A stretch of DNA of 64,000 nucleotides, from positions 1-64,000 of the forward strand of contig CALDUT010000016.1 in assembly GCA_937924775.1 (NCBI GenBank). The letters run 5' to 3'. The first letter of the stretch is position 1. Each line of letters begins with the position of its first letter. This document shows, piece after piece, positions 1-64,000 of the stretch. The position numbers were made by a program, and so were the translations under genes. The notes below the pieces were generated by a model, which worked only from the letters and a program-made list of their open reading frames with translations, ran no database searches and was not told the DNA's origin. The stretch comes from an uncultured Gemmata sp. GTDB lineage: Bacteria > Planctomycetota > Planctomycetia > Gemmatales > Gemmataceae.

Positions 1-21
1 GTTCGAATCCCGCCCTCTCCG
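1..21 (+). tRNA. tRNA 3' end (probably tRNA-Ser), partial
   Basis: The window opens inside a tRNA. A 7-nt T loop (TTCGAAT) is followed by the 3' side of the T stem (CCCGC), seven acceptor-strand bases (CCTCTCC) and a G at the discriminator position. A CCTCTCC acceptor strand with discriminator G is typical of tRNA-Ser. The anticodon lies outside the window, so the identity is inferred. No encoded CCA is seen. Confidence 0.75.
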
Positions 22-58
22 CTGCAATCGCAGCTCGCATCCTGGCGGGTTCAACGCA

Positions 59-2350
59 TCAGTGGTCCTTGCGGAATTGGAGAGCGTACAGGTCACCATC
101 CTGAAGGACGAAACGCAACCGCACCATTTTCCCGGCCCAGCGGGAGAGGTCCGGATCGTTCTTCCAACGCACCGGCTGCTGAATCGCGTCGCCCACCAGC
201 GGCAGGCAATCCTCGAGTCGGAAGCCGGGAATCGCTCGACCAGCGTCGTCCTGGATTTCCACACGCAGGCTTCCCCCCGCGCTCGTCGCATAGTTGAGCA
301 CCAAGTGGTGACCGGCAAACCGCAAGAGGCGCGTCAGCATCTCTCCCGGATCGGCCCCCGCGTGCACCGAAGCAAACCCATCGGTTCGCAGCACGAAGCG
401 ACGAAACGGCGTGGCATAGATCGACATCTCGTTCGGCCCTGTGGGCACGACATTCAGTGCGGCATAATTCGCGCGATTGCCCCACCGCGCCGGATCGAGG
501 CCGGGCCGAATGAAAGCTTCACGGAATGTGCGATCAAACGGAACATCACCCCGAGCTGTCATGAACAAAATATCGGTGCTCGCGCCACGGGTCGGATGAA
601 ACCGCGTCGGCAACGCCACGTAAATGTGCGGGGCGTTGAAGTAGGGGTGTGTCTGAGTGGTGTAGAGGTGTTCGCCGGGAAAATTCGGCTTCAGCGGCAC
701 CGCTTCGGACCAGGTGATGAAATCGGTGGAGGTTGTCCGGCAGACCGACCGCAGCTGTTTATCAAGAAAGTGCCGGAAGTAGCACACATAACAACCTTCT
801 GCCTCCGACCAGAACGAGACGTTCTGCGAGTCGAAGGCAAACTCCTTGGTATAAGTGATGACCGGCTTATCGCGAAGTTTCTTCCAATGGATGCCATCGG
901 CGGAAACGAAGGCGTAAAGTCCCGTCTTCGCCGTGCCAGCCAGGGCCTTGAAACGTTCCTCCTTCGGAACGCCCGGTCGCTGATCAAGAAACGGCGAGAA
1001 ATTGTGGCAGAAGGGGGGTTCATGGAGGATGACGTTGTTCTCGTTAGTGCCGTCAATCTCGTACAGACCGAGCTTGGGCTTGGTCCAATGGATGCCATCC
1101 TTGCTCTCGCAGTAGCGGGTCACTTCGCGGCTGTCGCCATCGAACCTGGCCCCGCGGCTGTCGCGAGTGTAGAGGCGGTAGAGATCGCCATCTTTGATGA
1201 TGGTGCCATATTCGAGAGGATCCGCCGGTTGGGTCATGGGTGGAGCCGGGCGAGGTTCATGCAACTTCAAGGTGAGGTTGTCGAGCCGTTCGATGAGGTA
1301 GCGATCGACAAACAGTTCGCGGCGTGAACCGAGGTCGCGCACCGGGCGATCCAGGGGCACTTTGGCCAGGTAGATCGAGGTTTTCCCTTCGTGTGAGGAA
1401 TAGTAGCTGATCCAGAGTTGGTCCTGATGCACCGCCAAACCAGCGTAGCTGGTATCGCCACCGGAGGGCAGGGGCAAGAACTCCGTCAGTGTGCCGGCTT
1501 TCGGGTCGATCCAGCACAGCGCGGTGCGGACCTTCTTGTCATAGAGGCGCACGGCCGCCACGAAGCGACCATCAGGCAGCCGGATCATGTGTGGGCCCCC
1601 AATCGGTACGCCGAGATCCTTCCATTCCCACTTCGTGTAAGGCGGCTGCGCGATTCCAAGAAGCGCGGAGTTGTTGCCCGCACCAGCGCCATCGCGGCGA
1701 AGCAAACAGTACGCGGTATCACCGTCGAAGAGGATGGAAGTCTCGTTGGGGTAGCCGCCTTCCAGCAAACGCTCGACGAGTGTCTCAAACCTCTTGCCGT
1801 CTTTGCTGACGTAGAGCCGCAGGAGGCGTTCTTTGCCACAACCGTAGCCGATACTGTAGGCCGTGCCCTTGTGCCAGGTGATGCGCCACAACCAGAAGTC
1901 GGGATCGCCGATGGGGTGCTTGTCGCTCCAGGTTCGACCGTCGCGGGAGAACCACACCAGCGACTGATGACTGTGCCGGGAACGGTCGTGCAGGGCTTCC
2001 GCCCCGGCAAGCATCAATTGTCCATCGGGTGTGAGGGTGATTTTGGCATCACGCAGGTCGGAATTCTTCGAGGTGATGAGGGCCGCGGATTCCCACGTCA
2101 GGCCATCTGTCGAAGTGATGACACGCAACGCCCCATCGGGGGAGACGTGATCTTTGCCTTCACGGAAGACACAAAACCAGCGGCCTTGAAAGCGGACCAG
2201 GTCGGTGAAGGCATTGTGCGGGGCCTGATCCCAAATCCGGGTCGCGTGGACCGGCGGATTCGTTTTGGCCGCTGGCGTATCTTGGGCCGTGGCCTGTGGT
2301 GCCACCACCAACAGAGCCGCCATCATCACGAGGATGTGTGAGTGAGACAT
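59..2350 (-). CDS. Secreted sialidase-like / glycosidase-fold beta-propeller protein
   Basis: This 763-aa protein has an N-terminal Sec signal peptide ending near ATAQD. Residues 30-330 look like a sialidase/BNR-type propeller, with Asp-box-like repeats such as STDGLTW and SRDGRTWSD. From about 345 on, the sequence (DGDLYRLYTRDSRG, SKDGIHWTKPKLGL) resembles the five-bladed GH32/GH43-like domain of many uncharacterised planctomycete exported proteins. A role in extracellular glycan or sulfated-polysaccharide breakdown is inferred. I cannot assign catalytic residues. It lies 41 bp downstream of the DUF1501 gene on the same strand and may be the last gene of that operon. The ATG is followed directly by the signal peptide, which supports this start. 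Confidence 0.8.
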   Translation of the reverse strand: MSHSHILVMMAALLVVAPQATAQDTPAAKTNPPVHATRIWDQAPHNAFTDLVRFQGRWFCVFREGKDHVSPDGALRVITSTDGLTWESAALITSKNSDLRDAKITLTPDGQLMLAGAEALHDRSRHSHQSLVWFSRDGRTWSDKHPIGDPDFWLWRITWHKGTAYSIGYGCGKERLLRLYVSKDGKRFETLVERLLEGGYPNETSILFDGDTAYCLLRRDGAGAGNNSALLGIAQPPYTKWEWKDLGVPIGGPHMIRLPDGRFVAAVRLYDKKVRTALCWIDPKAGTLTEFLPLPSGGDTSYAGLAVHQDQLWISYYSSHEGKTSIYLAKVPLDRPVRDLGSRRELFVDRYLIERLDNLTLKLHEPRPAPPMTQPADPLEYGTIIKDGDLYRLYTRDSRGARFDGDSREVTRYCESKDGIHWTKPKLGLYEIDGTNENNVILHEPPFCHNFSPFLDQRPGVPKEERFKALAGTAKTGLYAFVSADGIHWKKLRDKPVITYTKEFAFDSQNVSFWSEAEGCYVCYFRHFLDKQLRSVCRTTSTDFITWSEAVPLKPNFPGEHLYTTQTHPYFNAPHIYVALPTRFHPTRGASTDILFMTARGDVPFDRTFREAFIRPGLDPARWGNRANYAALNVVPTGPNEMSIYATPFRRFVLRTDGFASVHAGADPGEMLTRLLRFAGHHLVLNYATSAGGSLRVEIQDDAGRAIPGFRLEDCLPLVGDAIQQPVRWKNDPDLSRWAGKMVRLRFVLQDGDLYALQFRKDH

Positions 2351-2391
2351 GGTGTCGTTCCTCCGTCGAATCCGGGCTGTGTCAATACGGG

Positions 2392-3819
2392 TCAGGCGAT
2401 GATTTCGCGGATCGGTTGACCATGGTCGATATCGAGGCGTTTGCGCCCGGGGATTTCAAGTTTCCGCGAATCGAGCCCTAACTGATGCAAGATCGTGGCG
2501 TGAATATCGGTGACGTAGTGGCGGTGTTCTACGGCATGGAAGCCGATTTCGTCGGTGGCACCGTGGACAACGCCACCGCGGATGCCGCCGCCAGCCATCC
2601 ACACGCTGAAGCCATAAATGTGATGATCGCGACCGTCGCTACCCTGAGAACCGGGGGTTCGGCCAAATTCGGTAGCGAACAGCACCAGGGTTTCTTTGAG
2701 CAGGCCGCGGCGATGCAGGTCTTCGAGGAGCGCCCCGATCGGTTGATCAACGGCGAGGGCGTTGTTCTGGTGATTGGCTTTCAGTCCGCCGTGGGCATCC
2801 CAGGCACCGGCCCCGCCGGCTCCATGTTGCACCTGGATGAAGCGCACCCCGCGTTCCACGAGGCGACGGGCCGCGAGCATCTGCATACCGAACTTACGGC
2901 AATGCGGTAAGTCCAAACCGTAGAGCTTCTGGGTTTCCTCGGTTTCCTTGCTGAAATCGACTGCCTCGGGGATCGAGCGCTGCATGCGGAAGGCCAGTTC
3001 GTAAGACGCGATCCGGGCCGACAAAACCGCATCCTCGGGCGACTCCGCCGCCCGTTGGGCACTGAGCTTGTGGAGTAAATCGATGCCGATCGAGCGGGCG
3101 TCTGGCGAAACGGGCCGTTCGGGGTGGCTGAAATCGAGGGGGTTCTTCGGATCGACCCGCAACGGGACCGCATCGTGTGCCGGCCCCAGGTAATGGCCAT
3201 CGCGTTTGTTCCAATACTCGCGATTCCCAAACGAGATGTACTGGGGCAGATTGTCGTTCAACGAGGCCAGACCATAGTGAACCCACGCCCCAAGGTTGGG
3301 GAACTGGCCATCGTTCTGATGACGGCCCGAGTGAAACTGCACCTGCGCTCCATGATTGCTGTCGGTGGTCCACATCGAGCGAATGACGGCGATGCGGTCG
3401 ATCTGCTTGGCGATGTGCGGGAACCAGTCACTGACTTCGATGCCGCTTTGGCCGTGTTTTTTGAAACCCACCTGCATCGGGAACAGCGTGGTGCGGATGT
3501 TCCCGTTGGCATCTGGTACGACGAGGCGTTCGATGGCCAGCTTCTTCGGATCGAGGGTATCCGCGAAGGGTGTTTCCTGGATCGTCTTGCCTGCGTATTT
3601 GTTCAGAATCGGCTTGGGGTCGAAGCTTTCGAGGTGGCTGAGTCCGCCGTTCATGAAAAGCCAGATGACGCTTTTGGCTTTCGGGGGAAAATGGGGTTTG
3701 CCATCCGGCGGGGACCATTGGCCATCCCGGCTGTAACCGTCGCGGTGGAGCATGGCCGCGGCCGCGATGGCCGCGAAACCGGACACAAACTGGCGTCGGG
3801 TCGAATATTCGGGAATCAT
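2392..3819 (-). CDS. DUF1501 domain-containing protein
   Basis: This 475-aa protein begins with a twin-arginine-like leader ([10 protein letters not shown] plus an Ala-rich stretch). The rest matches the planctomycete DUF1501 family, which has a sulfatase/alkaline-phosphatase-like fold: [18 protein letters not shown] near residue 53 and [21 protein letters not shown] near 380. It starts 13 bp after the end of the DUF1549/DUF1553 gene, the usual pairing in Planctomycetes, so the two are probably translationally coupled. The function is unknown; export and action with the partner cytochrome on polymeric substrates is the common inference. The Shine-Dalgarno is weak (AAAGAG), consistent with coupling. 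Confidence 0.9.
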
Positions 3820-3832
3820 TGCGAGAATCTCT

Positions 3833-6800
3833 TTAAGGGATCATGATGAAATCGTTGTGATTGAGGAGGACCCACATCAGCTGGGCGCGAGCGAACATCG
3901 TGGCAGCCGGGTCCTGACCGGCTTCGGGCAATTTCCGCCACTGGGCTAGCGCTTGCAGGCACGCATCGCATTCCCGCGCGCTGGGGGTGTGGGCCAGGAG
4001 TACCAGGAACGCGGCTCGCACAAACGCCTCATCGCTGTCCGCCGCCTTCTGGCTGCGGAGCCACTGGCTGAGGCGTTCGGCGATCGGGCGGGACACATCG
4101 AGAACCAGCCGACTGTTGGTCATCGCCAAGGCCTGTTGCGGTACGATGCTCTGTTCGCGGCGATAACAGTCGGTCACCCGGGCCTCATCGAAGGTCGTGA
4201 GGAAGAGATTGCGCTCGTTGTTCGAGTGGAAAAAATAGAGGCTCCGCCGTTTCGAAGTCGCTTGTTCCGCGGGCGGCACGGGCGGCCCGCCCATCCGGGT
4301 ATCGAGCTGATCGGCCAACGCCAGCAGGCTATCGCGGACCACTTGGGATTCCATCCGCACGGGTGTGCGTCGCCACAGGTAGACGTTGTCGGGATCGCGG
4401 GCGCGGTTGTCCGCCGATGCGGCCGAGCTGGCGAGGCGATACGTCGCGGATTGTACGATCACGCGGTGCAGATGCTTCATGCTCCAGCCTTTCTCGACGA
4501 ATTCGCTGGCGAGCCAATCGAGCAACTCGGGATGGGTGGGCGGCTGTCCTTTGCGGCCGAAGTCGAACACCGTGGGCACCAGGGGCGTGCCGAAATGCCG
4601 ATTCCAGATGTGGTTGACCGCGACCCGGGCCGTCAGGGTGTTGCGAGGATCGGTGATCCACTTGGCCAACGCGGTACGTCGTCCCGTGCTTTGGGGCAAG
4701 AACTTCGGGGCCGGGTCATCCGCGGTCGAGTTCCGGAATCGGGTCGGTGTCCACCGGGCCCCGACGAATTCTTCGAGTTTTTCCGTCGGCACGATCTCGG
4801 CAGCCAGGGCCGCCTGGGCTTGCTGGAGAGCCGCTTGAGCCGACTGGACAGCCTTGGTCGCAGCCGCTTGCTGGTCGGGTGTGGTCGCACGCGGGTGTTC
4901 CCGCTGGGCGAGAGCTAAGGCATGTCGCGCTTGGGCCACTTTCAGTTCGCGCGCCGCACGAATCGCTGCGGCGTGCTTACTCCGCTGTTCGCTCTCAGCC
5001 GCTTGGGACCAGATCGCTTGCCAGGCTGCGGCTCGCTGTTCGACCGCCGCCAGCTCCGCCCGGGCGAGCCCGACCAGGGCTTCCGCAATGGCTTGCTCGG
5101 CTTGCAAATCGGCCCAAGTGGGGGGCAGTTCACTGGTCAGCAATGGGCTTTCGGGGCCTAGCAGTTCCACGTCGGCCGGGAGCGGCTCCACTCGGAATTC
5201 GTGGAACACCGCCAAGGCGTCGAACGTGATCAGTTGCAGATGCCCGTCGCGACGGGCCAAGGGGGTTTGGCAAGCCAGTACCGGCACGCCGTTGAGGTAG
5301 GCGTTGATCGTTCGATCGCGCACCTGCACCCGTAGCGTATATTCACGCTGAAGTTGGATGGGCAGCGGCCGCTGCGCTGGTGCGGGGGGATAGTGCCACT
5401 GGCCACCGTCGTTATAAGCCGCTTGAATCTTTGGGCCGCCGGCATAAGCACTGACATACACCAGTTGTTCGTGATAGGTCTTGGCCGTGTCCTTTGTTGG
5501 GTCATCTGCCGCATCGAAACTCAGGCTAATACTCCGCCACTGACTGCCCCCCCGGAGTGTGAATCGGAACGTCGCGTCGAAATCGCGCGGGGTCTTCTCA
5601 AGCCATCGCAGCACGGCGCGGTGCGCGCCATCTTGCTGTTGCTCCAGGCCATCGGGATGTAGCTTCCACTGCCCGCCGAATTGTTTCCACCGTTTCGGAT
5701 CGAGCTTGTCAAATTTTTCGACCCCGCGAAGTTCGTTCTTCGCGTCCGGGGCAGGCGGTTTTTGAGCCGGGCGGCTCTCCGATGGGGTCGCTGTCCGGCG
5801 GGCGATGTCTGCCTGGATTTTCGCCAAATGACCTTCGGCCGATGCGAGTTTCTGCCGGGCTTGGTTGATGTGGTTCTGGACCACCCAGGCGCGGCGTTGG
5901 GGCTGCCACGCCTCGGCGGGTAACGCCACGGCTTTGATTTCGGGCAATTCGGGGGTCAGGATTTTGGGAGTCGCCGGGGCAATACTCCGGGAGGTGTCCG
6001 GGTTCTTCTCATCGCCGCGCACAAAGCGGTAGGTGGGGTCGTCGGGCCAGGCATCGAACACCCGCGGCAGGCCATTGCGTTCCAGATTCGGCTCGCCGGG
6101 AAGCACATCGAGGCGAACATGGTACGGTTCAAAAAACGCCCGCAGTTGATAGTAACTGATTTGCGGGAAGGGATCGTACTTGTGGTCGTGGCAGCGGACG
6201 CAGTTCATCGTCAGACCCAGGAACGCCTTGCTGACGTGTTCCACAGTTTCATCCATCCACTGATGACGATTGAACAGGAAGTAATTGCGGGCGAGGAAGC
6301 CGGTGGCCCGCAGTTTATTCAGATCATTCGGAAAGAGTTCATCCGCTGCGATCATCTGCCGGATCATCTCATCGTAGGGGACATCGTTATTCAGCGATTC
6401 GATGATCCAATCGCGCCAATGCCAGATGTGCTTCTGGCTGTTCCGCAGTTCGTTGCCCAGCCCCCACCAATCGCTGTAACGCCAAATATCCATCCAATGG
6501 CGGGCCCAACGTTCGCCGTAGCGAGGATCGTCGAGCAGCCGGTTGACAGTGCGTTCGTACCAGTCGGGGCGTGGATCGGCTTCCACCGCGGCGATCTCGT
6601 CGGGCGTTGGCGGTATCCCGATCAGGTCGAGCGACAGCCGGCGCAACAAGGCGATGCGCGGCGCTTCCGGTTGTGGCGTCAAGTTGCGCTTCTCATGCTG
6701 CTGGGCCACGAACGCATCGATCGGATTGCGTACCCACGCTGCGTTCTTAACGTTGGGAAGTGCGGGCCGCGTGATTGGTCGGTAGGCCCAATGCTCCCGG

Positions 6801-7201
6801 GGATCGGCTTCGGGTTTCTCATCCGCAGGATGGGGGGCACCGGCGCGAATCCACTTCCGCAGAAGGTCGATCTCAGCCGCAGTCAGGGGTGATCCTTCGT
6901 GTTCGGGGGGCATGCGCTCGGCGGCGTCGTGGGCCGAAACGCGCAGAATGAGTGGGCTTTTGTCCGGTTCTCCCGGCACGAGGGCCGGTCCGGACGAGCC
7001 GCCCGTCAGCGCTGCGGCCACCGTATCGAGGCGTAGCTTGCCATTCTGTTTGAGTGCTCCATGACAAGCGTAGCAGCGGGCTTCAAGAAGTGGTTTGACC
7101 TGTTTGCGGTAGTCCTCATTCTCGGCTCGCCCCACCGCGGGAAGCCAAGCCAAACCGGCGATGACGGCCAGCCCGTGGATACTCGCGATGAACGTTTTCA
7201 C
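3833..7201 (-). CDS. Planctomycete cytochrome C / DUF1549 / DUF1553 protein with inserted beta-sandwich domain
   Basis: This 1122-aa exported protein starts at GTG with a GGAG site upstream and has a signal peptide. A PSCyt1-type heme motif (CYACHG) lies near residue 43 with its RLDT extension. DUF1549 follows ([19 protein letters not shown] to about 400) and DUF1553 is C-terminal ([20 protein letters not shown]). Between them sit an Ala/Gln-rich, probably coiled-coil stretch and a beta-sandwich like the 3-keto-disaccharide hydrolase domain ([18 protein letters not shown]). The family is very abundant in planctomycetes but biochemically undefined; one covalent heme and a periplasmic oxidoreductase role are inferred. 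It is the first gene of a likely operon with DUF1501 and the sialidase-like gene. Confidence 0.9.
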
Positions 7202-7821
7202 GACTCCGACTCCTAGATCTCATCGTTCTTCAAACATCCACAACATCTGTTGCGTGTGGCGTTGCATCCGACGGGGGGGATTACTGATACGCGGGTTATT
7301 CTGGCCCCCACCCGGGGAGAATGAGTTTCCCGTACGGGTTTGGGGGGGCACCTCGGGCTGAGAGTTCTTCCCCTCACTGCACCGATTCCACGGTACCGCT
7401 TTCCTGACGCGGTTGGGCTGGCTGTGCCCGGCAGGTTTTCTCTTTCATAACTGATTCTTCTATAACCGATCGCGCAAGCTCATTCAACGAAGATACAGGC
7501 ATCGTTGGGAGCCAGCGTGCGGGAGGAACTTCTGACACCAAATGGCTTACCGCAACGGCGGTTCTACCCAAGCCGCTGGGACCTAACGGGGATGCTCCGC
7601 CAGCTCAATTCTGGCCGTTGGGGTCAGCAACAGCTTGCGCGTATCGATTGGCCGTTAGTGATGGCCAGGCAGCGTGGGTGGCAGTGTGAGGTTGTTGGTG
7701 GGAGGACGTTTTGAAAGCTTAGCAGATTGTTCGCCACCAAGCTTTGTGATTTTCCGGATATTAAGGCCTATAGGTTATTACGGTTAGGTCGATTGGCCAG
7801 AGAGGGCGCACAGTCTGCGGG
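7202..7821. other. Intergenic region, no gene recognised
   Basis: About 620 bp between two minus-strand genes. Both strands were read: the only ORFs are short, start at weak codons and have no recognisable motif. It presumably holds the promoter of the DUF1549/DUF1553 operon at its low-coordinate end and the 3' untranslated end of whatever lies upstream. I see no tRNA, riboswitch or repeat here. Confidence 0.5.
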
Positions 7822-10101
7822 TCATTTCTTTTCCTTCTGTGAGCGTGCGATTTTCTCGATGGCCTGGCGAGCTGCGAGACCGACCAGGGGATCGTCGCGG
7901 AGTTCCTGCAAGCGGGGCAGAGCGGATCGGGCCGCTGTACCGATCTGTCCGAGAGCTTCGGCCGCGGCGATGCGTTGCTCCGCGTCGGGATCGTCGAGCA
8001 GGCGGCGCAGTTGCGGCACTGCTTCCTGCGCGGCGGGGCCGAGTTGCCCGAGAGCTTTGGCCGCGGCGGTGCGGGTGGCGGTGGCAGGATCGCGGAGCAA
8101 TTTGAGAAGCACCGGCCGATCGGCGGGTGTGGGGCCGATAAGAAGCAGGATTTCGGCAGCCGCGGTGCGGGTGGCGGCGTGACGGTCGGTCAGGCCAGCG
8201 CGGACGTCGGGGGCGGCGTGGCGGATGTCGCCACCGATGGCGGCGCGGGCGGCTTTGGCCCACAGGCTCATCCCCGGTTGTTGGCTGGCCGTGAGGGCTT
8301 CGACATCGGCTTGAGCGGCTTTGGCGCGGGGGCCGGCGATGGTCAAGGCTCGAATGGCCGCCAAACGGGGGCCGGTCTGCCGGTCGGATTGGGCGAGTTT
8401 CACCAAGGTCGCCACCGCATCGGCGGGAAGAGGGTTCAGATGGCCCAGCGCGTCGGCGGCGGCCGCCCGGAGGGTGGGGTCGGTCGCGGCGGCGGCTTTC
8501 ACCAAGGCACTGGCGACCGCCGCGGAGGCGGGATCGGCGCGGGCCACGGCCTGCGCGATCTTGGCCCGATGGTTGAGGCTGACGTCCCGGTCGGCCAGAA
8601 GCGGCAAGAGGGCCGTGACCGCGGGCTTGGCGTCAGTGCCCATCGCCAGGAGAGCTTCGATGAACACCGTGCGGATGTCGGATTCTTCCTCGTGGGCGAG
8701 AGCCTGGCCGAGAGCTTCTGCGGCCGCAGCTCCCGCCGGGCCTAACTGAACCAACACATAGCCGGCGAAGCGACGGATTTCCGGTTCCGTGTCGGTCAAT
8801 CGCTGGCTCAGATCGGCGACGGCTTTCGTCGCGAGGGCCGGGGGAATCTGACTGACCAGCCACACCGCAGCGGCCCGGGTGTTGGGGTTGGCATCGTTCA
8901 TTTTGGCCAGCGCCAGAGGGATCAGTTCCTCTTTGGCAGCTCCCATGCGGGGCAGGCCTTCAATGGCGACGGCGGCTACACCGGCGTTGGGGGCGTCGAG
9001 GGCGCGTTTCATCAGGGCCAGAACGTCGTCGGGAAATTCGCCGAGCGCATCGAGTGTGATGGCCGCATCCACTGCGACTTCGACGATAGTATCGCCAAGG
9101 GCCTTTTTGAGGGCCTCTTTGGCGGTGTGGGCCGGCTGGCCGATTTCGCCGAGTGTACGGGCCGCGAGCATCCGCACCAAGGGGTTGGTGTGTTCCAGCA
9201 GTTTCGCCGTGGGGGCGACCGCCGCTTCGCCAATGGCCGCCAACGCCTTCCAGAAGGTCCGCTCAGGACCAGTGAGGCTGGCGGTCCGCGGATCGAACTT
9301 CTCCGGGTAAGCCTGGGTGATGGCGTCGATGAGCTGTGGCGTGGCCGGGGCGGCCAGTGTGCCGGCCCGCGCCAAGCCTTCCGCGGCGGCTACTTGAATG
9401 TTCGTGTTGTTGCTGGCCAGGGCTTTCGCCAAGGGGTCGACCGCTTCGGCGGGCATCGCTGTCACTTCGGGAATCAACTGTGCGGCCAAACGCACAATGT
9501 CTTCATCCTCGTGAAGCAACAGTTGGGCCAGCGCCACGGGGTCGGCCACACCCAGCACCCTCAGCGCATCGAAAGCCACACCCCGAACGTTGGCATCCGG
9601 GTCGCTGCACAATTTCTGAACATCCGCGGCCAACGGTTGTCCCAGAGGCCCAAGTAGGCTGATGGTGTAGATGGTGTGTTCCCGAATGACCGGAGAGCTA
9701 TCCTTCAGTTCGTCGCGGAGAATGGCCAGCCCCCGCTCTTTCATCACCTTCTCACCCTGGGTGCATTGCAGAATGGCGCGCGCGGCGGCTTCCCGCGTGC
9801 TATTAATTTGATTGGGAAGCGTACGGCCGGCTCCGGCGGTCTGCTTATCCTTGAGAAGCTCGACTAACGCCGGCAGCACCGCGGGGTCGGTTTCGGCCAA
9901 CCACGCCAGCTCGTCGATCGCGGCTTGCCGCGTGGCGTGTTTGGGGCTTTTGAGCGCGTTGAGGTATTGGGTACGTTCCGCGGCCGCCTCGGCGAGTGGG
10001 GCGGGCGCGGGTTCGGGTGGAGATTCGCTTCGAGGTTTCGTGCCGCAGCCGGCCAGCACGCCACAACCGATGAGCAGCACCCCGACGAAGAATGGTTTCA
10101 T
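7822..10101 (-). CDS. HEAT-repeat lipoprotein
   Basis: This 759-aa protein has a lipoprotein signal: a short hydrophobic leader ends in the lipobox LAGC, so Cys19 is the probable lipidated residue. Almost the whole mature protein is a series of roughly 35-40-residue helical repeats with recurring patterns such as AAAEALGQIG, RRLLDDPDAEQR and AAAKALGQLGPAAQEAVPQL, typical of HEAT/PBS-lyase-like repeats. Such solenoids bind proteins; no catalytic motif is visible. It probably sits on the inner face of the outer membrane or the outer face of the cytoplasmic membrane as a scaffold. It is transcribed away from the divergent DUF454 gene. Substrate and partner are unknown. Confidence 0.85.
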   Translation of the reverse strand: MKPFFVGVLLIGCGVLAGCGTKPRSESPPEPAPAPLAEAAAERTQYLNALKSPKHATRQAAIDELAWLAETDPAVLPALVELLKDKQTAGAGRTLPNQINSTREAAARAILQCTQGEKVMKERGLAILRDELKDSSPVIREHTIYTISLLGPLGQPLAADVQKLCSDPDANVRGVAFDALRVLGVADPVALAQLLLHEDEDIVRLAAQLIPEVTAMPAEAVDPLAKALASNNTNIQVAAAEGLARAGTLAAPATPQLIDAITQAYPEKFDPRTASLTGPERTFWKALAAIGEAAVAPTAKLLEHTNPLVRMLAARTLGEIGQPAHTAKEALKKALGDTIVEVAVDAAITLDALGEFPDDVLALMKRALDAPNAGVAAVAIEGLPRMGAAKEELIPLALAKMNDANPNTRAAAVWLVSQIPPALATKAVADLSQRLTDTEPEIRRFAGYVLVQLGPAGAAAAEALGQALAHEEESDIRTVFIEALLAMGTDAKPAVTALLPLLADRDVSLNHRAKIAQAVARADPASAAVASALVKAAAATDPTLRAAAADALGHLNPLPADAVATLVKLAQSDRQTGPRLAAIRALTIAGPRAKAAQADVEALTASQQPGMSLWAKAARAAIGGDIRHAAPDVRAGLTDRHAATRTAAAEILLLIGPTPADRPVLLKLLRDPATATRTAAAKALGQLGPAAQEAVPQLRRLLDDPDAEQRIAAAEALGQIGTAARSALPRLQELRDDPLVGLAARQAIEKIARSQKEKK

Positions 10102-10176
10102 AACGCCGCCAGTATTGAGGATAATAGAGTTACCTAGGTATCATCGTACTTCAAATTCCTTTGACGAGTAAACGGT

Positions 10177-10713
10177 GTGAACGGTTCCGAGATTCACCAT
10201 TCGTTGGTTCCGCCGTCTGCAGCCCCGCGGTTGGCCACCGGGGTGAAGCGACTGCTATTGGTCGTCGCGGGATTGGCCAGTGTGGGTATGGCGTACCTGG
10301 GGGCGATTCTACCGGGGTTGCCCACCACCCCATGGGTGTTGTTGGCCAGTTATTGCTTTGCCCGGTCGTTGCCCCGGTTGCAACGGTGGCTGAAGCGCTC
10401 CCCGGTGTTTGGCCGCTTACTGCACGATTGGGAAGAACATCGCGGTATCCGCAAGTCGGTGAAGATGGTCGCGGTGGTCATGGTGGTGACTGTGGTCACG
10501 TTGAGTCTCACCCTCAGCTCGTTACCCGTGTGGGTGAAGTGTGTCATCGGCGGGCTGGCGATCGTCGGTATCAGCGTGATTGTGGGGGTTGTGCCGACGA
10601 TTCGCGAAACCGCCGAAAAACCCATCGTTGCGGCGGCGAATTCGGAACAACCCGCGCAAGGGAGTATGACCTCCGGTTGTTGTGGGCAATCCCTCTCGCA
10701 CGACGCCTTTTAG
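10177..10713 (+). CDS. DUF454 (YbaN-family) inner-membrane protein
   Basis: This 178-aa protein starts at GTG. After about 25 hydrophilic residues it has the DUF454 core: a first membrane helix (LLLVVAGLASVGMAYLGAILPGLPTTPW), an amphipathic cytoplasmic segment (FARSLPRLQRWLKRSPVFG) with the family HxWExxRGI-type element (LHDWEEHRGI), then two more hydrophobic segments. GAILPGLPTTPW and the region after it are characteristic of the YbaN family. The function is unknown. The C-terminal 30 residues are poorly conserved. The gene is monocistronic and faces ruvB convergently. Confidence 0.85.
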   Translation: MNGSEIHHSLVPPSAAPRLATGVKRLLLVVAGLASVGMAYLGAILPGLPTTPWVLLASYCFARSLPRLQRWLKRSPVFGRLLHDWEEHRGIRKSVKMVAVVMVVTVVTLSLTLSSLPVWVKCVIGGLAIVGISVIVGVVPTIRETAEKPIVAAANSEQPAQGSMTSGCCGQSLSHDAF

Positions 10714-10799
10714 CCGCGACCGACGGCCTGTCGTTCGACCAATTGTTGCACAGCCAAGCGGCCCACCTATCCCCATGTGGACCGAAATTCCTATGAAAC

Positions 10800-11837
10800 T
10801 CATTCAAACAATGCGGCTTGCGGATTGTCGGATTTCGTTTTGGGGGGCAGTTTCCCGAGCGCCTGATAGGCCCGCGGCATGGCCATGCGACCCCGAGGCG
10901 AACGGGTGATGTACTGCTCGCGTAGCAAATAGGGTTCGATTTCGTCGGTCAGCGTGTCGGAGGCCAGGTTGATGGTCGCCGCGAGAGCTTCCACCCCGGT
11001 GGGGCCGCCACCGTAGAGGTCAATGAGTGTTTCCAGGTACTTGCGGTCGTTTTTGTCGAGGCCGTCGCGATCAACTTCGGCTGTGTCGAGGGCGGCCCGG
11101 GCGATGGCCTCGGTGATAACACCATCGTGCAGGGCGGCAGCGTAGTTTCGCGTCCAGTACAAGCGGGCGTTGGCGATCCGCGGCGTGCCCCGGCTACGGC
11201 GGGCTAATTCCAAGGCGGCTTCGTCCGTGATCGGTGTATTCAATTTGGCCGCATTGACGCGAATGATCTGCGCTAATTCCTCCACAGTGTAGAATTCCAG
11301 ATGCTCGTGCATTTTGAAGCGGTCCCGCATCGGCCCGGACAGCATGCCGCTGCGGGTGGTGGCCCCGATGAGGGTGAACCGCTTCAAGTTCATGGAAATG
11401 GTGCGGGCGGCGATACCTTCGCCTAGCACGATGTCGATGCGGAAATCTTCCATCGCCGGGTAGATGAACTCTTCGACCACCCGCGGCATGCGATGAATTT
11501 CGTCGATGAAGAGAATCGAACCTTCTTCGAGATTGGTCAGAAACGGTAGTAGGTCGGCTGGCTTGGACAGGGCCGGCCCGCTGGTCATCTGAATCGACGT
11601 GCCCAACTCGTTAGGCAGTACGGTGGCGAAGGTGGTTTTGCCCAAGCCAGGGGGGCCATCGAAGATGATGTGGCCCAACGGTTCGCCGAGTTTTTTGGCT
11701 GCGCGGACGGCGATTTCCAGCCGCTCGGCCACTTTCCGCTGACCGATGACTTCGCGGAGGAATTTGGGCCGCAGGGCGGCGTCTTGCTTGTTGGTATCGT
11801 CGGCGGGGGGGCTACTGATCACGGTTTCGCGGGCCAT
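10800..11837 (-). CDS. ruvB: Holliday junction branch migration helicase RuvB
   Basis: This 345-aa protein is the AAA+ motor of the RuvABC complex, which drives branch migration at four-way junctions. It shows Walker A GPPGLGKTT (about residue 62), Walker B with DEIHRMPR, sensor 1 region IGATTRSGMLSGPMRDRF with the arginine finger, and the C-terminal winged helix (GLDKNDRKYLETLIDLYGGGPTGVEALA). The sensor-2 stretch RGTPRIANARLYWTRNYA is slightly divergent from the usual form but intact. An AAGGAA site precedes the ATG. It is last in the order ruvC, ruvA, TIGR03067 gene, ruvB, with a 19-bp gap from the gene before. Confidence 0.97.
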   Translation of the reverse strand: MARETVISSPPADDTNKQDAALRPKFLREVIGQRKVAERLEIAVRAAKKLGEPLGHIIFDGPPGLGKTTFATVLPNELGTSIQMTSGPALSKPADLLPFLTNLEEGSILFIDEIHRMPRVVEEFIYPAMEDFRIDIVLGEGIAARTISMNLKRFTLIGATTRSGMLSGPMRDRFKMHEHLEFYTVEELAQIIRVNAAKLNTPITDEAALELARRSRGTPRIANARLYWTRNYAAALHDGVITEAIARAALDTAEVDRDGLDKNDRKYLETLIDLYGGGPTGVEALAATINLASDTLTDEIEPYLLREQYITRSPRGRMAMPRAYQALGKLPPKTKSDNPQAALFE

Positions 11838-11856
11838 GGTCGGGTTCCTTGGGTAG

Positions 11857-12288
11857 TCATTGTTTCGTGTCGCGTCGGAAAATTAGCAGCATCAGCGGGG
11901 TTTTCTCGGGGGCTTCGAACTTCGTCGGTCGCTCCGGTTTTTCGGAATTCAGGCACAGGATGATGCGGTTGTCGCGGAATTCGTAGATACCGGGGAGCGT
12001 GCGGCCTTTGAACGGTCCATCGGCGCGTGTGGTCAAGTCGATGTGTTGGGGGGTTTTGGTCGGATCGACAGTGATTGTGCCTTTGTCGGAATTATCGCCA
12101 AAGTCGATGACGTAATTTTTGCCGCAGATGATCAGTTTCATGCCCTGAAAGTCGTCGAGATGGTCGCGGCCGGCGAGGTTGGCTTCAGCGATCCGCCAGA
12201 CACCTTGAAACGGCTTCAGTTCGTCGTCAGAGTCGGCTGCCACTGCCGCCGCGAGGACAACCAGTGTTGCGAAGGTTCCGTGAAGCAT
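11857..12288 (-). CDS. TIGR03067 domain protein (secreted, planctomycete-specific)
   Basis: The sequence after the signal peptide (LKPFQGVWRIAEANLAGR, MKLIICGKNYVIDFGD, PGIYEFRDNRIILCL) fits the TIGR03067 family, a small beta-barrel-like domain frequent in Gemmataceae and of unknown function. The ORF track starts at a GTG (12309) that overlaps the ruvA stop. I prefer the ATG at 12288: it has a GGAGG site 9 bases upstream and begins a clean signal peptide (143 aa). The gene sits between ruvA and ruvB on the same strand, which is odd because its product should be exported while RuvA and RuvB are cytoplasmic. Confidence 0.85.
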   Translation of the reverse strand: MLHGTFATLVVLAAAVAADSDDELKPFQGVWRIAEANLAGRDHLDDFQGMKLIICGKNYVIDFGDNSDKGTITVDPTKTPQHIDLTTRADGPFKGRTLPGIYEFRDNRIILCLNSEKPERPTKFEAPEKTPLMLLIFRRDTKQ

Positions 12289-12305
12289 GGTCAGAATCCT
12301 CCGGT

Positions 12306-13025
12306 TCACGATGACCCTTTGTTGGCGAAGATGAGGGCGAGAGCCTCGGCGACGGTGGTGAACCGTTGGCCGCCGGTCACTAAGCGATCCAGCCGGCTGC
12401 GGGCTTCCATCGGGTTTAGCCCCAGCCCCATCAGTGCCAAATAAACGTCTTCAATGATCTGGCCAGGGCTTTCGGGGGCTACCGCAGGGTCGGCGGGTTC
12501 CTCCGTGGCTACGGGTTTCTTGTGGCTCGGCTTGCCCTTCTTGCTGCTGGTTTCTTCAGCGGTTGCTGGCGTGGCGGCGTCGTCGGCGGCGGGCAACATC
12601 GTGAATTTCGTCACTTTGCGTTTGAGTGTGGTGACAATTTGCTCGGCCGTGGTCGCACCGATGCCCGGCAGCAGCGAGAGCCATTTCGTATCTTGCCGGC
12701 TGATGGCATCGGCGATGGCTTTGACCGAATGGGCTATCGCCTTCAGGGCTTTCTTGACGCCGATTTTCTCCACTGTGCAAAACAGTTCGAAGAATTCCAG
12801 CTCCAGTTCGCTGTTGAAGCCAATGCGCCGCGGAACAAACTTGCTGCCCGCGGAGTTTCCTTCAATATACTCCGTGATGTGCAACGTGATTTCTTGACCC
12901 ACACGCCGTTGGATCTGCCGCCGCACGGCTTCGGGTACCAGCACCTGATATTCCAACGGTCCGACTTGCAGACGAACTTCGTCGTCGAGTACCCGCGTCA
13001 GCAGGCCAGTCATTTTGGTGATCAT
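12306..13025 (-). CDS. ruvA: Holliday junction branch migration protein RuvA
   Basis: This 239-aa protein is the junction-binding subunit that loads RuvB. Domain I (OB fold) covers about residues 1-65 (MTGLLTRVLDDEVRLQVG). Domain II has the helix-hairpin-helix motifs (CTVEKIGVKKALKA and LSLLPGIGATTAEQIV). The C-terminal domain III ends with LMGLGLNPMEARSRLDRLV. The linker between II and III is unusually long and rich in Lys, Pro and Glu, which makes it longer than the roughly 200 aa of typical RuvA. A GGAGG site lies 9 bases before the ATG. It is 39 bp downstream of ruvC and probably in one transcript with it. Confidence 0.95.
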   Translation of the reverse strand: MITKMTGLLTRVLDDEVRLQVGPLEYQVLVPEAVRRQIQRRVGQEITLHITEYIEGNSAGSKFVPRRIGFNSELELEFFELFCTVEKIGVKKALKAIAHSVKAIADAISRQDTKWLSLLPGIGATTAEQIVTTLKRKVTKFTMLPAADDAATPATAEETSSKKGKPSHKKPVATEEPADPAVAPESPGQIIEDVYLALMGLGLNPMEARSRLDRLVTGGQRFTTVAEALALIFANKGSS

Positions 13026-13064
13026 GTGCGATCCTCCGGGGAAGCGTCGTCACGCGCTTGTGTG

Positions 13065-13676
13065 TCAGGCGGTTTCGTCGAGCGGGTCGGAGTTCTCGCC
13101 GAAAAGCACGCGCCGGTTGACGCCAGTGAAAGTCGCGGAGCGGGCACCACCCAGGAGGTTTCGGCCAGCGTTGGTGGCGAAATAATGGCACAGCGCCACC
13201 GCCAGTGCATCGGCCACATCGGCAGGCTGAGGCGGTTCGGCCAACCCCAGCTCGCGAGCAATGGCGTGTTGCATCTGCTCTTTGCTCGCTCGCCCGTTGC
13301 CGGTGATGGTCTTCTTCACCTGGGTGGCGGCGTAACTGACCACTGGAAGATTCCGCTGCGCCCCGGCGAGCAATAAAACGCCGCGGGCATGCGCCATCAG
13401 AATGCCCGTGCGGGGGTGGTCGTAGTGCGCGTAGAGTTGTTCCACCGCGATCGCGGCCGGGTCACACTGCCCGATCACTTCGCACAAACCCGCATAGAGC
13501 GTTTGCAAGCGTTGGGCTATGTCTACTGCCGAGCGGTTCTCGCCTGAGCGAATCACGCCCGCTTCGACGATGCGGGGACCACGGTCCGCCGCTTCCAGGA
13601 CACCGTAACCGGTGAGGTGTAAGCCGGGGTCTAACCCCAAAATCCGCAGCGGTCGGGGACAGCCGAGGGAATTCAT
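13065..13676 (-). CDS. ruvC: Crossover junction endodeoxyribonuclease RuvC
   Basis: This is the resolvase that nicks Holliday junctions held by RuvAB. The track ORF is 298 aa, but the RuvC fold begins at MNSLGCPRPLRILGLDPG. The ATG at 13676 has a strong AAGGTGAT site directly upstream, giving 203 aa, a slightly long RuvC. Acidic catalytic residues are visible: the Asp of GLDPG, the Glu of IAVEQLY, and the C-terminal pair in DVADALAVALCHY. The RNase-H-fold core is complete. It heads the ruvC-ruvA-TIGR03067-ruvB block. Confidence 0.96.
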   Translation of the reverse strand: MNSLGCPRPLRILGLDPGLHLTGYGVLEAADRGPRIVEAGVIRSGENRSAVDIAQRLQTLYAGLCEVIGQCDPAAIAVEQLYAHYDHPRTGILMAHARGVLLLAGAQRNLPVVSYAATQVKKTITGNGRASKEQMQHAIARELGLAEPPQPADVADALAVALCHYFATNAGRNLLGGARSATFTGVNRRVLFGENSDPLDETA

Positions 13677-13710
13677 ATCACCTTCCCCCCAACAACCGCC
13701 CCAATTTCTC

Positions 13711-13821
13711 TTATGCGCAATCGGAGGGGCGTTTGCAAATGTCGGTAGTAAGGAATTTCCGGAATTTTTTGCCGTCGCCGCAAGGGCCCTGTGCTTGGGG
13801 GCCGATGGTCGAAAACGCCAT
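13711..13821 (-). CDS. Possible 36-aa SEC-C-like small ORF
   Basis: This ORF is too short for the track. It reads MAFSTIGPQAQGPCGDGKKF then RKFLTT..., with a GPCGDGKKFRKF core that resembles the CxCGSGKKFKKC core of SEC-C zinc motifs with the last cysteines lost. It lies between cysS and ruvC on their strand. There is no good ribosome-binding site and no upstream domain, so it could be a remnant or chance. I treat it as weakly supported. Confidence 0.25.
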   Translation of the reverse strand: MAFSTIGPQAQGPCGDGKKFRKFLTTDICKRPSDCA

Positions 13822-13914
13822 CCTGGGCACCCCGGGGGTGATGACCCTCGCTCCGTGGTATGGCCGGACCGATGCCGCGGTCCCTGGAACTCAGCGAAGT
13901 TGCTCGCGTCGCGG

Positions 13915-15510
13915 TTACTGCACCCGCCAGGTGGTTTTGTCGGGGTGATCTTCGAGGACAACCCCCAATTCTCCCAAACGCGACCGGATGAGGTCGGATT
14001 GTTCGAACAAGGCTTTCTTGAGGGGGTTGTCTTTGGCCGCCTCTTTGGCCGCTTTGCGGAGGTTGTGGCGAAGGTCTAACAGGAGCTGCATCAGGCCGCC
14101 GACCAATTCATTGCCCCCGCCGATGTCTTTTTGCGGCGGCGGGGCCACGAATAACCCCAAAATCGACGACAGTTCCCGCAGCACTGCTGCGGCCCGGCCC
14201 AACGCCAGCACCTTCTCCATGTTGCGTGCGCCAGATTCCAAGCCGCTTTTATCAACAAAGCGATTCAGCAGCGAGACGAATTCGTACAGAACCCCCACTG
14301 CGCCACCGGTGTTGAAATCGTCTTGCATGTAGTCGTGAAAGCGGCCCCAGAGAACCGGAATTTGCTCGGCCAGTTCGGGGATTGGCCAGCCTTTGGCGAT
14401 GTCCGCGGCTGGGGGCCAGCGTTCGCTCATCTGCGACGGCAGAGTGTAGAAGCTTTCGCCCCGGAGCCGTTCGTAGCGCTCAAAGAAACGATAGAAGGTT
14501 TGAATGGACTCGGCCGCCTCCACAAGGCCCTGCGGCAGCGGGGTTTTCGGGTTGTTCCAATCCCAGATGCCCAAATCGATCGGAGTGCGGTAGTGGGTTT
14601 TGAGAATGAAGAACCGCAACACTTCGCCAGAAACGTGCTTCAGCGCATCCGCGACGTTCAGCACATTCCCCAGCGAGCCGGCCATTTTGGCATCTTTGCC
14701 GTCTTTGTCTTTGAGTTTGAGCAGTCCATTGTGCATCCAGAAGCGGGCGAAGGGTTTGCCCGTCCAACTTTCGCTTTGGGCCAATTCGTTTTCGTGGTGG
14801 GGGAATTGCAAGTCGAGCCCGCCGCCGTGGATGTCGAGAGTTTCGCCCAATTCGTGGATGGCCATACACGTGCATTCGATGTGCCAACCAGGACGGCCGC
14901 GGCCGCATTGGAAGGGGCTGTCGAACTGCACTTCCAGGGGTTCACCCAGTTTGCATTTCCACAACGCGAAATCCCCGGGGTTGCGTTTCTTGGGGTTGGG
15001 TTCTAGGCGAGCCCCGGCTTCCATTTGCTCTGGGTCGCGGTGCGTCAGTTTGCCGTAATCGTCGTCTTTACTGACATCGAAGTAGACACCATCCTCCACT
15101 TCGTATGCAAAGTCTTTGTGGATAAGATCTTGGATAATTTCGATCATGCCGCGAATATACTGCGTCGCCCGGGGAAAGCGGTCGATGCCGGTGACGTTGA
15201 GGGCCTTGAGGCACGCGAAATAATCGTGCATCATTCGTTCGGCCAGCGCTGGAACCGTGGTCCCCAGTTCCTGCGCCCGGGCGATCAGTTTATCGTCCAC
15301 ATCGGTGATGTTGACCACCCATTTGACGGGATAGCCCAGATAGGTGAGGTACCGTTTGACCGTGTCGAAAATAACCGGGCCGACCATGTGGCCGATATGG
15401 CTGGGCTTGTACACCGTCGGGCCGCAGACGTACATCGTCACCGGTTCGCCAGGCCGCTTGGAAAACGGCTCCTTCTTCCGGGAAAGCGTGTTGTACACAT
15501 GCAAAGACAT
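13915..15510 (-). CDS. cysS: Cysteinyl-tRNA synthetase
   Basis: This 531-aa class I aminoacyl-tRNA synthetase charges tRNA-Cys. Visible signatures are MYVCGPTVY (zinc-binding Cys), PSHIGHMVG (HIGH motif), WHIECTCMAI and GGGLDLQFPHHENELAQSE (remaining zinc ligands). The KMSKS loop reads KMAGSLGNV, so the second Lys is replaced. The C-terminal region (helical DALR-like and tail) is present. The length is somewhat above the usual 460-500 aa. An AAAGGA site precedes the ATG. The gene is upstream of and co-oriented with ruvC, separated by 238 bp. Confidence 0.95.
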   Translation of the reverse strand: MSLHVYNTLSRKKEPFSKRPGEPVTMYVCGPTVYKPSHIGHMVGPVIFDTVKRYLTYLGYPVKWVVNITDVDDKLIARAQELGTTVPALAERMMHDYFACLKALNVTGIDRFPRATQYIRGMIEIIQDLIHKDFAYEVEDGVYFDVSKDDDYGKLTHRDPEQMEAGARLEPNPKKRNPGDFALWKCKLGEPLEVQFDSPFQCGRGRPGWHIECTCMAIHELGETLDIHGGGLDLQFPHHENELAQSESWTGKPFARFWMHNGLLKLKDKDGKDAKMAGSLGNVLNVADALKHVSGEVLRFFILKTHYRTPIDLGIWDWNNPKTPLPQGLVEAAESIQTFYRFFERYERLRGESFYTLPSQMSERWPPAADIAKGWPIPELAEQIPVLWGRFHDYMQDDFNTGGAVGVLYEFVSLLNRFVDKSGLESGARNMEKVLALGRAAAVLRELSSILGLFVAPPPQKDIGGGNELVGGLMQLLLDLRHNLRKAAKEAAKDNPLKKALFEQSDLIRSRLGELGVVLEDHPDKTTWRVQ

Positions 15511-15841
15511 AAGGGAAATCCTTTCTCAACCGCACCGCTCAGGGATGATGATTTCACCCTCGCTTCCACTGGTCCCTCGACCATCACGGCCGAAAGTCCC
15601 AATTATGTTGCCCCCCAGAGAGCCGCAGCCGGGTGGGTTTCGGCCTCGGGGCCGGCTGGTCGGGGCTTGGGGTCACCCGTCGATGGTCAGGCTCCGAGGG
15701 ATTGGATGACGCCCTATTTTCTCATCTAATTCTCATCTTTTGATGGTGAAAGCTTCTGAATCCAGGACATTCATCTCGCGGTGTGTGATCTGGGCCGATG
15801 GGAACGATGAGGTCGCGGGTTCGTTCCCCCCGTATCAGACA
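15511..15841. other. Intergenic region, nothing firm
   Basis: About 330 bp between ispF and cysS, both on the minus strand. A stretch near 15810-15835 (GGTCGCGGGTTCGTTCC) looks like the T arm of a tRNA, but the T stem is imperfect and no acceptor or anticodon arm can be paired with it. The region close to 15511 should hold the cysS promoter. No ORF here looks coding. Confidence 0.45.
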
Positions 15842-16345
15842 TCAGACGGTATCCGCCACTGAAGCTTCGCGCCGCTGCACCAGAACCACGGCGTGGCAGC
15901 CGATAGCTTCGCCGCGGCCAATGTGGCCGACGTTTTCGCCGGTTTTGGCTTTCACGTTCACGCACGCCGCGGGCAGCCCTAACAGCCGGGCGAGGTTATC
16001 GCGGATGGCGGCTTTGATCGGTCCCAGTTTAGGCTCTTGGGCAAAAATGGTGATGTCGGCATTCCCCGGTTGCCAGCCGAGGCGATAGAGCCGCTGGAGG
16101 GTTTCGCTCAGGAAGCGTTCCGATGGGGCGTCTTTCCACCGTGGGTCGGTGTCGGGGTAAGCATCACCAATATCGCCTTGCCCTGTGGCCCCCAGCAACG
16201 CATCGGTGAGGGCATGCAAGACAACGTCGGCATCCGAATGGCCGACCAAGCCGCGGCTGTGAGCAATCCGGATACCGCCGAGGATCAACGGGCGACCTTC
16301 GGCCAAGCGGTGGGTGTCGTGGCCACTTCCGATGCGGACGTTCAC
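15842..16345 (-). CDS. ispF: 2-C-methyl-D-erythritol 2,4-cyclodiphosphate synthase
   Basis: This 167-aa enzyme closes the ring in the MEP isoprenoid pathway, converting CDP-methylerythritol 2-phosphate to MEcPP with release of CMP. Family motifs are complete: RIGSGHDTHRL (metal-binding Asp-x-His), SDADVVLHALTDALLGA, GDIGDAYPDTDP, and the C-terminal VKAKTGENVGHIGRGEAIG. The start is GTG with a GAGAGGAAC ribosome-binding site. It stands alone; ispD is not next to it. Confidence 0.96.
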   Translation of the reverse strand: MNVRIGSGHDTHRLAEGRPLILGGIRIAHSRGLVGHSDADVVLHALTDALLGATGQGDIGDAYPDTDPRWKDAPSERFLSETLQRLYRLGWQPGNADITIFAQEPKLGPIKAAIRDNLARLLGLPAACVNVKAKTGENVGHIGRGEAIGCHAVVLVQRREASVADTV

Positions 16346-16581
16346 TAGTTCCTCTCACAAAGCTGCTTTCATTTTTCCGCGAAAAACGGCGTGCACATGT
16401 CCGAATTGTACCGCGAACTCAGACGAAGGCACAATGCGGACCCGATGCAGGCTCCCCAGACATCCGGCGCTGGGGCCGAAGTTCCGCAGGCCATGAACAG
16501 GCCGAAGTTGAAGAAAATGTGGGAATTGTGTCAGGATTCTCCAGTCCTCTTCGTGTAATAAGGTGGAAGGTGAACCGCTTT

Positions 16582-17127
16582 ATGGCTCTCCCGGCGCATG
16601 TCATCGTGCAAATCCTTCTGCGTGAACGCCTTCGGGTAACCACGCTCGCAGCGGCGATTGCGCGCGATGGGCACGTCGCGGACGACATTTTCCAACAGGT
16701 TGTTCTGGCGGCGTTAGAAAATTGCTCGCATTTCAAAGGGCACGATCACATTTTGCCGTGGGCCTTACGAGCGGCCCGACACCGGGCGTTAGACTACGCC
16801 AAAAGCAAGCAGTTGCGGCCCCTGCCCGACGAAGTGCTGGATTTGCTGGAAGCCCCGAGGGGCGAACTGGGCGACGTGGCTTGGAGCGATCAGGGCGAGG
16901 CACTGCACCATTGCCTCAATCGGCTCACCCCATCGGCCCGCACGCTACTGCAACTGAAATACGGAGAAGGACTTACGGTCGCCGCGATTGCTGCCCGGCT
17001 GAACCGCACCGCCGACGCCGTCTACCAGAGCCTATCGCGGATTCACAAACTGTTACGCAATTGTGTGCAAACCCGTTTAGGGCTCATACCCGCCACGGCG
17101 AACGCCCGATGTGAGGGAGAAGGGTGA
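16582..17127 (+). CDS. ECF-type RNA polymerase sigma factor
   Basis: Region 2 is visible in VADDIFQQVVLAALENC and the following WALRAARHRALDYAKSK. Region 4 is visible in LLQLKYGEGLTVAAIAARL and ADAVYQSLSRIHKLLRNC, a helix-turn-helix for the -35 element. The protein is about 181 aa from the ATG at 16582, which has a GGAAGG site; a GTG at 16570 is an alternative, and the track start further upstream is unlikely. The last four bases (GTGA) overlap the start of the next gene, a FecR-like protein, giving the usual planctomycete sigma/membrane-partner pair. It probably responds to an envelope signal. Its targets may include the DUF1559 gene downstream. Confidence 0.88.
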   Translation: MALPAHVIVQILLRERLRVTTLAAAIARDGHVADDIFQQVVLAALENCSHFKGHDHILPWALRAARHRALDYAKSKQLRPLPDEVLDLLEAPRGELGDVAWSDQGEALHHCLNRLTPSARTLLQLKYGEGLTVAAIAARLNRTADAVYQSLSRIHKLLRNCVQTRLGLIPATANARCEGEG

Positions 17128-18467
17128 ACCCGAACGCATCCCCCATCGACGAACTGTTTGTTCGTTACTGGGATGGGACGTTACCCCCGGACGACCAAGA
17201 TCGGCTCGCCGCCCTTCTGGCGAGCGATCCGGTGGCGCGCACACAGTTCCAACTCCTTTGCCAACAAGCTCTTGCGGCAGTAGAGCTGCCGGCGTGGGAA
17301 GCTGCGTCGGATGCCTTAATGGCCCTTGGGACCTCGCCGGTGGTACCCGCGACGCATCGTCCCAGCTCGCCCCTCTCACCATCGAAGCGGTGGTCGCGGC
17401 GACGTGTGCTGGGGCTGGTCGGCGGGGGCTTGGCTGCAGGACTTGGTGGCTTGGCCCTGTATCGCTGGTGGGGGGCGGATGGTACGGACCAACTGCGGCT
17501 GCAACAGGCCCGCGGAACCGTCCAGCTCCGCGATCAGCGGGGGCAAACCCTGTCCGTGGAGAAACCCCTACCACCGAACGCCACCGTAGCGACCCTCGGC
17601 CTCGAATCGACCGCCACCCTTGCTTATTCCGATGGAAGTCGGCTCACCCTCAACAGCGATTCGGCCATCACGCTGCGTGGCTCCACACGCCATTTGCATT
17701 TGACACAAGGTTCTGCCAGTGCTGTCGTTCTGCCACAGCCGGCGGGGGTTGAACCGTTGGTATTGGCCACGCCGCAGGTGGTGCTACCAGGGCTCAGCGG
17801 TGTGGCCTTGTCGATGGGAGAAGTGGCGCGTGCCACGGAAGTAGGGGTCCACCAAGGGGTGATCGCGGCTCGGCGACCTGGTGGCGAAGTCTTGGCCGAT
17901 TTCCGGCAGGGTGAACTCCACGTCGTTCATGCCGATGGCCGGCACACCAAAGAACCGCTGCCGACCACCCCGACGGAGTACCGCCGCGACTTCACCCAAC
18001 CGTTGCCCGAAGATTGGGCCGTGGGCCTCCGCGAATTGTGGGACACGGAATTTGTGGTCCGCCCTGAATGGTGGCCGGACCCCTACCACAACTTCAGGGT
18101 GATGCACCAAATCCGCTCCGATAAGCAGTGGAACCGCGGGTTCTTCACCCTTTATCCGACCTCGGAAATCCACGTGCGTTATTGGATCGATCGCCCCGGA
18201 GCCGGGCAGTTGTGCGTCTGCGTGCGAACCTCGCGCACGGTCTCGTCGCCCACCGGGGTGCTGGAAGTCAACGAGGCGTTTGTCGATGCCCGGTCGCGGG
18301 AATGGCAATGGCTGAAAGTCCGTGCCGCCGACATGCTGGCCAACAAAGAAGCGCCGCGGTTCCGCGACCCGTGGGTGGCGTTTTTGCTCGTGTTCAACAC
18401 CTACGAGGAAGACCTTGGCTTGAAAGTAGCCGAAATCCGCGTCGTCGGCCCCCGACCTCCGGTTTAG
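17124..18467 (+). CDS. FecR-like membrane protein, partner of the ECF sigma factor
   Basis: This 447-aa protein starts at a GTG that overlaps the sigma-factor stop (GTGA), so translation is coupled. Residues 1-65 ([21 protein letters not shown]) resemble the cytoplasmic anti-sigma/zinc-finger-like segment of planctomycete FecR proteins. One membrane helix follows [18 protein letters not shown]. The periplasmic part has FecR-type beta repeats ([29 protein letters not shown]) and a C-terminal beta-sandwich that may bind a ligand. I infer that it holds or activates the ECF sigma factor. No zinc-ligand cysteines are seen in the N-terminus. Confidence 0.82.
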
Positions 18468-18559
18468 GCCGACCTCCGGGGATTCTCATAGCGATTGGAT
18501 TGTGTCTGACTCGACCTTTTCTTTTCCTATTCTTTTCCGGTATTGTTGAGGACTCTCCC

Positions 18560-19618
18560 ATGGTCCGACGAAGAACGTTAGGCTTTACTCTGATTGAACT
18601 TTTGGTGGTGATTGCCATTATTGCGATCCTGATTGGGCTATTGCTGCCCGCGGTGCAGAAGGTTCGGCAAGCCGCGGCCCGGACGCAATCGTCCAACAAT
18701 CTCAAGCAGATCGCCCTGGCGATGCACAGCTACCAGGACGCGGTCGGCATGTTGCCCCACAATGGGACGTGGGAATACACCTGGTGGGCGTTTGGCCCGC
18801 CGTGGCAACTGAACCCGCCCCGGCCACAGATGGCGGAAGGTTGTAGCTGGCCGTACAAGATTTTGCCGTATATCGAACAGCAAAACCTGTACAACACCTG
18901 GAGTTTCACAGTTCCGATCAAGACCTTCCTCGACCCGGGGCGGGGCGGCTCAGGCCTGGCCGCTGACATGTTCAATCCCAACGATCTGCAGTCGATCCGC
19001 CGGGCTGGTCCGGTCACGGATTATGCCGCCAATGGTATGGTGATCGACTCGGGGGCCAATACCGTGGCTCCCAACACGGTGGACCCCAACTGGACCAGTT
19101 CTCCGGCCAACTGGCGATTGAGCCGACGGCGATTGGAAAACATCGCCGATGGTACGTCGAACACCGTGCTGCTGGGGCAAAAAGCGATGGCCACCCAGGT
19201 GTACAACAACCGCGGGGTGGGTAACTTCACCATGACCAACGGAGCCACTCGCGGCAAAAACGACGAACCCATCACCGAAGCTGGCCCCTGCGTGATGGGG
19301 CTGACGCGGGCCAACGGTCCAGACACCATGTGGTACGCCGCGGGCGACAATCCGAATAACGTCCCCTTTGTCGATGTGATCCCCGGTCAGCGCTTCAAAG
19401 TCCGCTCCGATTGGACGTCGTGGTATCGCTTCATCTTCGAAGTGGTCCAAGACCGGCCCGACCTCGACGCGTGGAACCGCTGGGGCGGGCCATATCCCGG
19501 CGGGGCCCTGATGGCGATGGCCGATGGCAGCATCCGCACCATCCGCTACGGCGTCCCGGTGGAAACGGTCATCATGGCCTGCACGCCCAACGGGGGTGAA
19601 GTTTATAATCTCGACTGA
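18560..19618 (+). CDS. DUF1559 type-IV-pilin-like (G/H) major prepilin protein
   Basis: The track ORF (496 aa) is too long. The true start is the ATG at 18560 with a GAGGAC site, giving 352 aa. The N-terminus is a prepilin peptidase site and helix ([19 protein letters not shown]). The DUF1559 region continues from [17 protein letters not shown] and ends with the family C-terminal [19 protein letters not shown]. These proteins are hugely expanded in Planctomycetes and are thought to form surface fibres or pseudopili. The gene follows the ECF/FecR pair by 92 bp on the same strand and is followed by an intrinsic terminator. Confidence 0.93.
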
Positions 19619-19634
19619 GCCTGGATGAAGTGTC

Positions 19635-19669
19635 AACACCGCTCCCGATGTGCGGGCGCGGTGTTTTTC
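19635..19669 (+). terminator. Rho-independent terminator after the DUF1559 gene
   Basis: A 7-bp stem ACACCGC/GCGGTGT (extended by an outer A-T pair) closes a loop that itself can form CCC/GGG. A run of T follows at once (GTGTTTTTC). It lies 16 bp after the DUF1559 stop and 38 bp before the lipoprotein start, so the lipoprotein may need its own promoter or read-through. Confidence 0.8.
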
Positions 19670-19707
19670 ATTCCTCCCTCATTATTCTTCCTGTCGGAGA
19701 AGCTCTC

Positions 19708-20100
19708 ATGCGTAGCTGTGCGGCGTTGCTTCTTGTCGTAATGCTAGCTTGGGTAACGGGTTGCGGCGAACAGAGGCCGTTCGATGGCCCCACCGTCGAG
19801 GCGTTCACCGGACGGTTGGTCCACGAGGGCAACCCGGTGTCGTTCCCGCCCTCGGAAACCGTTCAGCTGAAGCTGATTCTCCATGAAAAGCCTGAATCGT
19901 TTGGTATTCCCATCAAATCCGATGGCACCTTCCAAATCGGCTGGATGCCGATTGGCAAATACTCCGCCACCCTGATTCGCGAACGCAACGAAGGGGGGAA
20001 GAAATCCGCCCCGATCATGTACAGCGTACCGGGGGGGCTAGAGATCAAAAATGGACAAACCGAATACTTGGTGGAGTTGGGCAAAGGTTGGAAGTTGTAA
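19708..20100 (+). CDS. Small lipoprotein of the planctomycete DUF1559-neighbour type
   Basis: This 130-aa protein uses the ATG at 19708 (GGAGA site); the track start upstream runs through the terminator. The leader ends in a lipobox (WVTGC). The mature part (VEAFTGRLVHEGNPVSFPP, SDGTFQIGWMPIGKYSATLI) resembles a carboxypeptidase-regulatory/transthyretin-like beta-sandwich, as often found downstream of DUF1559 genes. It is probably anchored in a membrane facing the periplasm. The function is not known. Confidence 0.75.
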   Translation: MRSCAALLLVVMLAWVTGCGEQRPFDGPTVEAFTGRLVHEGNPVSFPPSETVQLKLILHEKPESFGIPIKSDGTFQIGWMPIGKYSATLIRERNEGGKKSAPIMYSVPGGLEIKNGQTEYLVELGKGWKL

Positions 20101-20238
20101 AACCCCAAGCCGGTGTCACGTCGGGATGGGGGATGCCGGGAAAGTTCGTAAGCTCACGCTTCGCGGAAACAACATCCTGGATACGATAACCGGGGGGTAT
20201 TCACTCCAGAACCTCCCGCATCCTCCAGGAGCGATGAT

Positions 20239-20598
20239 ATGCCGAAGCTGACGGTGGAAGGAGTAGGCGAATTCGACGTACCGGCGGGAAAACGCCTGGT
20301 ATTGGCTCTCATCGACGAAGCCGGGATCGACCAGTTGCACGCTTGCGGCGGCCATGCCCGCTGCACGACCTGCCGGGTGGAGTTTGTCAGCGGAGAACCC
20401 GCGCAGATGACCGAAGCCGAGAAGCAAGTTCTGGCCGCACGCGGGTTGACTGGTGTTCGCCTCAGTTGCCAAATTCTCTGCGACGCCGATATGACGGTGC
20501 GCTGTATCAGCCGTTTAGCCGGCAGCGGGCGGCCCAACGCCGGCACCCGCCCGGCCGATACCATCACCCCGCCCCCCGTCTGGGTGCCCCAAGGGTAA
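20239..20598 (+). CDS. 2Fe-2S ferredoxin (plant/adrenodoxin-like fold)
   Basis: This 119-aa protein has the cluster-binding pattern CGGHARCTTC followed downstream by LSCQILC. The spacing fits the Cx5CxxC...C arrangement of ubiquitin-fold [2Fe-2S] ferredoxins, with one extra Cys. The tail after residue 95 is Pro-rich. It is a soluble electron carrier; its redox partner cannot be told from the neighbours (SbcD downstream). CAGGAG lies 7 bases before the ATG. Confidence 0.9.
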   Translation: MPKLTVEGVGEFDVPAGKRLVLALIDEAGIDQLHACGGHARCTTCRVEFVSGEPAQMTEAEKQVLAARGLTGVRLSCQILCDADMTVRCISRLAGSGRPNAGTRPADTITPPPVWVPQG

Positions 20599-20682
20599 CC
20601 GGGGCCACCCTTGGCGGTGGCCGGATTTTTTGTCGGCAACTGACCTTCAGTTCCAAGCCAATCCTCGGCACAATACCGGAGT

Positions 20683-21918
20683 ATGAGAATTCTGCACACC
20701 GCCGATTGGCATTTGGGCGACCGTTTGGGTCGCATCGACCGCACCGAAGATCTCCGCCGTGCCGTGGAACGCGTCGCCACATACTGCAAGGATCAGGCCG
20801 TGGATGTCCTTGTGGTCGCGGGCGATTTGTTCAGTGAATTGTCACGCCCCGATGGTCTACGCGATACCATCCGCCATTGGCGGGAGGTTTTTCATGATTT
20901 TCTCACCGGCGGCGGAACCATCCTCGCGCTCACTGGCAATCACGATAACGAAAATTTCTGTCAGACCCTCGTCAGCGCAATGACACTCGCTTCGCCCACG
21001 GTCGGTCAAGCGGGCGACGTGGTGCCGCCGGGGCGGCTGTATCTGGCCACGCAACCCCTGTTTGTACGGCTGGAAGACCGCCAGCAGGGCTTCCTGGTAC
21101 AATTTGCCCTCATGCCTTACCCCACCCCGCATCGTTTTCTCAGGGGTGATTCCCGGTTCAAGTACGCCAGCCCCGAGGAGAAGAACCGCGTGCTGGTGAA
21201 AGCCTGGGCCGAAGAATTGCAAGCGATTCGCCGACACCCGCAGTACGACCCCAAGGCCCCCGCGGTCCTCGCTGCGCACATTCAACTGCAGGGTTCTAAC
21301 GTCGGCCCGGGGTTGTTTCGGATTTCCCCCGAGGAAGACGTGGTGATTGACGGCACAGAACTCGCCGAACAGTTCGATTATGTCGCGTTGGGCCACATTC
21401 ATAAGCCCCAATGGGTGGGGGCACCGCATGTCCGTTATTCCGGTAGTATCGAGAAGATGGATTTGGGCGAGCAGAACGATCAAAAAGGGGTGGTTTTGGT
21501 CGAAATCGGGCCCGAGGGTCGGAATGAGGAGCCCGAGGTGCTTCCACTGCCGTCGTCTGCGATTTACGAAGTGGTGGTTTTAGAACCGCGTGAAGACTTG
21601 CCGCGCTTACGCCGCGAATATCCCCAGGCGCAGAATGATTTGGTCAATTTGCAGATTCGCTACACGGCCGGCAAAGACCACTTGGAAGAGGTTTTGCGCG
21701 AACTGGAGGAAATCTTCCCACGGTGGTATGCCCGGGATTGGAAGGAAACGGGGGCGTTGACCGCCGGGTCGCTCGCCAGCGAAGCGGGTCCGGCCAACCG
21801 GGGGTTCCGCGAAACGGTGCGCGACTACTTGCAGCAGGAACTGGTCCAGCACGAACCCGCGGAACGCGAGGCCATTCTGCAAATTGTCGAGGAATTGATG
21901 GACGAGGAAGGCCCTTAG
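20683..21918 (+). CDS. sbcD: Exonuclease SbcCD nuclease subunit (SbcD/Mre11-like)
   Basis: This 411-aa metallophosphoesterase is the nuclease half of the SbcCD/Mre11-Rad50-type complex that processes hairpins and protein-blocked DNA ends. Metal-binding motifs are in order: HTADWHLGD (residues 5-13), VVAGDLFSE, LTGNHDNEN, AAHIQLQGS and ALGHIHKPQ. The C-terminal part (from about 300) should be the capping and SbcC-binding region and is less conserved. It is followed 16 bp later by sbcC, as expected for a co-transcribed pair. Confidence 0.92.
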   Translation: MRILHTADWHLGDRLGRIDRTEDLRRAVERVATYCKDQAVDVLVVAGDLFSELSRPDGLRDTIRHWREVFHDFLTGGGTILALTGNHDNENFCQTLVSAMTLASPTVGQAGDVVPPGRLYLATQPLFVRLEDRQQGFLVQFALMPYPTPHRFLRGDSRFKYASPEEKNRVLVKAWAEELQAIRRHPQYDPKAPAVLAAHIQLQGSNVGPGLFRISPEEDVVIDGTELAEQFDYVALGHIHKPQWVGAPHVRYSGSIEKMDLGEQNDQKGVVLVEIGPEGRNEEPEVLPLPSSAIYEVVVLEPREDLPRLRREYPQAQNDLVNLQIRYTAGKDHLEEVLRELEEIFPRWYARDWKETGALTAGSLASEAGPANRGFRETVRDYLQQELVQHEPAEREAILQIVEELMDEEGP

Positions 21919-21934
21919 GGGCGGGGAGAGATTG

Positions 21935-24900
21935 ATGATCCCGCAACGTATCAAAATGGCCGGTTTTCTCTCCTACAGGGACGAACAAGAAATCCGCTTC
22001 GATGGTTCCCCGCTGTGGATGCTCTCCGGCACCAACGGCAGCGGGAAATCCAGCGTTTTCGATGCCGTCACCTTCGCCCTCTTCGGCTATCACCGCGGCG
22101 GCAGCCAAAACCTCAGTGAACTGATCAACAAAGATTCCCGGGAACTGAGTGTCGAGTTCGACTTCACCTGCGACCAGCAGCGTTACCGGATTCAACGCAC
22201 CCTCAAGCGGCAGAAAAACGACAAAATTCAAAGTACTCAACAAATCTTCCGCTACGACAGCACCCGGGACGCTACCGACCCGTGGGAAGCGATCCCCGAT
22301 ACCCATTCCAGGAAGGAATTCGACCGGTGGATCAAAGATCACATCGGGCTGGACTATGAAACCTTCACCTCCAGCGTACTTCTCCTGCAAGGTCGCTCAG
22401 AGAAGCTGCTCGACAGCACCCCCGCCGGCCGGGCCAGTGTGCTGAGTCGCATTGTCGACTTGGAACGTTATCAGAAACTGCACGCCAAAGCCGACGAACG
22501 CCGCAAAGAGCTGAAAGGTCAACTCGACGTCATTTCCAACCAACTGGACGCGATTCCCGAAGTCAGCGAGGAGGAATTCGCCCAGGTGGAAGCCCGCATC
22601 GCGTCGGCCCAAGCCGCGTATGATCAAGCTGTTCAAAAAATGGACAGGCTCCTGGCTCTCCAGCAACGGACCCAGCAATGGACCGAAACCCACAAGCGAC
22701 TGACCGACAAGCGGCAGCAACTGGTCGAGGCCGAAAAACTCCTCGGTACGGCCGTCAAGATTGAGAAAGACTATCAGCGATTCAGTGAACTCAAAAGTGT
22801 ACTACCCCTGGTTGGCGCGATTGTGACCGAGCGCGGCCACATCCGCGATTCTGAGCGCCGCAGCGAAGAACTGAAAGCCCGCAGAGGAGAAGTTAACGAC
22901 CAGCTGCGCCGAATCACCAATCAACAGCAACAAGCCCAGAAAAACCTCAGCGGTTTGAAACAAACACTGGCCGACAATGAAACGAAAAAAAACCAGCTCG
23001 ACAAGCGATTGCGCGAACTGGAAGGCATTGTGGCGATCCTGCGTCAGTTGGACGAAGCTGAAGCGGAAGAGCAGCGGTTGGTTCGCGAACTGGCCTTGCG
23101 GCCGGCCCAACCCGAAGAGATCGTCCGCGAATTGCAAAGCGAAGTTAACCGGCTGCAATTGCTGGAACAGCATGTCGCCCAGTTGGAACGGCTGCACGAG
23201 GATTGTTCCCAACTCAAGCAGGAACTGACCAAGCTAAACGAGGCCCAAGCCCGCAAAGACCAACTCGAAAAAGCGGGTCTGCAGGCGAAAACCGAGTGCG
23301 AGCAGCTGGATGAACAATTCAAAGTCGCCCAGAAGACGCGGGCGGAAAAGACCGCGGCCGCAGCCGAAGCTCGGGCGCTGGCCCGGCAAGCCCGGGAGTT
23401 GGCGAACGAATTCCAGACCCTCAGCGGCCAAACGAAATGCCGGGCCTGTGGCCAGAAGCTCACGCCCGAACACTTCGCTACGGAGCAAAAACACCGCGAA
23501 GCCGCCGCCCTTGAGGCCGAAAAACGGTTGCAACAGCTCACCCAAGAAGCCGAAAAGGCTCAACAGCACGAACACGACATCGCCTGCCGCCTTCAAGAAG
23601 CCCAGACGCGGCGTCAACAACTCCGCGAGGAATGGAAAGATGCCGATGCGGCTGTCAAACAGGCCCAACACGCCATTCAACAACTCACCGAATCGTGCCG
23701 GAAAAGTTACTTCGTCCTCCCCCAAGAATACAAAGATCGCTTCGGCCCCACCGCACCGGCGGATTGGTCGCAGTCTACCTACCCGGATCGGCACGACATC
23801 ACCGTGCTGGCCCAACAGGTCCACGGTATTAGCACCCTCCAGCAGAAACTGAAACAAGCCCAAAATGAATTAGTGCAAGTGCAAGCGTTGCGGGCTAAGC
23901 TGGAATCAACCCGCGAACAACGCGCCAAAGCCCGGCGGTCTCTCGCTGGCAACAATCCCGCTACACTCCGGGAAGAACACCTCACCAAACAGCAGGAGGA
24001 GAAAGCCCTCACGGACACGATCGAGGCCAACAAACGAGCGATCGCCAAGTTGGAAAAGGAGATTGAACAGTACCGACGCGACCAATCCGATGCCGAACGC
24101 ACACTCACCGAAATCGACAGCCAACTCGAGGCCGAACACAAAAGCCGCGAGCAAGCCGCGGATCGGATCAAACGGACCATGAGGTCGCTTCCGCCCCCGT
24201 GGCAGACAGCCCTCGACACCGCCGGCATGGCAGATCACGCCCAGTGGCGGCAGGAGTACGAAGCGCTGGCGGCGAAAGACATTGAGAACCAGTACAAGCG
24301 ATTGGAGATCGCCCGCAGTGGCCTCATCGCACTGCGGGCTGACGTCCAGCAACTCGAAGCGGAAGAAGCCACGTTCCGCCCCGAGGAACGCCGCTCGCCC
24401 GACGAAGTGATCGCCGAAATCGCCAAGGCCCGCCACGACGTTGAAAAGCTGCGCCAGCAACAAACGAACGCCGAAAGCGACAAAAAATTACTCGAAGACC
24501 GCCACAAACGCCGATCCGAACTGGCGCACCAGTACCAACAACTCGCACAGCAGCACAACCGTTACAAGTTACTGGCGGAATTGCTCGGCCGCGACCGGCT
24601 CCAACGCCATCTGGTGCGTCAGGCCGAACGACAGATCGTCGATTATGCCAACGGGGTTCTCGACCGACTCAGTGGTGGTCAACTGTTCCTCAAACTCGTC
24701 GAATCGGAAACCGGTACCGACAAAGCCCTCGATCTGGAATGTGCCAACCGCATCACCGGGGGTTCGGCGATCAATGTCGCTTTCCTTAGCGGCAGTCAGC
24801 GGTTCCGAGTCGCGGTGGCTCTGGCCCTGGGCATTGGCCAATACGCAAGCAAACAACACCGGCCGATCGAAAGTGTCATCATTGATGAAGGCTTCGGTTG

Positions 24901-25072
24901 CCTCGATCGGGCGGGTCGCCAAGTGATGATTCAGGAACTGCAAAACCTCCGAGGTCACCTCCATTGTATCCTGTTGGTCAGCCACCAGGAGGAATTCGCC
25001 GAGGCCTTCCCCGATGGCTACCGCTTCGAGCTGCAAAATGGCGCCACGCGCGTAACCCGCTTTGAACGCTGA
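21935..25072 (+). CDS. sbcC: SbcC/Rad50-like SMC ATPase
   Basis: This protein of about 1045 aa has the layout of SbcC/Rad50: an N-terminal ATPase half with Walker A (GTNGSGKSSV, residues 33-42), two long coiled coils rich in Glu, Gln, Lys and Arg, a central zinc hook (KCRACGQKL, near 510) and a C-terminal half with Walker B (VIIDEGFGCLD). The ABC signature reads LSGSQ, with Ser in place of the second Gly of LSGGE/Q. I prefer the ATG at 21935 over the TTG three bases earlier because GGGGAGAG is then well placed. It acts with SbcD in DNA end processing. Confidence 0.92.
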   Translation: MIPQRIKMAGFLSYRDEQEIRFDGSPLWMLSGTNGSGKSSVFDAVTFALFGYHRGGSQNLSELINKDSRELSVEFDFTCDQQRYRIQRTLKRQKNDKIQSTQQIFRYDSTRDATDPWEAIPDTHSRKEFDRWIKDHIGLDYETFTSSVLLLQGRSEKLLDSTPAGRASVLSRIVDLERYQKLHAKADERRKELKGQLDVISNQLDAIPEVSEEEFAQVEARIASAQAAYDQAVQKMDRLLALQQRTQQWTETHKRLTDKRQQLVEAEKLLGTAVKIEKDYQRFSELKSVLPLVGAIVTERGHIRDSERRSEELKARRGEVNDQLRRITNQQQQAQKNLSGLKQTLADNETKKNQLDKRLRELEGIVAILRQLDEAEAEEQRLVRELALRPAQPEEIVRELQSEVNRLQLLEQHVAQLERLHEDCSQLKQELTKLNEAQARKDQLEKAGLQAKTECEQLDEQFKVAQKTRAEKTAAAAEARALARQARELANEFQTLSGQTKCRACGQKLTPEHFATEQKHREAAALEAEKRLQQLTQEAEKAQQHEHDIACRLQEAQTRRQQLREEWKDADAAVKQAQHAIQQLTESCRKSYFVLPQEYKDRFGPTAPADWSQSTYPDRHDITVLAQQVHGISTLQQKLKQAQNELVQVQALRAKLESTREQRAKARRSLAGNNPATLREEHLTKQQEEKALTDTIEANKRAIAKLEKEIEQYRRDQSDAERTLTEIDSQLEAEHKSREQAADRIKRTMRSLPPPWQTALDTAGMADHAQWRQEYEALAAKDIENQYKRLEIARSGLIALRADVQQLEAEEATFRPEERRSPDEVIAEIAKARHDVEKLRQQQTNAESDKKLLEDRHKRRSELAHQYQQLAQQHNRYKLLAELLGRDRLQRHLVRQAERQIVDYANGVLDRLSGGQLFLKLVESETGTDKALDLECANRITGGSAINVAFLSGSQRFRVAVALALGIGQYASKQHRPIESVIIDEGFGCLDRAGRQVMIQELQNLRGHLHCILLVSHQEEFAEAFPDGYRFELQNGATRVTRFER

Positions 25073-25137
25073 CGGAACCCCCACCAACAGGCGTTCGCCT
25101 CAGTGAACTCGCAGACCGGCTCCGGCCTGCGGAGCGA

Positions 25138-27516
25138 TCACACCGTCGGTTTGCGGTAGAAGCGGTTGGCCGCCAACCCTTCCAAAACGAACAGAATCAA
25201 GACCGCGATCAGCAACCACGGGAACAGATCCACCGGTTGGCCCAACGCGACATTCAACCAATCGCGGAGCGTGGATTGCCGCTCGATGGCAAACACGCGA
25301 TCCTGGCCGACGAGTTCTTCTACCGCCTCCCGCGGTACTTTCTGCAAGTTGCTCTCCTCGGGCGGTACATTCACACTGAAACCATCGCTCCAAATCACCC
25401 GGCGGTCGTCGGTGGTCACCGACAGTAAGAAGTTGCCCGGCCGGTGGGTTTTCGGCGGACCGATGGAAATTTCCAACTGATCGCTACCGGGTGTGATGAT
25501 GGCATCTTTGCCGGTAATGCCCGGTCCATCGAGAACGACCGGCAGCTTCGCGTTCTCCGGGTTGCGGAGGATGCGGCCACGCGGGAATGGAACGCGGACG
25601 GTCGCCCCGGTGAAGTAATTGAAGTTCGCTTCCGCGCTGTCGCCGGCCAGATAGCGGACCAGCAAATAGGGAAAGGCCGCAAACCATGTCGAATCGTCCT
25701 TCCAATAGTCGTGCCACTCTTCACCGGCTGGCGGAATATCCATACGCGTGGTCAGCAGAAGAACTTTCCCGGTCGGTTTGCTGTCTTTGTCGAAGATCGG
25801 GCGTTCGAGAATGGCCGGGTGGCGCTCCGCGGGTTTCTCGGCATCAAAATAGGAGACGATGGCATTCGCCGAGCGGTCTAGATCCGTGATTTCCCAGAAT
25901 TTCTTGGTCGTTCGCGGATTGGCCAGCACATCGACGCGGTCGGTTTTCTGTTGCCGCCACTCGTCGATGGGCTGGAGCATAGGGTGTTTGAGGGTGACCT
26001 CGTCGAGGACCCAAGTAACGCCATTTTTGCCGTCGCGGGGTGCCGGCCAACTCGACGCGGTCTGCGGCGGTGGGTTCAAGTTCTTGGTTTCGAGAACGCG
26101 GGCCAGTTTTCCCGGCATGATGTCGGTGGCGACGTTGTAAGCGTCGCGATCGGTGGCCGTGTCGGGCCCCGGGATGATGATAAGCTTGCCCCCGCTTCGC
26201 AAATACGGCCGCAGCCGGTCCCAGAGCGTGCCGTGTGTGGGGTGCGCTTGCTGCGGGTTACTGACATTCAACAGACAAACGACTTCGAACGACCGCAGAT
26301 CATCGGTCACGGTTTCACCAGGGTTGTCCGCATCAGGGGCGTACTTCACGACCGTGCCGCCGGGGCTGCTGTCGAGTTGATCCGGCGTGACGACCAAACA
26401 ACGGAATTCATCACGCACAAGGTGTGCCGCCTGCCAGAAATCGGCAGCGCGCGGATCGTCGGTGATGGTGAGGATCCGCCGCGTTTCACCCACTTGGAAG
26501 GTCAGATAGCGGGTGTTGTCGAACGCCAGCTTGTCGGGCGTTTTCAGGCTGAATTCGACCTGATGCAACCCGGTTTTCAGGTCGCGGAACTCGAAGAGGG
26601 CCTCGCGGGTTTGCCCGGCGGGGATGGCGACTTCCCGGGAGGCCACGAAACTTCCCGGTTTGGCGTTCCACCACGGTTTAGCGAGCACCGTAGCATTCAC
26701 CGTGGTGCCGTCGCCGCCGGTGCTGGCCAGCCGCACCGTGACTAGCGCGGGCCGATCTTGTCCGATCACCTGCGGCTTCATCTCAACCGCGACAATCCCG
26801 ACATTGGTGGGCGAATCGGGCCCACAATCAATGACGACATGCACCGGTTTGGGGTCGGGAATGGTTTCCCGCAATTGGAGGAGATCGTCGGTTCGCGAAC
26901 GGTCCCAGGAAGCCGCAGTGCGATCGGTGAGAATCACGACGAGTTTGGGCAATGGATCGGGCGAATCGGTTTCTTGCTCGACTTTCGCCAGCAACTGGTA
27001 GGCGACCGTCATCGCCGAAGTGACCGGTTGGCCGGCACTGGTTTCTTTCAGTTCCTCCAGTCGGCGGCGAGCGGCGCTGAGGTCGGGCAGCCAGTGGCCG
27101 ATCACGTCGGCGGTGTCCACAATCGCCACCGGGGATTTTTCCGGCAGCTCGTCGAGCAATTCGCGGGCCCGGCGTTGCGCTTCGGCCAAGCGGGTTTCGT
27201 TGTTGATGAGATAGCCCATGCTGGGCGTCGTATCGAGGATGATCACCGTGGCGATCGGCTGTTCGCCGCGAATGTTGAGCCGGTCGCTTTTGAACGTCGG
27301 TTGGTACAGTGTCAGGCAGAACAGCGCAATCAGCAGCATCCGCATGGCGAGCAAAAGAAAGTGCCGCAGTCGGAGCTTGCGCTGATTGGTTTTGAGCTTC
27401 TGTTTGAGAAAGCGAAACGCCGGGAACGTGAGCCGCTTGGGCTCTTGCTTCATAATCAGGTGCAACAGGATCGGCAATCCGACCAGGGCTGCCCCGGTGA
27501 TGAGAATCGTATTCAT
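25138..27516 (-). CDS. BatA/VWA-domain membrane protein
   Basis: The track ORF begins too early. The ATG at 27516 starts a BatA-type N-terminus (a membrane helix and PILLHLIMKQEPKRLTFPAFRFL), followed by a second helix (LLLAMRMLLIALFCLTLYQP). That gives 792 aa. A von Willebrand A domain follows (VIILDTTPSMGY near residue 85), with a degenerate MIDAS motif (DxTxS rather than DxSxS). A long beta-rich periplasmic region follows and a final helix (LFPWLLIAVLILFVLEGLAANRF) closes the protein. These planctomycete proteins usually sit with MoxR ATPases and DUF58 genes; here it stands alone next to a divergent PQQ gene. The role is unknown. Confidence 0.85.
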   Translation of the reverse strand: MNTILITGAALVGLPILLHLIMKQEPKRLTFPAFRFLKQKLKTNQRKLRLRHFLLLAMRMLLIALFCLTLYQPTFKSDRLNIRGEQPIATVIILDTTPSMGYLINNETRLAEAQRRARELLDELPEKSPVAIVDTADVIGHWLPDLSAARRRLEELKETSAGQPVTSAMTVAYQLLAKVEQETDSPDPLPKLVVILTDRTAASWDRSRTDDLLQLRETIPDPKPVHVVIDCGPDSPTNVGIVAVEMKPQVIGQDRPALVTVRLASTGGDGTTVNATVLAKPWWNAKPGSFVASREVAIPAGQTREALFEFRDLKTGLHQVEFSLKTPDKLAFDNTRYLTFQVGETRRILTITDDPRAADFWQAAHLVRDEFRCLVVTPDQLDSSPGGTVVKYAPDADNPGETVTDDLRSFEVVCLLNVSNPQQAHPTHGTLWDRLRPYLRSGGKLIIIPGPDTATDRDAYNVATDIMPGKLARVLETKNLNPPPQTASSWPAPRDGKNGVTWVLDEVTLKHPMLQPIDEWRQQKTDRVDVLANPRTTKKFWEITDLDRSANAIVSYFDAEKPAERHPAILERPIFDKDSKPTGKVLLLTTRMDIPPAGEEWHDYWKDDSTWFAAFPYLLVRYLAGDSAEANFNYFTGATVRVPFPRGRILRNPENAKLPVVLDGPGITGKDAIITPGSDQLEISIGPPKTHRPGNFLLSVTTDDRRVIWSDGFSVNVPPEESNLQKVPREAVEELVGQDRVFAIERQSTLRDWLNVALGQPVDLFPWLLIAVLILFVLEGLAANRFYRKPTV

Positions 27517-27697
27517 ATCGTTATTGTAAGCCCCGCCGTACGAACCGATGAAAGGGCTTCTGCTCAAAACCGGTGCAAGGGGGCGAAGAGCCAGCCTGCC
27601 CTGGGCGGCAGCCGCGGGGTTTGTGCGTTTTCGCACTTGCTCCCCGTGGCCGCTGCGGCGATCATACGCTCTTGGGCAATTCACAGGAGGCTTCACC

Positions 27698-29035
27698 ATG
27701 CTTTTCGGAAACCGAAGGGGAGTTACGGTTGCGGTGGTTAGCGTTATCGCGGGGGTGATGCTCCCGCGACCGAGCTATGCCGACGATTGGCCGCAGTGGA
27801 TGGGCCCGCAACGCGACAACCACTGGCGCGAAACCGGGATCCTCGAGCGCTTCCCTGAAAGCGGGGCGAAAATTCTCTGGCGTACACCCATCCACGGCGG
27901 CTATGCCGGCCCGGCGGTCGCTCAGGGCAAAGTGTTCGTCATGGATCGGGTGCTGGCCCAAGGGGCCTCCAATCCCGATGATCCGTTCGACGTGTCCCAA
28001 AAAATCAATAGTGTCGAACGAGTGCTGTGCCTGAACGCCAAAGACGGCCAAGAAATCTGGAAGTACCAATACGATTGCCCGTATCAAATCAGCTATCCGG
28101 CTGGGCCGCGGTGTACGCCCTTGGTTCACGAGGGTAAGGTTTACACGCTGGGCGCGATGGGTAATCTTTACTGCTTCGCGGCCGATACCGGGAAAATCCT
28201 GTGGAAAAAAGACTTCAAAATTGACTATCAGGCCAAACCGGCTCTGTGGGGCTACGCCGCGCACCCGATCATCGACGGCCAGAAGCTGATCACCCTCGTC
28301 GGTGGCGATGGCAGCCATGTCGTCGCCTTCGACAAAGACACCGGCAAGGAACTGTGGAAAGCCGGCACCCAACGGGAAACTGGCTATTCCCCCGTGCTGC
28401 TCACCGAAGCCGCCGGCAAGCGGCAATTGATCGTGGGCGCTCCCAAAGCCCTCTACTCCCTCAACCCCGAAACCGGCGAACAGTACTGGACCACCCCCTT
28501 CAACGCGGATAGCGGCTGTGTGGTCATGACGCCGGTTCGTTCAGGCGACCATCTGTTCATCGGCGGCTATCAACACAAGAGCATGATGGTGAAACTGACC
28601 GCGAACAAACCCGGTGTCGAAGTGGTTTGGAAGGATGACAAAGACCGGGGCATGTCGCCCATCAACGTGCAACCGTTCTTGCATGAGAACATCCTGTACG
28701 GCTACGATGAAGAACAAGGGTTGATCGCGATGGAATGGCCTACCGGGAAACGGTTATGGCAATCCAACGGCCCCCTCGGCGATGAACCGAAAGGCTCGGA
28801 TACCGCGTTCATCGTCAAAAATGGCGACCGCTTCTTCTTTTTCGCCGAAACCGGCCATTTGGTGATCGGCCGGCTGTCGCGAAAAGGCTATGAAGAAGTC
28901 AGCCGGGCGAAAGTCCTCGAACCGACCAACGCCGCCTTCGGGCGCAAGGTCGTCTGGTGTGCGCCGGCTTATGCCGACAGGAAAGCCTTCATTCGCAACG
29001 ATAAGGAGATCATTTGCGTCGATCTGGCGAAATGA
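27698..29035 (+). CDS. Secreted PQQ-binding-like beta-propeller protein
   Basis: The ATG at 27698 has a near-ideal site (AGGAGG, 7 bases upstream); the longer track ORF is not credible. The 445-aa product has a signal peptide and begins with WPQWMGPQRDNHWRETGI, the hallmark of planctomycete outer-membrane-biogenesis-like PQQ propellers. Propeller blades show GKVYTLGAMGNLYCFAADTGKILWKKDF, VAFDKDTGKELWK and similar Trp-docking motifs. No alcohol-dehydrogenase active-site Asp/Cys-Cys is obvious, so an enzymatic role is uncertain. The gene is followed 42 bp later by the tandem S51 peptidase, probably in one operon. Confidence 0.88.
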   Translation: MLFGNRRGVTVAVVSVIAGVMLPRPSYADDWPQWMGPQRDNHWRETGILERFPESGAKILWRTPIHGGYAGPAVAQGKVFVMDRVLAQGASNPDDPFDVSQKINSVERVLCLNAKDGQEIWKYQYDCPYQISYPAGPRCTPLVHEGKVYTLGAMGNLYCFAADTGKILWKKDFKIDYQAKPALWGYAAHPIIDGQKLITLVGGDGSHVVAFDKDTGKELWKAGTQRETGYSPVLLTEAAGKRQLIVGAPKALYSLNPETGEQYWTTPFNADSGCVVMTPVRSGDHLFIGGYQHKSMMVKLTANKPGVEVVWKDDKDRGMSPINVQPFLHENILYGYDEEQGLIAMEWPTGKRLWQSNGPLGDEPKGSDTAFIVKNGDRFFFFAETGHLVIGRLSRKGYEEVSRAKVLEPTNAAFGRKVVWCAPAYADRKAFIRNDKEIICVDLAK

Positions 29036-29077
29036 AGCGCAACTGTAATTTTTCAGTATTTGTGGAGTTTGTGAACT

Positions 29078-30706
29078 ATGGGGCTGAAGGGCCTTTGCGG
29101 GCTCTGGCTACTACTTGTCGGGTTTCTGGTCGCCGCGATGCCGGCGGTGGCGGCCGAACCGCCGTCGCTTGATCCCCGGGGCTTGCCAGGCCCGTTGGTC
29201 ATCGTCGGCGGGGGCTGCCTGCCCGCGGAGGCTCGCGCGGCCTTCGTTTCGCTTGCTGGCCAGGCGAAGGCCAAAATCGTCGTTATTCCCACGGCCAGTA
29301 CCGATGCCGACGATCCGAAAAAATATCCCAGCTTCCTGAAACCCTGGGAAGAACTGCACCCAGAATCGGTAGTCCTGCTCCACACGCAGGATGTTCAAAA
29401 AGCGAACAGCGCCGCATTCGTCCAACCGCTGAGTGAAGCCACCGGGGTGTGGTTCAGCGGCGGCGACCAGAACCGCGTGATCGCGGCCTATCGCGGAACG
29501 CTGGTGGAGAAGGAGCTGAAAAAACTCCATGCCCGCGGCGGCGTCATCGGTGGGACCTCGGCTGGAGCCGCGATCATGAGCGACGTGATGATCGCTGGCG
29601 GCAGCGATACCGCCAAACTCGGAACCGGGTTCGGCTTTTTACCCGGCTTTATCATCGATCAGCACTTCACCGCACGCAAGCGGGACAAACGCCTGCAGGG
29701 TGTCATCGCGGCCCATCCGCAATATGTGGGTTTGGGGTTGGATGAAGCGACGGCGCTTGTCGTCCGCGGTCGGGTGGCCCGTGTCATCGGCGACGCGAAT
29801 CTGACCGTGTGCGTGGCCGCCGGCGCGGGTCGCCCCGCGGCTGTCGATACCTACGCCGCCGGTTCTCTACTCGATTTGTGCCAACTCCAACGAGCGGCTT
29901 TCAACCGTGCGTCGAAGAACCCCTTTCCACCCGCGGAACCGTCCGAACCGGTGGTGAAAAACGGCTCGCTCGTCATCGTTGGTGGTGGCGGGTCTACCCC
30001 CGAAATCTGGCAACAATTCATCCAACGGGCCGGGGGGAACGACGCTCTCATCGTCGTCATCCCCACCGCGATGGAAGACCCGTTGCCCAAAGTCTGCCCC
30101 GAAGAACGGCTCCTGCGGCAGTATGGGGCCAAGAATGTCGTGGTCCTGCACACGCGCGATCGCCAGCAAGCCGACGACCCCAAGTTCAGCGAGATTCTGA
30201 CGAAAGCCGGGGGTGTCTGGTTCGGCGGCGGGCGGCAGTGGCGTTTTGCCGATGCTTACGAAGGTACTCTCACCGAGAAACGGTTCCACGAAGTGCTGGC
30301 CCGTGGCGGCGTCATCGGTGGCAGTTCCGCCGGGGCCAGTATCCAAGGCGAATACATGCCGCGGGGACACCCGTTGGGCAACACCGTGATGGCTGCAGAA
30401 GGCTACGAACGCGGCTTCGGCTTCCTCCCCGGCTGCGCCATCGACCAACACTTCTTCGCTCGCCGCCGCACGGCCGACATGACCGCGCTGATGAAGAAAT
30501 ACCCGCAGTATCTGGGTATCGGCATCGACGAAGCCACGGCCCTCATCGTCACCGGCAGCATCGCTGAGGTCATCGGCAAGGGCAAGGTTGCCTTCTACGA
30601 CCCCACCCAAAAACCCCAGGGCGACAAGGATTATGAAGAGGTCTTCCCCCCCGAAAAGTACGATTTGAAAGCACGCCAAAAGATCACCTCCCCGAACGGC
30701 AAATGA
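29078..30706 (+). CDS. Tandem cyanophycinase-like (peptidase S51) protein
   Basis: This 542-aa exported protein has a signal peptide and two complete S51-fold domains. Domain 1 (about 40-270) has GPLVIVGGGCL, GVWFSGGDQNRV, GVIGGTSAGAAIMS (nucleophile Ser) and IIDQHF. Domain 2 (about 290-525) repeats these as GSLVIVGGGGST, GVWFGGGRQWRF, GVIGGSSAGASIQG and AIDQHFFARRR. S51 enzymes cleave cyanophycin or alpha-aspartyl peptides. Both Ser nucleophiles are retained, but domain 2 has GGGRQ where domain 1 has GGDQN, so substrate recognition may differ. Cyanophycin-like or beta-linked Asp peptides as substrate are inferred. Confidence 0.9.
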   Translation: MGLKGLCGLWLLLVGFLVAAMPAVAAEPPSLDPRGLPGPLVIVGGGCLPAEARAAFVSLAGQAKAKIVVIPTASTDADDPKKYPSFLKPWEELHPESVVLLHTQDVQKANSAAFVQPLSEATGVWFSGGDQNRVIAAYRGTLVEKELKKLHARGGVIGGTSAGAAIMSDVMIAGGSDTAKLGTGFGFLPGFIIDQHFTARKRDKRLQGVIAAHPQYVGLGLDEATALVVRGRVARVIGDANLTVCVAAGAGRPAAVDTYAAGSLLDLCQLQRAAFNRASKNPFPPAEPSEPVVKNGSLVIVGGGGSTPEIWQQFIQRAGGNDALIVVIPTAMEDPLPKVCPEERLLRQYGAKNVVVLHTRDRQQADDPKFSEILTKAGGVWFGGGRQWRFADAYEGTLTEKRFHEVLARGGVIGGSSAGASIQGEYMPRGHPLGNTVMAAEGYERGFGFLPGCAIDQHFFARRRTADMTALMKKYPQYLGIGIDEATALIVTGSIAEVIGKGKVAFYDPTQKPQGDKDYEEVFPPEKYDLKARQKITSPNGK

Positions 30707-30746
30707 GCGTTCGCCCGGGGGGGCCGGGGGGCGAAGCGGGGTATTC

Positions 30747-32330
30747 TCAGCGGCAGGGGTGCCGTAGCACGCGACCGCCCAACACGTTCTGATATTCGCC
30801 CTCCTTCACAGCCACGAAGCCATTGACCAGCACCCACTTCACCCCGGTGGGGTATTGGTGCGGTTTGTCGAAGGTGGCCGTGTCGCGGTAGGTTTTCGGG
30901 TCGAACACGACCACGTCGGCGAAGTATCCCGGCTTGAGATAACCGCGATCCGGGAGTTTAAGAATCTCGGCTGGTAAACCGCTGGCACTGCGAATGGCCG
31001 CTTCGAGTGTGACGATTTGCTCGTCGATCGCGTAGAACCCGATCTTGCGTGGGAAGGTGCCGTAACTGCGCGGGTGGGGCACGGTGGGGCCGGGCGTCTG
31101 CACGCCACCATCGCTGGCCGTGGCCACCCAGGGCTGCTTCATGTACAGGCGGACATCGTCTTCATTCATCCCGAAGTTGACGATCTGCGCTCCGCCGTTG
31201 CGCTCGATTGCTAGCACAATGTCGATCGGTTTTTTGTTCTCCGTGGCAGCGATGTCAGCGATGTTCCGGCCTTGCCACTTCGGGTTGTAACTGCAGCGGG
31301 CAATTTGCAGACGTCGGCCATCATCCCCCAAATTCCGCTCGATATCGGCCCGGATCTTCGGCCCCAGTTGCGGATCGTCGAGGCGGGCGAGGAAGTCCTT
31401 GTCGGAACCTTCGCGATACCGCGGCGAAACGACGGTGGCCCGTAACGAAGTGGAACTGGCAATGTACGGATACTGATCCGCCGTTACCTCTTGCCCTTTC
31501 TTGCGGGCGTTCTCAATGAGAGCGACGGCACGGCCCGAAGTGCCCCAGGCGGCTTTACCACTGGCCTTGATGTGCGAAATGTGAACGCGGCAGCCCGATT
31601 CGCGTCCAATCGTCAGCGCTTCCTCGATCGCATCGAGCAATCCGGTCGATTCGTTGCGAATGTGGCTGGCATACAGGCCGCCGTAGCGGTTGACGACTTT
31701 GGCCAAAGCGATGATTTCGTCGGTTTTGGCGTAGGTGCCCGGATTATAGATCAGCCCGGTGGAGAGGCCGAAGGTGCCATCCTGCATGGCTTTGTCCACC
31801 AGTTCTTCCATTGTCTTCAACTCGTCAGCCGTCGGTGCCCGGTTGGTGTTGCCCATCACCTGATGGCGGATGCTGTTGTGGGTGGCCAGGTGGATGACGT
31901 TCGTACCGATGCCGCCGTTTTCCAGCGTCTGGAAGAAAGCCCCGGCATGGACCGGACCCGAGCCACAGTTGCCAGTCACCACGGTAGTACAACCTTGGAG
32001 AACGTAATTCTTATTGGCCCGCCCGGTTTTACTTGTCAGACCACTATCGCAGTGGGTGTGCAAGTCGATGAACCCAGGGCAAATGACCAACCCCTGCGCA
32101 TTCACGTCTGTGGCTCCGTCGGCCTTCTCGACCCGGCCCACCGCGACGATTTTCGCGCCGCGGATGTGGACATCGCCAACGAAGGGCTTGCCGCCTGTAC
32201 CATCGTAGATCGTGGCATTGCGGAAGACGAGGTGCGTCTCCGGGCGGGGGGGATCGGCCGCCCGCAGAGCCGGAGCCAGCCCTATAACACTGACCAGAGT
32301 GAGAATGAGAAACCGAAGGCAGCGACGCAT
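30747..32330 (-). CDS. N-acyl-D-amino-acid deacylase-like amidohydrolase, exported
   Basis: The ATG at 32330 starts a signal peptide (RRCLRFLILTLVSVIGLAPAL) and gives 527 aa. The amidohydrolase fold is clear: FIDLHTHCDSGL (metal-binding HxH), GNCGSGP (bridging Cys of D-aminoacylases), ASHIRNES, HISHIKASG and a late Asp (ATASDGGVQ), then VVFDPKTYRDTATF of the C-terminal sandwich. The family hydrolyses N-acyl-D-amino acids or D-aminoacyl dipeptides. The gene converges on the cyanophycinase-like gene, and together they suggest scavenging of unusual peptides. GGAG precedes the start. Confidence 0.9.
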   Translation of the reverse strand: MRRCLRFLILTLVSVIGLAPALRAADPPRPETHLVFRNATIYDGTGGKPFVGDVHIRGAKIVAVGRVEKADGATDVNAQGLVICPGFIDLHTHCDSGLTSKTGRANKNYVLQGCTTVVTGNCGSGPVHAGAFFQTLENGGIGTNVIHLATHNSIRHQVMGNTNRAPTADELKTMEELVDKAMQDGTFGLSTGLIYNPGTYAKTDEIIALAKVVNRYGGLYASHIRNESTGLLDAIEEALTIGRESGCRVHISHIKASGKAAWGTSGRAVALIENARKKGQEVTADQYPYIASSTSLRATVVSPRYREGSDKDFLARLDDPQLGPKIRADIERNLGDDGRRLQIARCSYNPKWQGRNIADIAATENKKPIDIVLAIERNGGAQIVNFGMNEDDVRLYMKQPWVATASDGGVQTPGPTVPHPRSYGTFPRKIGFYAIDEQIVTLEAAIRSASGLPAEILKLPDRGYLKPGYFADVVVFDPKTYRDTATFDKPHQYPTGVKWVLVNGFVAVKEGEYQNVLGGRVLRHPCR

Positions 32331-32587
32331 GACGAGGTCTCCGGGAAGGCCATGACGCCAGTGTACCAACTCGCACCCCCTGCTGGAATGACCTCCTCGT
32401 CAACTCGCCGGACGCGCAACAGGAATTTCGCCGCCAGCCAGCCGACCGAGTGACAAGACCAACCGTCCATGTGCGATTTCCCATCGTGCGAAACGAATTC
32501 CGAGTGATCTCCGGGCTGACTTCTTGACTACGACTGGTACGATAGGAACGATGGCCGCGTATCGCTGCCATCCGTGGGAGATTCTCC

Positions 32588-33031
32588 ATGATCCGCGTTC
32601 AGAAGATTCTCTATCCCACCGATTTCTCCACTTACTCGAATCTCGCGTACTTCCACGCGGTGAGTTTGGCGGAGTTGCACGGGGCCAGCCTGACGATCCT
32701 CTACGTTCACGCTCCCGGTTCGCCGGGGGATGTGGCCCATTGGCGGAGCCTGTTGGAACAAGTTCGGCCGAATAACCCGCAAATTCCCGTGCAGCATGTC
32801 TTGCTCGAAGGCGACCCGGCCAGCGAGATCACCCGCTACGCCACTGACGCGGGGATGGATCTGATCGTGATTGGCACGCAAGGGCGAACCGGTGTGGATC
32901 GGCTGGTCCTCGGCAGTGTTGCCGAGCGTGTGATGCGGGAAGCCCCGTGTACAGTGCTGGTGGTGAAGTTGCCCAAAGGGGCCGGCTGCGGCCCGGCAGC
33001 GCACACGGTACCCACCCACCCTGCCGGTTAG
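32588..33031 (+). CDS. Universal stress protein (UspA family)
   Basis: This 147-aa single-domain protein begins with VQKILYPTDFSTYSNLA, typical of Usp. It has the nucleotide-binding loop GTQGRTGVDRLVLGSVAE followed by PCTVLVV, matching the Gx2Gx9G(S/T) pattern of ATP-binding UspA proteins. The exact client is unknown; stress survival is the general role. The YtpQ-like gene starts 11 bp downstream and is probably co-transcribed. Confidence 0.93.
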   Translation: MIRVQKILYPTDFSTYSNLAYFHAVSLAELHGASLTILYVHAPGSPGDVAHWRSLLEQVRPNNPQIPVQHVLLEGDPASEITRYATDAGMDLIVIGTQGRTGVDRLVLGSVAERVMREAPCTVLVVKLPKGAGCGPAAHTVPTHPAG

Positions 33032-33042
33032 CCGGAGGTACC

Positions 33043-33909
33043 ATGTCGGCATCCGAGGAAAAAGGGGCGCTGGCTTTACCGGGGTCTTTCCGGGGGTTCG
33101 TGGCCGCGGAACTGGCTTCGGCCGGCTGTACCATCGTCGACTGGGAACAACACGGGGTCAATATCCGTACCGCCGCGGGCGACGAGCAGTACATCGGCTT
33201 GGCGAACCTCTATCGCCGCGCCCGCCCCCGGCCTCCGGACGAATGGCCCACGCTCATTCGCGAATTCCTCGAACGACTCGCCCGCGCCCAAACTCACGAC
33301 ATTCCCACCGACCTCACAACGCTCGCGGATCGTTTACGCCCGCGGTTGGGCCGCCCCTTCGACCGCCGGCAAACGCACCCGTGGGCGGTACCCTTGGCCG
33401 GCACTCCCTTGGAAATCACCTTGGTGATCGACTTTCCGCACACGATGGCCTACGTCACCGACGCCATGCTGGCCCAAAGCCGCCAGCGCGGTGAGGATTT
33501 GCTCGCTATCGCCCTCGACAATCTACGGAAACTCACGCCGCCGGATTACTTGGAGCGGGTTTCGGACGAACTGGAGATCTCCGTGGGCAGCCTGGGGGAT
33601 GCCTACGACGCGGCCCGGGCCCTGATCGTGGAAGAACTGTTACCCGCAGCGCCCGCGGGGCATTGGTTGGCCATTCCCAGCCGCGATGAACTCGCCGTCT
33701 GGCCGGTGTCGCTGCCGGCCTTAGGCCGCATTCACATTCTCAAGATGTTTGCCGACGAGAACTACCACGAACACGCCTACCCCATCACCAACGACATCTT
33801 CTGGGTGTGGCGGGGCCGTTGGCACCCCTTCGGTGTGACACTCCAGGGGAACGACCTGGTGATCGACGCCCCCGAACCCTTTGGCGAAGCCCTCCGCGCA
33901 CTCGGTTAG
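33043..33909 (+). CDS. YtpQ/DUF1444-like protein
   Basis: The ATG at 33043 has a GGAGG site 4-5 bases upstream and gives 288 aa; the track start lies inside the usp gene. The stretch LVIDFPHTMAYVTDAM, LLAIALDNLRKLT, then YDAARALIVEELLP and IPSRDELAVWP resembles the DUF1444/YtpQ family by its order of motifs. The function of that family is not known. No signal peptide or membrane helix is seen, so it should be cytoplasmic. Confidence 0.65.
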   Translation: MSASEEKGALALPGSFRGFVAAELASAGCTIVDWEQHGVNIRTAAGDEQYIGLANLYRRARPRPPDEWPTLIREFLERLARAQTHDIPTDLTTLADRLRPRLGRPFDRRQTHPWAVPLAGTPLEITLVIDFPHTMAYVTDAMLAQSRQRGEDLLAIALDNLRKLTPPDYLERVSDELEISVGSLGDAYDAARALIVEELLPAAPAGHWLAIPSRDELAVWPVSLPALGRIHILKMFADENYHEHAYPITNDIFWVWRGRWHPFGVTLQGNDLVIDAPEPFGEALRALG

Positions 33910-33943
33910 CCTATCCCGACGTTTTCCTCGCCTCGGACCGGCG

Positions 33944-33962
33944 GCTGCAGCCCCGCTGCAGC
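33944..33962. terminator. Hairpin between convergent genes
   Basis: A perfect 7-bp stem GCTGCAG/CTGCAGC with a 5-base loop lies between the stops of the YtpQ-like gene (+) and the zinc-ribbon gene (-). It has no T run on either side, so it may act only as an mRNA 3'-end structure. It is recorded for its position. Confidence 0.35.
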
Positions 33963-34050
33963 AACCCACGGAACACGGCAGGGTTCTTTCACCGGTGCGG
34001 AAACGGGACCTGACGGCTGACCCCCGATTGGGACGCTGTTCCGCCCGGGT

Positions 34051-35226
34051 TCATTTCGCGTCGTGGAGGAAGCGTTGGATGAGGTTGGCACTGGTCGCGG
34101 GATCGAAGGGGGCTTCGAAGTGCGCGAACGTTTCGTCGCCGCCGGCCGTGGCTGTGGCGATTTCTGCGGCTCGAGCCTGGAAATACGTACGGATCCGCTG
34201 GGCTGTGGCTTCGTCCGCGGCTCGGATCGTCAGTTGCAGCCGCGGGGTGTCGCCCAAACGCAACGCCAGGTGAGCCCCACGGCCGTCACGCACGGCCGGA
34301 AGCCATTCTTGGACGTTCGGGGGAGCCAACAGTTTCACCAGGGGCTTTTGCGTCCAATCGTTCCCATCGTCGGCGATGGCCCACAGGGCCGTGTCCGGGG
34401 GCAGCGTCGCGAATAGTCGGCTGAGGCGCACAGACGGGCCACCGGCGTCGGGATTGATCTTCGTGGCCGTCACCACGCTCTCGACCCATCCCAAAACCCA
34501 GATTGTGGACGAAAGACGAGCCAATGCCAGCGGCAGGGGGGAACCTTGCAATTGGATGTCGTAGTGCGGGGATTTGCCCGGGGCCGGCTTGGCGTGGAGC
34601 CGCTGAAGGAATGACTCTTCTGCGGTGAGCGGTTGATTCAACACCACCACCACCAGCGCTTGGGGGACATCGCCCGCCTCACCCAGAAAGGCCCCGCCCA
34701 CGAGATGATGAATCTGCGGCAACGGAATCCCCAATTGATCGAGCAGGGAGAAGAGCTGGGCCGGGATACCAGCTTCGGTGAATAACTCGCGGATCGGCTG
34801 CTGGCGGTGTTCGGCGAAGGCCAGAGCCGGGCCCGGTTGGAAGGCGAACACCATGTTGCAGCGTTCTGGGAGATAACCCAGCCCGGCTAATTCTCCAGGG
34901 GGTTGGACCTGAGGGGAGGACCGTTCGGGGGTGGGGGGCTGTGGCCGGGGCGTGAAGTACACGGCCAAACCGATCACGATCGCGAAAGCGGCCACCAGCG
35001 CCAGCCACTGGAACCGGGGCGCTGCGGCGGCGGGGGGCGGAGCGGCGGGTAACGTCGGGGAGGCGGGGGTGGGCAGAGGCGGGGGGGGGGAAGCTGCTGT
35101 TGTGTCGGCCTGACCGCGGAGGGGAAAACGATCACCGCAGCGGGGGCAGGTCGCCCGGCGATCGGCGGGCCAGCTCGCCAGCGTGAATTGCGAATTGCAC
35201 GAAGGACACGCCAACCGAACACTCAT
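34051..35226 (-). CDS. Zinc-ribbon single-pass membrane protein
   Basis: This 391-aa protein has an MJ0042-type zinc ribbon at the N-terminus (CPSCNSQF...CPRCGDRF), a Pro/Ala-rich linker, one membrane helix (WLALVAAFAIVIGLAVYF, near 75-92) and a large non-cytoplasmic domain (DUF-like, beta-rich) of about 280 aa. This architecture recurs in planctomycetes without known function. The linker is encoded partly by ten consecutive C on the coding strand (35081-35090), in frame as PPPP. The gene is convergent with the YtpQ-like gene. Confidence 0.75.
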   Translation of the reverse strand: MSVRLACPSCNSQFTLASWPADRRATCPRCGDRFPLRGQADTTAASPPPPLPTPASPTLPAAPPPAAAAPRFQWLALVAAFAIVIGLAVYFTPRPQPPTPERSSPQVQPPGELAGLGYLPERCNMVFAFQPGPALAFAEHRQQPIRELFTEAGIPAQLFSLLDQLGIPLPQIHHLVGGAFLGEAGDVPQALVVVVLNQPLTAEESFLQRLHAKPAPGKSPHYDIQLQGSPLPLALARLSSTIWVLGWVESVVTATKINPDAGGPSVRLSRLFATLPPDTALWAIADDGNDWTQKPLVKLLAPPNVQEWLPAVRDGRGAHLALRLGDTPRLQLTIRAADEATAQRIRTYFQARAAEIATATAGGDETFAHFEAPFDPATSANLIQRFLHDAK

Positions 35227-35429
35227 ACGAAAACCTCGCGGCAGAGAGCTTTCTGCTATTGTTGGCCGCTCGTCCAGGAGTGGCTACACGCCGACGCCGC
35301 GATCCCCTCATCCCGCAGACCCATCGGCGACGCTCGGCCAGCTCCGGTTGCCCACGACAGAACCGGCGGATATACGAGTGGGAAAGCGTTGTCGCAAAAC
35401 CGCAGCGCATTCTCACAAAGGGTAGAACG

Positions 35430-36329
35430 ATGATCCCGCTCGATTTCTCTGGCAAGGTGGCCCTCGTGACCGGTGTGGGCGACAACAAAAGCTTCGCGTG
35501 GTACATCGGCAAAGCTCTGCAACAAGCCGGGGCCACCATTGTGTTGGCCGTGCATCCGCGGATGCTCACCATAGTGGAGAATCTGCTGACCTCGAGCGAC
35601 CCGGACGATGTGGCCCGGCGCAAGCTCCCCGATGGCTCCGAATTCCGCCCGGCGAAGATGCTTCGTTGCGATGTCAGTTACGACACCCTGGAGGATGTGA
35701 AGCTCGAGGAAATGCCCGAGGCCCAACGGCGGCATTACGCCAAATACACCGAAGATTACAGCGTCCGTGGAGTGGTGAACGCGGTGGGCCAGGAATTCGG
35801 CGGCATCGACATTCTCATCCACTCCGTGGCCTTCAGCCGGGAAGTGACCAAGCCTCTCATCGACACCAGCCGCAAAGCGTATCACGAAGCGATGAGCATC
35901 TCGGCGTATTCGCTGGTCAGTCTGGTGCGGGCCGCGGTGCCGTACATGGCGAACCGCCCGAGCGGGGCCAGCGTGGTAGGGCTCACATATGTCGCGGCTG
36001 AACGGGTCGTACCGCATTACGGCGGCGGTATGGCCACCTGCAAAGCCGCGTTGCAGATCGACGCCAAACAACTGGCGTGGTTTGTCGGCGATAAGAATAT
36101 CCGCGTCAACCTGATCTCGGCGGGCCCCTATGCCAGCCGGGCGGCCCGGGCGATCAATCCCGATTTCGATAAGCTCATTGCCCACGCTGCCGAACATTCG
36201 CCCCTGCGCCGCCCGATCGAACCTGAGGAAGTCGCTCATGCGACGCTGTACCTGTGTAGCCCCCTGGCCAGTGCGGTGACAGGTCAGATTCTTTATGTCG
36301 ATTGTGGCTACAATATCATGGCAACATAA
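35430..36329 (+). CDS. fabI: Enoyl-ACP reductase, FabI (plant/chlamydia-type)
   Basis: This 299-aa enzyme catalyses the last, NADH-dependent step of each fatty-acid elongation round. The true start is the ATG at 35430; the track ORF starts 57 codons too early. It has a nucleotide-binding N-terminus (KVALVTGVGDNKSFAWYIG) and the active site ERVVPHYGGGMATCKAALQ. In that motif seven residues separate Tyr and Lys (Y-GGGMATC-K), as in plant, Plasmodium and chlamydial enoyl reductases, rather than six as in E. coli FabI. The extra 30-odd residues around 60-105 also fit that type. ISAGPYASRAARAI is the substrate-loop region. Confidence 0.93.
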   Translation: MIPLDFSGKVALVTGVGDNKSFAWYIGKALQQAGATIVLAVHPRMLTIVENLLTSSDPDDVARRKLPDGSEFRPAKMLRCDVSYDTLEDVKLEEMPEAQRRHYAKYTEDYSVRGVVNAVGQEFGGIDILIHSVAFSREVTKPLIDTSRKAYHEAMSISAYSLVSLVRAAVPYMANRPSGASVVGLTYVAAERVVPHYGGGMATCKAALQIDAKQLAWFVGDKNIRVNLISAGPYASRAARAINPDFDKLIAHAAEHSPLRRPIEPEEVAHATLYLCSPLASAVTGQILYVDCGYNIMAT

Positions 36330-36746
36330 TATTCAGGCGAATATAGGAATTCACTGGCCCTTTTCAGCTATAACCTTGTGTGGCCCTGGCTGGCCGGCGC
36401 CGGTGTTTGGGCAGCTCGCCCGGGGAGAAGCACTGGCTCAGACGCGGCTACCAAGACTCGCAACGGAAAGGCTCCGGGAGGCTGAAGTCCCCTTGGAGAT
36501 GGTCACAACGCGAAGGCCGTATCACGCGGGGGCGACCGCTGCGGCCATCCCTCCCAAGCTCCTCCAACAGGCGGGGCCCATGGAATCCTATCCAGCCGCG
36601 GAGTAGCCGCGGACGATGACCATATCCACCGAAGGGAAAAATTTCCCCCAAATTCCCGTTGCCGAATGGCCCGTGCTAACGTAATTTCTTTTCTAACTCG
36701 CCGTGCCGGCCAGGCCGCGAGTTACTGACAACTGACATCGGTGAGC
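36330..36746. other. Intergenic region upstream of the SAM riboswitch
   Basis: About 415 bp between fabI and the riboswitch. The predicted ORFs have no recognisable content or start signals. An AT-richer patch near 36680-36710 (GTAATTTCTTTTCTAAC) just before the aptamer is the likely place for the promoter of the riboswitch-controlled genes, but no clear -35/-10 pair stands out. Confidence 0.4.
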
Positions 36747-36969
36747 ATCTTATCCAGAGTGGCTGAGGGGCCAGGCCCGACGACGCCACAGCAACCGGGT
36801 GAGAAAGCGTGACCGGTGATTCGTGATGCCCAACGGACCGACCGTACCCCGATTCTGGGGATTTCCACGAATCACGGCTCCCTCTTTCCGCTGCTGGTGC
36901 TAACTCCTGCCCGGCAAACGCCACAGGCGCGATTTATCGCCGCCGTGGTATGGCCGGGGAAGATAAGAT
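36747..36969 (+). promoter_or_regulatory. SAM-I (S-box) riboswitch aptamer
   Basis: The conserved SAM-I core is present: CTTATCcAGAG, then GAGGGGCCAGGCCCGACGA (kink-turn and P2 loop), then CAGCAACC, and later GGTGCTAACTCCTGC. Helices can be traced. P1 is ATCTTATC (36747-54) with GATAAGAT (36962-69). P2 is GTGGC/GCCAC. A P3 extension has a perfect 10-bp helix GTGATTCGTG/CACGAATCAC. P4 is CCCGGC/GCCGGG. At about 223 nt it is longer than usual because P3 and P4 are extended. SAM-I elements turn genes off when S-adenosylmethionine is plentiful. The downstream same-strand gene is the threonine-synthase-like gene 187 bp away. Confidence 0.93.
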
Positions 36970-37026
36970 CTCGCGTGGGGCATTCCCTCCACCGTTCTCT
37001 TATCTCACCGCACACCACTCCACGCG
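36961..37026 (+). promoter_or_regulatory. Riboswitch expression platform (mutually exclusive helices)
   Basis: The 3' strand of P1 (AGATAAGA, 36961-68) is perfectly complementary to TCTTATCT at 36998-37005. A second helix, CGCGTGG (36972-78) with CCACGCG (37020-26), would cross this pairing, so the two exclude each other. With SAM bound, P1 would sequester AGATAAGA and let the second hairpin form; without SAM, the first pairing would block it. No T run follows, so any termination would not be of the classic intrinsic kind. This is inferred from base pairing only. Confidence 0.6.
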
Positions 37027-37156
37027 GTGGCGCAACTCTGGCTAAGTGATCCCCTGCTCCCGATCGGCCATACGCTCAAGTCCAAGTGGCATAACTACTT
37101 GTGACAATGGGCGTGTGAATGAACCACCGACCCGACCGATTCCGAGGAGGACTTCT

Positions 37157-38431
37157 GTGGCCAGTAACGACTTCGTTGTGGGTTTGAAGTGTCGCGTCTG
37201 CGGCAAGTTGTATCCGAAAACCGCGGCCCGGTTCTATTGTGACGACGACACCGGACCGCTCGAAGTCGCTTACGATTATGAGAAGGTCAAGCCCCACGTC
37301 AGCCGGGCGAAATTTCTCTCGCGTCCGCGTAATATGTGGCGCTACAAGGAGTTACTGCCGCTTGAAGGGGAACCGACCGTGGGCCCGCAGGTCGGGGGCA
37401 CCCCGTTGGTCCGGGCGGATCGCCTCGCCGATGCCTTGGGCGTGGAGCGGTTGTGGATCAAAAACGACGCGGTCAACTTCCCCACACTGTCGTTCAAAGA
37501 TCGGGTCGTGTCAGTCGCGTTGTCCAAGGCCCGCGAATTCGGGATGCGCATGGTCGGTTGTGCCAGCACGGGCAACCTGGCCAACAGTGTTGCGGCTTTG
37601 GGCTCGTCCGCGGGCTTGGAGACGGTCATTCTAGTTCCCGCGGACTTGGAGAAAACGAAAATCTACGGCACCGCGGTTTATGGCGCCAAGGTTGTGAAAG
37701 TTGCCGGTACCTACGACCAAGTCAACCGCCTCTGTACACAAATTGTACAGGAGTTCGGCTGGGGTTTTGTCAACGTCAATCTGCGGCCGTTCTACGCGGA
37801 AGGCTCCAAGACCGTCGGTTTCGAGATCGCCGAAGACCTCGGCTGGCGCTTCCCGCAGCATGTGGTTTGCCCGATGGCCGGCGGGGCTTTGATCGGCAAG
37901 ATTTACAAGGCCTTTCAAGAACTCCACGCCACCGGCATTGTGAACCAGGCACTGACCACCAAAATGTACGGGGCCCAAGCCAGCGGCTGTAACCCCATCA
38001 GCGATTGCGTCAAAAGCGGCCGTGAACGGCATAAACCGATCCGTACCCCCCATACCATCTGCAAAAGCCTCGCCATCGGCGACCCGGCCGATGGCTATTT
38101 TGCCGCCAAACTGATCCGCGAAACCGGCGGCTGGGCCGAAGATGTCAGCGACGCCGAAATCGTCGACGCCATGCTGCTATTGGCTCGGACCGAAGGCATT
38201 TTCGCCGAAACCGCCGGCGGTACCACGTTGGCCGTCACCAAAAAGCTCATCGAGCAAGGCCGTATCCCGCGCGATGAAGAAATCGTCGTCTGCATCACGG
38301 GCAATGGCCTCAAAACTCAAGACGCGGTCTTCCAAGCCCTGGAAGAACCGATCACCATCAAACCGACGCTGGCCGAGTTCAAAGCCCTCGCGGGGCTGGA
38401 AGAACCAGCGGCCGAACCGGCCTTGGTGTGA
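37157..38431 (+). CDS. thrC: Threonine synthase-like PLP enzyme (possible homocysteine synthase)
   Basis: The start is GTG at 37157 with GAGGAGG 6 bases upstream (424 aa); the track ATG at 37046 has no such site. A fold-type II PLP enzyme is clear: the lysine of PTLSFKDR (K114), the phosphate-loop CASTGNLANSVAA, and the N-terminal zinc-ribbon-like CRVCGKLYP...YCDDD, where the fourth Cys is Asp. Threonine synthases convert O-phosphohomoserine to threonine. The SAM-I riboswitch upstream and the sulfur-carrier genes downstream raise the possibility that this enzyme replaces the phosphate with carrier-bound sulfide to make homocysteine. Family membership is sure; the reaction is not. Confidence 0.9.
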   Translation: MASNDFVVGLKCRVCGKLYPKTAARFYCDDDTGPLEVAYDYEKVKPHVSRAKFLSRPRNMWRYKELLPLEGEPTVGPQVGGTPLVRADRLADALGVERLWIKNDAVNFPTLSFKDRVVSVALSKAREFGMRMVGCASTGNLANSVAALGSSAGLETVILVPADLEKTKIYGTAVYGAKVVKVAGTYDQVNRLCTQIVQEFGWGFVNVNLRPFYAEGSKTVGFEIAEDLGWRFPQHVVCPMAGGALIGKIYKAFQELHATGIVNQALTTKMYGAQASGCNPISDCVKSGRERHKPIRTPHTICKSLAIGDPADGYFAAKLIRETGGWAEDVSDAEIVDAMLLLARTEGIFAETAGGTTLAVTKKLIEQGRIPRDEEIVVCITGNGLKTQDAVFQALEEPITIKPTLAEFKALAGLEEPAAEPALV

Positions 38432-38536
38432 CGACGTTCCAACCGCCTCCCGATCGCACGAAGGTTCACCCCGGTGGGACGTGCGACCGTGTGTGATCGA
38501 TCAGCCCGCCTGTGCGGTGAATAACTGGGAGAAGTC

Positions 38537-38809
38537 ATGGCGATCACGATTCAAATTCCTCCGCCGATGCGCGAACAAACCGGCGGTAAAGCCGAAGTGG
38601 TGGTGACCGGCGCGACCGTCCAAGCAGCGCTGGAGGATTTGATCCGGCAATATCCCGGTACCGCCACCAAACTGCTCGAGAATGGCAAAATCCGCCCCTA
38701 CATCAACGTGTTCGTCAACGACGAAGACATTCGCTATCTCGACGACATGGACACGAAATTGACCGATGGCGTGGTGGTGGCCCTCATTCCTGCAGTGGCC
38801 GGAGGCTGA
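38537..38809 (+). CDS. CysO/MoaD/ThiS-like ubiquitin-fold sulfur carrier
   Basis: This 90-aa protein has a beta-grasp fold and ends in VAGG, the C-terminal diglycine that is adenylated and converted to a thiocarboxylate. The last 35 residues (NVFVNDEDIRYL...VALIPAVAGG) are strikingly like mycobacterial CysO (NIYVNDEDVRF...VTILPAVAGG), which carries sulfide to the PLP enzyme CysM. It lies 105 bp after the ThrC-like gene; the E1-like activator and a cysteine desulfurase are downstream. A GGGAGAAG site precedes the ATG. I infer sulfur donation to the ThrC-like enzyme. Confidence 0.92.
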   Translation: MAITIQIPPPMREQTGGKAEVVVTGATVQAALEDLIRQYPGTATKLLENGKIRPYINVFVNDEDIRYLDDMDTKLTDGVVVALIPAVAGG

Positions 38810-38812
38810 CGC

Positions 38813-39142
38813 GTGCCTGAACCGTCGCCTGCGGAAGCCCCAGAAGGTGCCGCCGTCGTCCCGCTGATCCCGGCGGAACTCGGCGTTCACCCCCTGTTGC
38901 TGGCGGCCCTGCATGCGTATGTGTTTCTCGACGGCTCTGCGCCCGGGATCGTCCACCCGGCCGCCGCCGAGGAAGCCCTGCATTATCTCGTCACCTACTT
39001 GCAACGCCTGGAGGGAAGCGAACTGCGTCGCGTCCGCGAAGACATGGCCACCCTCGCCGCCTTCGCCAAAGCCGAAAAATGGCCCAAACAGCAAATTCGC
39101 TTCCTCCAAGAATTTCTGACTGAGAACGGAATCGGAAAGTAA
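38813..39142 (+). CDS. Small helical protein of unknown function in the sulfur-carrier cluster
   Basis: This 109-aa protein starts at GTG just 3 bp after the carrier stop; its GGAGG site lies inside the end of the carrier gene, so the two are tightly coupled. After a Pro/Ala/Glu-rich head it is predominantly helical (HPLLLAALHAYVFLDG, EEALHYLVTYLQRLEG, KQQIRFLQEFLTEN). I do not recognise the family. It has no JAMM protease motif, so it is not a Mec+-type peptidase. Its position suggests a role in handling or binding the sulfur carrier. Confidence 0.75.
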   Translation: MPEPSPAEAPEGAAVVPLIPAELGVHPLLLAALHAYVFLDGSAPGIVHPAAAEEALHYLVTYLQRLEGSELRRVREDMATLAAFAKAEKWPKQQIRFLQEFLTENGIGK

Positions 39143-39290
39143 CATCCATCAGCGGTGCCGGCGTGGCGGTGACCCGAACCGGCTCCGACCGCGTGGCCAC
39201 GGCCGGTCTCCCTCGCCGCGACATTGTCCGACGGGGGCCGAACCCCCGGTTGATACCGAGCCTATCGCTCGACGCTATCCCCGAAGCACC

Positions 39291-40346
39291 ATGATCGACA
39301 CCAACCCGCTCGAACGCTACTCACGGCAAATGCGCTTTCCCGCCTTGGGCAAAGCCGGACAGGAGAAGTTGCTCGCGTCGCGTGTCACGCTCTGCGGCTG
39401 CGGCGCTTTGGGCACGGTGCTGGCCAACATCCTCGTGCGGGCCGGCGTGGGGTTCCTGCGAGTGATCGACCGCGATTTCGTCGAGCCGTCGAACCTGCAA
39501 CGGCAGGTTCTCTTCGATGAATCCGACGTCACGAATAACCTGCCCAAAGCGGAAGCCGCCGCGATCAAACTCCGCCAGATCAATTCCACCGTGACCATCG
39601 AACCGATCGTGGCCGACATCAACCGGACCAACATCGAAGACTTCTGCCACGGCGCGGATGTGATTCTTGATGGCAGCGATAACTTCGAAATTCGTTACCT
39701 TATCAACGATGTGGCCATCAAGCACAATATCCCGTGGGTGTACGGCGGCGCTGTGGGCAGTCAAGGGATGACGATGACCATCATTCCCGGCCAGACACCC
39801 TGCTTGCGGTGCGTGTTTGAAGCCGCACCAGCCCCGGGCGAAACCGGGACCTGCGAAACCGCCGGTGTCCTGGCTCCCGCGGTCCAAATTGTGGCCAGTT
39901 ATCAGGCCACGGAAGCCATCAAACTCCTCTCCGGGAATGCCGCCGCGATCAACCGCGAACTGGTGATTCTCGATGTTTGGGAGAATACCCACCGGCGGGT
40001 GAAGATCGCCCCGCTGGCTGGCCGCAAAGGCGCGTGCCCGTGCTGTGCCCAACGGAACTTCGAGTGGCTCGACGGCGAACACGGGACGCAAACCACTGCA
40101 TTATGCGGCCGCAATGCGGTGCAAGTCAGCCACCGGGTGAAAGGCAAGCTCGACTTCGCCTATCTGGCAAGTGTCCTGAAGAATTCGGGGACCGTGACTT
40201 ACAACAAATTTTTGCTGAAGTTCCACCTCATCGAAAACGGCTCGCCCTACGAATTCACCGTCTTTGAAGATGGCCGGGCCATCATCAAAGGGACCGACGA
40301 ACCGGAGAAAGCCCGCACACTGTACGCCAAGTATGTCGGCCACTGA
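39291..40346 (+). CDS. E1-like adenylyltransferase (MoeB/ThiF/HesA family)
   Basis: This 351-aa protein activates the C-terminal glycine of a ubiquitin-like carrier with ATP. It has GCGALGTVLANILVRAG (ATP loop), the Arg and Asn of NLQRQVLFDESD, ILDGSDNFEIRYLIND, a zinc site CLRC...CPCC, and the conserved Cys of GTCETAGVL. There is no C-terminal rhodanese domain; instead about 90 residues (LCGRNAVQ..., ending in YAKYVGH) form a small extra domain seen in some MoeB homologues. It would therefore need an outside sulfur donor, for which the cysteine desulfurase downstream is the obvious candidate. Confidence 0.92.
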   Translation: MIDTNPLERYSRQMRFPALGKAGQEKLLASRVTLCGCGALGTVLANILVRAGVGFLRVIDRDFVEPSNLQRQVLFDESDVTNNLPKAEAAAIKLRQINSTVTIEPIVADINRTNIEDFCHGADVILDGSDNFEIRYLINDVAIKHNIPWVYGGAVGSQGMTMTIIPGQTPCLRCVFEAAPAPGETGTCETAGVLAPAVQIVASYQATEAIKLLSGNAAAINRELVILDVWENTHRRVKIAPLAGRKGACPCCAQRNFEWLDGEHGTQTTALCGRNAVQVSHRVKGKLDFAYLASVLKNSGTVTYNKFLLKFHLIENGSPYEFTVFEDGRAIIKGTDEPEKARTLYAKYVGH

Positions 40347-40658
40347 CGCGATAAAATGGAAGTGAGTGGATTCGACGCGGGCCCAAAATGCCCGAAAAAC
40401 TCCGTGAATCTGGCATCCCTGGCGGCAGCGAAGCGCGCGTCAGTCTGGGTGACCGGGAGTGGTCGAAGGGCTGCCCCGCGGGTGTTGGGGGCCGCCGAGC
40501 AACCGCCTTGCAGCGGTCTTCTGAGACGCAAAGGGGCTTTTGCGGAGCAATGGGATAAACTGCGGCCACCCCGCCTGGGTTCTCGGACCTGAGGAATACC
40601 GCCGCCCGGAGTGTTGAAGCCTCGGCGATCCGCCCAATTGGCAACCTCATCAAGAACT
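40347..40658. other. Intergenic region, possibly structured
   Basis: About 310 bp between the E1-like and cysteine desulfurase genes. CCGAG (40495-99) can pair with CTCGG (40582-86), with AACC/GGTT continuing the helix, enclosing a hairpin ACCGC/GCGGT and a GACGCAAAG element. This recalls but does not match the c-di-GMP-I riboswitch core. A 54-codon plus-strand ORF here has no recognisable motif. Confidence 0.35.
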
Positions 40659-41804
40659 ATGATTTACCTTGATAACGCAGCGACGAGTTTCCCCAAGCCT
40701 GAAGGCGTGTACGCCGCGATGGACCGCTTCGCCCGACATTCGCTAGCCAACCCCGGCCGTTCCGGGCACAAAATGGCTCTCGAATCCGAACATGCCCTCG
40801 CCGACGCACGCCACCGCCTCAACCGCTTCTTCAACGGCAAAAACCCCGATCGCTGGGCCTTCACCCTCAACTGTACCGATGCCCTCAACATGGCCTTCAA
40901 AGGCCTTTTGCGAGAAGGCGATCATGTTATCACCACCAATCTGGAACACAACAGTGTTTCCCGACCGTTGGTGGCTCTGGCCGAAGCGCAGCACATCACC
41001 CTGACCCGGGTCGCGGCGGATGCCGGCGGGAGCATCGATCCCGACGCGATCCGTGTCGCGATCACGCCCAAAACCCGGCTCATCGCCCTGACGCACGCCA
41101 GTAACGTTCTGGGAACGATTCAACCGGTGGCCGACGTCGGCCGGATCGCCCGCGAACATGATGTGCTTTTTCTGGTCGATGCCGCCCAAACCGCGGGGGT
41201 GATCCCAATCGACATCCACGATATGTGCATCGACTTGCTCGCGTTGCCCGGACACAAATCCCTCCTGGGCCCCACCGGAACGGGGGCGCTCTACGTCGGC
41301 AGCCGGGCCCACCTGCGACCCTGGCGCGAAGGCGGCACCGGCGGGGATTCGCTCACCCCCACGCAACCAACCGATTACCCGCACTACCTCGAAGGCGGCA
41401 CCCCCAACGTGCTGGGGATCGTCGGGCTGACCGCCGGGCTTGACTTTGTTGAAGAACGCGGCGTGGAAGCCCTGCACAAACACGAACGGGCACTCTGCGA
41501 TCGCTTGTGGCAGGCACTGCAGGAGTTGCCGGGTTTCGAAGTGTTCGGCCACGCCGACGCCACGCGGCGCGTCGGCACGCTCAGCTTCCGCTGCGCGGTA
41601 CTGCCAGCACCCGAGTTGGCCGGTGTTCTCGATCAGTCGTTCGACATCGCCGTGCGGCCGGGGCTGCATTGTGCCCCCTACATTCACAAAGCCCTCGGGA
41701 CCGCGCCCGATGGGTTAGTCCGCGTCAGCGTGGGCCCCTTCAACACCCCGGCCGACATCGACCAACTGATCGTGGCGTTGCAGGAAATCACTGGCGGAGT
41801 CTGA
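40659..41804 (+). CDS. Cysteine desulfurase (class V aminotransferase)
   Basis: The ATG at 40659 begins MIYLDNAATSFPKPEGVY, the normal N-terminus of this family, and gives 381 aa; the track start is 16 codons early. PLP-binding Lys200 lies in LPGHKSLLGPTGTGALYVG, and the catalytic Cys in RPGLHCAPYIHKALGT near 345. It belongs to the SufS/Csd-like group (TIGR01977-type) that takes sulfur from L-cysteine as a persulfide. It closes the cluster of carrier, helical protein and E1-like gene and is the likely sulfur source for them. It is 312 bp downstream of the E1-like gene, so it may have its own promoter. Confidence 0.92.
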   Translation: MIYLDNAATSFPKPEGVYAAMDRFARHSLANPGRSGHKMALESEHALADARHRLNRFFNGKNPDRWAFTLNCTDALNMAFKGLLREGDHVITTNLEHNSVSRPLVALAEAQHITLTRVAADAGGSIDPDAIRVAITPKTRLIALTHASNVLGTIQPVADVGRIAREHDVLFLVDAAQTAGVIPIDIHDMCIDLLALPGHKSLLGPTGTGALYVGSRAHLRPWREGGTGGDSLTPTQPTDYPHYLEGGTPNVLGIVGLTAGLDFVEERGVEALHKHERALCDRLWQALQELPGFEVFGHADATRRVGTLSFRCAVLPAPELAGVLDQSFDIAVRPGLHCAPYIHKALGTAPDGLVRVSVGPFNTPADIDQLIVALQEITGGV

Positions 41805-41906
41805 CCCCCTGCGCTGCCCGCGAGCGACCGGTGCCAAAGAACAGTTTCAGGGAAAAAACCTGGGATCGGTGTAACTACGATGGCCGGCTTAGGCGGAGTT
41901 CCAGCG

Positions 41907-42160
41907 ATGACGTCCCAAGAATTACGAGCTGCCCTCCAAGCACGCCCGTTGCGGCCGTTCACGGTCCGAATGGCCGACGACCGCTCCTTCGAGATTCGTC
42001 ATCGCGACTTTCTGCTCGTGGCCCCCAATGGCCAACGGCATTTGCTGTCAGTTCATCAGGAAATGAGTTCAGTATTCTCGATGTTTGGCTCATGACAAAG
42101 ATCGAATTTCCGCCGCTTGGGCCGCCATCACCCCTCGATCGCGCCGCCGATTCCGCCTGA
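41907..42160 (+). pseudogene. Small planctomycete protein gene with a frameshift
   Basis: The ATG at 41907 starts MTSQELRAALQARPLRPF then TVRMADDRSFEIRHRDFLLVAPNG, a small family common in planctomycetes whose members continue with an acidic stretch and ILDLLLVT. Here that frame stops at 42095 (FSMFGS). The expected ending is present in another frame: NEFSILDVWLMTKIEFPP, running to 42160. The switch lies near 42045-42065. Either the gene is inactivated by a small indel, the assembly has an error, or the ribosome shifts frame. Confidence 0.65.
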
Positions 42161-42406
42161 GGAGATTCTCCCAGCCCGCGAAGCCGGAAACGGGTCCGCA
42201 GGGAGCGGTTCTGGCTGCTGTCTGGGGTCAATCGCTTCGTGGAAGGTAAACCCCATCGTCGCGGAGTCGCCAGATGGGTGGGGCTGGTGGATGTAACGAG
42301 TGGATTTCGTGCTGGGAATTCTCATCGGTTGTGTCTACTGTAAACATCACCGCCCCGGTCGTGATTCATCCCCCCGCGACGGGCGGAATTTGCGAGGGAT
42401 CCATTC

Positions 42407-44194
42407 ATGCTGCACCGCATCGCTGTCTTCACTGGCGGGTTATTGGCCGCAGCCGTTTTGATCGGCGAGCCTTCCCCGCAACTGCACGCGGCCGATCCGG
42501 ACTTCACGGGTCATTGGCTATTGACCTTCTCCCCCCGACCGGGCTTCGAACAAAATCCCCTCATCATCAACGTGGAAATCAAAGAGGGCCAACCGGTACC
42601 AACCCTTGTGGCCACAGCCTTCAAAGGCGCGGGCCTGAAAGTGACCGATTGGAGCAGTGATGGCAAAACCGTGAAATTCACATTCGCCGGGCTGAAGTTT
42701 GAAGGCACCCTCAGCCCCGACGGAAAGACGGTGCGTGGATCCCTCAGTAACGACGTCATCGCCACCCGCGCTCGCCTGAGCCGCACGACCAAAACCGAAC
42801 TGACCGCAGCCGATGCGTTCGTTCGCGTCGATGGCCCGGCCCCTATGGCCGAAGTGCAAAAGCTTATCGACGCAGTCACCCGCCTGCGGATTCAAGTTCA
42901 GCAGGAAAAAGATGCCGACAAACGCCAACAACTTCGCACCCAATTGGACGAAAGTCAAAAGCAGGCCGAGGAGAAAATCCCCGCCCTACTCCGGGACGTG
43001 ATCACCCACCATGCCGAAACCGACGCGGCTCTCGACGCGGCTCTGGAGTTGCTCCGGAATGCGGCCCGTTACCAACTGACCGCTGAGGAAGCCACGAAAT
43101 TGCTGGCGCTGGTGGAGAAGCGGGCCGCAGCCTACGGACCCCGCTATCTGCGGATCCAGTTGCTCAGTGGTATCGAGACCCTTGCGGCGATCCGCCACCT
43201 CGCGGAGGCCGCCGATACCGTGGCCGCGAAGTTGGCCCAAGCCACCGAGGCCTCCGCGGATTATCTGGCCCGCGTCCTCAATGTCCGCAAAATCGCTCTG
43301 ACGACCCTCAATAAAACCGAGGCCGTCCAAGCCGTTGTGGCCGAGTTGGCGAAACTCGAAGAGCGGATTGACGCGGAATACCTCAAGAATGTACCACCAT
43401 TCCAACCGGCGCAATACTCCGGCCGCAAAAACCCGGACGCTAACCAAGTCGCGGTGATGGAATTGTTCACCGGGGCCCAATGCCCCCCCTGTGTCGCGGC
43501 CGATGTCGCCTTCGATGCCCTGCTCAAAAGTTATTCCCCCCAGGACCTGGTCCTGATCCAATATCACCTGCACATCCCCGGCCCCGACCCGCTCACCAAC
43601 GCCGATACCGTAGCCCGGGCCAAATACTACGGCATCAACAGCACCCCCAGCACACTCTTCAACGGCCAACCCCACGCCCGCGGCGGCGGTGGCATGGCCC
43701 AAGCCGAACTGAAGTACAATCAGTATGTGGAAGTTATCAACCCGATTCTCGAAAAGAAAGCCGAGGTCACTGTCAAGGCCCGGGCGACCCGTAACGGCGA
43801 GAAAATCGACCTCACCGTCCAAGTTGGTGGGGTTCGCGGCGATGACATCAAACTGCGGGTCTTACTGGTGGAGGAGACCGTCAAATATGTGGGCGGCAAT
43901 CAGCTCCGCTTCCACCACCACGTTGTCCGCGCGATGCCCTTGGGGGCCGAGGGCGTGGCCATCACCGATAACGATTTTCAAAAGTCCCTCACCGTGGATC
44001 TCGACGGCATTCGCCAGAATTTGACGAAATATCTGGACGACTACGCGGCTAACGTCCGGCCCTTCCCCAAGCCTGACCGCCCGATGGAGATGAAAAACCT
44101 GAAGGTCATCGCCGTGGTGCAAAACGACCAAACCCAGGACATTCTCCAAGCCGTCCAAGTGGACGTGGAGAACAAACCCGCCGGCAGGCCATGA
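42407..44194 (+). CDS. Secreted protein with Omp28-like thioredoxin fold (CPPC)
   Basis: This 595-aa protein has a signal peptide, then a small beta domain (DFTGHWLLTFSP, SPDGKTVRGSLS) resembling lipocalin-type planctomycete domains. A long helical middle (about 150-335, Glu/Gln/Ala-rich) follows. A thioredoxin-like domain comes next, with VAVMELFTGAQCPPCVAAD (near 360) and INSTPSTLFNGQ carrying the cis-Pro. The C-terminal 150 residues are beta-rich. The CPPC site suggests disulfide exchange outside the cytoplasm; the Omp28/DUF1223-like context makes the target uncertain. Confidence 0.82.
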   Translation: MLHRIAVFTGGLLAAAVLIGEPSPQLHAADPDFTGHWLLTFSPRPGFEQNPLIINVEIKEGQPVPTLVATAFKGAGLKVTDWSSDGKTVKFTFAGLKFEGTLSPDGKTVRGSLSNDVIATRARLSRTTKTELTAADAFVRVDGPAPMAEVQKLIDAVTRLRIQVQQEKDADKRQQLRTQLDESQKQAEEKIPALLRDVITHHAETDAALDAALELLRNAARYQLTAEEATKLLALVEKRAAAYGPRYLRIQLLSGIETLAAIRHLAEAADTVAAKLAQATEASADYLARVLNVRKIALTTLNKTEAVQAVVAELAKLEERIDAEYLKNVPPFQPAQYSGRKNPDANQVAVMELFTGAQCPPCVAADVAFDALLKSYSPQDLVLIQYHLHIPGPDPLTNADTVARAKYYGINSTPSTLFNGQPHARGGGGMAQAELKYNQYVEVINPILEKKAEVTVKARATRNGEKIDLTVQVGGVRGDDIKLRVLLVEETVKYVGGNQLRFHHHVVRAMPLGAEGVAITDNDFQKSLTVDLDGIRQNLTKYLDDYAANVRPFPKPDRPMEMKNLKVIAVVQNDQTQDILQAVQVDVENKPAGRP

Positions 44195-44434
44195 CCGCAC
44201 GCACTACAGCCCCCCGGATTGCTCCCGGATCATTTCCGGGGGCCCGGTCGCGGACGGCCGCTTCACCCCCCCGACCGTCGCCCCAGAACCCCGACTCCGC
44301 ACGACCCGGGGTTCGGAACTTACCGCTGGTAGGAGTGAAAAAATTAATTTTTAGCAAAACAAGGACTTTTCTTCATGCGGTCAACCGGGTATCTTCACCA
44401 TCGCCACATCACGCCCATCAGGGAGGGACTCGCG

Positions 44435-44782
44435 ATGGCGACCAAGATCATCGTCCAACTCCCCGTCACGGGGGCTGTCGGTACGGATGAAGACTTCGAT
44501 CTACGCACCCACCTGGAACGTGAGCTGAATTTGGCCTTGCGCACCGAAGAGGCCGGCGAATGCGATCGCAGCGAAATTGATGGCGGTTGGATGCGCTTTT
44601 GGCTGGTGAATGGGGTTGATCCGGCCCAAACGCTGGAAATCGTCAAAGACGTTCTCGCCCGCGACAATCTACTGCCGCGAGCCGTTATCGCTCTCGAAAC
44701 CTGCCACGATGTCGATACCGACGACATCGATCGCGAAATCCTCTGGCCCGTGCAGCCTGCCGCGGCTGTGGGTTTGGCTTAA
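44435..44782 (+). CDS. Small conserved protein of unknown function
   Basis: This 115-aa protein starts at the ATG at 44435 after a strong GGGAGGG site; the track start is earlier and less likely. It contains LRTHLERELNLALRTEEAGECDRSEIDGG and ends in DIDREILWPVQPAAAVGLA. It is acidic, with alternating alpha and beta segments and no signal peptide. I do not recognise a named family. An AT-rich palindrome (AAAAATTAATTTTT, 44339-44352) lies about 85 bp upstream and may belong to its promoter. Confidence 0.7.
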   Translation: MATKIIVQLPVTGAVGTDEDFDLRTHLERELNLALRTEEAGECDRSEIDGGWMRFWLVNGVDPAQTLEIVKDVLARDNLLPRAVIALETCHDVDTDDIDREILWPVQPAAAVGLA

Positions 44783-44892
44783 ACTCATCGTTTCCCCTCT
44801 TCCCGGTGGCATCTGGGCGACCGGCTCCCTTTTATTGCGCGGGGCGAATTTATAAGCCATACTTCTCGGAAAAGCCTTCGTTGGGTTTTTCC

Positions 44893-45288
44893 ATGCGCAA
44901 CTTCATCGCCGGTCTGATTCTCCTCGCACTCTTTGTCGTGGTGGTGGGTAGCCGGTTCCAAGCCACCGATGCTGATAAACTGCGAGCGGTTTCCCAGGTC
45001 GTCGTGGCTAAGTTGCGCGAGGCCCTGCCACCGACACTCAACCTCCGGCTACCGGTTGCGATGATGGGCCAGGAACAATCCCAACGGCCGGTTGATGCCG
45101 TTCGTGCCCGTTTGGCCAGCGACAAGCGCTTTGCCGGTATTGCGTTCACGGTCACTGCGGAGGGCAATATCGTGACCCTGCGCGGCGTCGTACCGAATGC
45201 CACCCTGCGACGGCTCGCTGTGGGCGTGGCTCAGAACACAATCGGTGTTGAAGGTGTGATCGACGAATTGGCAGTGCCGGCGGAATGA
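44893..45288 (+). CDS. BON-domain exported or membrane-anchored protein
   Basis: This 131-aa protein begins at the ATG at 44893 with a hydrophobic N-terminal segment (FIAGLILLALFVVVVG), a signal anchor or signal peptide. The rest has a BON-type alpha/beta fold: VDAVRARLASDKRFAGIAFTVTAEGNIVTLRGVV, then RRLAVGVAQNTIGVEGVIDEL. BON domains bind phospholipid or outer-membrane components. It precedes the TRIP13-like ATPase by 137 bp on the same strand; whether they work together is unknown. Confidence 0.8.
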   Translation: MRNFIAGLILLALFVVVVGSRFQATDADKLRAVSQVVVAKLREALPPTLNLRLPVAMMGQEQSQRPVDAVRARLASDKRFAGIAFTVTAEGNIVTLRGVVPNATLRRLAVGVAQNTIGVEGVIDELAVPAE

Positions 45289-45425
45289 ATCCGGGGAACG
45301 ATCCATCGTTCGTCACAAACGCCCGTCACCCGCAACCCCTAGGGTGATCGGGAAGCCCTGCGGGCAACCGCCGTTCGTGACCCGAGCTGCTTCACCCATC
45401 ACCCACTGGAAACGAAGGAAATATC

Positions 45426-46370
45426 ATGGCGCACGCGACCGCGGAATCGACCCCACCGCCGCCCAATAATGGCGACAGCGGTTATGAATTGGGGATTCTC
45501 GAACGCCGTTTGCTCCCCAGTGAGGATTTTTTGGCCCTCTGGGATGCCATTCTCATCGACCCGGCCATCAAGGACCGGCTCTTGGCTCAATCGCTATTGA
45601 ATTTCACGATCCGGCCAACGGTCGATCGTTCGCGATTACCCCTGCACGGCCTGATTCTTTTGGTCGGTCCGCCGGGCACCGGAAAAACATCGTTGGCCCG
45701 CGGGCTGGCCGCCGTGACCGCGGCGCGGATGCCTCATTTGGGGCCGTTTCAGTATCTGGAGGTGGACCCGCACGATGTAGCCAGCGCGGGGCTGGGGCAG
45801 CGGCAGAAAGCCGTGACGGAATTACTCGGTAACACCATCGCCCGTTATGCCCGGCAACGGCCGACGATCGTGCTGTTGGATGAAGTGGAAACGCTGGCGG
45901 TCGCCCGTTCTGGGTTGAGTATGGATGTCAACCCCATCGATGTTCACCGGGCCACCGATGCCCTCTTGGCACAGCTCGATGTACTCGCGGCCAACACCCC
46001 GCGGTTGCTTTTCATCGCCACGAGTAACTTCCCGGAAGCGATCGACGAGGCGTTTTTATCGCGCAGTGATTTGTTGGCGACCATTGATCGCCCGTCGGCG
46101 GAGGCGTGCCGCAAGATTTTCTTCAATACCATTCACGCGTTGGCGGATCATTACCCGGCGGTGCGGGCTCTCCTCAATAGCCCCGAGGTGGAAAGTGCGG
46201 CCGCGATTTGTCGCGATCTTGACGGCCGGCAGATTCGCAAGTTTGTTCTGGCCGCTTGTACGTTGCGCCACGAAACCGCCCTTGATCCCAACACCCTGCA
46301 AGCGCAGGATTTTCTGGAAGCTCTGCAACGCGGCAAGGAAGAGCACCGCAACCTCAAAGATCGCCGGTAA
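45426..46370 (+). CDS. TRIP13/Pch2-like AAA+ ATPase
   Basis: This 314-aa protein has the TRIP13/Pch2-type lead-in FLALWDAILIDPAIKDRLL (cf. LWDSLVYD in animal TRIP13). It has Walker A GPPGTGKTS (81-89), Walker B and the family signature IVLLDEVETLAVARSG (148-163), sensor 1 ATSN, Arg finger region FLSRSDLL, and the sensor-2 region LDGRQIRKFV. TRIP13-family ATPases unfold HORMA proteins; bacterial versions act in CBASS defence as Cap6. No HORMA protein, CD-NTase or effector is in this window, and the protein lacks the long N-terminal domain of eukaryotic TRIP13. The partner is unknown. It is convergent with groEL1. Confidence 0.85.
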   Translation: MAHATAESTPPPPNNGDSGYELGILERRLLPSEDFLALWDAILIDPAIKDRLLAQSLLNFTIRPTVDRSRLPLHGLILLVGPPGTGKTSLARGLAAVTAARMPHLGPFQYLEVDPHDVASAGLGQRQKAVTELLGNTIARYARQRPTIVLLDEVETLAVARSGLSMDVNPIDVHRATDALLAQLDVLAANTPRLLFIATSNFPEAIDEAFLSRSDLLATIDRPSAEACRKIFFNTIHALADHYPAVRALLNSPEVESAAAICRDLDGRQIRKFVLAACTLRHETALDPNTLQAQDFLEALQRGKEEHRNLKDRR

Positions 46371-46474
46371 GTGAGGTTGCGTCGCCGGCTCTGACGCAAA
46401 CACGTCATTCCGGGGAAGAATTCTATCCGAGAAACTGATGAAAGCCCCCTGGCGGGGTGTTGACTTTCCATCAG

Positions 46475-46513
46475 CAAAAAACGCCAACAGAGGCTCCGGG
46501 CCCCTATTGGCGG
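46475..46513 (-). terminator. Rho-independent terminator of groES1-groEL1
   Basis: On the minus strand the transcript reads CGCCAA, an inner helix AGGGGC/GCCTCT, then TTGGCG followed by TTTTTT. The stem (CGCCAA 46482-87, TTGGCG 46507-12) and the T run fit an intrinsic terminator about 90 bases after the groEL1 stop. Confidence 0.82.
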
Positions 46514-46600
46514 TAGTTTATTATGGCTCCCGCGGGCGAACCGGTGGTGGTGGCGCTGGTTCGCCGGAATCGATGGCCGTGGCAGGCCGTGGTACTTTAT

Positions 46601-48238
46601 TTAGTAGAGGTCGTCGTAGTTGCCGCCGGCGGCTCCTTTCTTTTCTTCCTTCTTTTGCTCCTCGGCGATGAGGGCGTCGGAGGTGAGAAGCAGTGTGGCG
46701 ACGCTGGCCGCGTTTTGCAGGGCGCTGCGGACCACCTTGGTGGGGTCGATGATGCCGCGTTTCATCAGGTCGGTGTATTCGCCGCTGCGTGCGTCGTAGC
46801 CGAAGTTCTTGTCGCTGTTGGCGAGAACTTCGTTGATGACGACGTTGCCATCTTCGCCAGCGTTTTCGACGATTTGTTTGATCGGTGCGCGGCAGGCCCG
46901 CACGATGATGTTGTAGCCGATTTGTTCATCGTCGGTGAGGTCGCTGCTGGGTTTGAGGCCTTGGCTGGCTCGCAGCAGGGCGGTACCGCCGCCGGGCAGA
47001 ATGCCCTCTTGGTGCGCGGCTTTGGTGGCGTGCATCGCGTCTTCGACGCGCATCTTCTTTTCCTTCACTTCGCTTTCGGTGGCCCCGCCGACGTTGATCT
47101 TGGCCACACCGCCGGAGAGTTTGGCGATACGTTCGCTGAGTTTTTCCTTGTCGTAATCGCTGGTGCTCTTTTCCAATTCCTTCTGGATGCTGGCGATGCG
47201 GGCTTTGATCGCGTCTTTCTTGCCGCCGCCTTCGATGATCGTGGTGTTTTCCTTGTCGACCTTGATCTTCTTGGCTTTACCGAGCTGATCGAGGGTGACA
47301 GTTTCGAGTTTCAGGCCCAGATCTTCGAAGATCGCTTCACCGCCGGTGAGGATAGCGATGTCCTGGAGCATGGCTTTGCGGCGATCACCGTAGCCGGGGG
47401 CCTTCACCGCGCACACCTTCACTTGGTAGTTCGACTTGATGACGTTGACGACCAACAAGGCCAGCGCTTCGCCATCCACTTCTTCGGCGATGATCAGAAG
47501 CGGCTTGCCTTCACGAACGACTTTCTCCAGAAGCGGCAGAATATCGCGGGCGGCACTGATTTTCTTCTCGTAGACGAGGACGTAGGCATCTTCGAGGATG
47601 CATTCCATCGTCTCGGGATTATTGATGAAGTACGGCGACAGATAGCCGCGGTCGAACTGCATCCCTTCAACGAATTCGTAGGTGGTTTCGAGGCTCTTGC
47701 CTTCTTCCACCGTGATGACGCCGTCTTTGCCGACTTTGTCCATCGCTTCGGCGAGTTTGCGGCCGATGTCGGCATCGCCATTGGCAGCGACGGTGGCAAC
47801 GTGTTCCAAATCTTGTTTGCCTTTCACCGGGATGCTCATTTCCTTGAGCTTGGCGACAATCTCTTCAACGGCTTTATCCATGCCGCGCTTCATGAGCATG
47901 GGATTGGTGCCCGCGACAACAGCTTTCAATCCTTCGTTGAAGATGGCTTCCGCCAACACCGTTGCGGTCGTGGTGCCGTCGCCGGCGACATCGGAAGTCT
48001 TGGACGCGACTTCCTTGACCATGGCCGCGCCCATGTTCTCATAGTGGTCGGGCAGTTGGATTTCCTTGGCCACGGTGACACCGTCTTTGGTCACCGTCGG
48101 GCTGCCGAAGGATTTTTGGATGATGACGTTGCGGCCTTTAGGCCCCAGTGTGACCTTGACGGCCTTGGCCAGTTTGCTGATCCCGCGTTTGATGGCGTCG
48201 CGGGCTTCTTGGTCGAACGCGATTTGCTTGGCGCTCAT
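46601..48238 (-). CDS. groEL: 60-kDa chaperonin GroEL, paralogue 1
   Basis: This 545-aa protein folds client proteins in a double-ring cage with GroES. It has ATP-site D87 in [11 protein letters not shown] and the hydrolytic Asp in [12 protein letters not shown]. The apical region [16 protein letters not shown] keeps the Tyr and Phe that bind substrate and GroES. The C-terminus ends in NYDDLY and lacks the Gly-Gly-Met tail. It is 66 bp downstream of groES1, the standard order, and is followed by a strong terminator. A GAGGATCAGGA site precedes the ATG. A sigma-54-like promoter lies upstream of groES1. Confidence 0.97.
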
Positions 48239-48304
48239 TCCTGATCCTCGTCTGGAGTGATTAGCGGATGATGTTTTCGGAGAAATTAACCGGGTGTTCG
48301 CGTA

Positions 48305-48598
48305 CTATTCGATGACGCACAAAACGTCGCCTTCGTGCATCAGCAGCAGTTCGTCGCCGGTGGCGCGATCTTTGAATTCGTCGCCCGCCCACGAGGTGAA
48401 CAGCACTTTGTCGCCCACCTTCAATTGCAGGGGGGTGCGGGTGCCGTCCTTTTGCAGCTTGCCAGGACCGACCGCCAGTACTGTTCCGCGTTGGGGTTTG
48501 TTCTTCGCAGTATCGGGTAGCAGAATGCCGCCGGCAGTTTTGGCTTCCGCCGCTTCCCGACGCACCACGATCCGGTCGCCGATTGGTTTCAGGCCCAT
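48305..48598 (-). CDS. groES: Co-chaperonin GroES, paralogue 1
   Basis: This 97-aa protein is the lid of the GroEL cage. It has [29 protein letters not shown], with the mobile loop (about 16-32) that contacts GroEL, and a C-terminal ELLLMHEGDVLCVIE. A GGAG site lies 7 bases before the ATG. It is first in the groES1-groEL1 operon. Confidence 0.97.
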   Translation of the reverse strand: MGLKPIGDRIVVRREAAEAKTAGGILLPDTAKNKPQRGTVLAVGPGKLQKDGTRTPLQLKVGDKVLFTSWAGDEFKDRATGDELLLMHEGDVLCVIE

Positions 48599-48648
48599 GA
48601 CAACTCCGTATGTGCCAAGGGAACTTCACTTTCACCGGCGAATTGCTA

Positions 48649-48664
48649 TGCAAGAAGCGTGCCT
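48649..48664 (-). promoter_or_regulatory. Candidate sigma-54 promoter of groES1-groEL1
   Basis: On the minus strand the sequence AGGCACGCTTCTTGCA matches the sigma-54 -24/-12 consensus (TGGCACG-N4-TTGCA) at every position except the first T. GG and GC are 10 bases apart, as required. It would start transcription about 40 bases before the groES1 ATG. Sigma-54 promoters need an enhancer-binding activator; no binding site or activator gene is seen here. Confidence 0.65.
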
Positions 48665-48791
48665 GGATCGCGTAATATGAAGGAAGTGATTGTGAAATAA
48701 GGATTTGCGTAAAAAATTTCTGTCGGTTGCTTCGCGTAATTCTGTCAGGAAACCCCGACGTCGGGCGGGTGTGACTGCCGCTTTGACAGGT

Positions 48792-49088
48792 TTACTTCTT
48801 CTTCCGTTTGTTGGCGGCTTTGTGCAACTCAGTTACAAACGCCTGATGCGGGGGCGACCCAATCCCCTTCAGCAGCGTGGCCAGCATCCAGACCATGGCC
48901 CCGCTGAGCAACGCCGGAACATCCAACCATAACCCGGGGAATTGCTTGCCGCGCAGGGTCCCATCGGGATGCGTTGCGAGCGGAGCGTATTTTTTTCGTG
49001 TCAGCGTAAACCAAGGAACTTCTTGCTCAGCGGTTCGCTAGATCAAATATTCGAGTACGCTTTCGGTTTCGTGGTCTGAATATGCCAT
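48792..49088 (-). pseudogene. Remnant of a Uma2-family nuclease (C-terminal part, nonsense codon)
   Basis: It is absent from the ORF track because the frame is interrupted. It reads ...VLEYLI-stop-RTAEQEVPWFTLTRKKY then APLATHPDGTLRGKQFPGLWLDVPALL and ends HKAANKRKKK. This matches the C-terminal third of planctomycete Uma2 (PD-(D/E)XK) proteins, where EYLIW is expected: TGG has become TAG at 49038-49040. The catalytic N-terminal two-thirds is missing. It is a dead fragment between groES1 and the AlkC-like gene. Confidence 0.75.
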
Positions 49089-49175
49089 TCAACGTTGCGG
49101 CCTAGTTGCCATATTCAGAGTGCAATTCCTCAGCATGATGGCCCGGGGGCAATTCCTGAGCGCCAGCGTAGCGAG

Positions 49176-49946
49176 TTACTTCAGGCTCCGCAATGCCCGC
49201 GTACAGATGCGAGCGGTGGCGGGGGCGGCCGATTCCTGCAACCACCGCGCACACAGTTGCCGAACCCAGCGCGGTTGGCTTTTGGCGGCGTCGTTGAGCC
49301 AATTGGCCACGGAAGCTTGAACGTAGGGCACGGGGTCGGCCTTGAGCGGTTCGAGCAGGGGCAACCCCAGGGCGGGATGGGCCTTGAGCGATTCGATGTG
49401 CGAACACCACACCCCGCGCGGCCGCAGAGATTCCACCGCGAAGCGGCGGAGATAGGGCGAAGGTGACCTGGTCCAGGGGGTCAGGAGTTTGACAGCATGG
49501 GGCACATTGGCCGCCAAATGCGGGCGTAGGGCGATCCACGCCCACTCCCGTACCGCGAAATGCTCATCGTCGGCCAACGGACGGATGAGGTTCAGCCGGG
49601 TTTGTAGCTTCAACTTCGGGGCTCGGCCGACGACGTAACACGCCCAGCCGCGTACTGTGTCGGCCCGATGTTCGGCCACTTCGGCGAGTCGCTCCAGCGT
49701 CAGATGCCGCAGCAGAAGTTCACCGACCGTTTCCATCCGCCGCGTAATGCCCATACCGGCCATTTCCCGGACCAGGGCTACCGCTTCGGGGGGAAGGTCG
49801 GGTACTACGGCGGCCAAGAGGCTGGCGAAGTCGATGGCGAGGCCTTCCGCGAGAGTGGCGGTCGACGCGGTGCCGGCGTTGAGTTGGGCGAGCAGTTCCG
49901 GGGGAATGTCGGCTCGCCGCGTCGCCCCTTTACGCGTTTCCGTCAT
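49176..49946 (-). CDS. AlkC-like DNA alkylation repeat protein
   Basis: This 256-aa all-helical HEAT-like protein has VREWAWIALRPHL, SPYLRRFAVESLRPRGVW and YVQASVANWLNDAAKSQPRWVRQLC. The last stretch matches the RSVANHLNDIAKDHP signature of the AlkC branch of alkylpurine DNA glycosylases, which remove 3-methyladenine. AlkC proteins are usually longer (about 370 aa) with a C-terminal Ig-like domain that is absent here. A glycosylase role is likely but not proven. Confidence 0.75.
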   Translation of the reverse strand: MTETRKGATRRADIPPELLAQLNAGTASTATLAEGLAIDFASLLAAVVPDLPPEAVALVREMAGMGITRRMETVGELLLRHLTLERLAEVAEHRADTVRGWACYVVGRAPKLKLQTRLNLIRPLADDEHFAVREWAWIALRPHLAANVPHAVKLLTPWTRSPSPYLRRFAVESLRPRGVWCSHIESLKAHPALGLPLLEPLKADPVPYVQASVANWLNDAAKSQPRWVRQLCARWLQESAAPATARICTRALRSLK

Positions 49947-50129
49947 GATGGTGGCTCAATGCCCAGGAGAGTCAACACCACACAACATAGCGGACTGACA
50001 CCACAAAGACCTGGAGGCAACTCAGAGAATCTTCCCTTGATGGAAGATCCATTCGGTGTTGTTGTGTGATTCGACGGATATTCTCCGAACGTGATGGTGA
50101 ACCTCACGGTCAGAGCCACCGCGTCTCTC

Positions 50130-51308
50130 TTACATTCTCTCAATAATCATCGCCACAGCGTTACCGCCGCCTAGGCACAGCGACGCAAGGCCGTAGCGTT
50201 GGTGGTGCCGTTTCAGTGCATAAACCAGTGTCACCAGCACTCGTGCGCCGCTGGCACCGATGGGGTGGCCGAGAGCGACCGCGCCGCCGTGGACGTTCAC
50301 TTTCGCTTCATCGAGTTTCAGCTGCTGGTTGCAGGCGAGCATTTGCGCTGCGAAGGCTTCGTTGAGTTCGAAGAGGTCGATGTCGCCCAGGGCAAGTTGC
50401 GCCTTATCACACACGGCTCGGATCGCGGGAACGGGGGCCAGAAAGATGTCTTTGGGATTTACCCCGCTCATGGCCGAAGCGACGATCCGGGCCAACGGTT
50501 GGGCCCCGGTTTGCTCGACGAAGCGACCCGACACGACGACGACGGCCGCCGCTCCATCGGAGAGTTGCGAGGCGTTCCCCGCGGTCACAGTACCGTCTGG
50601 CCGGAATGCCGGGCGCAGCTGCGCCAGGGCGTCCGCCGTGGTCTCGGGGCGGATGCCTTCATCGCGTTCGACGGGCGGAATCGGCTTTTTGCCGGCGGGG
50701 AGAGAGACCGGTACGACTTCGTCACGGAAGGCCCCGGCGGCCCATGCGGCCGCAGCCCGTTGGTGGCTTTGCGCGGCGAAGCGGTCTTGCTCGGCCCGTG
50801 TGATACCGCACTTGGTCGCGATATAGTCCGCGGATTCACCCATAGCGCAGTTCTCGAAGGGGCACCACAGGCCATCGTGCAGGAGAGTATCGACGGTGGT
50901 TTGATGCCCGTACTTGTAACCATGTCGCACACCGGGCAGCAAAAATGGGGCGCGACTCATGCTCTCCATGCCGCCCGCGACGATGACCTGTGCATCGCCG
51001 GCCCGGATGCTTTGGGCAGCGAGCATCACCGCTTTCAGCCCAGAACCGCACACCATATTGGTGGTGTGGGCGGGGGTGGTGTCGGGCAGCCCGGCCAAAA
51101 GGGCCGCCTGCCGCGCCGGTGCCTGCCCCAACCCGGCTTGCACCACGTTCCCCATAATGACATCGTCGACCTGTTCCGGCTTCACACCGGCTCGTCGGAT
51201 GGCTTCCGCTATCGCGATTGCCCCCAAGCGGGGGGCGGGCAGTTCCGAGAGCCCGCCAAGGAACTTGCCAATGGGTGTCCGCACGGCCGACAGGAGAAAC
51301 GCTTCCAT
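50130..51308 (-). CDS. Acetyl-CoA C-acetyltransferase (thiolase)
   Basis: This 392-aa protein has every thiolase II signature: the acyl-accepting Cys in TTNMVCGSGLKAVMLA (near 88), VNVHGGAVALGHPIGASGAR with the catalytic His, and the second Cys in LASLCLGGGNAVAMI. It condenses or cleaves acetoacetyl-CoA and related beta-ketoacyl-CoAs. The pathway (isoprenoid, ketone or fatty-acid degradation) cannot be told from the neighbours; it is monocistronic here. Confidence 0.95.
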   Translation of the reverse strand: MEAFLLSAVRTPIGKFLGGLSELPAPRLGAIAIAEAIRRAGVKPEQVDDVIMGNVVQAGLGQAPARQAALLAGLPDTTPAHTTNMVCGSGLKAVMLAAQSIRAGDAQVIVAGGMESMSRAPFLLPGVRHGYKYGHQTTVDTLLHDGLWCPFENCAMGESADYIATKCGITRAEQDRFAAQSHQRAAAAWAAGAFRDEVVPVSLPAGKKPIPPVERDEGIRPETTADALAQLRPAFRPDGTVTAGNASQLSDGAAAVVVVSGRFVEQTGAQPLARIVASAMSGVNPKDIFLAPVPAIRAVCDKAQLALGDIDLFELNEAFAAQMLACNQQLKLDEAKVNVHGGAVALGHPIGASGARVLVTLVYALKRHHQRYGLASLCLGGGNAVAMIIERM

Positions 51309-51786
51309 AGAACCTACCTACGCTTGCAGGGAGAGGGATGTTCCTTCATCATATACAGCAGGTGCGGAGAAAGGCGCGATGAGCCCGGACATGCCCCGCT
51401 GAGCGGTGGATGTCTTCGCCACCAAGCTGGGGAATAACACTCCCGTGGAAGACGCGACCAATCTTGGCAGCCGGCTGGCTATCAGCGGGGGTTGATCCTG
51501 CTCGACTGGCTTGATGGGGACGATCGCGACGACCTTGTGCCGGTAGGCCGCGGACTGTATATTATCGCCTGTGTTCACCGCCGCATCTTCGGGACTTCTT
51601 CTTTCAGAATGGCGTGTTAGGGAACGATCCGTCTGCCCCTGAGGCACCGTTTCCGTAGTCGCGGGTATTTCGCCGCGTACGGGGTGTCACGGGTGGCGCC
51701 ACAGGCGAACGCGATTGTCCACCACGGAAGTTCACGTTCCCAGGAATGGATGGTTTCCGCCGTGGAGTTCCTGGGGATTGTTCATT
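51309..51786. other. Intergenic region, no gene recognised
   Basis: About 480 bp between hemH and the thiolase gene, both on the minus strand. The ORFs that cross it show no known motif or good start. The thiolase promoter should lie near its left end. No RNA gene or repeat was recognised. Confidence 0.45.
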
Positions 51787-52824
51787 TCACATGTTTATTC
51801 CTGCGGCTACGGTCGTTGTGGCTTGCGGAACCGCTGCATGGCTCGGTTCATTCTCGGTCAGCCAGCCGTGGCCTTCGTCGCGGAGGATGCGGGCCATCGC
51901 CGCGATCCATTGCGGGTGATCGTTGAGACAGGTGCCGTTTTTGAGGTGTTCGCCACCGGCTTGCTCGAACAGTTCACGGCTTTCGTGGCCGATTTCGTCG
52001 ATCGTTTCCAGGCAATCGGCGGTGAAACCGGGCAATGCAACATAGACACGCTTAACGCCTTTTTTCGCTAAATTCTCCAGGACGTCGTCGGTGTAGGGCT
52101 TCAGCCACGGCGAGCGGCCGAAACGCGATTGGTATGTTTGCGTCCATTGGTTTCGCGGCCAGCCCATCCGCTTCACCAAGGCGCGCGTTGTCCGGACAAC
52201 GTGTGTGGCGTAGGGATCGCCGCGTTGGGCGTATTTTTGCGGAATCCCGTGGAAACTGATGACGAAATGCTCCGGTTCCCACGGGAGCTGGGCCAGATCG
52301 TCCCGAATCGTCGCTTCGAGGGCCTCCAGGTACGCGGGATGGTTGTAGTAGGGGGGGACCACCCGCACGGCCGGGACACGCCGCAGCTTCATCAGCGCTT
52401 GGAAAAGTGCATCGGTGGCACTGGCGAAGGAGGTGGCCGAGTATTGCGGGAACATCGGCATGGCGATCAGCCGTTCAACACCCGCATCGACCATTTCGCG
52501 AACAACCTGCCGCACCGACGGATTACCGACGATCATTCCGAAGCGCACCGGGTGGTGCGGGAAATACTCTTGCAGCAGCTGGGTTTGCCGCTGGGTGTAG
52601 TGCATGAGAGGTGAGCCGGTTTTTTCATCCCAGATGCGGCGGTATTTGGCCGCGGAATCGCCGGAGCGAAACGGCAGGATGCGCAGATACAAAAGCGGCA
52701 GCCAAATGAGGCGGGGAACTTCGATCACCCGGGGGTCGGAGAGGAATTGCCGCAAATACGGGAAAAGCCCGGAGTAGGTGGGTTTGTGCGGGGTACCGAG
52801 TTGGATGAGGAGGATTCCGGTCAT
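51787..52824 (-). CDS. hemH: Ferrochelatase
   Basis: This enzyme inserts Fe2+ into protoporphyrin IX, the last step of protoheme synthesis. The family N-terminus MTGILLIQLGTPHKPT sets the start at 52824 (345 aa); the 67-codon extension in the track is spurious. The catalytic His lies in HFVISFHGIPQKYAQRGDPY and the conserved Glu in ADCLETIDEIGHE. LPWEPEHF and QSRFGRSPWLKPYTDD are also family motifs. No Cys cluster for an iron-sulfur centre is visible. The FdxA-like ferredoxin gene lies 136 bp upstream on the same strand. Confidence 0.95.
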   Translation of the reverse strand: MTGILLIQLGTPHKPTYSGLFPYLRQFLSDPRVIEVPRLIWLPLLYLRILPFRSGDSAAKYRRIWDEKTGSPLMHYTQRQTQLLQEYFPHHPVRFGMIVGNPSVRQVVREMVDAGVERLIAMPMFPQYSATSFASATDALFQALMKLRRVPAVRVVPPYYNHPAYLEALEATIRDDLAQLPWEPEHFVISFHGIPQKYAQRGDPYATHVVRTTRALVKRMGWPRNQWTQTYQSRFGRSPWLKPYTDDVLENLAKKGVKRVYVALPGFTADCLETIDEIGHESRELFEQAGGEHLKNGTCLNDHPQWIAAMARILRDEGHGWLTENEPSHAAVPQATTTVAAGINM

Positions 52825-52960
52825 AGTGCCCGTGCTGGTGGTTTGGCCGGTCCATTCGGAGCCGGGGAAGGAACCGCAGGGATGGCGGTATCCTTCACCA
52901 GGCAGGGGATAGCATTCCGGCCGCGTCACGCGCATGCACCCACGGACCCGCAGCGCGAGC

Positions 52961-53272
52961 CTATTTCTTCTTGCACTCTGGCCCTTCTTTGGGCGGTTGC
53001 TTTTCGGTGATGTGGGCGTCGCCACCGGCGGCTTTCAACGCCGCGGCCCGCTCGGCGTTCAGTTGAATGTAACTGCTCCATTCCGCCGGAACGTTCGGTT
53101 CTGAATAGATCGCCTCGACCGGGCACTCCGGCACACAGGCTTCACAGTCGATGCAGTCGGCTGGGTCGATGTACAGCATCTTCTCATCTTGGTAGAAGCA
53201 TTCCACCGGGCAGACGACGCAACAATCGGTATACTTGCAATCGTAGCAATTGGCAGTAACTACGTGAGCCAT
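52961..53272 (-). CDS. fdxA: FdxA-like ferredoxin (7Fe / 2[4Fe-4S] type)
   Basis: This 103-aa protein has two cluster motifs: CYDCKYTDCCVVCPVECF and CIDCEACVPECPVEAI. The pattern is that of bacterial FdxA ferredoxins, which hold a [3Fe-4S] and a [4Fe-4S] centre. It is a soluble electron carrier. The C-terminus is Lys-rich (ECKKK) and carries one more Cys. It lies upstream of hemH, but a functional link is only a guess. Confidence 0.93.
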   Translation of the reverse strand: MAHVVTANCYDCKYTDCCVVCPVECFYQDEKMLYIDPADCIDCEACVPECPVEAIYSEPNVPAEWSSYIQLNAERAAALKAAGGDAHITEKQPPKEGPECKKK

Positions 53273-53439
53273 GAGTGGCGAACCCTTCTAACGGGAACTC
53301 GGGGGTGGAATCGCGACGAGATTACCACACCGCCATCTTAGGTCAAGGTACACATCTCCACGGGGGAATTGCCAGAGGCAAGTCGGAATTTTCCCCCAAC
53401 TGAGACACAATCTCGCCCCCCGATCAATTCTCAAGCGTG

Positions 53440-55803
53440 TCACAGCATGCTGTACGGATCGATATCGACTTGGAATTCCACAGACGAGGGCACTTTCACC
53501 ATCCGCAAGACCGTGCGCAGAACGTCGTGAAGCATTGCACTACTTTCCGATTGCACTTGAAAGTGGAATCGGTAGTAGTTGTTGAGCCGGAAAACCGGGC
53601 ATTCAGCCGGTCCCAACAACCGGATGGGTGGCGGCGGGGCGGCTCCTGGCCGGCTGGGATCCGTCGGCGGCGCGGCCGGTCCGCGGGCGATAGCTGCCCG
53701 GAACACCCCGGCGAGGGTTTCGGCGAATTGTGCGGCCGCTTCTTCCTTTTCACTCCGCACGATCAGCCGAGCCATCCGCTCGTAGGGTGGGTAGCGATGC
53801 TGCTTGCGATGGGCCAGTTCGAGTTTGGCGAATTCTTCGTAATTGTGCTGGGCCGCCAGCGTGATGCACGGATGATCTGGTGTGAAGGTTTGTACCAGCA
53901 CCTGCCCGCCGCGCTCGCCCCGTCCGGCTCGCCCCGCGACTTGGGCCAGCAACTGGAACGTGCGCTCGGCGCTGCGGAAATCTGGCAGATGCAGCCCGAC
54001 ATCGGCATTGACCACACCCACCAGCGTCACATTGGGAAAATCCAGACCCTTCGCGATCATCTGCGTACCGACGAGAATCTGAATCAGCCCTTCGCGGAAG
54101 GCATCGAGTACTCGTTGGTGGCTGCCGGGTTTGGACATCGTGTCAGAATCCATCCGCTGGCAAACACTGCCGGGGAATTTCTGCTCAATTTCGGCTTGCA
54201 GTTTCTCGGTGCCCAACCCCTGATAACGCATCGCCGGTTGTTCGCACGCCGGGCACCGCAAGTACGGTGCGGTTTCAAAGCCGCAGTAGTGGCAAACCAA
54301 AGCGTTCTTGGTGCGGTGGAAGGTGAGAGCCAGATCGCAGTGGGCACACTGAGCCACATGCCCGCAGGCTTCACAGTGGACATGAGTACTGAAGCCGCGG
54401 CGATTCAGAAGCAGAATGATTTGCCCTTTGGCCTGGAGTGTTCGCCGCATGGCCTCTTCCAGCGTCGGACCGATGGCTCCATGGCGACCGGCCGATTTCG
54501 GCTCATGCCGCAGGTCGATGATCTTCACCGTCGGCAACGGGCGGCTTTCAACCCGCTGAGGCATCTGCAACAAAGTGTAGTTGCCTTTTTCCGCGTTGGC
54601 CCAACTTTCGAGGCTGGGTGTGGCGGAACCCATGAGAATGGGAATCCCTTCCAGCCGGGCCCGCATGACTGCCACATCGCGGGCGTGATAGCGCGGTGTG
54701 GATTCCTGCTTGAAGGTATGCTCGTGTTCTTCATCGATGATGATGAGGCCGAGCCGGCGTGTTGGGGCGAAGACGGCGCTGCGGGCCCCCACCACCACGT
54801 TGACGTGCCCCGCGGCCACCCGCCGCCAGTAGCTGCCGCGTTCGGCGTCCGTCAGGTGGCTGTGAAGCACTGCCAATTCCCCACAGCGGCCATGGAAACG
54901 AGCCAGAGTTTGTGGGGTGAGCGAAATTTCCGGCACCAGCACAATCACTTCCTGGCCTTGCCGCACCACTTCTTCGATGGCCCGCAGGTACACTTCCGTT
55001 TTCCCGCTGCCGGTCACACCGTGCAGCAAGAAGGCGTGGTAGCCGCCGCTGCGCAAAGCCGGCTGCAGGGTTTGCCAGACCCGCTGTTGATCGGCGTTCA
55101 GGGTGATCGCGTGGCGTTCGCTGGGTCGGGAAGCATCCGATTCGAGGGTGCTGTCGCGGGGGGGGATCGCGTCGTTCTCGATCCGCTGCGTGAAGCGGCG
55201 AACCAGCCCTTTCTTCACCAGCCCGGCGACAACGCCAGGCGTACACTTCGCTAAGCGGGCCAGTTGAATCATCTCCAGCGGACGATTCTCTTTTTTGAGT
55301 TTTTCCAGGGCCACTTTCTGTTGCGGGGTGACGCTGGGCAGCGGATGAGGGAGTTGCTCTTTGGGCAACGGTTCGACGAAAGTCGCCACCCGCGTGCCGG
55401 CATTGTCGCGGACGCCCGCGGGCACAACCGCGTGCAGCACCTGCCCCCAGCCGCACAAGTAGTAGTCGGCCATCCACCGGGTCAGTTTCATCAAATGATC
55501 GTTGACAATCGGCTCATCATCGAGAACACGAAGGAGGTTTTTGATCTCATAGCCGGGGCGGGGCGGCTGATCGCTGACACGCACACAGAAGCCGACCACC
55601 GGTTTGCCCCCTTTGCCCAAGGGAACTTCGACGCGCCGCCCGGCACCCACACGGCCGACCAGCGAGGCAGGTACCGCGTAGGTATAGGCCTCGTCGAGCG
55701 GCCGATCAAAGACCACATCGGCGAACAGGACGGCCGGAGGTGTGGTGGTGCTGCCGCGGTCTTCGTCGAGTTCGAATAAGGCACGGATATTGGGGGCCGT
55801 CAT
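53440..55803 (-). CDS. priA: Primosomal helicase PriA
   Basis: This protein restarts stalled replication forks. The start at 55803 (787 aa) has a GGGAGA site; the 106 extra codons in the track are not PriA-like. The N-terminal DNA-binding domain begins VLFADVVFDRPLDEAYTYAVP. Helicase motifs are HGVTGSGKTEVYLRAI (Walker A) and LIIIDEEHEHTFKQ (DEEH box). The two zinc sites are CEACGHVAQCAHCDLAL and CHYCGFE...CPACEQ. Its length is a little above the E. coli protein (732 aa). Confidence 0.95.
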   Translation of the reverse strand: MTAPNIRALFELDEDRGSTTTPPAVLFADVVFDRPLDEAYTYAVPASLVGRVGAGRRVEVPLGKGGKPVVGFCVRVSDQPPRPGYEIKNLLRVLDDEPIVNDHLMKLTRWMADYYLCGWGQVLHAVVPAGVRDNAGTRVATFVEPLPKEQLPHPLPSVTPQQKVALEKLKKENRPLEMIQLARLAKCTPGVVAGLVKKGLVRRFTQRIENDAIPPRDSTLESDASRPSERHAITLNADQQRVWQTLQPALRSGGYHAFLLHGVTGSGKTEVYLRAIEEVVRQGQEVIVLVPEISLTPQTLARFHGRCGELAVLHSHLTDAERGSYWRRVAAGHVNVVVGARSAVFAPTRRLGLIIIDEEHEHTFKQESTPRYHARDVAVMRARLEGIPILMGSATPSLESWANAEKGNYTLLQMPQRVESRPLPTVKIIDLRHEPKSAGRHGAIGPTLEEAMRRTLQAKGQIILLLNRRGFSTHVHCEACGHVAQCAHCDLALTFHRTKNALVCHYCGFETAPYLRCPACEQPAMRYQGLGTEKLQAEIEQKFPGSVCQRMDSDTMSKPGSHQRVLDAFREGLIQILVGTQMIAKGLDFPNVTLVGVVNADVGLHLPDFRSAERTFQLLAQVAGRAGRGERGGQVLVQTFTPDHPCITLAAQHNYEEFAKLELAHRKQHRYPPYERMARLIVRSEKEEAAAQFAETLAGVFRAAIARGPAAPPTDPSRPGAAPPPPIRLLGPAECPVFRLNNYYRFHFQVQSESSAMLHDVLRTVLRMVKVPSSVEFQVDIDPYSML

Positions 55804-55967
55804 GGCCGCGTCTCCCGGGATCGAGAGTGAAATTCTGTTCATACAAATAGTGTAACCGCTGACCGGGATTATCCACAAGTGCAGTTGTCGATTTTTCCCC
55901 AGAAGTGAAACCGGTTGTAGCAATCGCCCGCTGAGGCCGGCGGAATGCCTGGTGGGGCCGCCAGTAC

Positions 55968-56489
55968 TCAACGCCGCCGCGGCTTGGGCTGATGGAAGAC
56001 CGATAACAGTTCGTCGATGTCGCGGGGGGTCGGTTCCGGCTTGTCTTCGTGCCACGGATCGCGGCGATTGGCGGCCGCGGTCGGTGGGGTGCCCGGCGGG
56101 GGGCGATGCGACAAGAGCCAATCGATGAACTCAGCACAGTTCAGATACCAGCAGTCGCCCCGGCGAGCCGCTTCGCGGACGCGGCCATCGTTGGAGACCA
56201 CCGTCAGCGATTGCGGATTCGCTTCCGTGGCGATCCACGCTTCAATAGCATCATCCGCCGTTTGGGCGAAGGCGAATTGTACCCGCAAGCCACGATAGAC
56301 CGTTTCGGGTGTGGGTTCGGGGGCGTGTTGGGCATCGAAAACGATGCAGACGTCCGCCCGGTTCTTCAGATGGTCGGCGATCCAAACGAGCAGATGCCGC
56401 CGGGCGGAATGGAAAGCTTTCGCGGGCATATCGCGCGTGGCTAACCCTAAAGCGTGTAATAAGTTGTAGCCATCGACGAGAAATGACAC
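55968..56489 (-). CDS. NYN-domain (YacP/Rae1-like) ribonuclease
   Basis: This 173-aa protein begins FLVDGYNLLHALGLATRD, with the Asp of the PIN/NYN active site, followed by VCIVFDAQHAPEPT, then FAQTADDAIEAWIATEANPQSLTVVSNDGRVREAARRG. This matches the YacP family; B. subtilis Rae1 of this family cleaves mRNA on the ribosome. The C-terminal 50 residues are polar and Pro-rich. It is transcribed with priA downstream, separated by 164 bp. Confidence 0.85.
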   Translation of the reverse strand: MSFLVDGYNLLHALGLATRDMPAKAFHSARRHLLVWIADHLKNRADVCIVFDAQHAPEPTPETVYRGLRVQFAFAQTADDAIEAWIATEANPQSLTVVSNDGRVREAARRGDCWYLNCAEFIDWLLSHRPPPGTPPTAAANRRDPWHEDKPEPTPRDIDELLSVFHQPKPRRR

Positions 56490-56691
56490 GGCACCACCGA
56501 CTTTCTCCGGGTCGGTTGCGTCGTCGGTCCGTCGAACGAGGCAAACGACGGGTTACGGGAGATTCTCCGTCCATTTTTATTATCTTACCCACAAGAGGGG
56601 GGCCGCGGAATGACCGTAGCGAGGAAATGGTTCCCGCCGGCGCGTGGCGGTCCCACTTTCCCCAGGCCCTGTGAGGCCCCACAAAAGGCCG

Positions 56692-56719
56692 CAGGCTGCG
56701 TGACGCGCCACGCAGCCTG
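56692..56719 (-). terminator. Strong hairpin after yacG, probable terminator
   Basis: A perfect 11-bp stem CAGGCTGCGTG/CACGCAGCCTG with a 6-base loop lies about 55 bases after the yacG stop. On the minus strand it is followed by CGGCCTTTTG, a short T run. It probably ends the long chaperone transcript. Confidence 0.6.
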
Positions 56720-56774
56720 TTGGCGAATCTATCGGTTATCGGTCGGAGGATCGACCGTCGGAGCAGCAACCCGG

Positions 56775-56960
56775 TTAGGATTGTTCAGCGTCGGCGGGCG
56801 TCGAGCGATCCAGTGCCGGGCTGGAAATGCGATATTTTTCGTCCAGCCAGCGGCCCAGGTCGATCTTGCGGCATCGAGCCGAGCAAAACGGAAAGTCGGG
56901 ATATTCTTGCCAGTTGCCCGGTATCGCCGCGTTACAGATCGGACACCGCACTTTACTCAT
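56775..56960 (-). CDS. yacG: DNA gyrase inhibitor YacG (zinc protein)
   Basis: This 61-aa protein has the four zinc-binding cysteines of YacG: CPICNAAI and FCSARCRKIDLGRWLDEKY. YacG of E. coli binds gyrase and blocks its DNA binding. The length is standard. It is the last gene of the run groEL3 to yacG, 59 bp after the FmdB-like gene. Confidence 0.93.
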   Translation of the reverse strand: MSKVRCPICNAAIPGNWQEYPDFPFCSARCRKIDLGRWLDEKYRISSPALDRSTPADAEQS

Positions 56961-57019
56961 CGGTTCGCCCCCGCCGGAACTTCGGAAATTCTCCGAATAT
57001 CCTGACCAACCGGTTCCGG

Positions 57020-57346
57020 CTACTTCCCCAAATTCTTCGCCGCACAGGGAGTGGCGGATTCACCCTTGGCCCCCACACCCGCGGGTTCGCCACAGGCCCC
57101 GCAGGTGGCCGGGGCTTTGTCGCGGGAGGCCCCTTCCGATTCCTGGTGGCAGGTTTGACCAGCACGGCGGTAGTCGGTTTCGTAGAAGCCGCTGCCTTTG
57201 AAAATGATCGCACCACCGCCACCGAAGAGCCGTTCGAGCGTGTGCTGTTGGCAGTTGGGGCATTGCGTTAGTGGTGGTGCCGAGAACGATTGCAATTCGT
57301 CAAAGGTGTGGTTACAGGCCTTACAGCGGTAATCGTAGGTTGGCAT
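57020..57346 (-). CDS. FmdB-family zinc ribbon protein
   Basis: This 108-aa protein begins MPTYDYRCKACNHTFDELQS with a second pair CPNC, the FmdB/CxxC-CxxC zinc ribbon. The region LERLFGGGGAIIFKGSGFYETDYR is also typical. After residue 65 it is low-complexity with two more CxxC-like pairs (CGACGEP). The function is unknown, perhaps regulatory. It lies between grpE and yacG on the same strand. Confidence 0.9.
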   Translation of the reverse strand: MPTYDYRCKACNHTFDELQSFSAPPLTQCPNCQQHTLERLFGGGGAIIFKGSGFYETDYRRAGQTCHQESEGASRDKAPATCGACGEPAGVGAKGESATPCAAKNLGK

Positions 57347-57548
57347 AGGCGTTGGTAGGTTTCGAGGGTTGGAATGTGAGGAGAACTGCGGACGCCACCC
57401 CGTGTGGACCGCAGCCGCCTCGTCGCTTCATGAACGTCGCGGATCAGGCGGAATGTTCCAATTCGGGTCAGGGGATGATTTTTCTCTTCGTTTGTGTGTT
57501 CAATTTCTGGTCGCGCTTACTTAACATCTTTGCCGACTGAAAGTTGTG

Positions 57549-58088
57549 TCATTGTTCGCTAGCCACAACGACCGAGGCCGGACGCAGGACACGATCGTGC
57601 AGAAGAAAGCCGTGCTGCAGCACCTGCACCACCTGCCCCGGCTGGAACTGGGTGCCGGCTTGCTGCATGACCGCCTGGTGCAGATTGGGGTCGAAGGCGC
57701 TGCCTGGGCCGACGTCAATCCGCTGAATCCCATGCCGTTTGAAGGCTTCGAGAAACTGGGAGGCCGTGGCCGCGACTCCAGTGGCCAGAGGCCCGTTATC
57801 GCCGGCCCGTTTGGCGGCTTCCAGGGCGCGGTCGAGATTATCGAGGGCCGTGAGCAGATCGCGGGCCAACGGTTCGATGGCGAACTTGCGTTCGATCTCC
57901 ACGTCACGCAGAAGGCGTTTGCGGGCATTGTCGAAATCGGCCAGCATCAGCTTGTAGTTATTCAATTCTTGTTCGCGGGCGGCTAAGGTGGCCCGAAGGG
58001 TATCGAGTTCGCTGGCCGGTGGGTGTTCGACGGGTACCGGTTCTTCCACCGGAGGCGTGGGCGGCATTTCCGGTCGTTCATCGGACAT
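57549..58088 (-). CDS. grpE: Nucleotide exchange factor GrpE
   Basis: This 179-aa protein has an acidic, Pro/Glu-rich head, a long coiled coil (LRATLAAREQELNNYKLMLADFDNARKRL) and the beta-wing domain (FNPLxHQAVMQQ-type, here FDPNLHQAVMQQ, then VLQHGFLLHDRVLRPASVVVA). GrpE releases ADP from DnaK. It is 62 bp after dnaJ on the same strand. No dnaK gene is in the window. Confidence 0.95.
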   Translation of the reverse strand: MSDERPEMPPTPPVEEPVPVEHPPASELDTLRATLAAREQELNNYKLMLADFDNARKRLLRDVEIERKFAIEPLARDLLTALDNLDRALEAAKRAGDNGPLATGVAATASQFLEAFKRHGIQRIDVGPGSAFDPNLHQAVMQQAGTQFQPGQVVQVLQHGFLLHDRVLRPASVVVASEQ

Positions 58089-58150
58089 GGGTTGTACCTA
58101 CGGAATGTTATCTTCAATGGATTTTCTTTAGGGGATTTTCGTATCGCAGG

Positions 58151-59305
58151 TTATTTCTTCTCTTCTTTTGGAGGGTTCTCCCCGCTGACGAGATCCTTGA
58201 GTTTGCCGAAAATTCCTTTTTTGGGCGTAGGGGGGCTGAGGCCCTCCAGCGCCGCCAATTGCCGGTACAGTTCTTCTTGTTCCGGGGTGAGGTTCGTTGG
58301 GGTTTCGACAATCAATTGCACCAGCAGATCGCCGCGGCGTTTGGGATCGTCGAAATGGGGCATGCCTTGACCGGGAACGCGGACCACGGTGGTGTGCGTT
58401 TGGGCCCCCCGGGGCACTTCCACAAGGATTTTCTCCCCGGTCAAGTTGGTCATTTCGATAGTTCCCCCCAGCGCCGCCCGCGCAAAGGAAATGGGTTGGC
58501 GGCAGATGAGGTTGTGACCGTCGCGTTGGAAGGTCTTGTGGTCGCGAATCTGGATCCGGAGTTCCAGATCGCCACGGGGAGCGCCCGGATCGCCGGCGTG
58601 GCCGCGGCCGGGATAGGTGAAAACCGCGTGGTTGGGAACACCCGGGGGGATATTGGCCGTGACCTCGTCCTGCACCGTGACGCGGCCCGAGCCGCGGCAG
58701 GTGGGGCAGGGATCGGTGATGACGGTACCACGGCCGCCACAACCCCGGCAGCGCATGCGGGTGGCGATGCCAAAGCCGGTATTGAGAACTTCGTAGCCTT
58801 GGCCGCGGCAGCGGCGGCATTGGGTCGGTTGGGTGCCGAGTTTGGCACCACTGCCGCCACAATCGCGGCAGTTCTGTTCACTGGGAACCGTGAAGGTCTT
58901 GGTGCAGCCGGTTGCGGCTTCGACCAATTCAATTTCCAGCAAAGCGGCAATGCTTTCCCCGTGGCGGGGCCCCCGCGCACGACGGGGACCGCCGCCGAAG
59001 AAGCTACCGATCAGATCGCCAAAAAAGTCGCCCAAATCGACGCCCACGCCTTCCATGCCGCCGGGGGCAAACGAGCTATCGACCCCCGCATGACCGTAGC
59101 GGTCGTAGCGGGCCCGTTTGTTGGGGTCGCTCAGCACCGAGTACGCTTCATCCACTTCCGCGTACTTGATTTTGGCTTCCTCATCGCCAATGTTCCGATC
59201 TGGGTGGTAACGCTTGGCGAGGGTGCGATACGCTTTGGTAATCTCCGCTTCGGTGGCCGTGCGTGATACGCCGAGGACTTCGTAATAGCAGCGTTTCTCA
59301 GCCAT
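58151..59305 (-). CDS. dnaJ: Chaperone DnaJ (type I)
   Basis: The ATG at 59305 with a GAGGAA site gives 384 aa; the track ORF starts 14 codons earlier inside the intergenic hairpin. It has a J domain with HPD (AKRYHPDRN), a Gly/Phe-rich stretch (GDFFGDLIGSFFGGG), four zinc repeats (CRDCGGSG, CRRCRGQG, CRGCGGRG, CPTCRGSG) and C-terminal substrate-binding domains. DnaJ delivers clients to DnaK and stimulates its ATPase. It follows groEL2, with a 116-bp gap holding a long hairpin. Confidence 0.95.
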   Translation of the reverse strand: MAEKRCYYEVLGVSRTATEAEITKAYRTLAKRYHPDRNIGDEEAKIKYAEVDEAYSVLSDPNKRARYDRYGHAGVDSSFAPGGMEGVGVDLGDFFGDLIGSFFGGGPRRARGPRHGESIAALLEIELVEAATGCTKTFTVPSEQNCRDCGGSGAKLGTQPTQCRRCRGQGYEVLNTGFGIATRMRCRGCGGRGTVITDPCPTCRGSGRVTVQDEVTANIPPGVPNHAVFTYPGRGHAGDPGAPRGDLELRIQIRDHKTFQRDGHNLICRQPISFARAALGGTIEMTNLTGEKILVEVPRGAQTHTTVVRVPGQGMPHFDDPKRRGDLLVQLIVETPTNLTPEQEELYRQLAALEGLSPPTPKKGIFGKLKDLVSGENPPKEEKK

Positions 59306-59335
59306 CGGTTCCTCAGGCGAGTTTCCAGGAAAACA

Positions 59336-59401
59336 CGAAAAGTGCAAAATGGGGAAGACACCACTGGTAAGCGGGGTCTTTTCCTCATTTTACACTTTTC
59401 G
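59336..59401 (-). terminator. Long hairpin between groEL2 and dnaJ
   Basis: Two arms of about 24 bases (CGAAAAGTGcAAAATGgGGAAGAC and its near-perfect complement) pair with one mismatch, one G-T and a small bulge, around a 16-base loop. On the minus strand the stem is followed by TGTTTTCC. It may be an intra-operon terminator or attenuator, or an RNA-processing or stability element that sets different levels of GroEL2 and DnaJ-GrpE. Confidence 0.6.
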
Positions 59402-59421
59402 CGGCCAACGGTGGACTCCGC

Positions 59422-61107
59422 TTAGGCGATCGCACCGACAACAGGTTTCTTCTTCTCATCCTCATCCAACCGGGTGACCAACACCTCGGTGGTGAGCATC
59501 AGCCCCGCGATACTGGCGGCGTTCTGCAGAGCGTTGCGGGTGACGCGGAGCGGGTCGATGATCCCGGCTTTGAACATGTCTTCGTACTCGCCGGTGTTGG
59601 CGTTGTAGCCGATGTTGGGGTTCTTCTCGCCGCGAGCAATCACTTCGGCGGCAATCACCGCGCCATCGGCACCGCCGTTTTCGGCGATGGTGCGAATCGG
59701 CTTGGCCAGTGCCCGTGCCACAATTTCGGCCCCGACGCGTTCATCATGTTTGAGCTTTTCGGCCAAGGCCTCGACCGTCGGGATACATCGCAACAGAGCC
59801 ACGCCGCCACCAGCCACAATCCCTTCAGCCACCGCGGCGCGGGTCGCGTGCAGGGCATCCTCGACGCGGCCTTTGGTTTGCTTCATTTCCGCTTCGGTGG
59901 AAGCCCCGACCTTGATAATCGCCACGCCACCGCCGAGTTTGGCGAGCCGTTCGGAGAATTTCTCCTTGTCGTACTCGCTTTCGGTTTGGTTCATCTGCGT
60001 GCGGATGGTGTCCATACGGGCTTTGATGGCCGCTTGCCGTTCTTTGTCGGGTTCCACGATGATCGTGGTGCTTTCTTTGTCCACGATGACCTTGTTGGCC
60101 GTACCGAGCAGTTTGAAGACTTTCGGTTCGGGCCGGGCTCCCCGTTGTTGCTCTTTGGCGCTGGGTTCTTCCATGCTATCGAGGGCGATCCCGCGATCCT
60201 CGCTGATGAAAGTACCGCCGGTGAGAACGGCGATGTCTTCCATCATGGCTTTGCGGCGATCCCCGAAGCCGGGCGACTTGACCGCACAGACTTCGAGCAA
60301 GCCACGCAGCCGGTTCACCACCAACACGGCCAAGGCTTCGCTTTCAACGTCGTCGGCGACGATCAGAAGCGGCTTGCCCGCGCGAGCCACCGCATCCAAC
60401 AGTGGCAGCATTTCGCGAACATTCGAGAGCTTCTTCTCATACAAGAGCACCAGTACGTTCTCTTGTTCCCATTTCAGATCCGGGGTGTTAACGACGAAGT
60501 ACGGCGAGATGTAGCCTTTGTCGAACTGCATCCCCTCAACAAATTCCTGGACGGTTTCGGAGGTTTTGCCTTCCTCGACGGTGATAACGCCATCGCGGCC
60601 GACTTTCTCGAAGGCTTCAGCCATCATTTCGCCGATTTTGGGGTCGTTGTTGGCCGAGATGGTAGCGACCTGCTTCATTTCATCCTTCTTGGAGACGGGT
60701 TTTTTCAGCGTCTCCTCGAGGTATTTGACGGCCGCGGCCACGGCTTTGTCGATACCGCGTTTGACGGCCATCGGGTTGGCCCCCGCGGTGATGTTCCGCA
60801 GGCCTTCTTGGTAGATGGCCAAGGCCAGGACGGTGGCCGTGGTGGTCCCGTCGCCGGCGATATCGGAGGTTTTCTGGGCGACCGCGTTGACGAGCTTGGC
60901 CCCCATGTTCTCGAACGGGTCGGGCAGTTCAATTTCTTTAGAAACGGTGACGCCGTCTTTGGTGACGGTCGGCCCGCCGAAGGATTTTTCGATGATGACG
61001 TTGCGCCCGGTGGGGCCGAGAGTCGAGCCAACGGCACGGGCGAGTTTCTCCGCACCGGCCAACAGTTTCTTCCGGGCTTCGTCAGTATAGAGCAATTGTT
61101 TGGCCAT
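59422..61107 (-). CDS. groEL: 60-kDa chaperonin GroEL, paralogue 2
   Basis: The ATG at 61107 (GGAG site) begins [18 protein letters not shown] and gives 561 aa. The ATP site [11 protein letters not shown] (D86) and the hydrolytic Asp in [12 protein letters not shown] are intact. The apical [20 protein letters not shown] differs from paralogue 1. There is an insertion near 335-350 ([17 protein letters not shown]). The C-terminus ends [11 protein letters not shown], with no GGM tail. It lies 124 bp after groES2 and is followed by the dnaJ-grpE pair. Its sequence differs enough from paralogues 1 and 3 to suggest a specialised client set. Confidence 0.96.
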
Positions 61108-61231
61108 GGTGTCTCCAGATCCCCGTGGGCCGTGGGTGGCTACCGTTGCAGCGGATGAAGGCGTGACGCCTGGTGAACTCCGCTTGCGGACGATGCCGGC
61201 CAACCGCGGCCGTGGTTAGGTGGTAAGTGAG

Positions 61232-61543
61232 TTATTTAACGATTTTGCCCAGGATTTCACTTTCGCGCAGAATCTTGTATTCCTTGCCGTTGACTTCCAC
61301 ATCTGAGCCGCTGTATTTGCCGAACAGCACGGTATCGCCGACGGCCACCGCGAGCGTATGGCGGGTGCCTTTGTCGGTGAGTTTGCCGGGACCAACTGCG
61401 ATCACCTTGCCTTGTTGCGGCTTTTGTTTGGCAGTATCGGGCAGAAGGATGCCACCGCTGGTCTTTTCTTCCGCTTCGAGCGGTTCGACCACAACGCGAT
61501 CATCGAGCGGTTTGAGAGTCAATTGCTTGTCACTTTTGGCCAT
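61232..61543 (-). CDS. groES: Co-chaperonin GroES, paralogue 2
   Basis: This 103-aa protein has [38 protein letters not shown] with the mobile loop, and a C-terminal [15 protein letters not shown]. It sits between groEL3 (138 bp upstream) and groEL2 (124 bp downstream), so it can serve either. GGAG lies upstream of the ATG. Confidence 0.97.
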
Positions 61544-61681
61544 GATGGTTTACTCCGGTGGTTTGGGAGCCGAGAGCTGAGGTCTCGGCGGAACAATCGC
61601 TCCAAGGTTGGATACTGTGTTGAGTTTGCGTCTGGGTCCATTGGGATTGGGGAACCCCGGCGGACCGGGAATTGTGAAGCT

Positions 61682-64000
<2,319 letters not shown>

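Follow-up and report, generated by a model that had tools for sequence, protein, structure and literature searches.

The cap6 locus in a variable spot of Gemmata genomes

Within the window, that is, the whole stretch of 64,000 nucleotides analysed here from an uncultured Gemmata sp. (genome G000), an open reading frame (ORF) of 314 aa without internal stop lies between a gene for a BON-domain protein and a convergent groEL (Table 1). The predicted product belongs to the TRIP13/Pch2 type of AAA+ ATPases, in agreement with an initial interpretation of the letters alone (the sequence-only reading). Within that family it falls in the bacterial Cap6 clade, and the gene is referred to here as cap6. 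The neighbours named in that reading are likewise found at the locus, namely the BON-domain protein, a 115-aa protein without family match, and groEL, which is accompanied by groES.

Table 1. Features of the cap6 locus, in window coordinates
Feature	Coordinates	Strand	Evidence
115-aa protein, core neighbour	44435..44782	+	no Pfam, NCBIfam or PADLOC match
BON-domain protein, core neighbour; start may be a downstream ATG	44806..45288	+	PF04972 E=1.3e-11
Gap between BON gene and cap6, upstream edge of the spot; purine-rich AAGGA just 5' of the ATG	45289..45425	.	sequence, Gemmata comparison
cap6, solitary Cap6/TRIP13-type AAA+ ATPase (predicted), 314 aa	45426..46370	+	PADLOC PDLC00915, PDB TRIP13, Cap6 alignments
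Gap between cap6 and convergent groEL	46371..46600	.	no HORMA or cyclase remnant
groEL, right-hand border of the spot	46601..48238	-	PF00118 E=1.9e-80, synteny
groES	48305..48598	-	PF00166 E=5.9e-31

The gene order in Gemmata runs, with some losses, from ThiF, SufS-like, Omp28-like, the 115-aa protein and BON through the spot to groEL, groES, HEAT and thiolase. When window positions 45289-46600 are compared with the homologous spots (loci L112, L113, L116 and L118), the counterpart is near-empty in G011 (428 bp). In G009 it carries a TIGR02996-domain gene, in G012 a TIGR02996-type gene (by ORF similarity) interrupted by a transposase-like ORF, and in G026 three polysaccharide-export-like paralogues. 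Among the Gemmata compared, cap6 occupies the spot only in G000 and in its sister species, G022. Thus, the content of the spot varies among Gemmata, and cap6 was either added to it or left over in it. Of the neighbourhood spanning 44435-46370, the part comprising the 115-aa and BON genes is kept across Gemmata, whereas cap6 itself is confined to G000 and G022. The 115-aa protein is present without cap6 in G009, G010, G011, G012 and G026, and the BON protein lies beside groEL in Gemmata genomes that have no cap6. Because both occur in Gemmata genomes without TRIP13, they are ruled out as dedicated partners of the ATPase. Nor is there support for regarding the 115-aa protein as its substrate, this protein being conserved by groEL in Gemmata species that lack TRIP13. 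We also note that the window contains three groEL paralogues within 17 kb (46601-48238, 59434-61104 and 61715-63364; identity to the first 100%, 57% and 57%, respectively), an arrangement that is also present in G022.

The predicted ATPase and its kinship with Cap6 of type III CBASS

The PADLOC TRIP13 model PDLC00915 matches residues 22-309 of the ATPase with 392 bits (E=3.5e-118), compared with E=6e-16 for the next PADLOC model family, IetA. In the PDB, human TRIP13 (E=3e-27) and C. elegans PCH-2 (E=2e-24) rank first, with Cdc48/VCP (p97) weaker at 3e-17, and a model of FtsH reaches only 5e-7. Membership in another AAA+ clade, such as the FtsH-like placement that the sequence-only reading had set against its own assignment, is ruled out by the PADLOC (PDLC00915 versus IetA) and PDB (TRIP13 versus Cdc48) comparisons, both of which place TRIP13 first. 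The Pfam model of the TRIP13 C-terminal lid (PF23242) gives 15.9 bits against a curated cut-off of 27, a cut-off that is indecisive for bacterial members because a bona fide CBASS Cap6, that of Polaromonas, stays below it as well, with 20.4 bits.

The TRIP13/Pch2 motif set, comprising Walker A, Walker B, sensor 1, a single arginine finger and the sensor-2 arginine, is complete in the ATPase. Alignments place Walker A (GPPGTGKT) at G81-T88, Walker B (LLDE) at L150-E153, sensor 1 (TSN) at N201, the one arginine finger at R213 (FLSRSD) and the sensor-2 motif (GRQIRK) at G267-R-Q-I-R271-K, with the pore-loop region at residues ~117-127. The single arginine finger and the sensor-2 motif set Pch2/TRIP13 apart from the p97/NSF remodellers (PMC4439613). 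The motifs quoted at the outset are also present, ALWDAILID spanning residues 37-45 and LLDEVETLAVAR residues 150-161. The orphan has the single arginine finger and sensor-2 in common with eukaryotic TRIP13/PCH-2, its best relatives in the PDB, but the identity is ~31% and it has neither their N-terminal domain nor their W/F pore-loop pair. An AlphaFold model built from two sequences was set aside (mean pLDDT 48).

Cap6 is known as an accessory protein whose targets are the HORMA proteins encoded in the same operon. A tblastn search of 72,556 plasmids with the ATPase returned 13 records (12 bacterial and one haloarchaeal), and all 12 bacterial relatives, at 42-53% identity, reside in type III CBASS operons with the order Cap6, second HORMA, HORMA, CdnD cyclase and effector (often NucC). 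In CBASS operons the HORMA gene overlaps the cap6 stop. The effectors of the annotated plasmid operons are NucC-type DUF6602, SAVED or four-TM proteins, and on the unannotated plasmids of Tistrella and Shinella the HORMA and cyclase genes were recognised by profile. Within the phylum, a survey of 95 family, 392 phylum and 398 class genomes (overlapping sets) yields Cap6 matches above 300 bits only in G000, the source genome, in its sister G022, and in G581 and G585, where the order Cap6, HORMA, HORMA, CdnD and NucC-like is that of a type III CBASS. The Cap6 of G581, from a complete planctomycete CBASS, is the closest relative outside the G000/G022 pair (55.7% identity). In the CBASS of G585 (L137, G585:C61:1-14000, 3636-6511, minus strand), both the cap6 and the cyclase reading frames are interrupted in the assembly, which reflects either a decaying operon or sequencing errors. 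The tree places the orphan pair among CBASS-linked Cap6 with poorly supported deep branches, and a single clade of the orphan pair with planctomycete CBASS Cap6 is compatible with the data (p-AU 0.478) but not demonstrated. A phage origin was rejected, with no phage record matching at 1e-10 and the viral-contig matches being generic AAA+ proteins of <=31% identity.

The orphan is 51-56% identical over near full length to Cap6 of two-HORMA type III CBASS (Methylobacterium pNYY1_1, Polaromonas plasmid 1 and G581), with the same motifs, the same PADLOC model and, in both, no N-terminal substrate domain. In contrast, type III CBASS Cap6 is encoded directly 5' of two HORMA genes, CdnD and an effector, all of which are missing beside the orphan. 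Of the 62 columns that are invariant across 14 CBASS Cap6, 59 are unchanged, the exceptions being L118V, G264D and A303G. The pore-loop stretch reads GQRQ in the orphan, as opposed to GKTQ/GKSQ in most CBASS Cap6, and E140R is a further change alongside L118V. The altered pore loop is not accepted as proof of a new substrate, since several of the changes are common to the CBASS-linked Cap6 of Rhodococcus, which also has Q125, L134 and A160.

Orphan status and selection in two species

No significant HORMA match was obtained across the source genome with PF18173, PF18138, A1, A2 or the PADLOC HORMA model PDLC00883, nor in G022 with A1, A2 or PDLC00883, where A1 (HORMA), A2 (second HORMA) and A3 (cyclase) are profiles built from plasmid sequences. 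The bacHORMA_1 and bacHORMA_2 models were run on G000 only, and A1, A2, A3, SMODS and PDLC00883 on both G000 and G022. In neither genome does the CdnD profile find a match at E<=1 or SMODS (PF18144) at E<=0.1. The A1 profile recovers two archaeal HORMAs of Haloarcula, a very divergent one at 4e-17 and another at 6.6e-6. In scans of single loci it also recovers those of G615 (8.8e-25) and G675 (1.2e-11), and its reach is therefore wide. At the locus itself there is no effector, convergent groEL following cap6, and the HORMA, second-HORMA and CdnD profiles, run by hmmsearch on all six frames, detect no remnants of these genes flanking cap6. The gene is an orphan in both assemblies. The observation that neither HORMA nor CD-NTase accompanies the ATPase in the window thereby extends to the whole genome and to the sister species, and the proposal of a HORMA partner elsewhere is unsupported by profile searches of either assembly. 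Both genomes are 97-98% complete, G000 being a draft in 27 contigs, and plasmids lost from the bins are invisible to these searches and could still carry such a partner.

In G022, the orphan cap6 occupies the same locus and its product is 88.9% identical to that of G000. Between the two genes, codon positions 1, 2 and 3 carry 34, 16 and 119 changes, with a dN/dS of 0.09 and a dS of 0.81, compared with a dN/dS of 0.10 for the neighbouring HEAT gene and of 0.05-0.15 for pairs of CBASS-embedded Cap6. Thus, cap6 is under purifying selection, with a constraint of the same order as that on CBASS-embedded Cap6. The dS of cap6 is close to that of its neighbours (0.77-1.02 with groEL and groES left out), so that cap6 was already present in the common ancestor of G000 and G022. 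A relic that is decaying after the loss of CBASS and no longer functions would agree with the disappearance of the partners and with a gene standing alone in a spot of gene turnover, but is very unlikely, as neither species shows a broken frame or a damaged motif and the distribution of changes over codon positions, at this dN/dS and a dS of ~0.8, speaks against it. An assembly or binning artefact that placed a foreign gene in a Gemmata contig could be imagined for a window from a draft genome, but is extremely improbable: in JANWYJ010000008.1 (SKYG68), which was assembled independently, the genes across the locus lie in the same order at 77-90% DNA identity, and the GC content of cap6 equals that of its neighbours.

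Possible roles of a solitary Cap6

The identity of the protein, Cap6, is already known, and it is the solitary, selected state that is unusual; no title or abstract found in a mostly open-access literature describes a solitary Cap6. The motor has apparently outlived, or become separated from, the anti-phage immune system that it regulates. Our leading interpretation, held with about even confidence, is that of a solitary Cap6 that descends from type III CBASS, is kept by selection and probably still remodels a HORMA protein supplied in trans. Remodelling of HORMA is the most economical reading because the enzyme looks intact and constrained. In type III CBASS, Trip13 takes apart the active HORMA-cyclase complex (PMC10419184). 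Cap6, a hexameric TRIP13-like motor that belongs to type III CBASS with two HORMAs, would have become solitary in an ancestor of the two Gemmata-like species, entering, or staying behind in, the BON-groEL spot without HORMA, cyclase and effector genes, and purifying selection would have maintained it since. ATP-driven threading of part of the HORMA protein into the Cap6 pore would open the closed HORMA, and the solitary Cap6 would in this way break HORMA-cyclase complexes. The HORMA would be supplied by CBASS on plasmids or other mobile elements, outside the chromosome, whose activation the solitary Cap6 would damp or block. The family, the intact active-site motifs, the lack of detectable partners in both assemblies, the conserved position and the purifying selection are observed, whereas we infer the ATPase activity, the HORMA substrate and the damping role. 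The occurrence of the orphan in only two species counts against this interpretation, as do GQRQ in the pore loop, E140R and L118V, changes that might point to another substrate. Were a CBASS to lie on a plasmid that dropped out during binning, the enzyme would be an ordinary Cap6, only unlinked from its system.

It is possible, although we suggest it only tentatively, that a CBASS regulator has been domesticated, as a chromosomal enzyme that stands alone, either as a host-encoded anti-CBASS factor directed in trans at the HORMA-dependent immune complexes of incoming plasmids or other elements or for a wholly new substrate. If the solitary Cap6 is kept by selection, CBASS regulators can be domesticated, and the gene offers a natural test of action in trans on foreign CBASS versus a gained substrate. 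This bears on how TRIP13-type remodellers passed from immunity to other functions of the cell, as in eukaryotes. The specific case of a repurposed remodeller that took on a non-HORMA substrate of the cell after loss of CBASS is one we consider doubtful. It would account for strong purifying selection in two genomes without detectable HORMA, and for the GQRQ pore loop together with L118V, E140R and G264D, but nearly all conserved Cap6 columns are unchanged (see above), several of the changes recur in the Rhodococcus protein, and the neighbouring proteins are not co-inherited with the ATPase and so offer no candidate substrate.

A HORMA partner too divergent for the profiles, or encoded on a chromosomal stretch absent from both assemblies, would instead make the orphan part of a non-CBASS HORMA-TRIP13 switch. 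HORMA-TRIP13 pairs lacking a CdnD-type cyclase occur in both Planctomycetota and haloarchaea (G615, G675 and a Haloarcula plasmid), where, as for the orphan, a TRIP13-type ATPase lies outside a recognised cyclase operon. However, these ATPases are only 26-32% identical to the orphan and retain at least one HORMA gene that adjoins or lies near the ATPase gene and that the profiles applied to G000 and G022 recognise (best E=1.2e-11 to 8.8e-25), whereas the best matches in G000 and G022 are scraps at E=0.36-0.61 in non-matching places, two of them with a stop. We regard such a hidden partner as quite unlikely, and retain action on a HORMA supplied in trans as the preferred reading.

The divergent pairs differ in their surroundings. 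On the Haloarcula halophila plasmid (L049, 5962-10746), an archaeal TRIP13-like ATPase is accompanied by up to three HORMA-like genes and several unknown genes, with no match to the CdnD profile. In G615 (L138, G615:C290:6547-17027, 5920-10004), the TRIP13-like ATPase and two HORMA-like genes are followed by an HTH protein and an integrase, with no CdnD match in a view bounded by the contig end. In G675 (L139, G675:C240:18482-33000, 2464-8091, minus strand), the ATPase is a divergent TRIP13-like protein (PDLC00915 8e-32) with VVMNE as Walker B. Next to it come one HORMA gene (PF18173 8e-8), a gene for a protein without family match, and genes for an HlyD-like protein and an MdoH-like glucosyltransferase, and the 14.5 kb contain no CdnD. 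The location of this pair beside envelope-glucan genes possibly reflects a non-CBASS use.

What the first reader, a model, noticed from the sequence alone, without database searches (positions are those of the whole stretch)
48649..48664. Sigma-54-type promoter in front of groES1-groEL1
AGGCACGCTTCTTGCA fits the -24/-12 consensus with the exact 10-base GG-GC spacing and lies about 40 bases before the start codon. Sigma-54 control of one groESL copy is known in Bradyrhizobium. It would put paralogue 1 under an activator-dependent signal instead of heat shock.
Basis: partly seen in the sequence, partly recalled or inferred. Interest (0 to 1): 0.6.

Follow-up and report, generated by a model that had tools for sequence, protein, structure and literature searches.

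The report
Sigma-54 promoter controlling chaperonin operons
The short motif is a real, widely conserved sigma-54 promoter in front of a groES-groEL chaperonin operon of a planctomycete, and the same promoter with a matching upstream activator site precedes the other chaperonin operons too, so it looks like a shared control switch for these protein-folding machines rather than a peculiarity of one copy.

Summary
AGGCACGCTTCTTGCA lies at 48664..48649 on the minus strand, with exact GG-N10-GC spacing, 50 bases before groES1 (ATG 48598). The motif alone is weak evidence: 29 near-matches in the window, 32 expected. Conservation makes the case. A good site lies within 200 nt of groES1 in 45 of 50 genomes of the class, and further upstream in four of the other five. 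A conserved palindrome, CTGnC-N5-GnCAG, starts 121-125 nt upstream of the site in 34 of 43 regions, with a half-site at 81-84 nt: a two-part activator site. Promoter plus palindrome gave 114 hits in 59 genomes; 50 lie just upstream of a groES, co-oriented (about 0.04 expected). The genome has RpoN and about 12 activators but no HrcA. The other two groES operons, and probably dnaK, share the architecture. So the promoter is supported; "paralogue 1 instead of heat shock" is not. A response-regulator activator sharing an operon with groESL in two relatives is the lead candidate. Sigma-54 enrichment of planctomycete chaperone genes was predicted in 2025 (PMC12316311); I found no report of the enhancer or activator.

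The parts
48649..48664 (-). -24/-12 (sigma-54-type) promoter AGGCACGCTTCTTGCA of groES1-groEL1
   Evidence: Sequence; site scoring >=13/15.5 in 45 of 50 orthologous upstream regions
48742..48748 (-). UAS2, half-site CTGACAG of the enhancer
   Evidence: Half-site starts 81-84 nt 5' of the promoter motif in 27 of 43 relatives
48775..48789 (-). UAS1, palindrome CTGTCAAAGCGGCAG, candidate activator-binding site
   Evidence: Only exact CTGnC-N5-GnCAG in the window; at 121-125 nt from the promoter in 34 of 43 relatives
48684..48709 (-). Third conserved element, CGCAA...ACTT with arms about 22 bp apart, binder unknown
   Evidence: CGCAA fixed about 44 nt and ACTT about 22 nt 5' of the promoter motif; 16 vs 3.6 and 31 vs 11.5 expected of 43
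48305..48598 (-). groES1 (Cpn10, 97 aa)
   Evidence: ORF, Pfam Cpn10
46601..48238 (-). groEL1 (Cpn60, 545 aa)
   Evidence: ORF, TIGR02348 GroEL over its cut-off
63415..63430 (-). -24/-12 promoter CGGCACGCCGATTGCA of the second chaperonin operon
   Evidence: equivalent site found in 17 of 20 relatives' fetched stretches
63505..63519 (-). UAS of the second operon, CTGCCACTCTGTCAC, 89 nt before its promoter motif
   Evidence: palindrome at 88-90 nt in 15 of 20 fetched stretches
63546..63551 (-). Distal half-site CTGCCA of the second operon, 121 nt before its promoter motif
   Evidence: Sequence; same box visible in relatives
57549..63370 (-). Second chaperonin operon: groEL2a - groES2 - groEL2b - dnaJ - grpE
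   Evidence: ORFs, Pfam Cpn60, Cpn10, Cpn60, DnaJ, GrpE

Best explanation
The motif is the -24/-12 promoter of the groES1-groEL1 operon. RNA polymerase with RpoN binds it as a closed complex. An AAA+ activator bound at the palindrome CTGnC-N5-GnCAG about 120 bp upstream and at the half-site about 80 bp upstream opens it when it receives a signal. The same control is laid over the other two groES operons and probably dnaK, so this is a shared chaperone regulon and not a special regime for copy 1. The signal is most likely protein-folding or heat stress. The best candidate activator (about even odds) is the receiver-AAA-Fis-type response regulator at G000:C4:79721-81118, with a histidine kinase gene next to it. 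Shown: the sequence elements, their conservation and fixed spacing, and the presence of RpoN and activators. Inferred: binding, looping, the activator's identity and the signal.
For: Site conserved upstream of groES1 across the class. Tandem UAS at fixed distance from the promoter. 50 of 114 promoter-plus-palindrome hits in 59 genomes lie within 1.5 kb upstream of and co-oriented with a groES. In the own genome the combined pattern occurs twice, both before groES operons, reversed control 0. Second operon has the same parts. dnaK has a site and UAS-like boxes. RpoN present, activators present. HrcA absent. Activator candidate: in 56 of 59 genomes, third gene of the groES-groEL operon in G040 and G041, 7-9 kb from operon 2 in five genus members.
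Against: No transcript, binding or mutant data. The consensus alone is at chance level in the window. The first base of the -24 box is not T. The candidate activator is not next to groESL in most genomes, its own-genome copy has GAYTGS where GAFTGA is usual, and two other activator types are equally widespread among the genomes compared. The heat link rests on R. baltica data only.
Confidence: 0.85

Rival explanations
1. One reading: sigma-54 singles out paralogue 1 for a special, non-heat-shock signal, as NifA does for one groESL copy in Bradyrhizobium.
For: The promoter is real and activator-dependent control follows from sigma-54 biology; copy 1 has the cleanest palindrome in the window.
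Against: All three groES operons carry the promoter and enhancer, dnaK probably too; HrcA is absent; R. baltica chaperonins, in two operons, are heat-induced (PMC2754498).
Confidence: 0.08
2. Two promoters: a vegetative or alternative-sigma promoter supplies basal and heat-shock groES1 transcription, and the sigma-54 promoter adds a second, conditional input.
For: GroE is usually essential, so some expression independent of the activator is expected (general knowledge); a further conserved element lies between the enhancer and -24.
Against: No conserved second promoter stood out in the upstream sequences that were read; not tested systematically.
Confidence: 0.3
3. Chance resemblance to the -24/-12 consensus with no function.
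For: With two mismatches allowed the window has no more matches than shuffled sequence.
Against: Same site at the same place in nearly all orthologues plus a positioned enhancer.
Confidence: 0.01
4. A different activator (L106 type without receiver, L108 FHA-GAF type, or another) drives the regulon.
For: L106 and L108 types are also reciprocal best hits in all three relatives compared; L106 in 53 of 59 genomes with intact GAFTGA.
Against: L106 is never within 20 kb of a groES, whereas the L109 type is in 7 genomes. L108 was not tested for proximity.
Confidence: 0.45

Closest known systems
Predicted sigma-54 chaperone cluster in Planctomycetota and Bacteroidota (PMC12316311, PLoS One 2025)
   Same: Reports predicted sigma-54 promoters enriched before GroEL, GroES, DnaK, DnaJ, GrpE and IbpA genes, concentrated in Planctomycetia; cites sigma-54-dependent groES in Bacteroides thetaiotaomicron.
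   Different: A bulk promoter-matrix enrichment. In the passages read there is no enhancer, no spacing, no candidate activator and no locus-level orthologue comparison.
Bradyrhizobium groESL under sigma-54 and NifA (own knowledge)
   Same: A groESL operon with a -24/-12 promoter and an upstream activator site.
   Different: There one of several copies is tied to nitrogen fixation. Here every groES operon has it, the UAS is CTGnC-N5-GnCAG and not TGT-N10-ACA, and no nif context was seen.
HrcA/CIRCE control of groESL (own knowledge)
   Same: Dedicated control of chaperonin operons through a conserved inverted repeat.
   Different: HrcA is absent from the genome and no CIRCE stands out in the window. 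Control here is inferred to be positive, through sigma-54.
NtrC-type tandem enhancers (own knowledge)
   Same: Two binding boxes roughly 80-125 bp upstream of a -24/-12 promoter, with receiver-AAA-Fis activators available.
   Different: Box sequence differs from the TGCAC-type NtrC box; spacing to the promoter is unusually constant; targets are chaperones.

Membership tests
Sigma-54-dependent promoter | GG and GC dinucleotides 10 bases apart in a TGGCACG-N4-TTGCW context | tested here: met
   only the first T differs
Sigma-54-dependent promoter | RpoN encoded in the genome | tested here: met
   Sigma54_DBD match in a 543-aa frame, E 5.8e-61
Sigma-54-dependent promoter | Upstream enhancer for an AAA+ activator, and such activators present | tested here: met
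   Conserved tandem UAS; 11-12 activators. Binding not shown
Sigma-54-dependent promoter | Transcription starts about 12 nt after the -12 element and needs rpoN | not testable with these tools
   Needs 5'-end mapping and a mutant
NifA-type special groESL copy (Bradyrhizobium) | Only one groESL copy under sigma-54 | tested here: not met
   All three groES operons carry the site
NifA-type special groESL copy (Bradyrhizobium) | NifA box TGT-N10-ACA upstream | not tested
   The conserved palindrome found is CTGnC-N5-GnCAG; no separate NifA-box scan was run
HrcA/CIRCE-controlled groESL | HrcA gene in the genome | tested here: not met
   No PF01628 match; 7 of 14 control genomes match; genome 97% complete
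HrcA/CIRCE-controlled groESL | CIRCE element GCACTC-N9-GAGTGC upstream | tested here: not met
   No window match with fewer than 3 mismatches; count below chance; none before either operon

The most novel reading that the evidence does not exclude
Across the class Planctomycetia, and perhaps the wider phylum, the core chaperones (all groE operons, dnaJ-grpE, dnaK and perhaps an hsp20) form one sigma-54 regulon commanded by a dedicated two-component activator through a conserved tandem enhancer, taking the place of HrcA/CIRCE as the heat or folding-stress switch.
Probability: 0.4. Interest if true: 0.72.

Novelty: new variant of a known kind. Interest (0 to 1): 0.5.

Why it matters
How planctomycetes control their heat-shock genes is unsettled: in R. 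baltica the chaperones respond to heat while the genes for the alternative sigma factors do not (PMC2754498). A conserved sigma-54 promoter with a defined enhancer and a named candidate activator makes that directly testable. It would also be a case in which the general chaperonins, normally housekeeping genes, depend on activator-dependent transcription.

Tried and rejected
(1) Motif counts in the window alone: not significant with 2 mismatches. (2) CIRCE in the window: nothing convincing, count below chance. (3) Autoregulation of the own-genome activator genes: no promoter-plus-UAS arrangement was found upstream of any of them. (4) L106-type activator: as widespread, but never near groES. 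(5) Activator next to groESL in named genomes: none of 80 loci shows the L109 type within the flank held, so the operon in G040/G041 is lineage-specific. (7) Hsp20 genes: one of three has a perfect UAS palindrome 127 nt before TGGCACGCCGCTTGAA, but the -12 reads GA and not GC, so it is left as doubtful.

Full report
Observation. On the minus strand, 48664..48649 reads AGGCACGCTTCTTGCA, with exactly 10 bases between GG and GC and 50 bases to the groES1 start codon at 48598. groES1 and groEL1 are ordinary Cpn10 and Cpn60. As a bare consensus the motif is unremarkable in this window: 29 matches with up to two mismatches against 32 in shuffles. The stricter form [AGC]GGCACGN4TTGCA occurs twice against 0.12 expected, once before groES1 and once before the second chaperonin operon. 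That form was chosen after seeing the relatives, so the main weight rests on conservation.

Conservation. GroES1 relatives were found in 57 of 59 genomes of the class. Of 50 upstream regions read, 45 have a site scoring at least 13 of 15.5 within 200 nt, each with a shuffle probability of 0.02 or less. In the window's genus it is typically GGGCACGnnnnTTGCA. Four of the five exceptions have a site further upstream (L041, L066, L067, L068). G012 has an identical GroES1 protein but diverged upstream DNA (161 of 226 aligned columns identical); the promoter core, the UAS boxes and the stretch next to the start codon are largely kept. Among 80 loci from titled genome records, promoter plus palindrome appears in Gemmata, Isosphaeraceae, Aquisphaera and Pirellulales records. 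A strain of Rhodopirellula baltica has TGGCACGCCTTTTGCT 266 nt before groES-groEL, without a perfect palindrome. The cyanobacterial loci have none.

A tandem enhancer. The palindrome CTGnC-N5-GnCAG (window CTGTCAAAGCGGCAG, 48789..48775) starts 121-125 nt 5' of the promoter motif in 34 of 43 regions, and a half-site (C/T)TG(G/A)CAG starts at 81-84 nt in 27. This is the place and form expected of a binding site for an AAA+ activator. Promoter core plus palindrome gave 114 hits in 59 genomes. Fifty, in 36 genomes, lie less than 1.5 kb upstream of and co-oriented with a groES; my estimate for chance is about 0.04. In the window's own genome the pattern occurs only twice, with none for the reversed control. 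A third element, CGCAA and ACTT about 22 bp apart, sits at a fixed place between enhancer and promoter; its binder is unknown.

The other chaperone operons. The second own-genome hit precedes a receiver-domain gene followed by groES3, and this arrangement recurs in the genus. The operon groEL2a-groES2-groEL2b-dnaJ-grpE in the same window has CGGCACGCCGATTGCA at 63430..63415, CTGCCACTCTGTCAC at 89 nt and a half-site at 121 nt. In 15 of 20 stretches fetched from relatives a palindrome sits at 88-90 nt from such a site. The main dnaK has CGGCACAATCCTTGCT with UAS-like boxes at 111 and 133 nt. Copy 1 is therefore one member of a shared regulon.

Machinery. The genome has one RpoN, 11-12 proteins with sigma-54 interaction domains and no HrcA; no CIRCE stands out in the window. 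Of the own activators, three types have reciprocal best hits in all three relatives compared: L106 (no receiver), L108 (FHA-GAF) and L109 (receiver-AAA-Fis). The L109 type is in 56 of 59 genomes. In two genomes of one genus it is the third gene of a UAS-promoter-groES-groEL-activator operon, and in five genomes of the window's genus it lies 7-9 kb from operon 2. Its own-genome neighbour is a HAMP-HisKA kinase with a Tll0287-like domain. I hold it as the lead candidate at about even odds: adjacency is not general, and the own-genome copy has GAYTGS where GAFTGA is usual.

Interpretation. The contrast 'paralogue 1 under an activator signal instead of heat shock' does not hold. All groES copies share the control and HrcA is absent. 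In R. baltica Cpn10, Cpn60, GroEL, DnaJ, GrpE and DnaK are heat-induced while rpoN, rpoH and rpoE were not seen to be regulated (PMC2754498). That fits a sigma-54 activator switched after translation, but the link to heat in this organism is inference. A second, basal promoter is likely enough that it is kept as a rival that does not exclude the main reading.

Novelty. PMC12316311 already reports predicted sigma-54 enrichment for GroEL, GroES, DnaK, DnaJ, GrpE and IbpA in Planctomycetia, so sigma-54 at planctomycete chaperones is not new as a prediction. The tandem enhancer and its spacing, the third element, the inclusion of all groES operons of one genome and the candidate activator did not appear in the passages I read or in the searches made; subscription papers, including the 2004 in silico study of Pirellula activators, could not be read.

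Noticed in passing
window 48684-48709 and about 63444-63476: Conserved CGCAA...ACTT element with arms about 22 bp apart between enhancer and promoter; a perfect GTCGCAA...TTGCGAC inverted repeat in the second operon. Binder unknown.
   Followed up: partly
L072:615-1425 (G000:C18, about 194.8-195.6 kb): A single-domain response-regulator receiver gene directly upstream of a third groES, under its own sigma-54 promoter and UAS; no groEL was seen downstream in the stretch read.
   Followed up: partly
L109:2722-5979 (G000:C4, about 79.7-83.0 kb): Candidate activator with GAYTGS in place of GAFTGA; several members of the genus have GAYTGS, GAYTGT or GAFTGS while other families keep GAFTGA. Possibly a co-evolved contact with RpoN.
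   Followed up: partly
L321 (G000:C1:307585-307884 region): An hsp20 gene has a perfect UAS palindrome CTGCCAAATTGGCAG 127 nt before TGGCACGCCGCTTGAA, a sigma-54-like site with an altered -12 (GA, not GC).
   Followed up: partly
L207 (G040:C33:11500-18500) and L208 (G041:C332:11500-18500): groES-groEL-activator-mutL-like gene order on one strand behind a sigma-54 promoter with UAS, in two related species; suggests autoregulation of the activator there.
   Followed up: yes
window 59422-63370: One operon holds two different groEL genes flanking a groES, followed by dnaJ and grpE; three or more GroEL types coexist in this genome.
   Followed up: no
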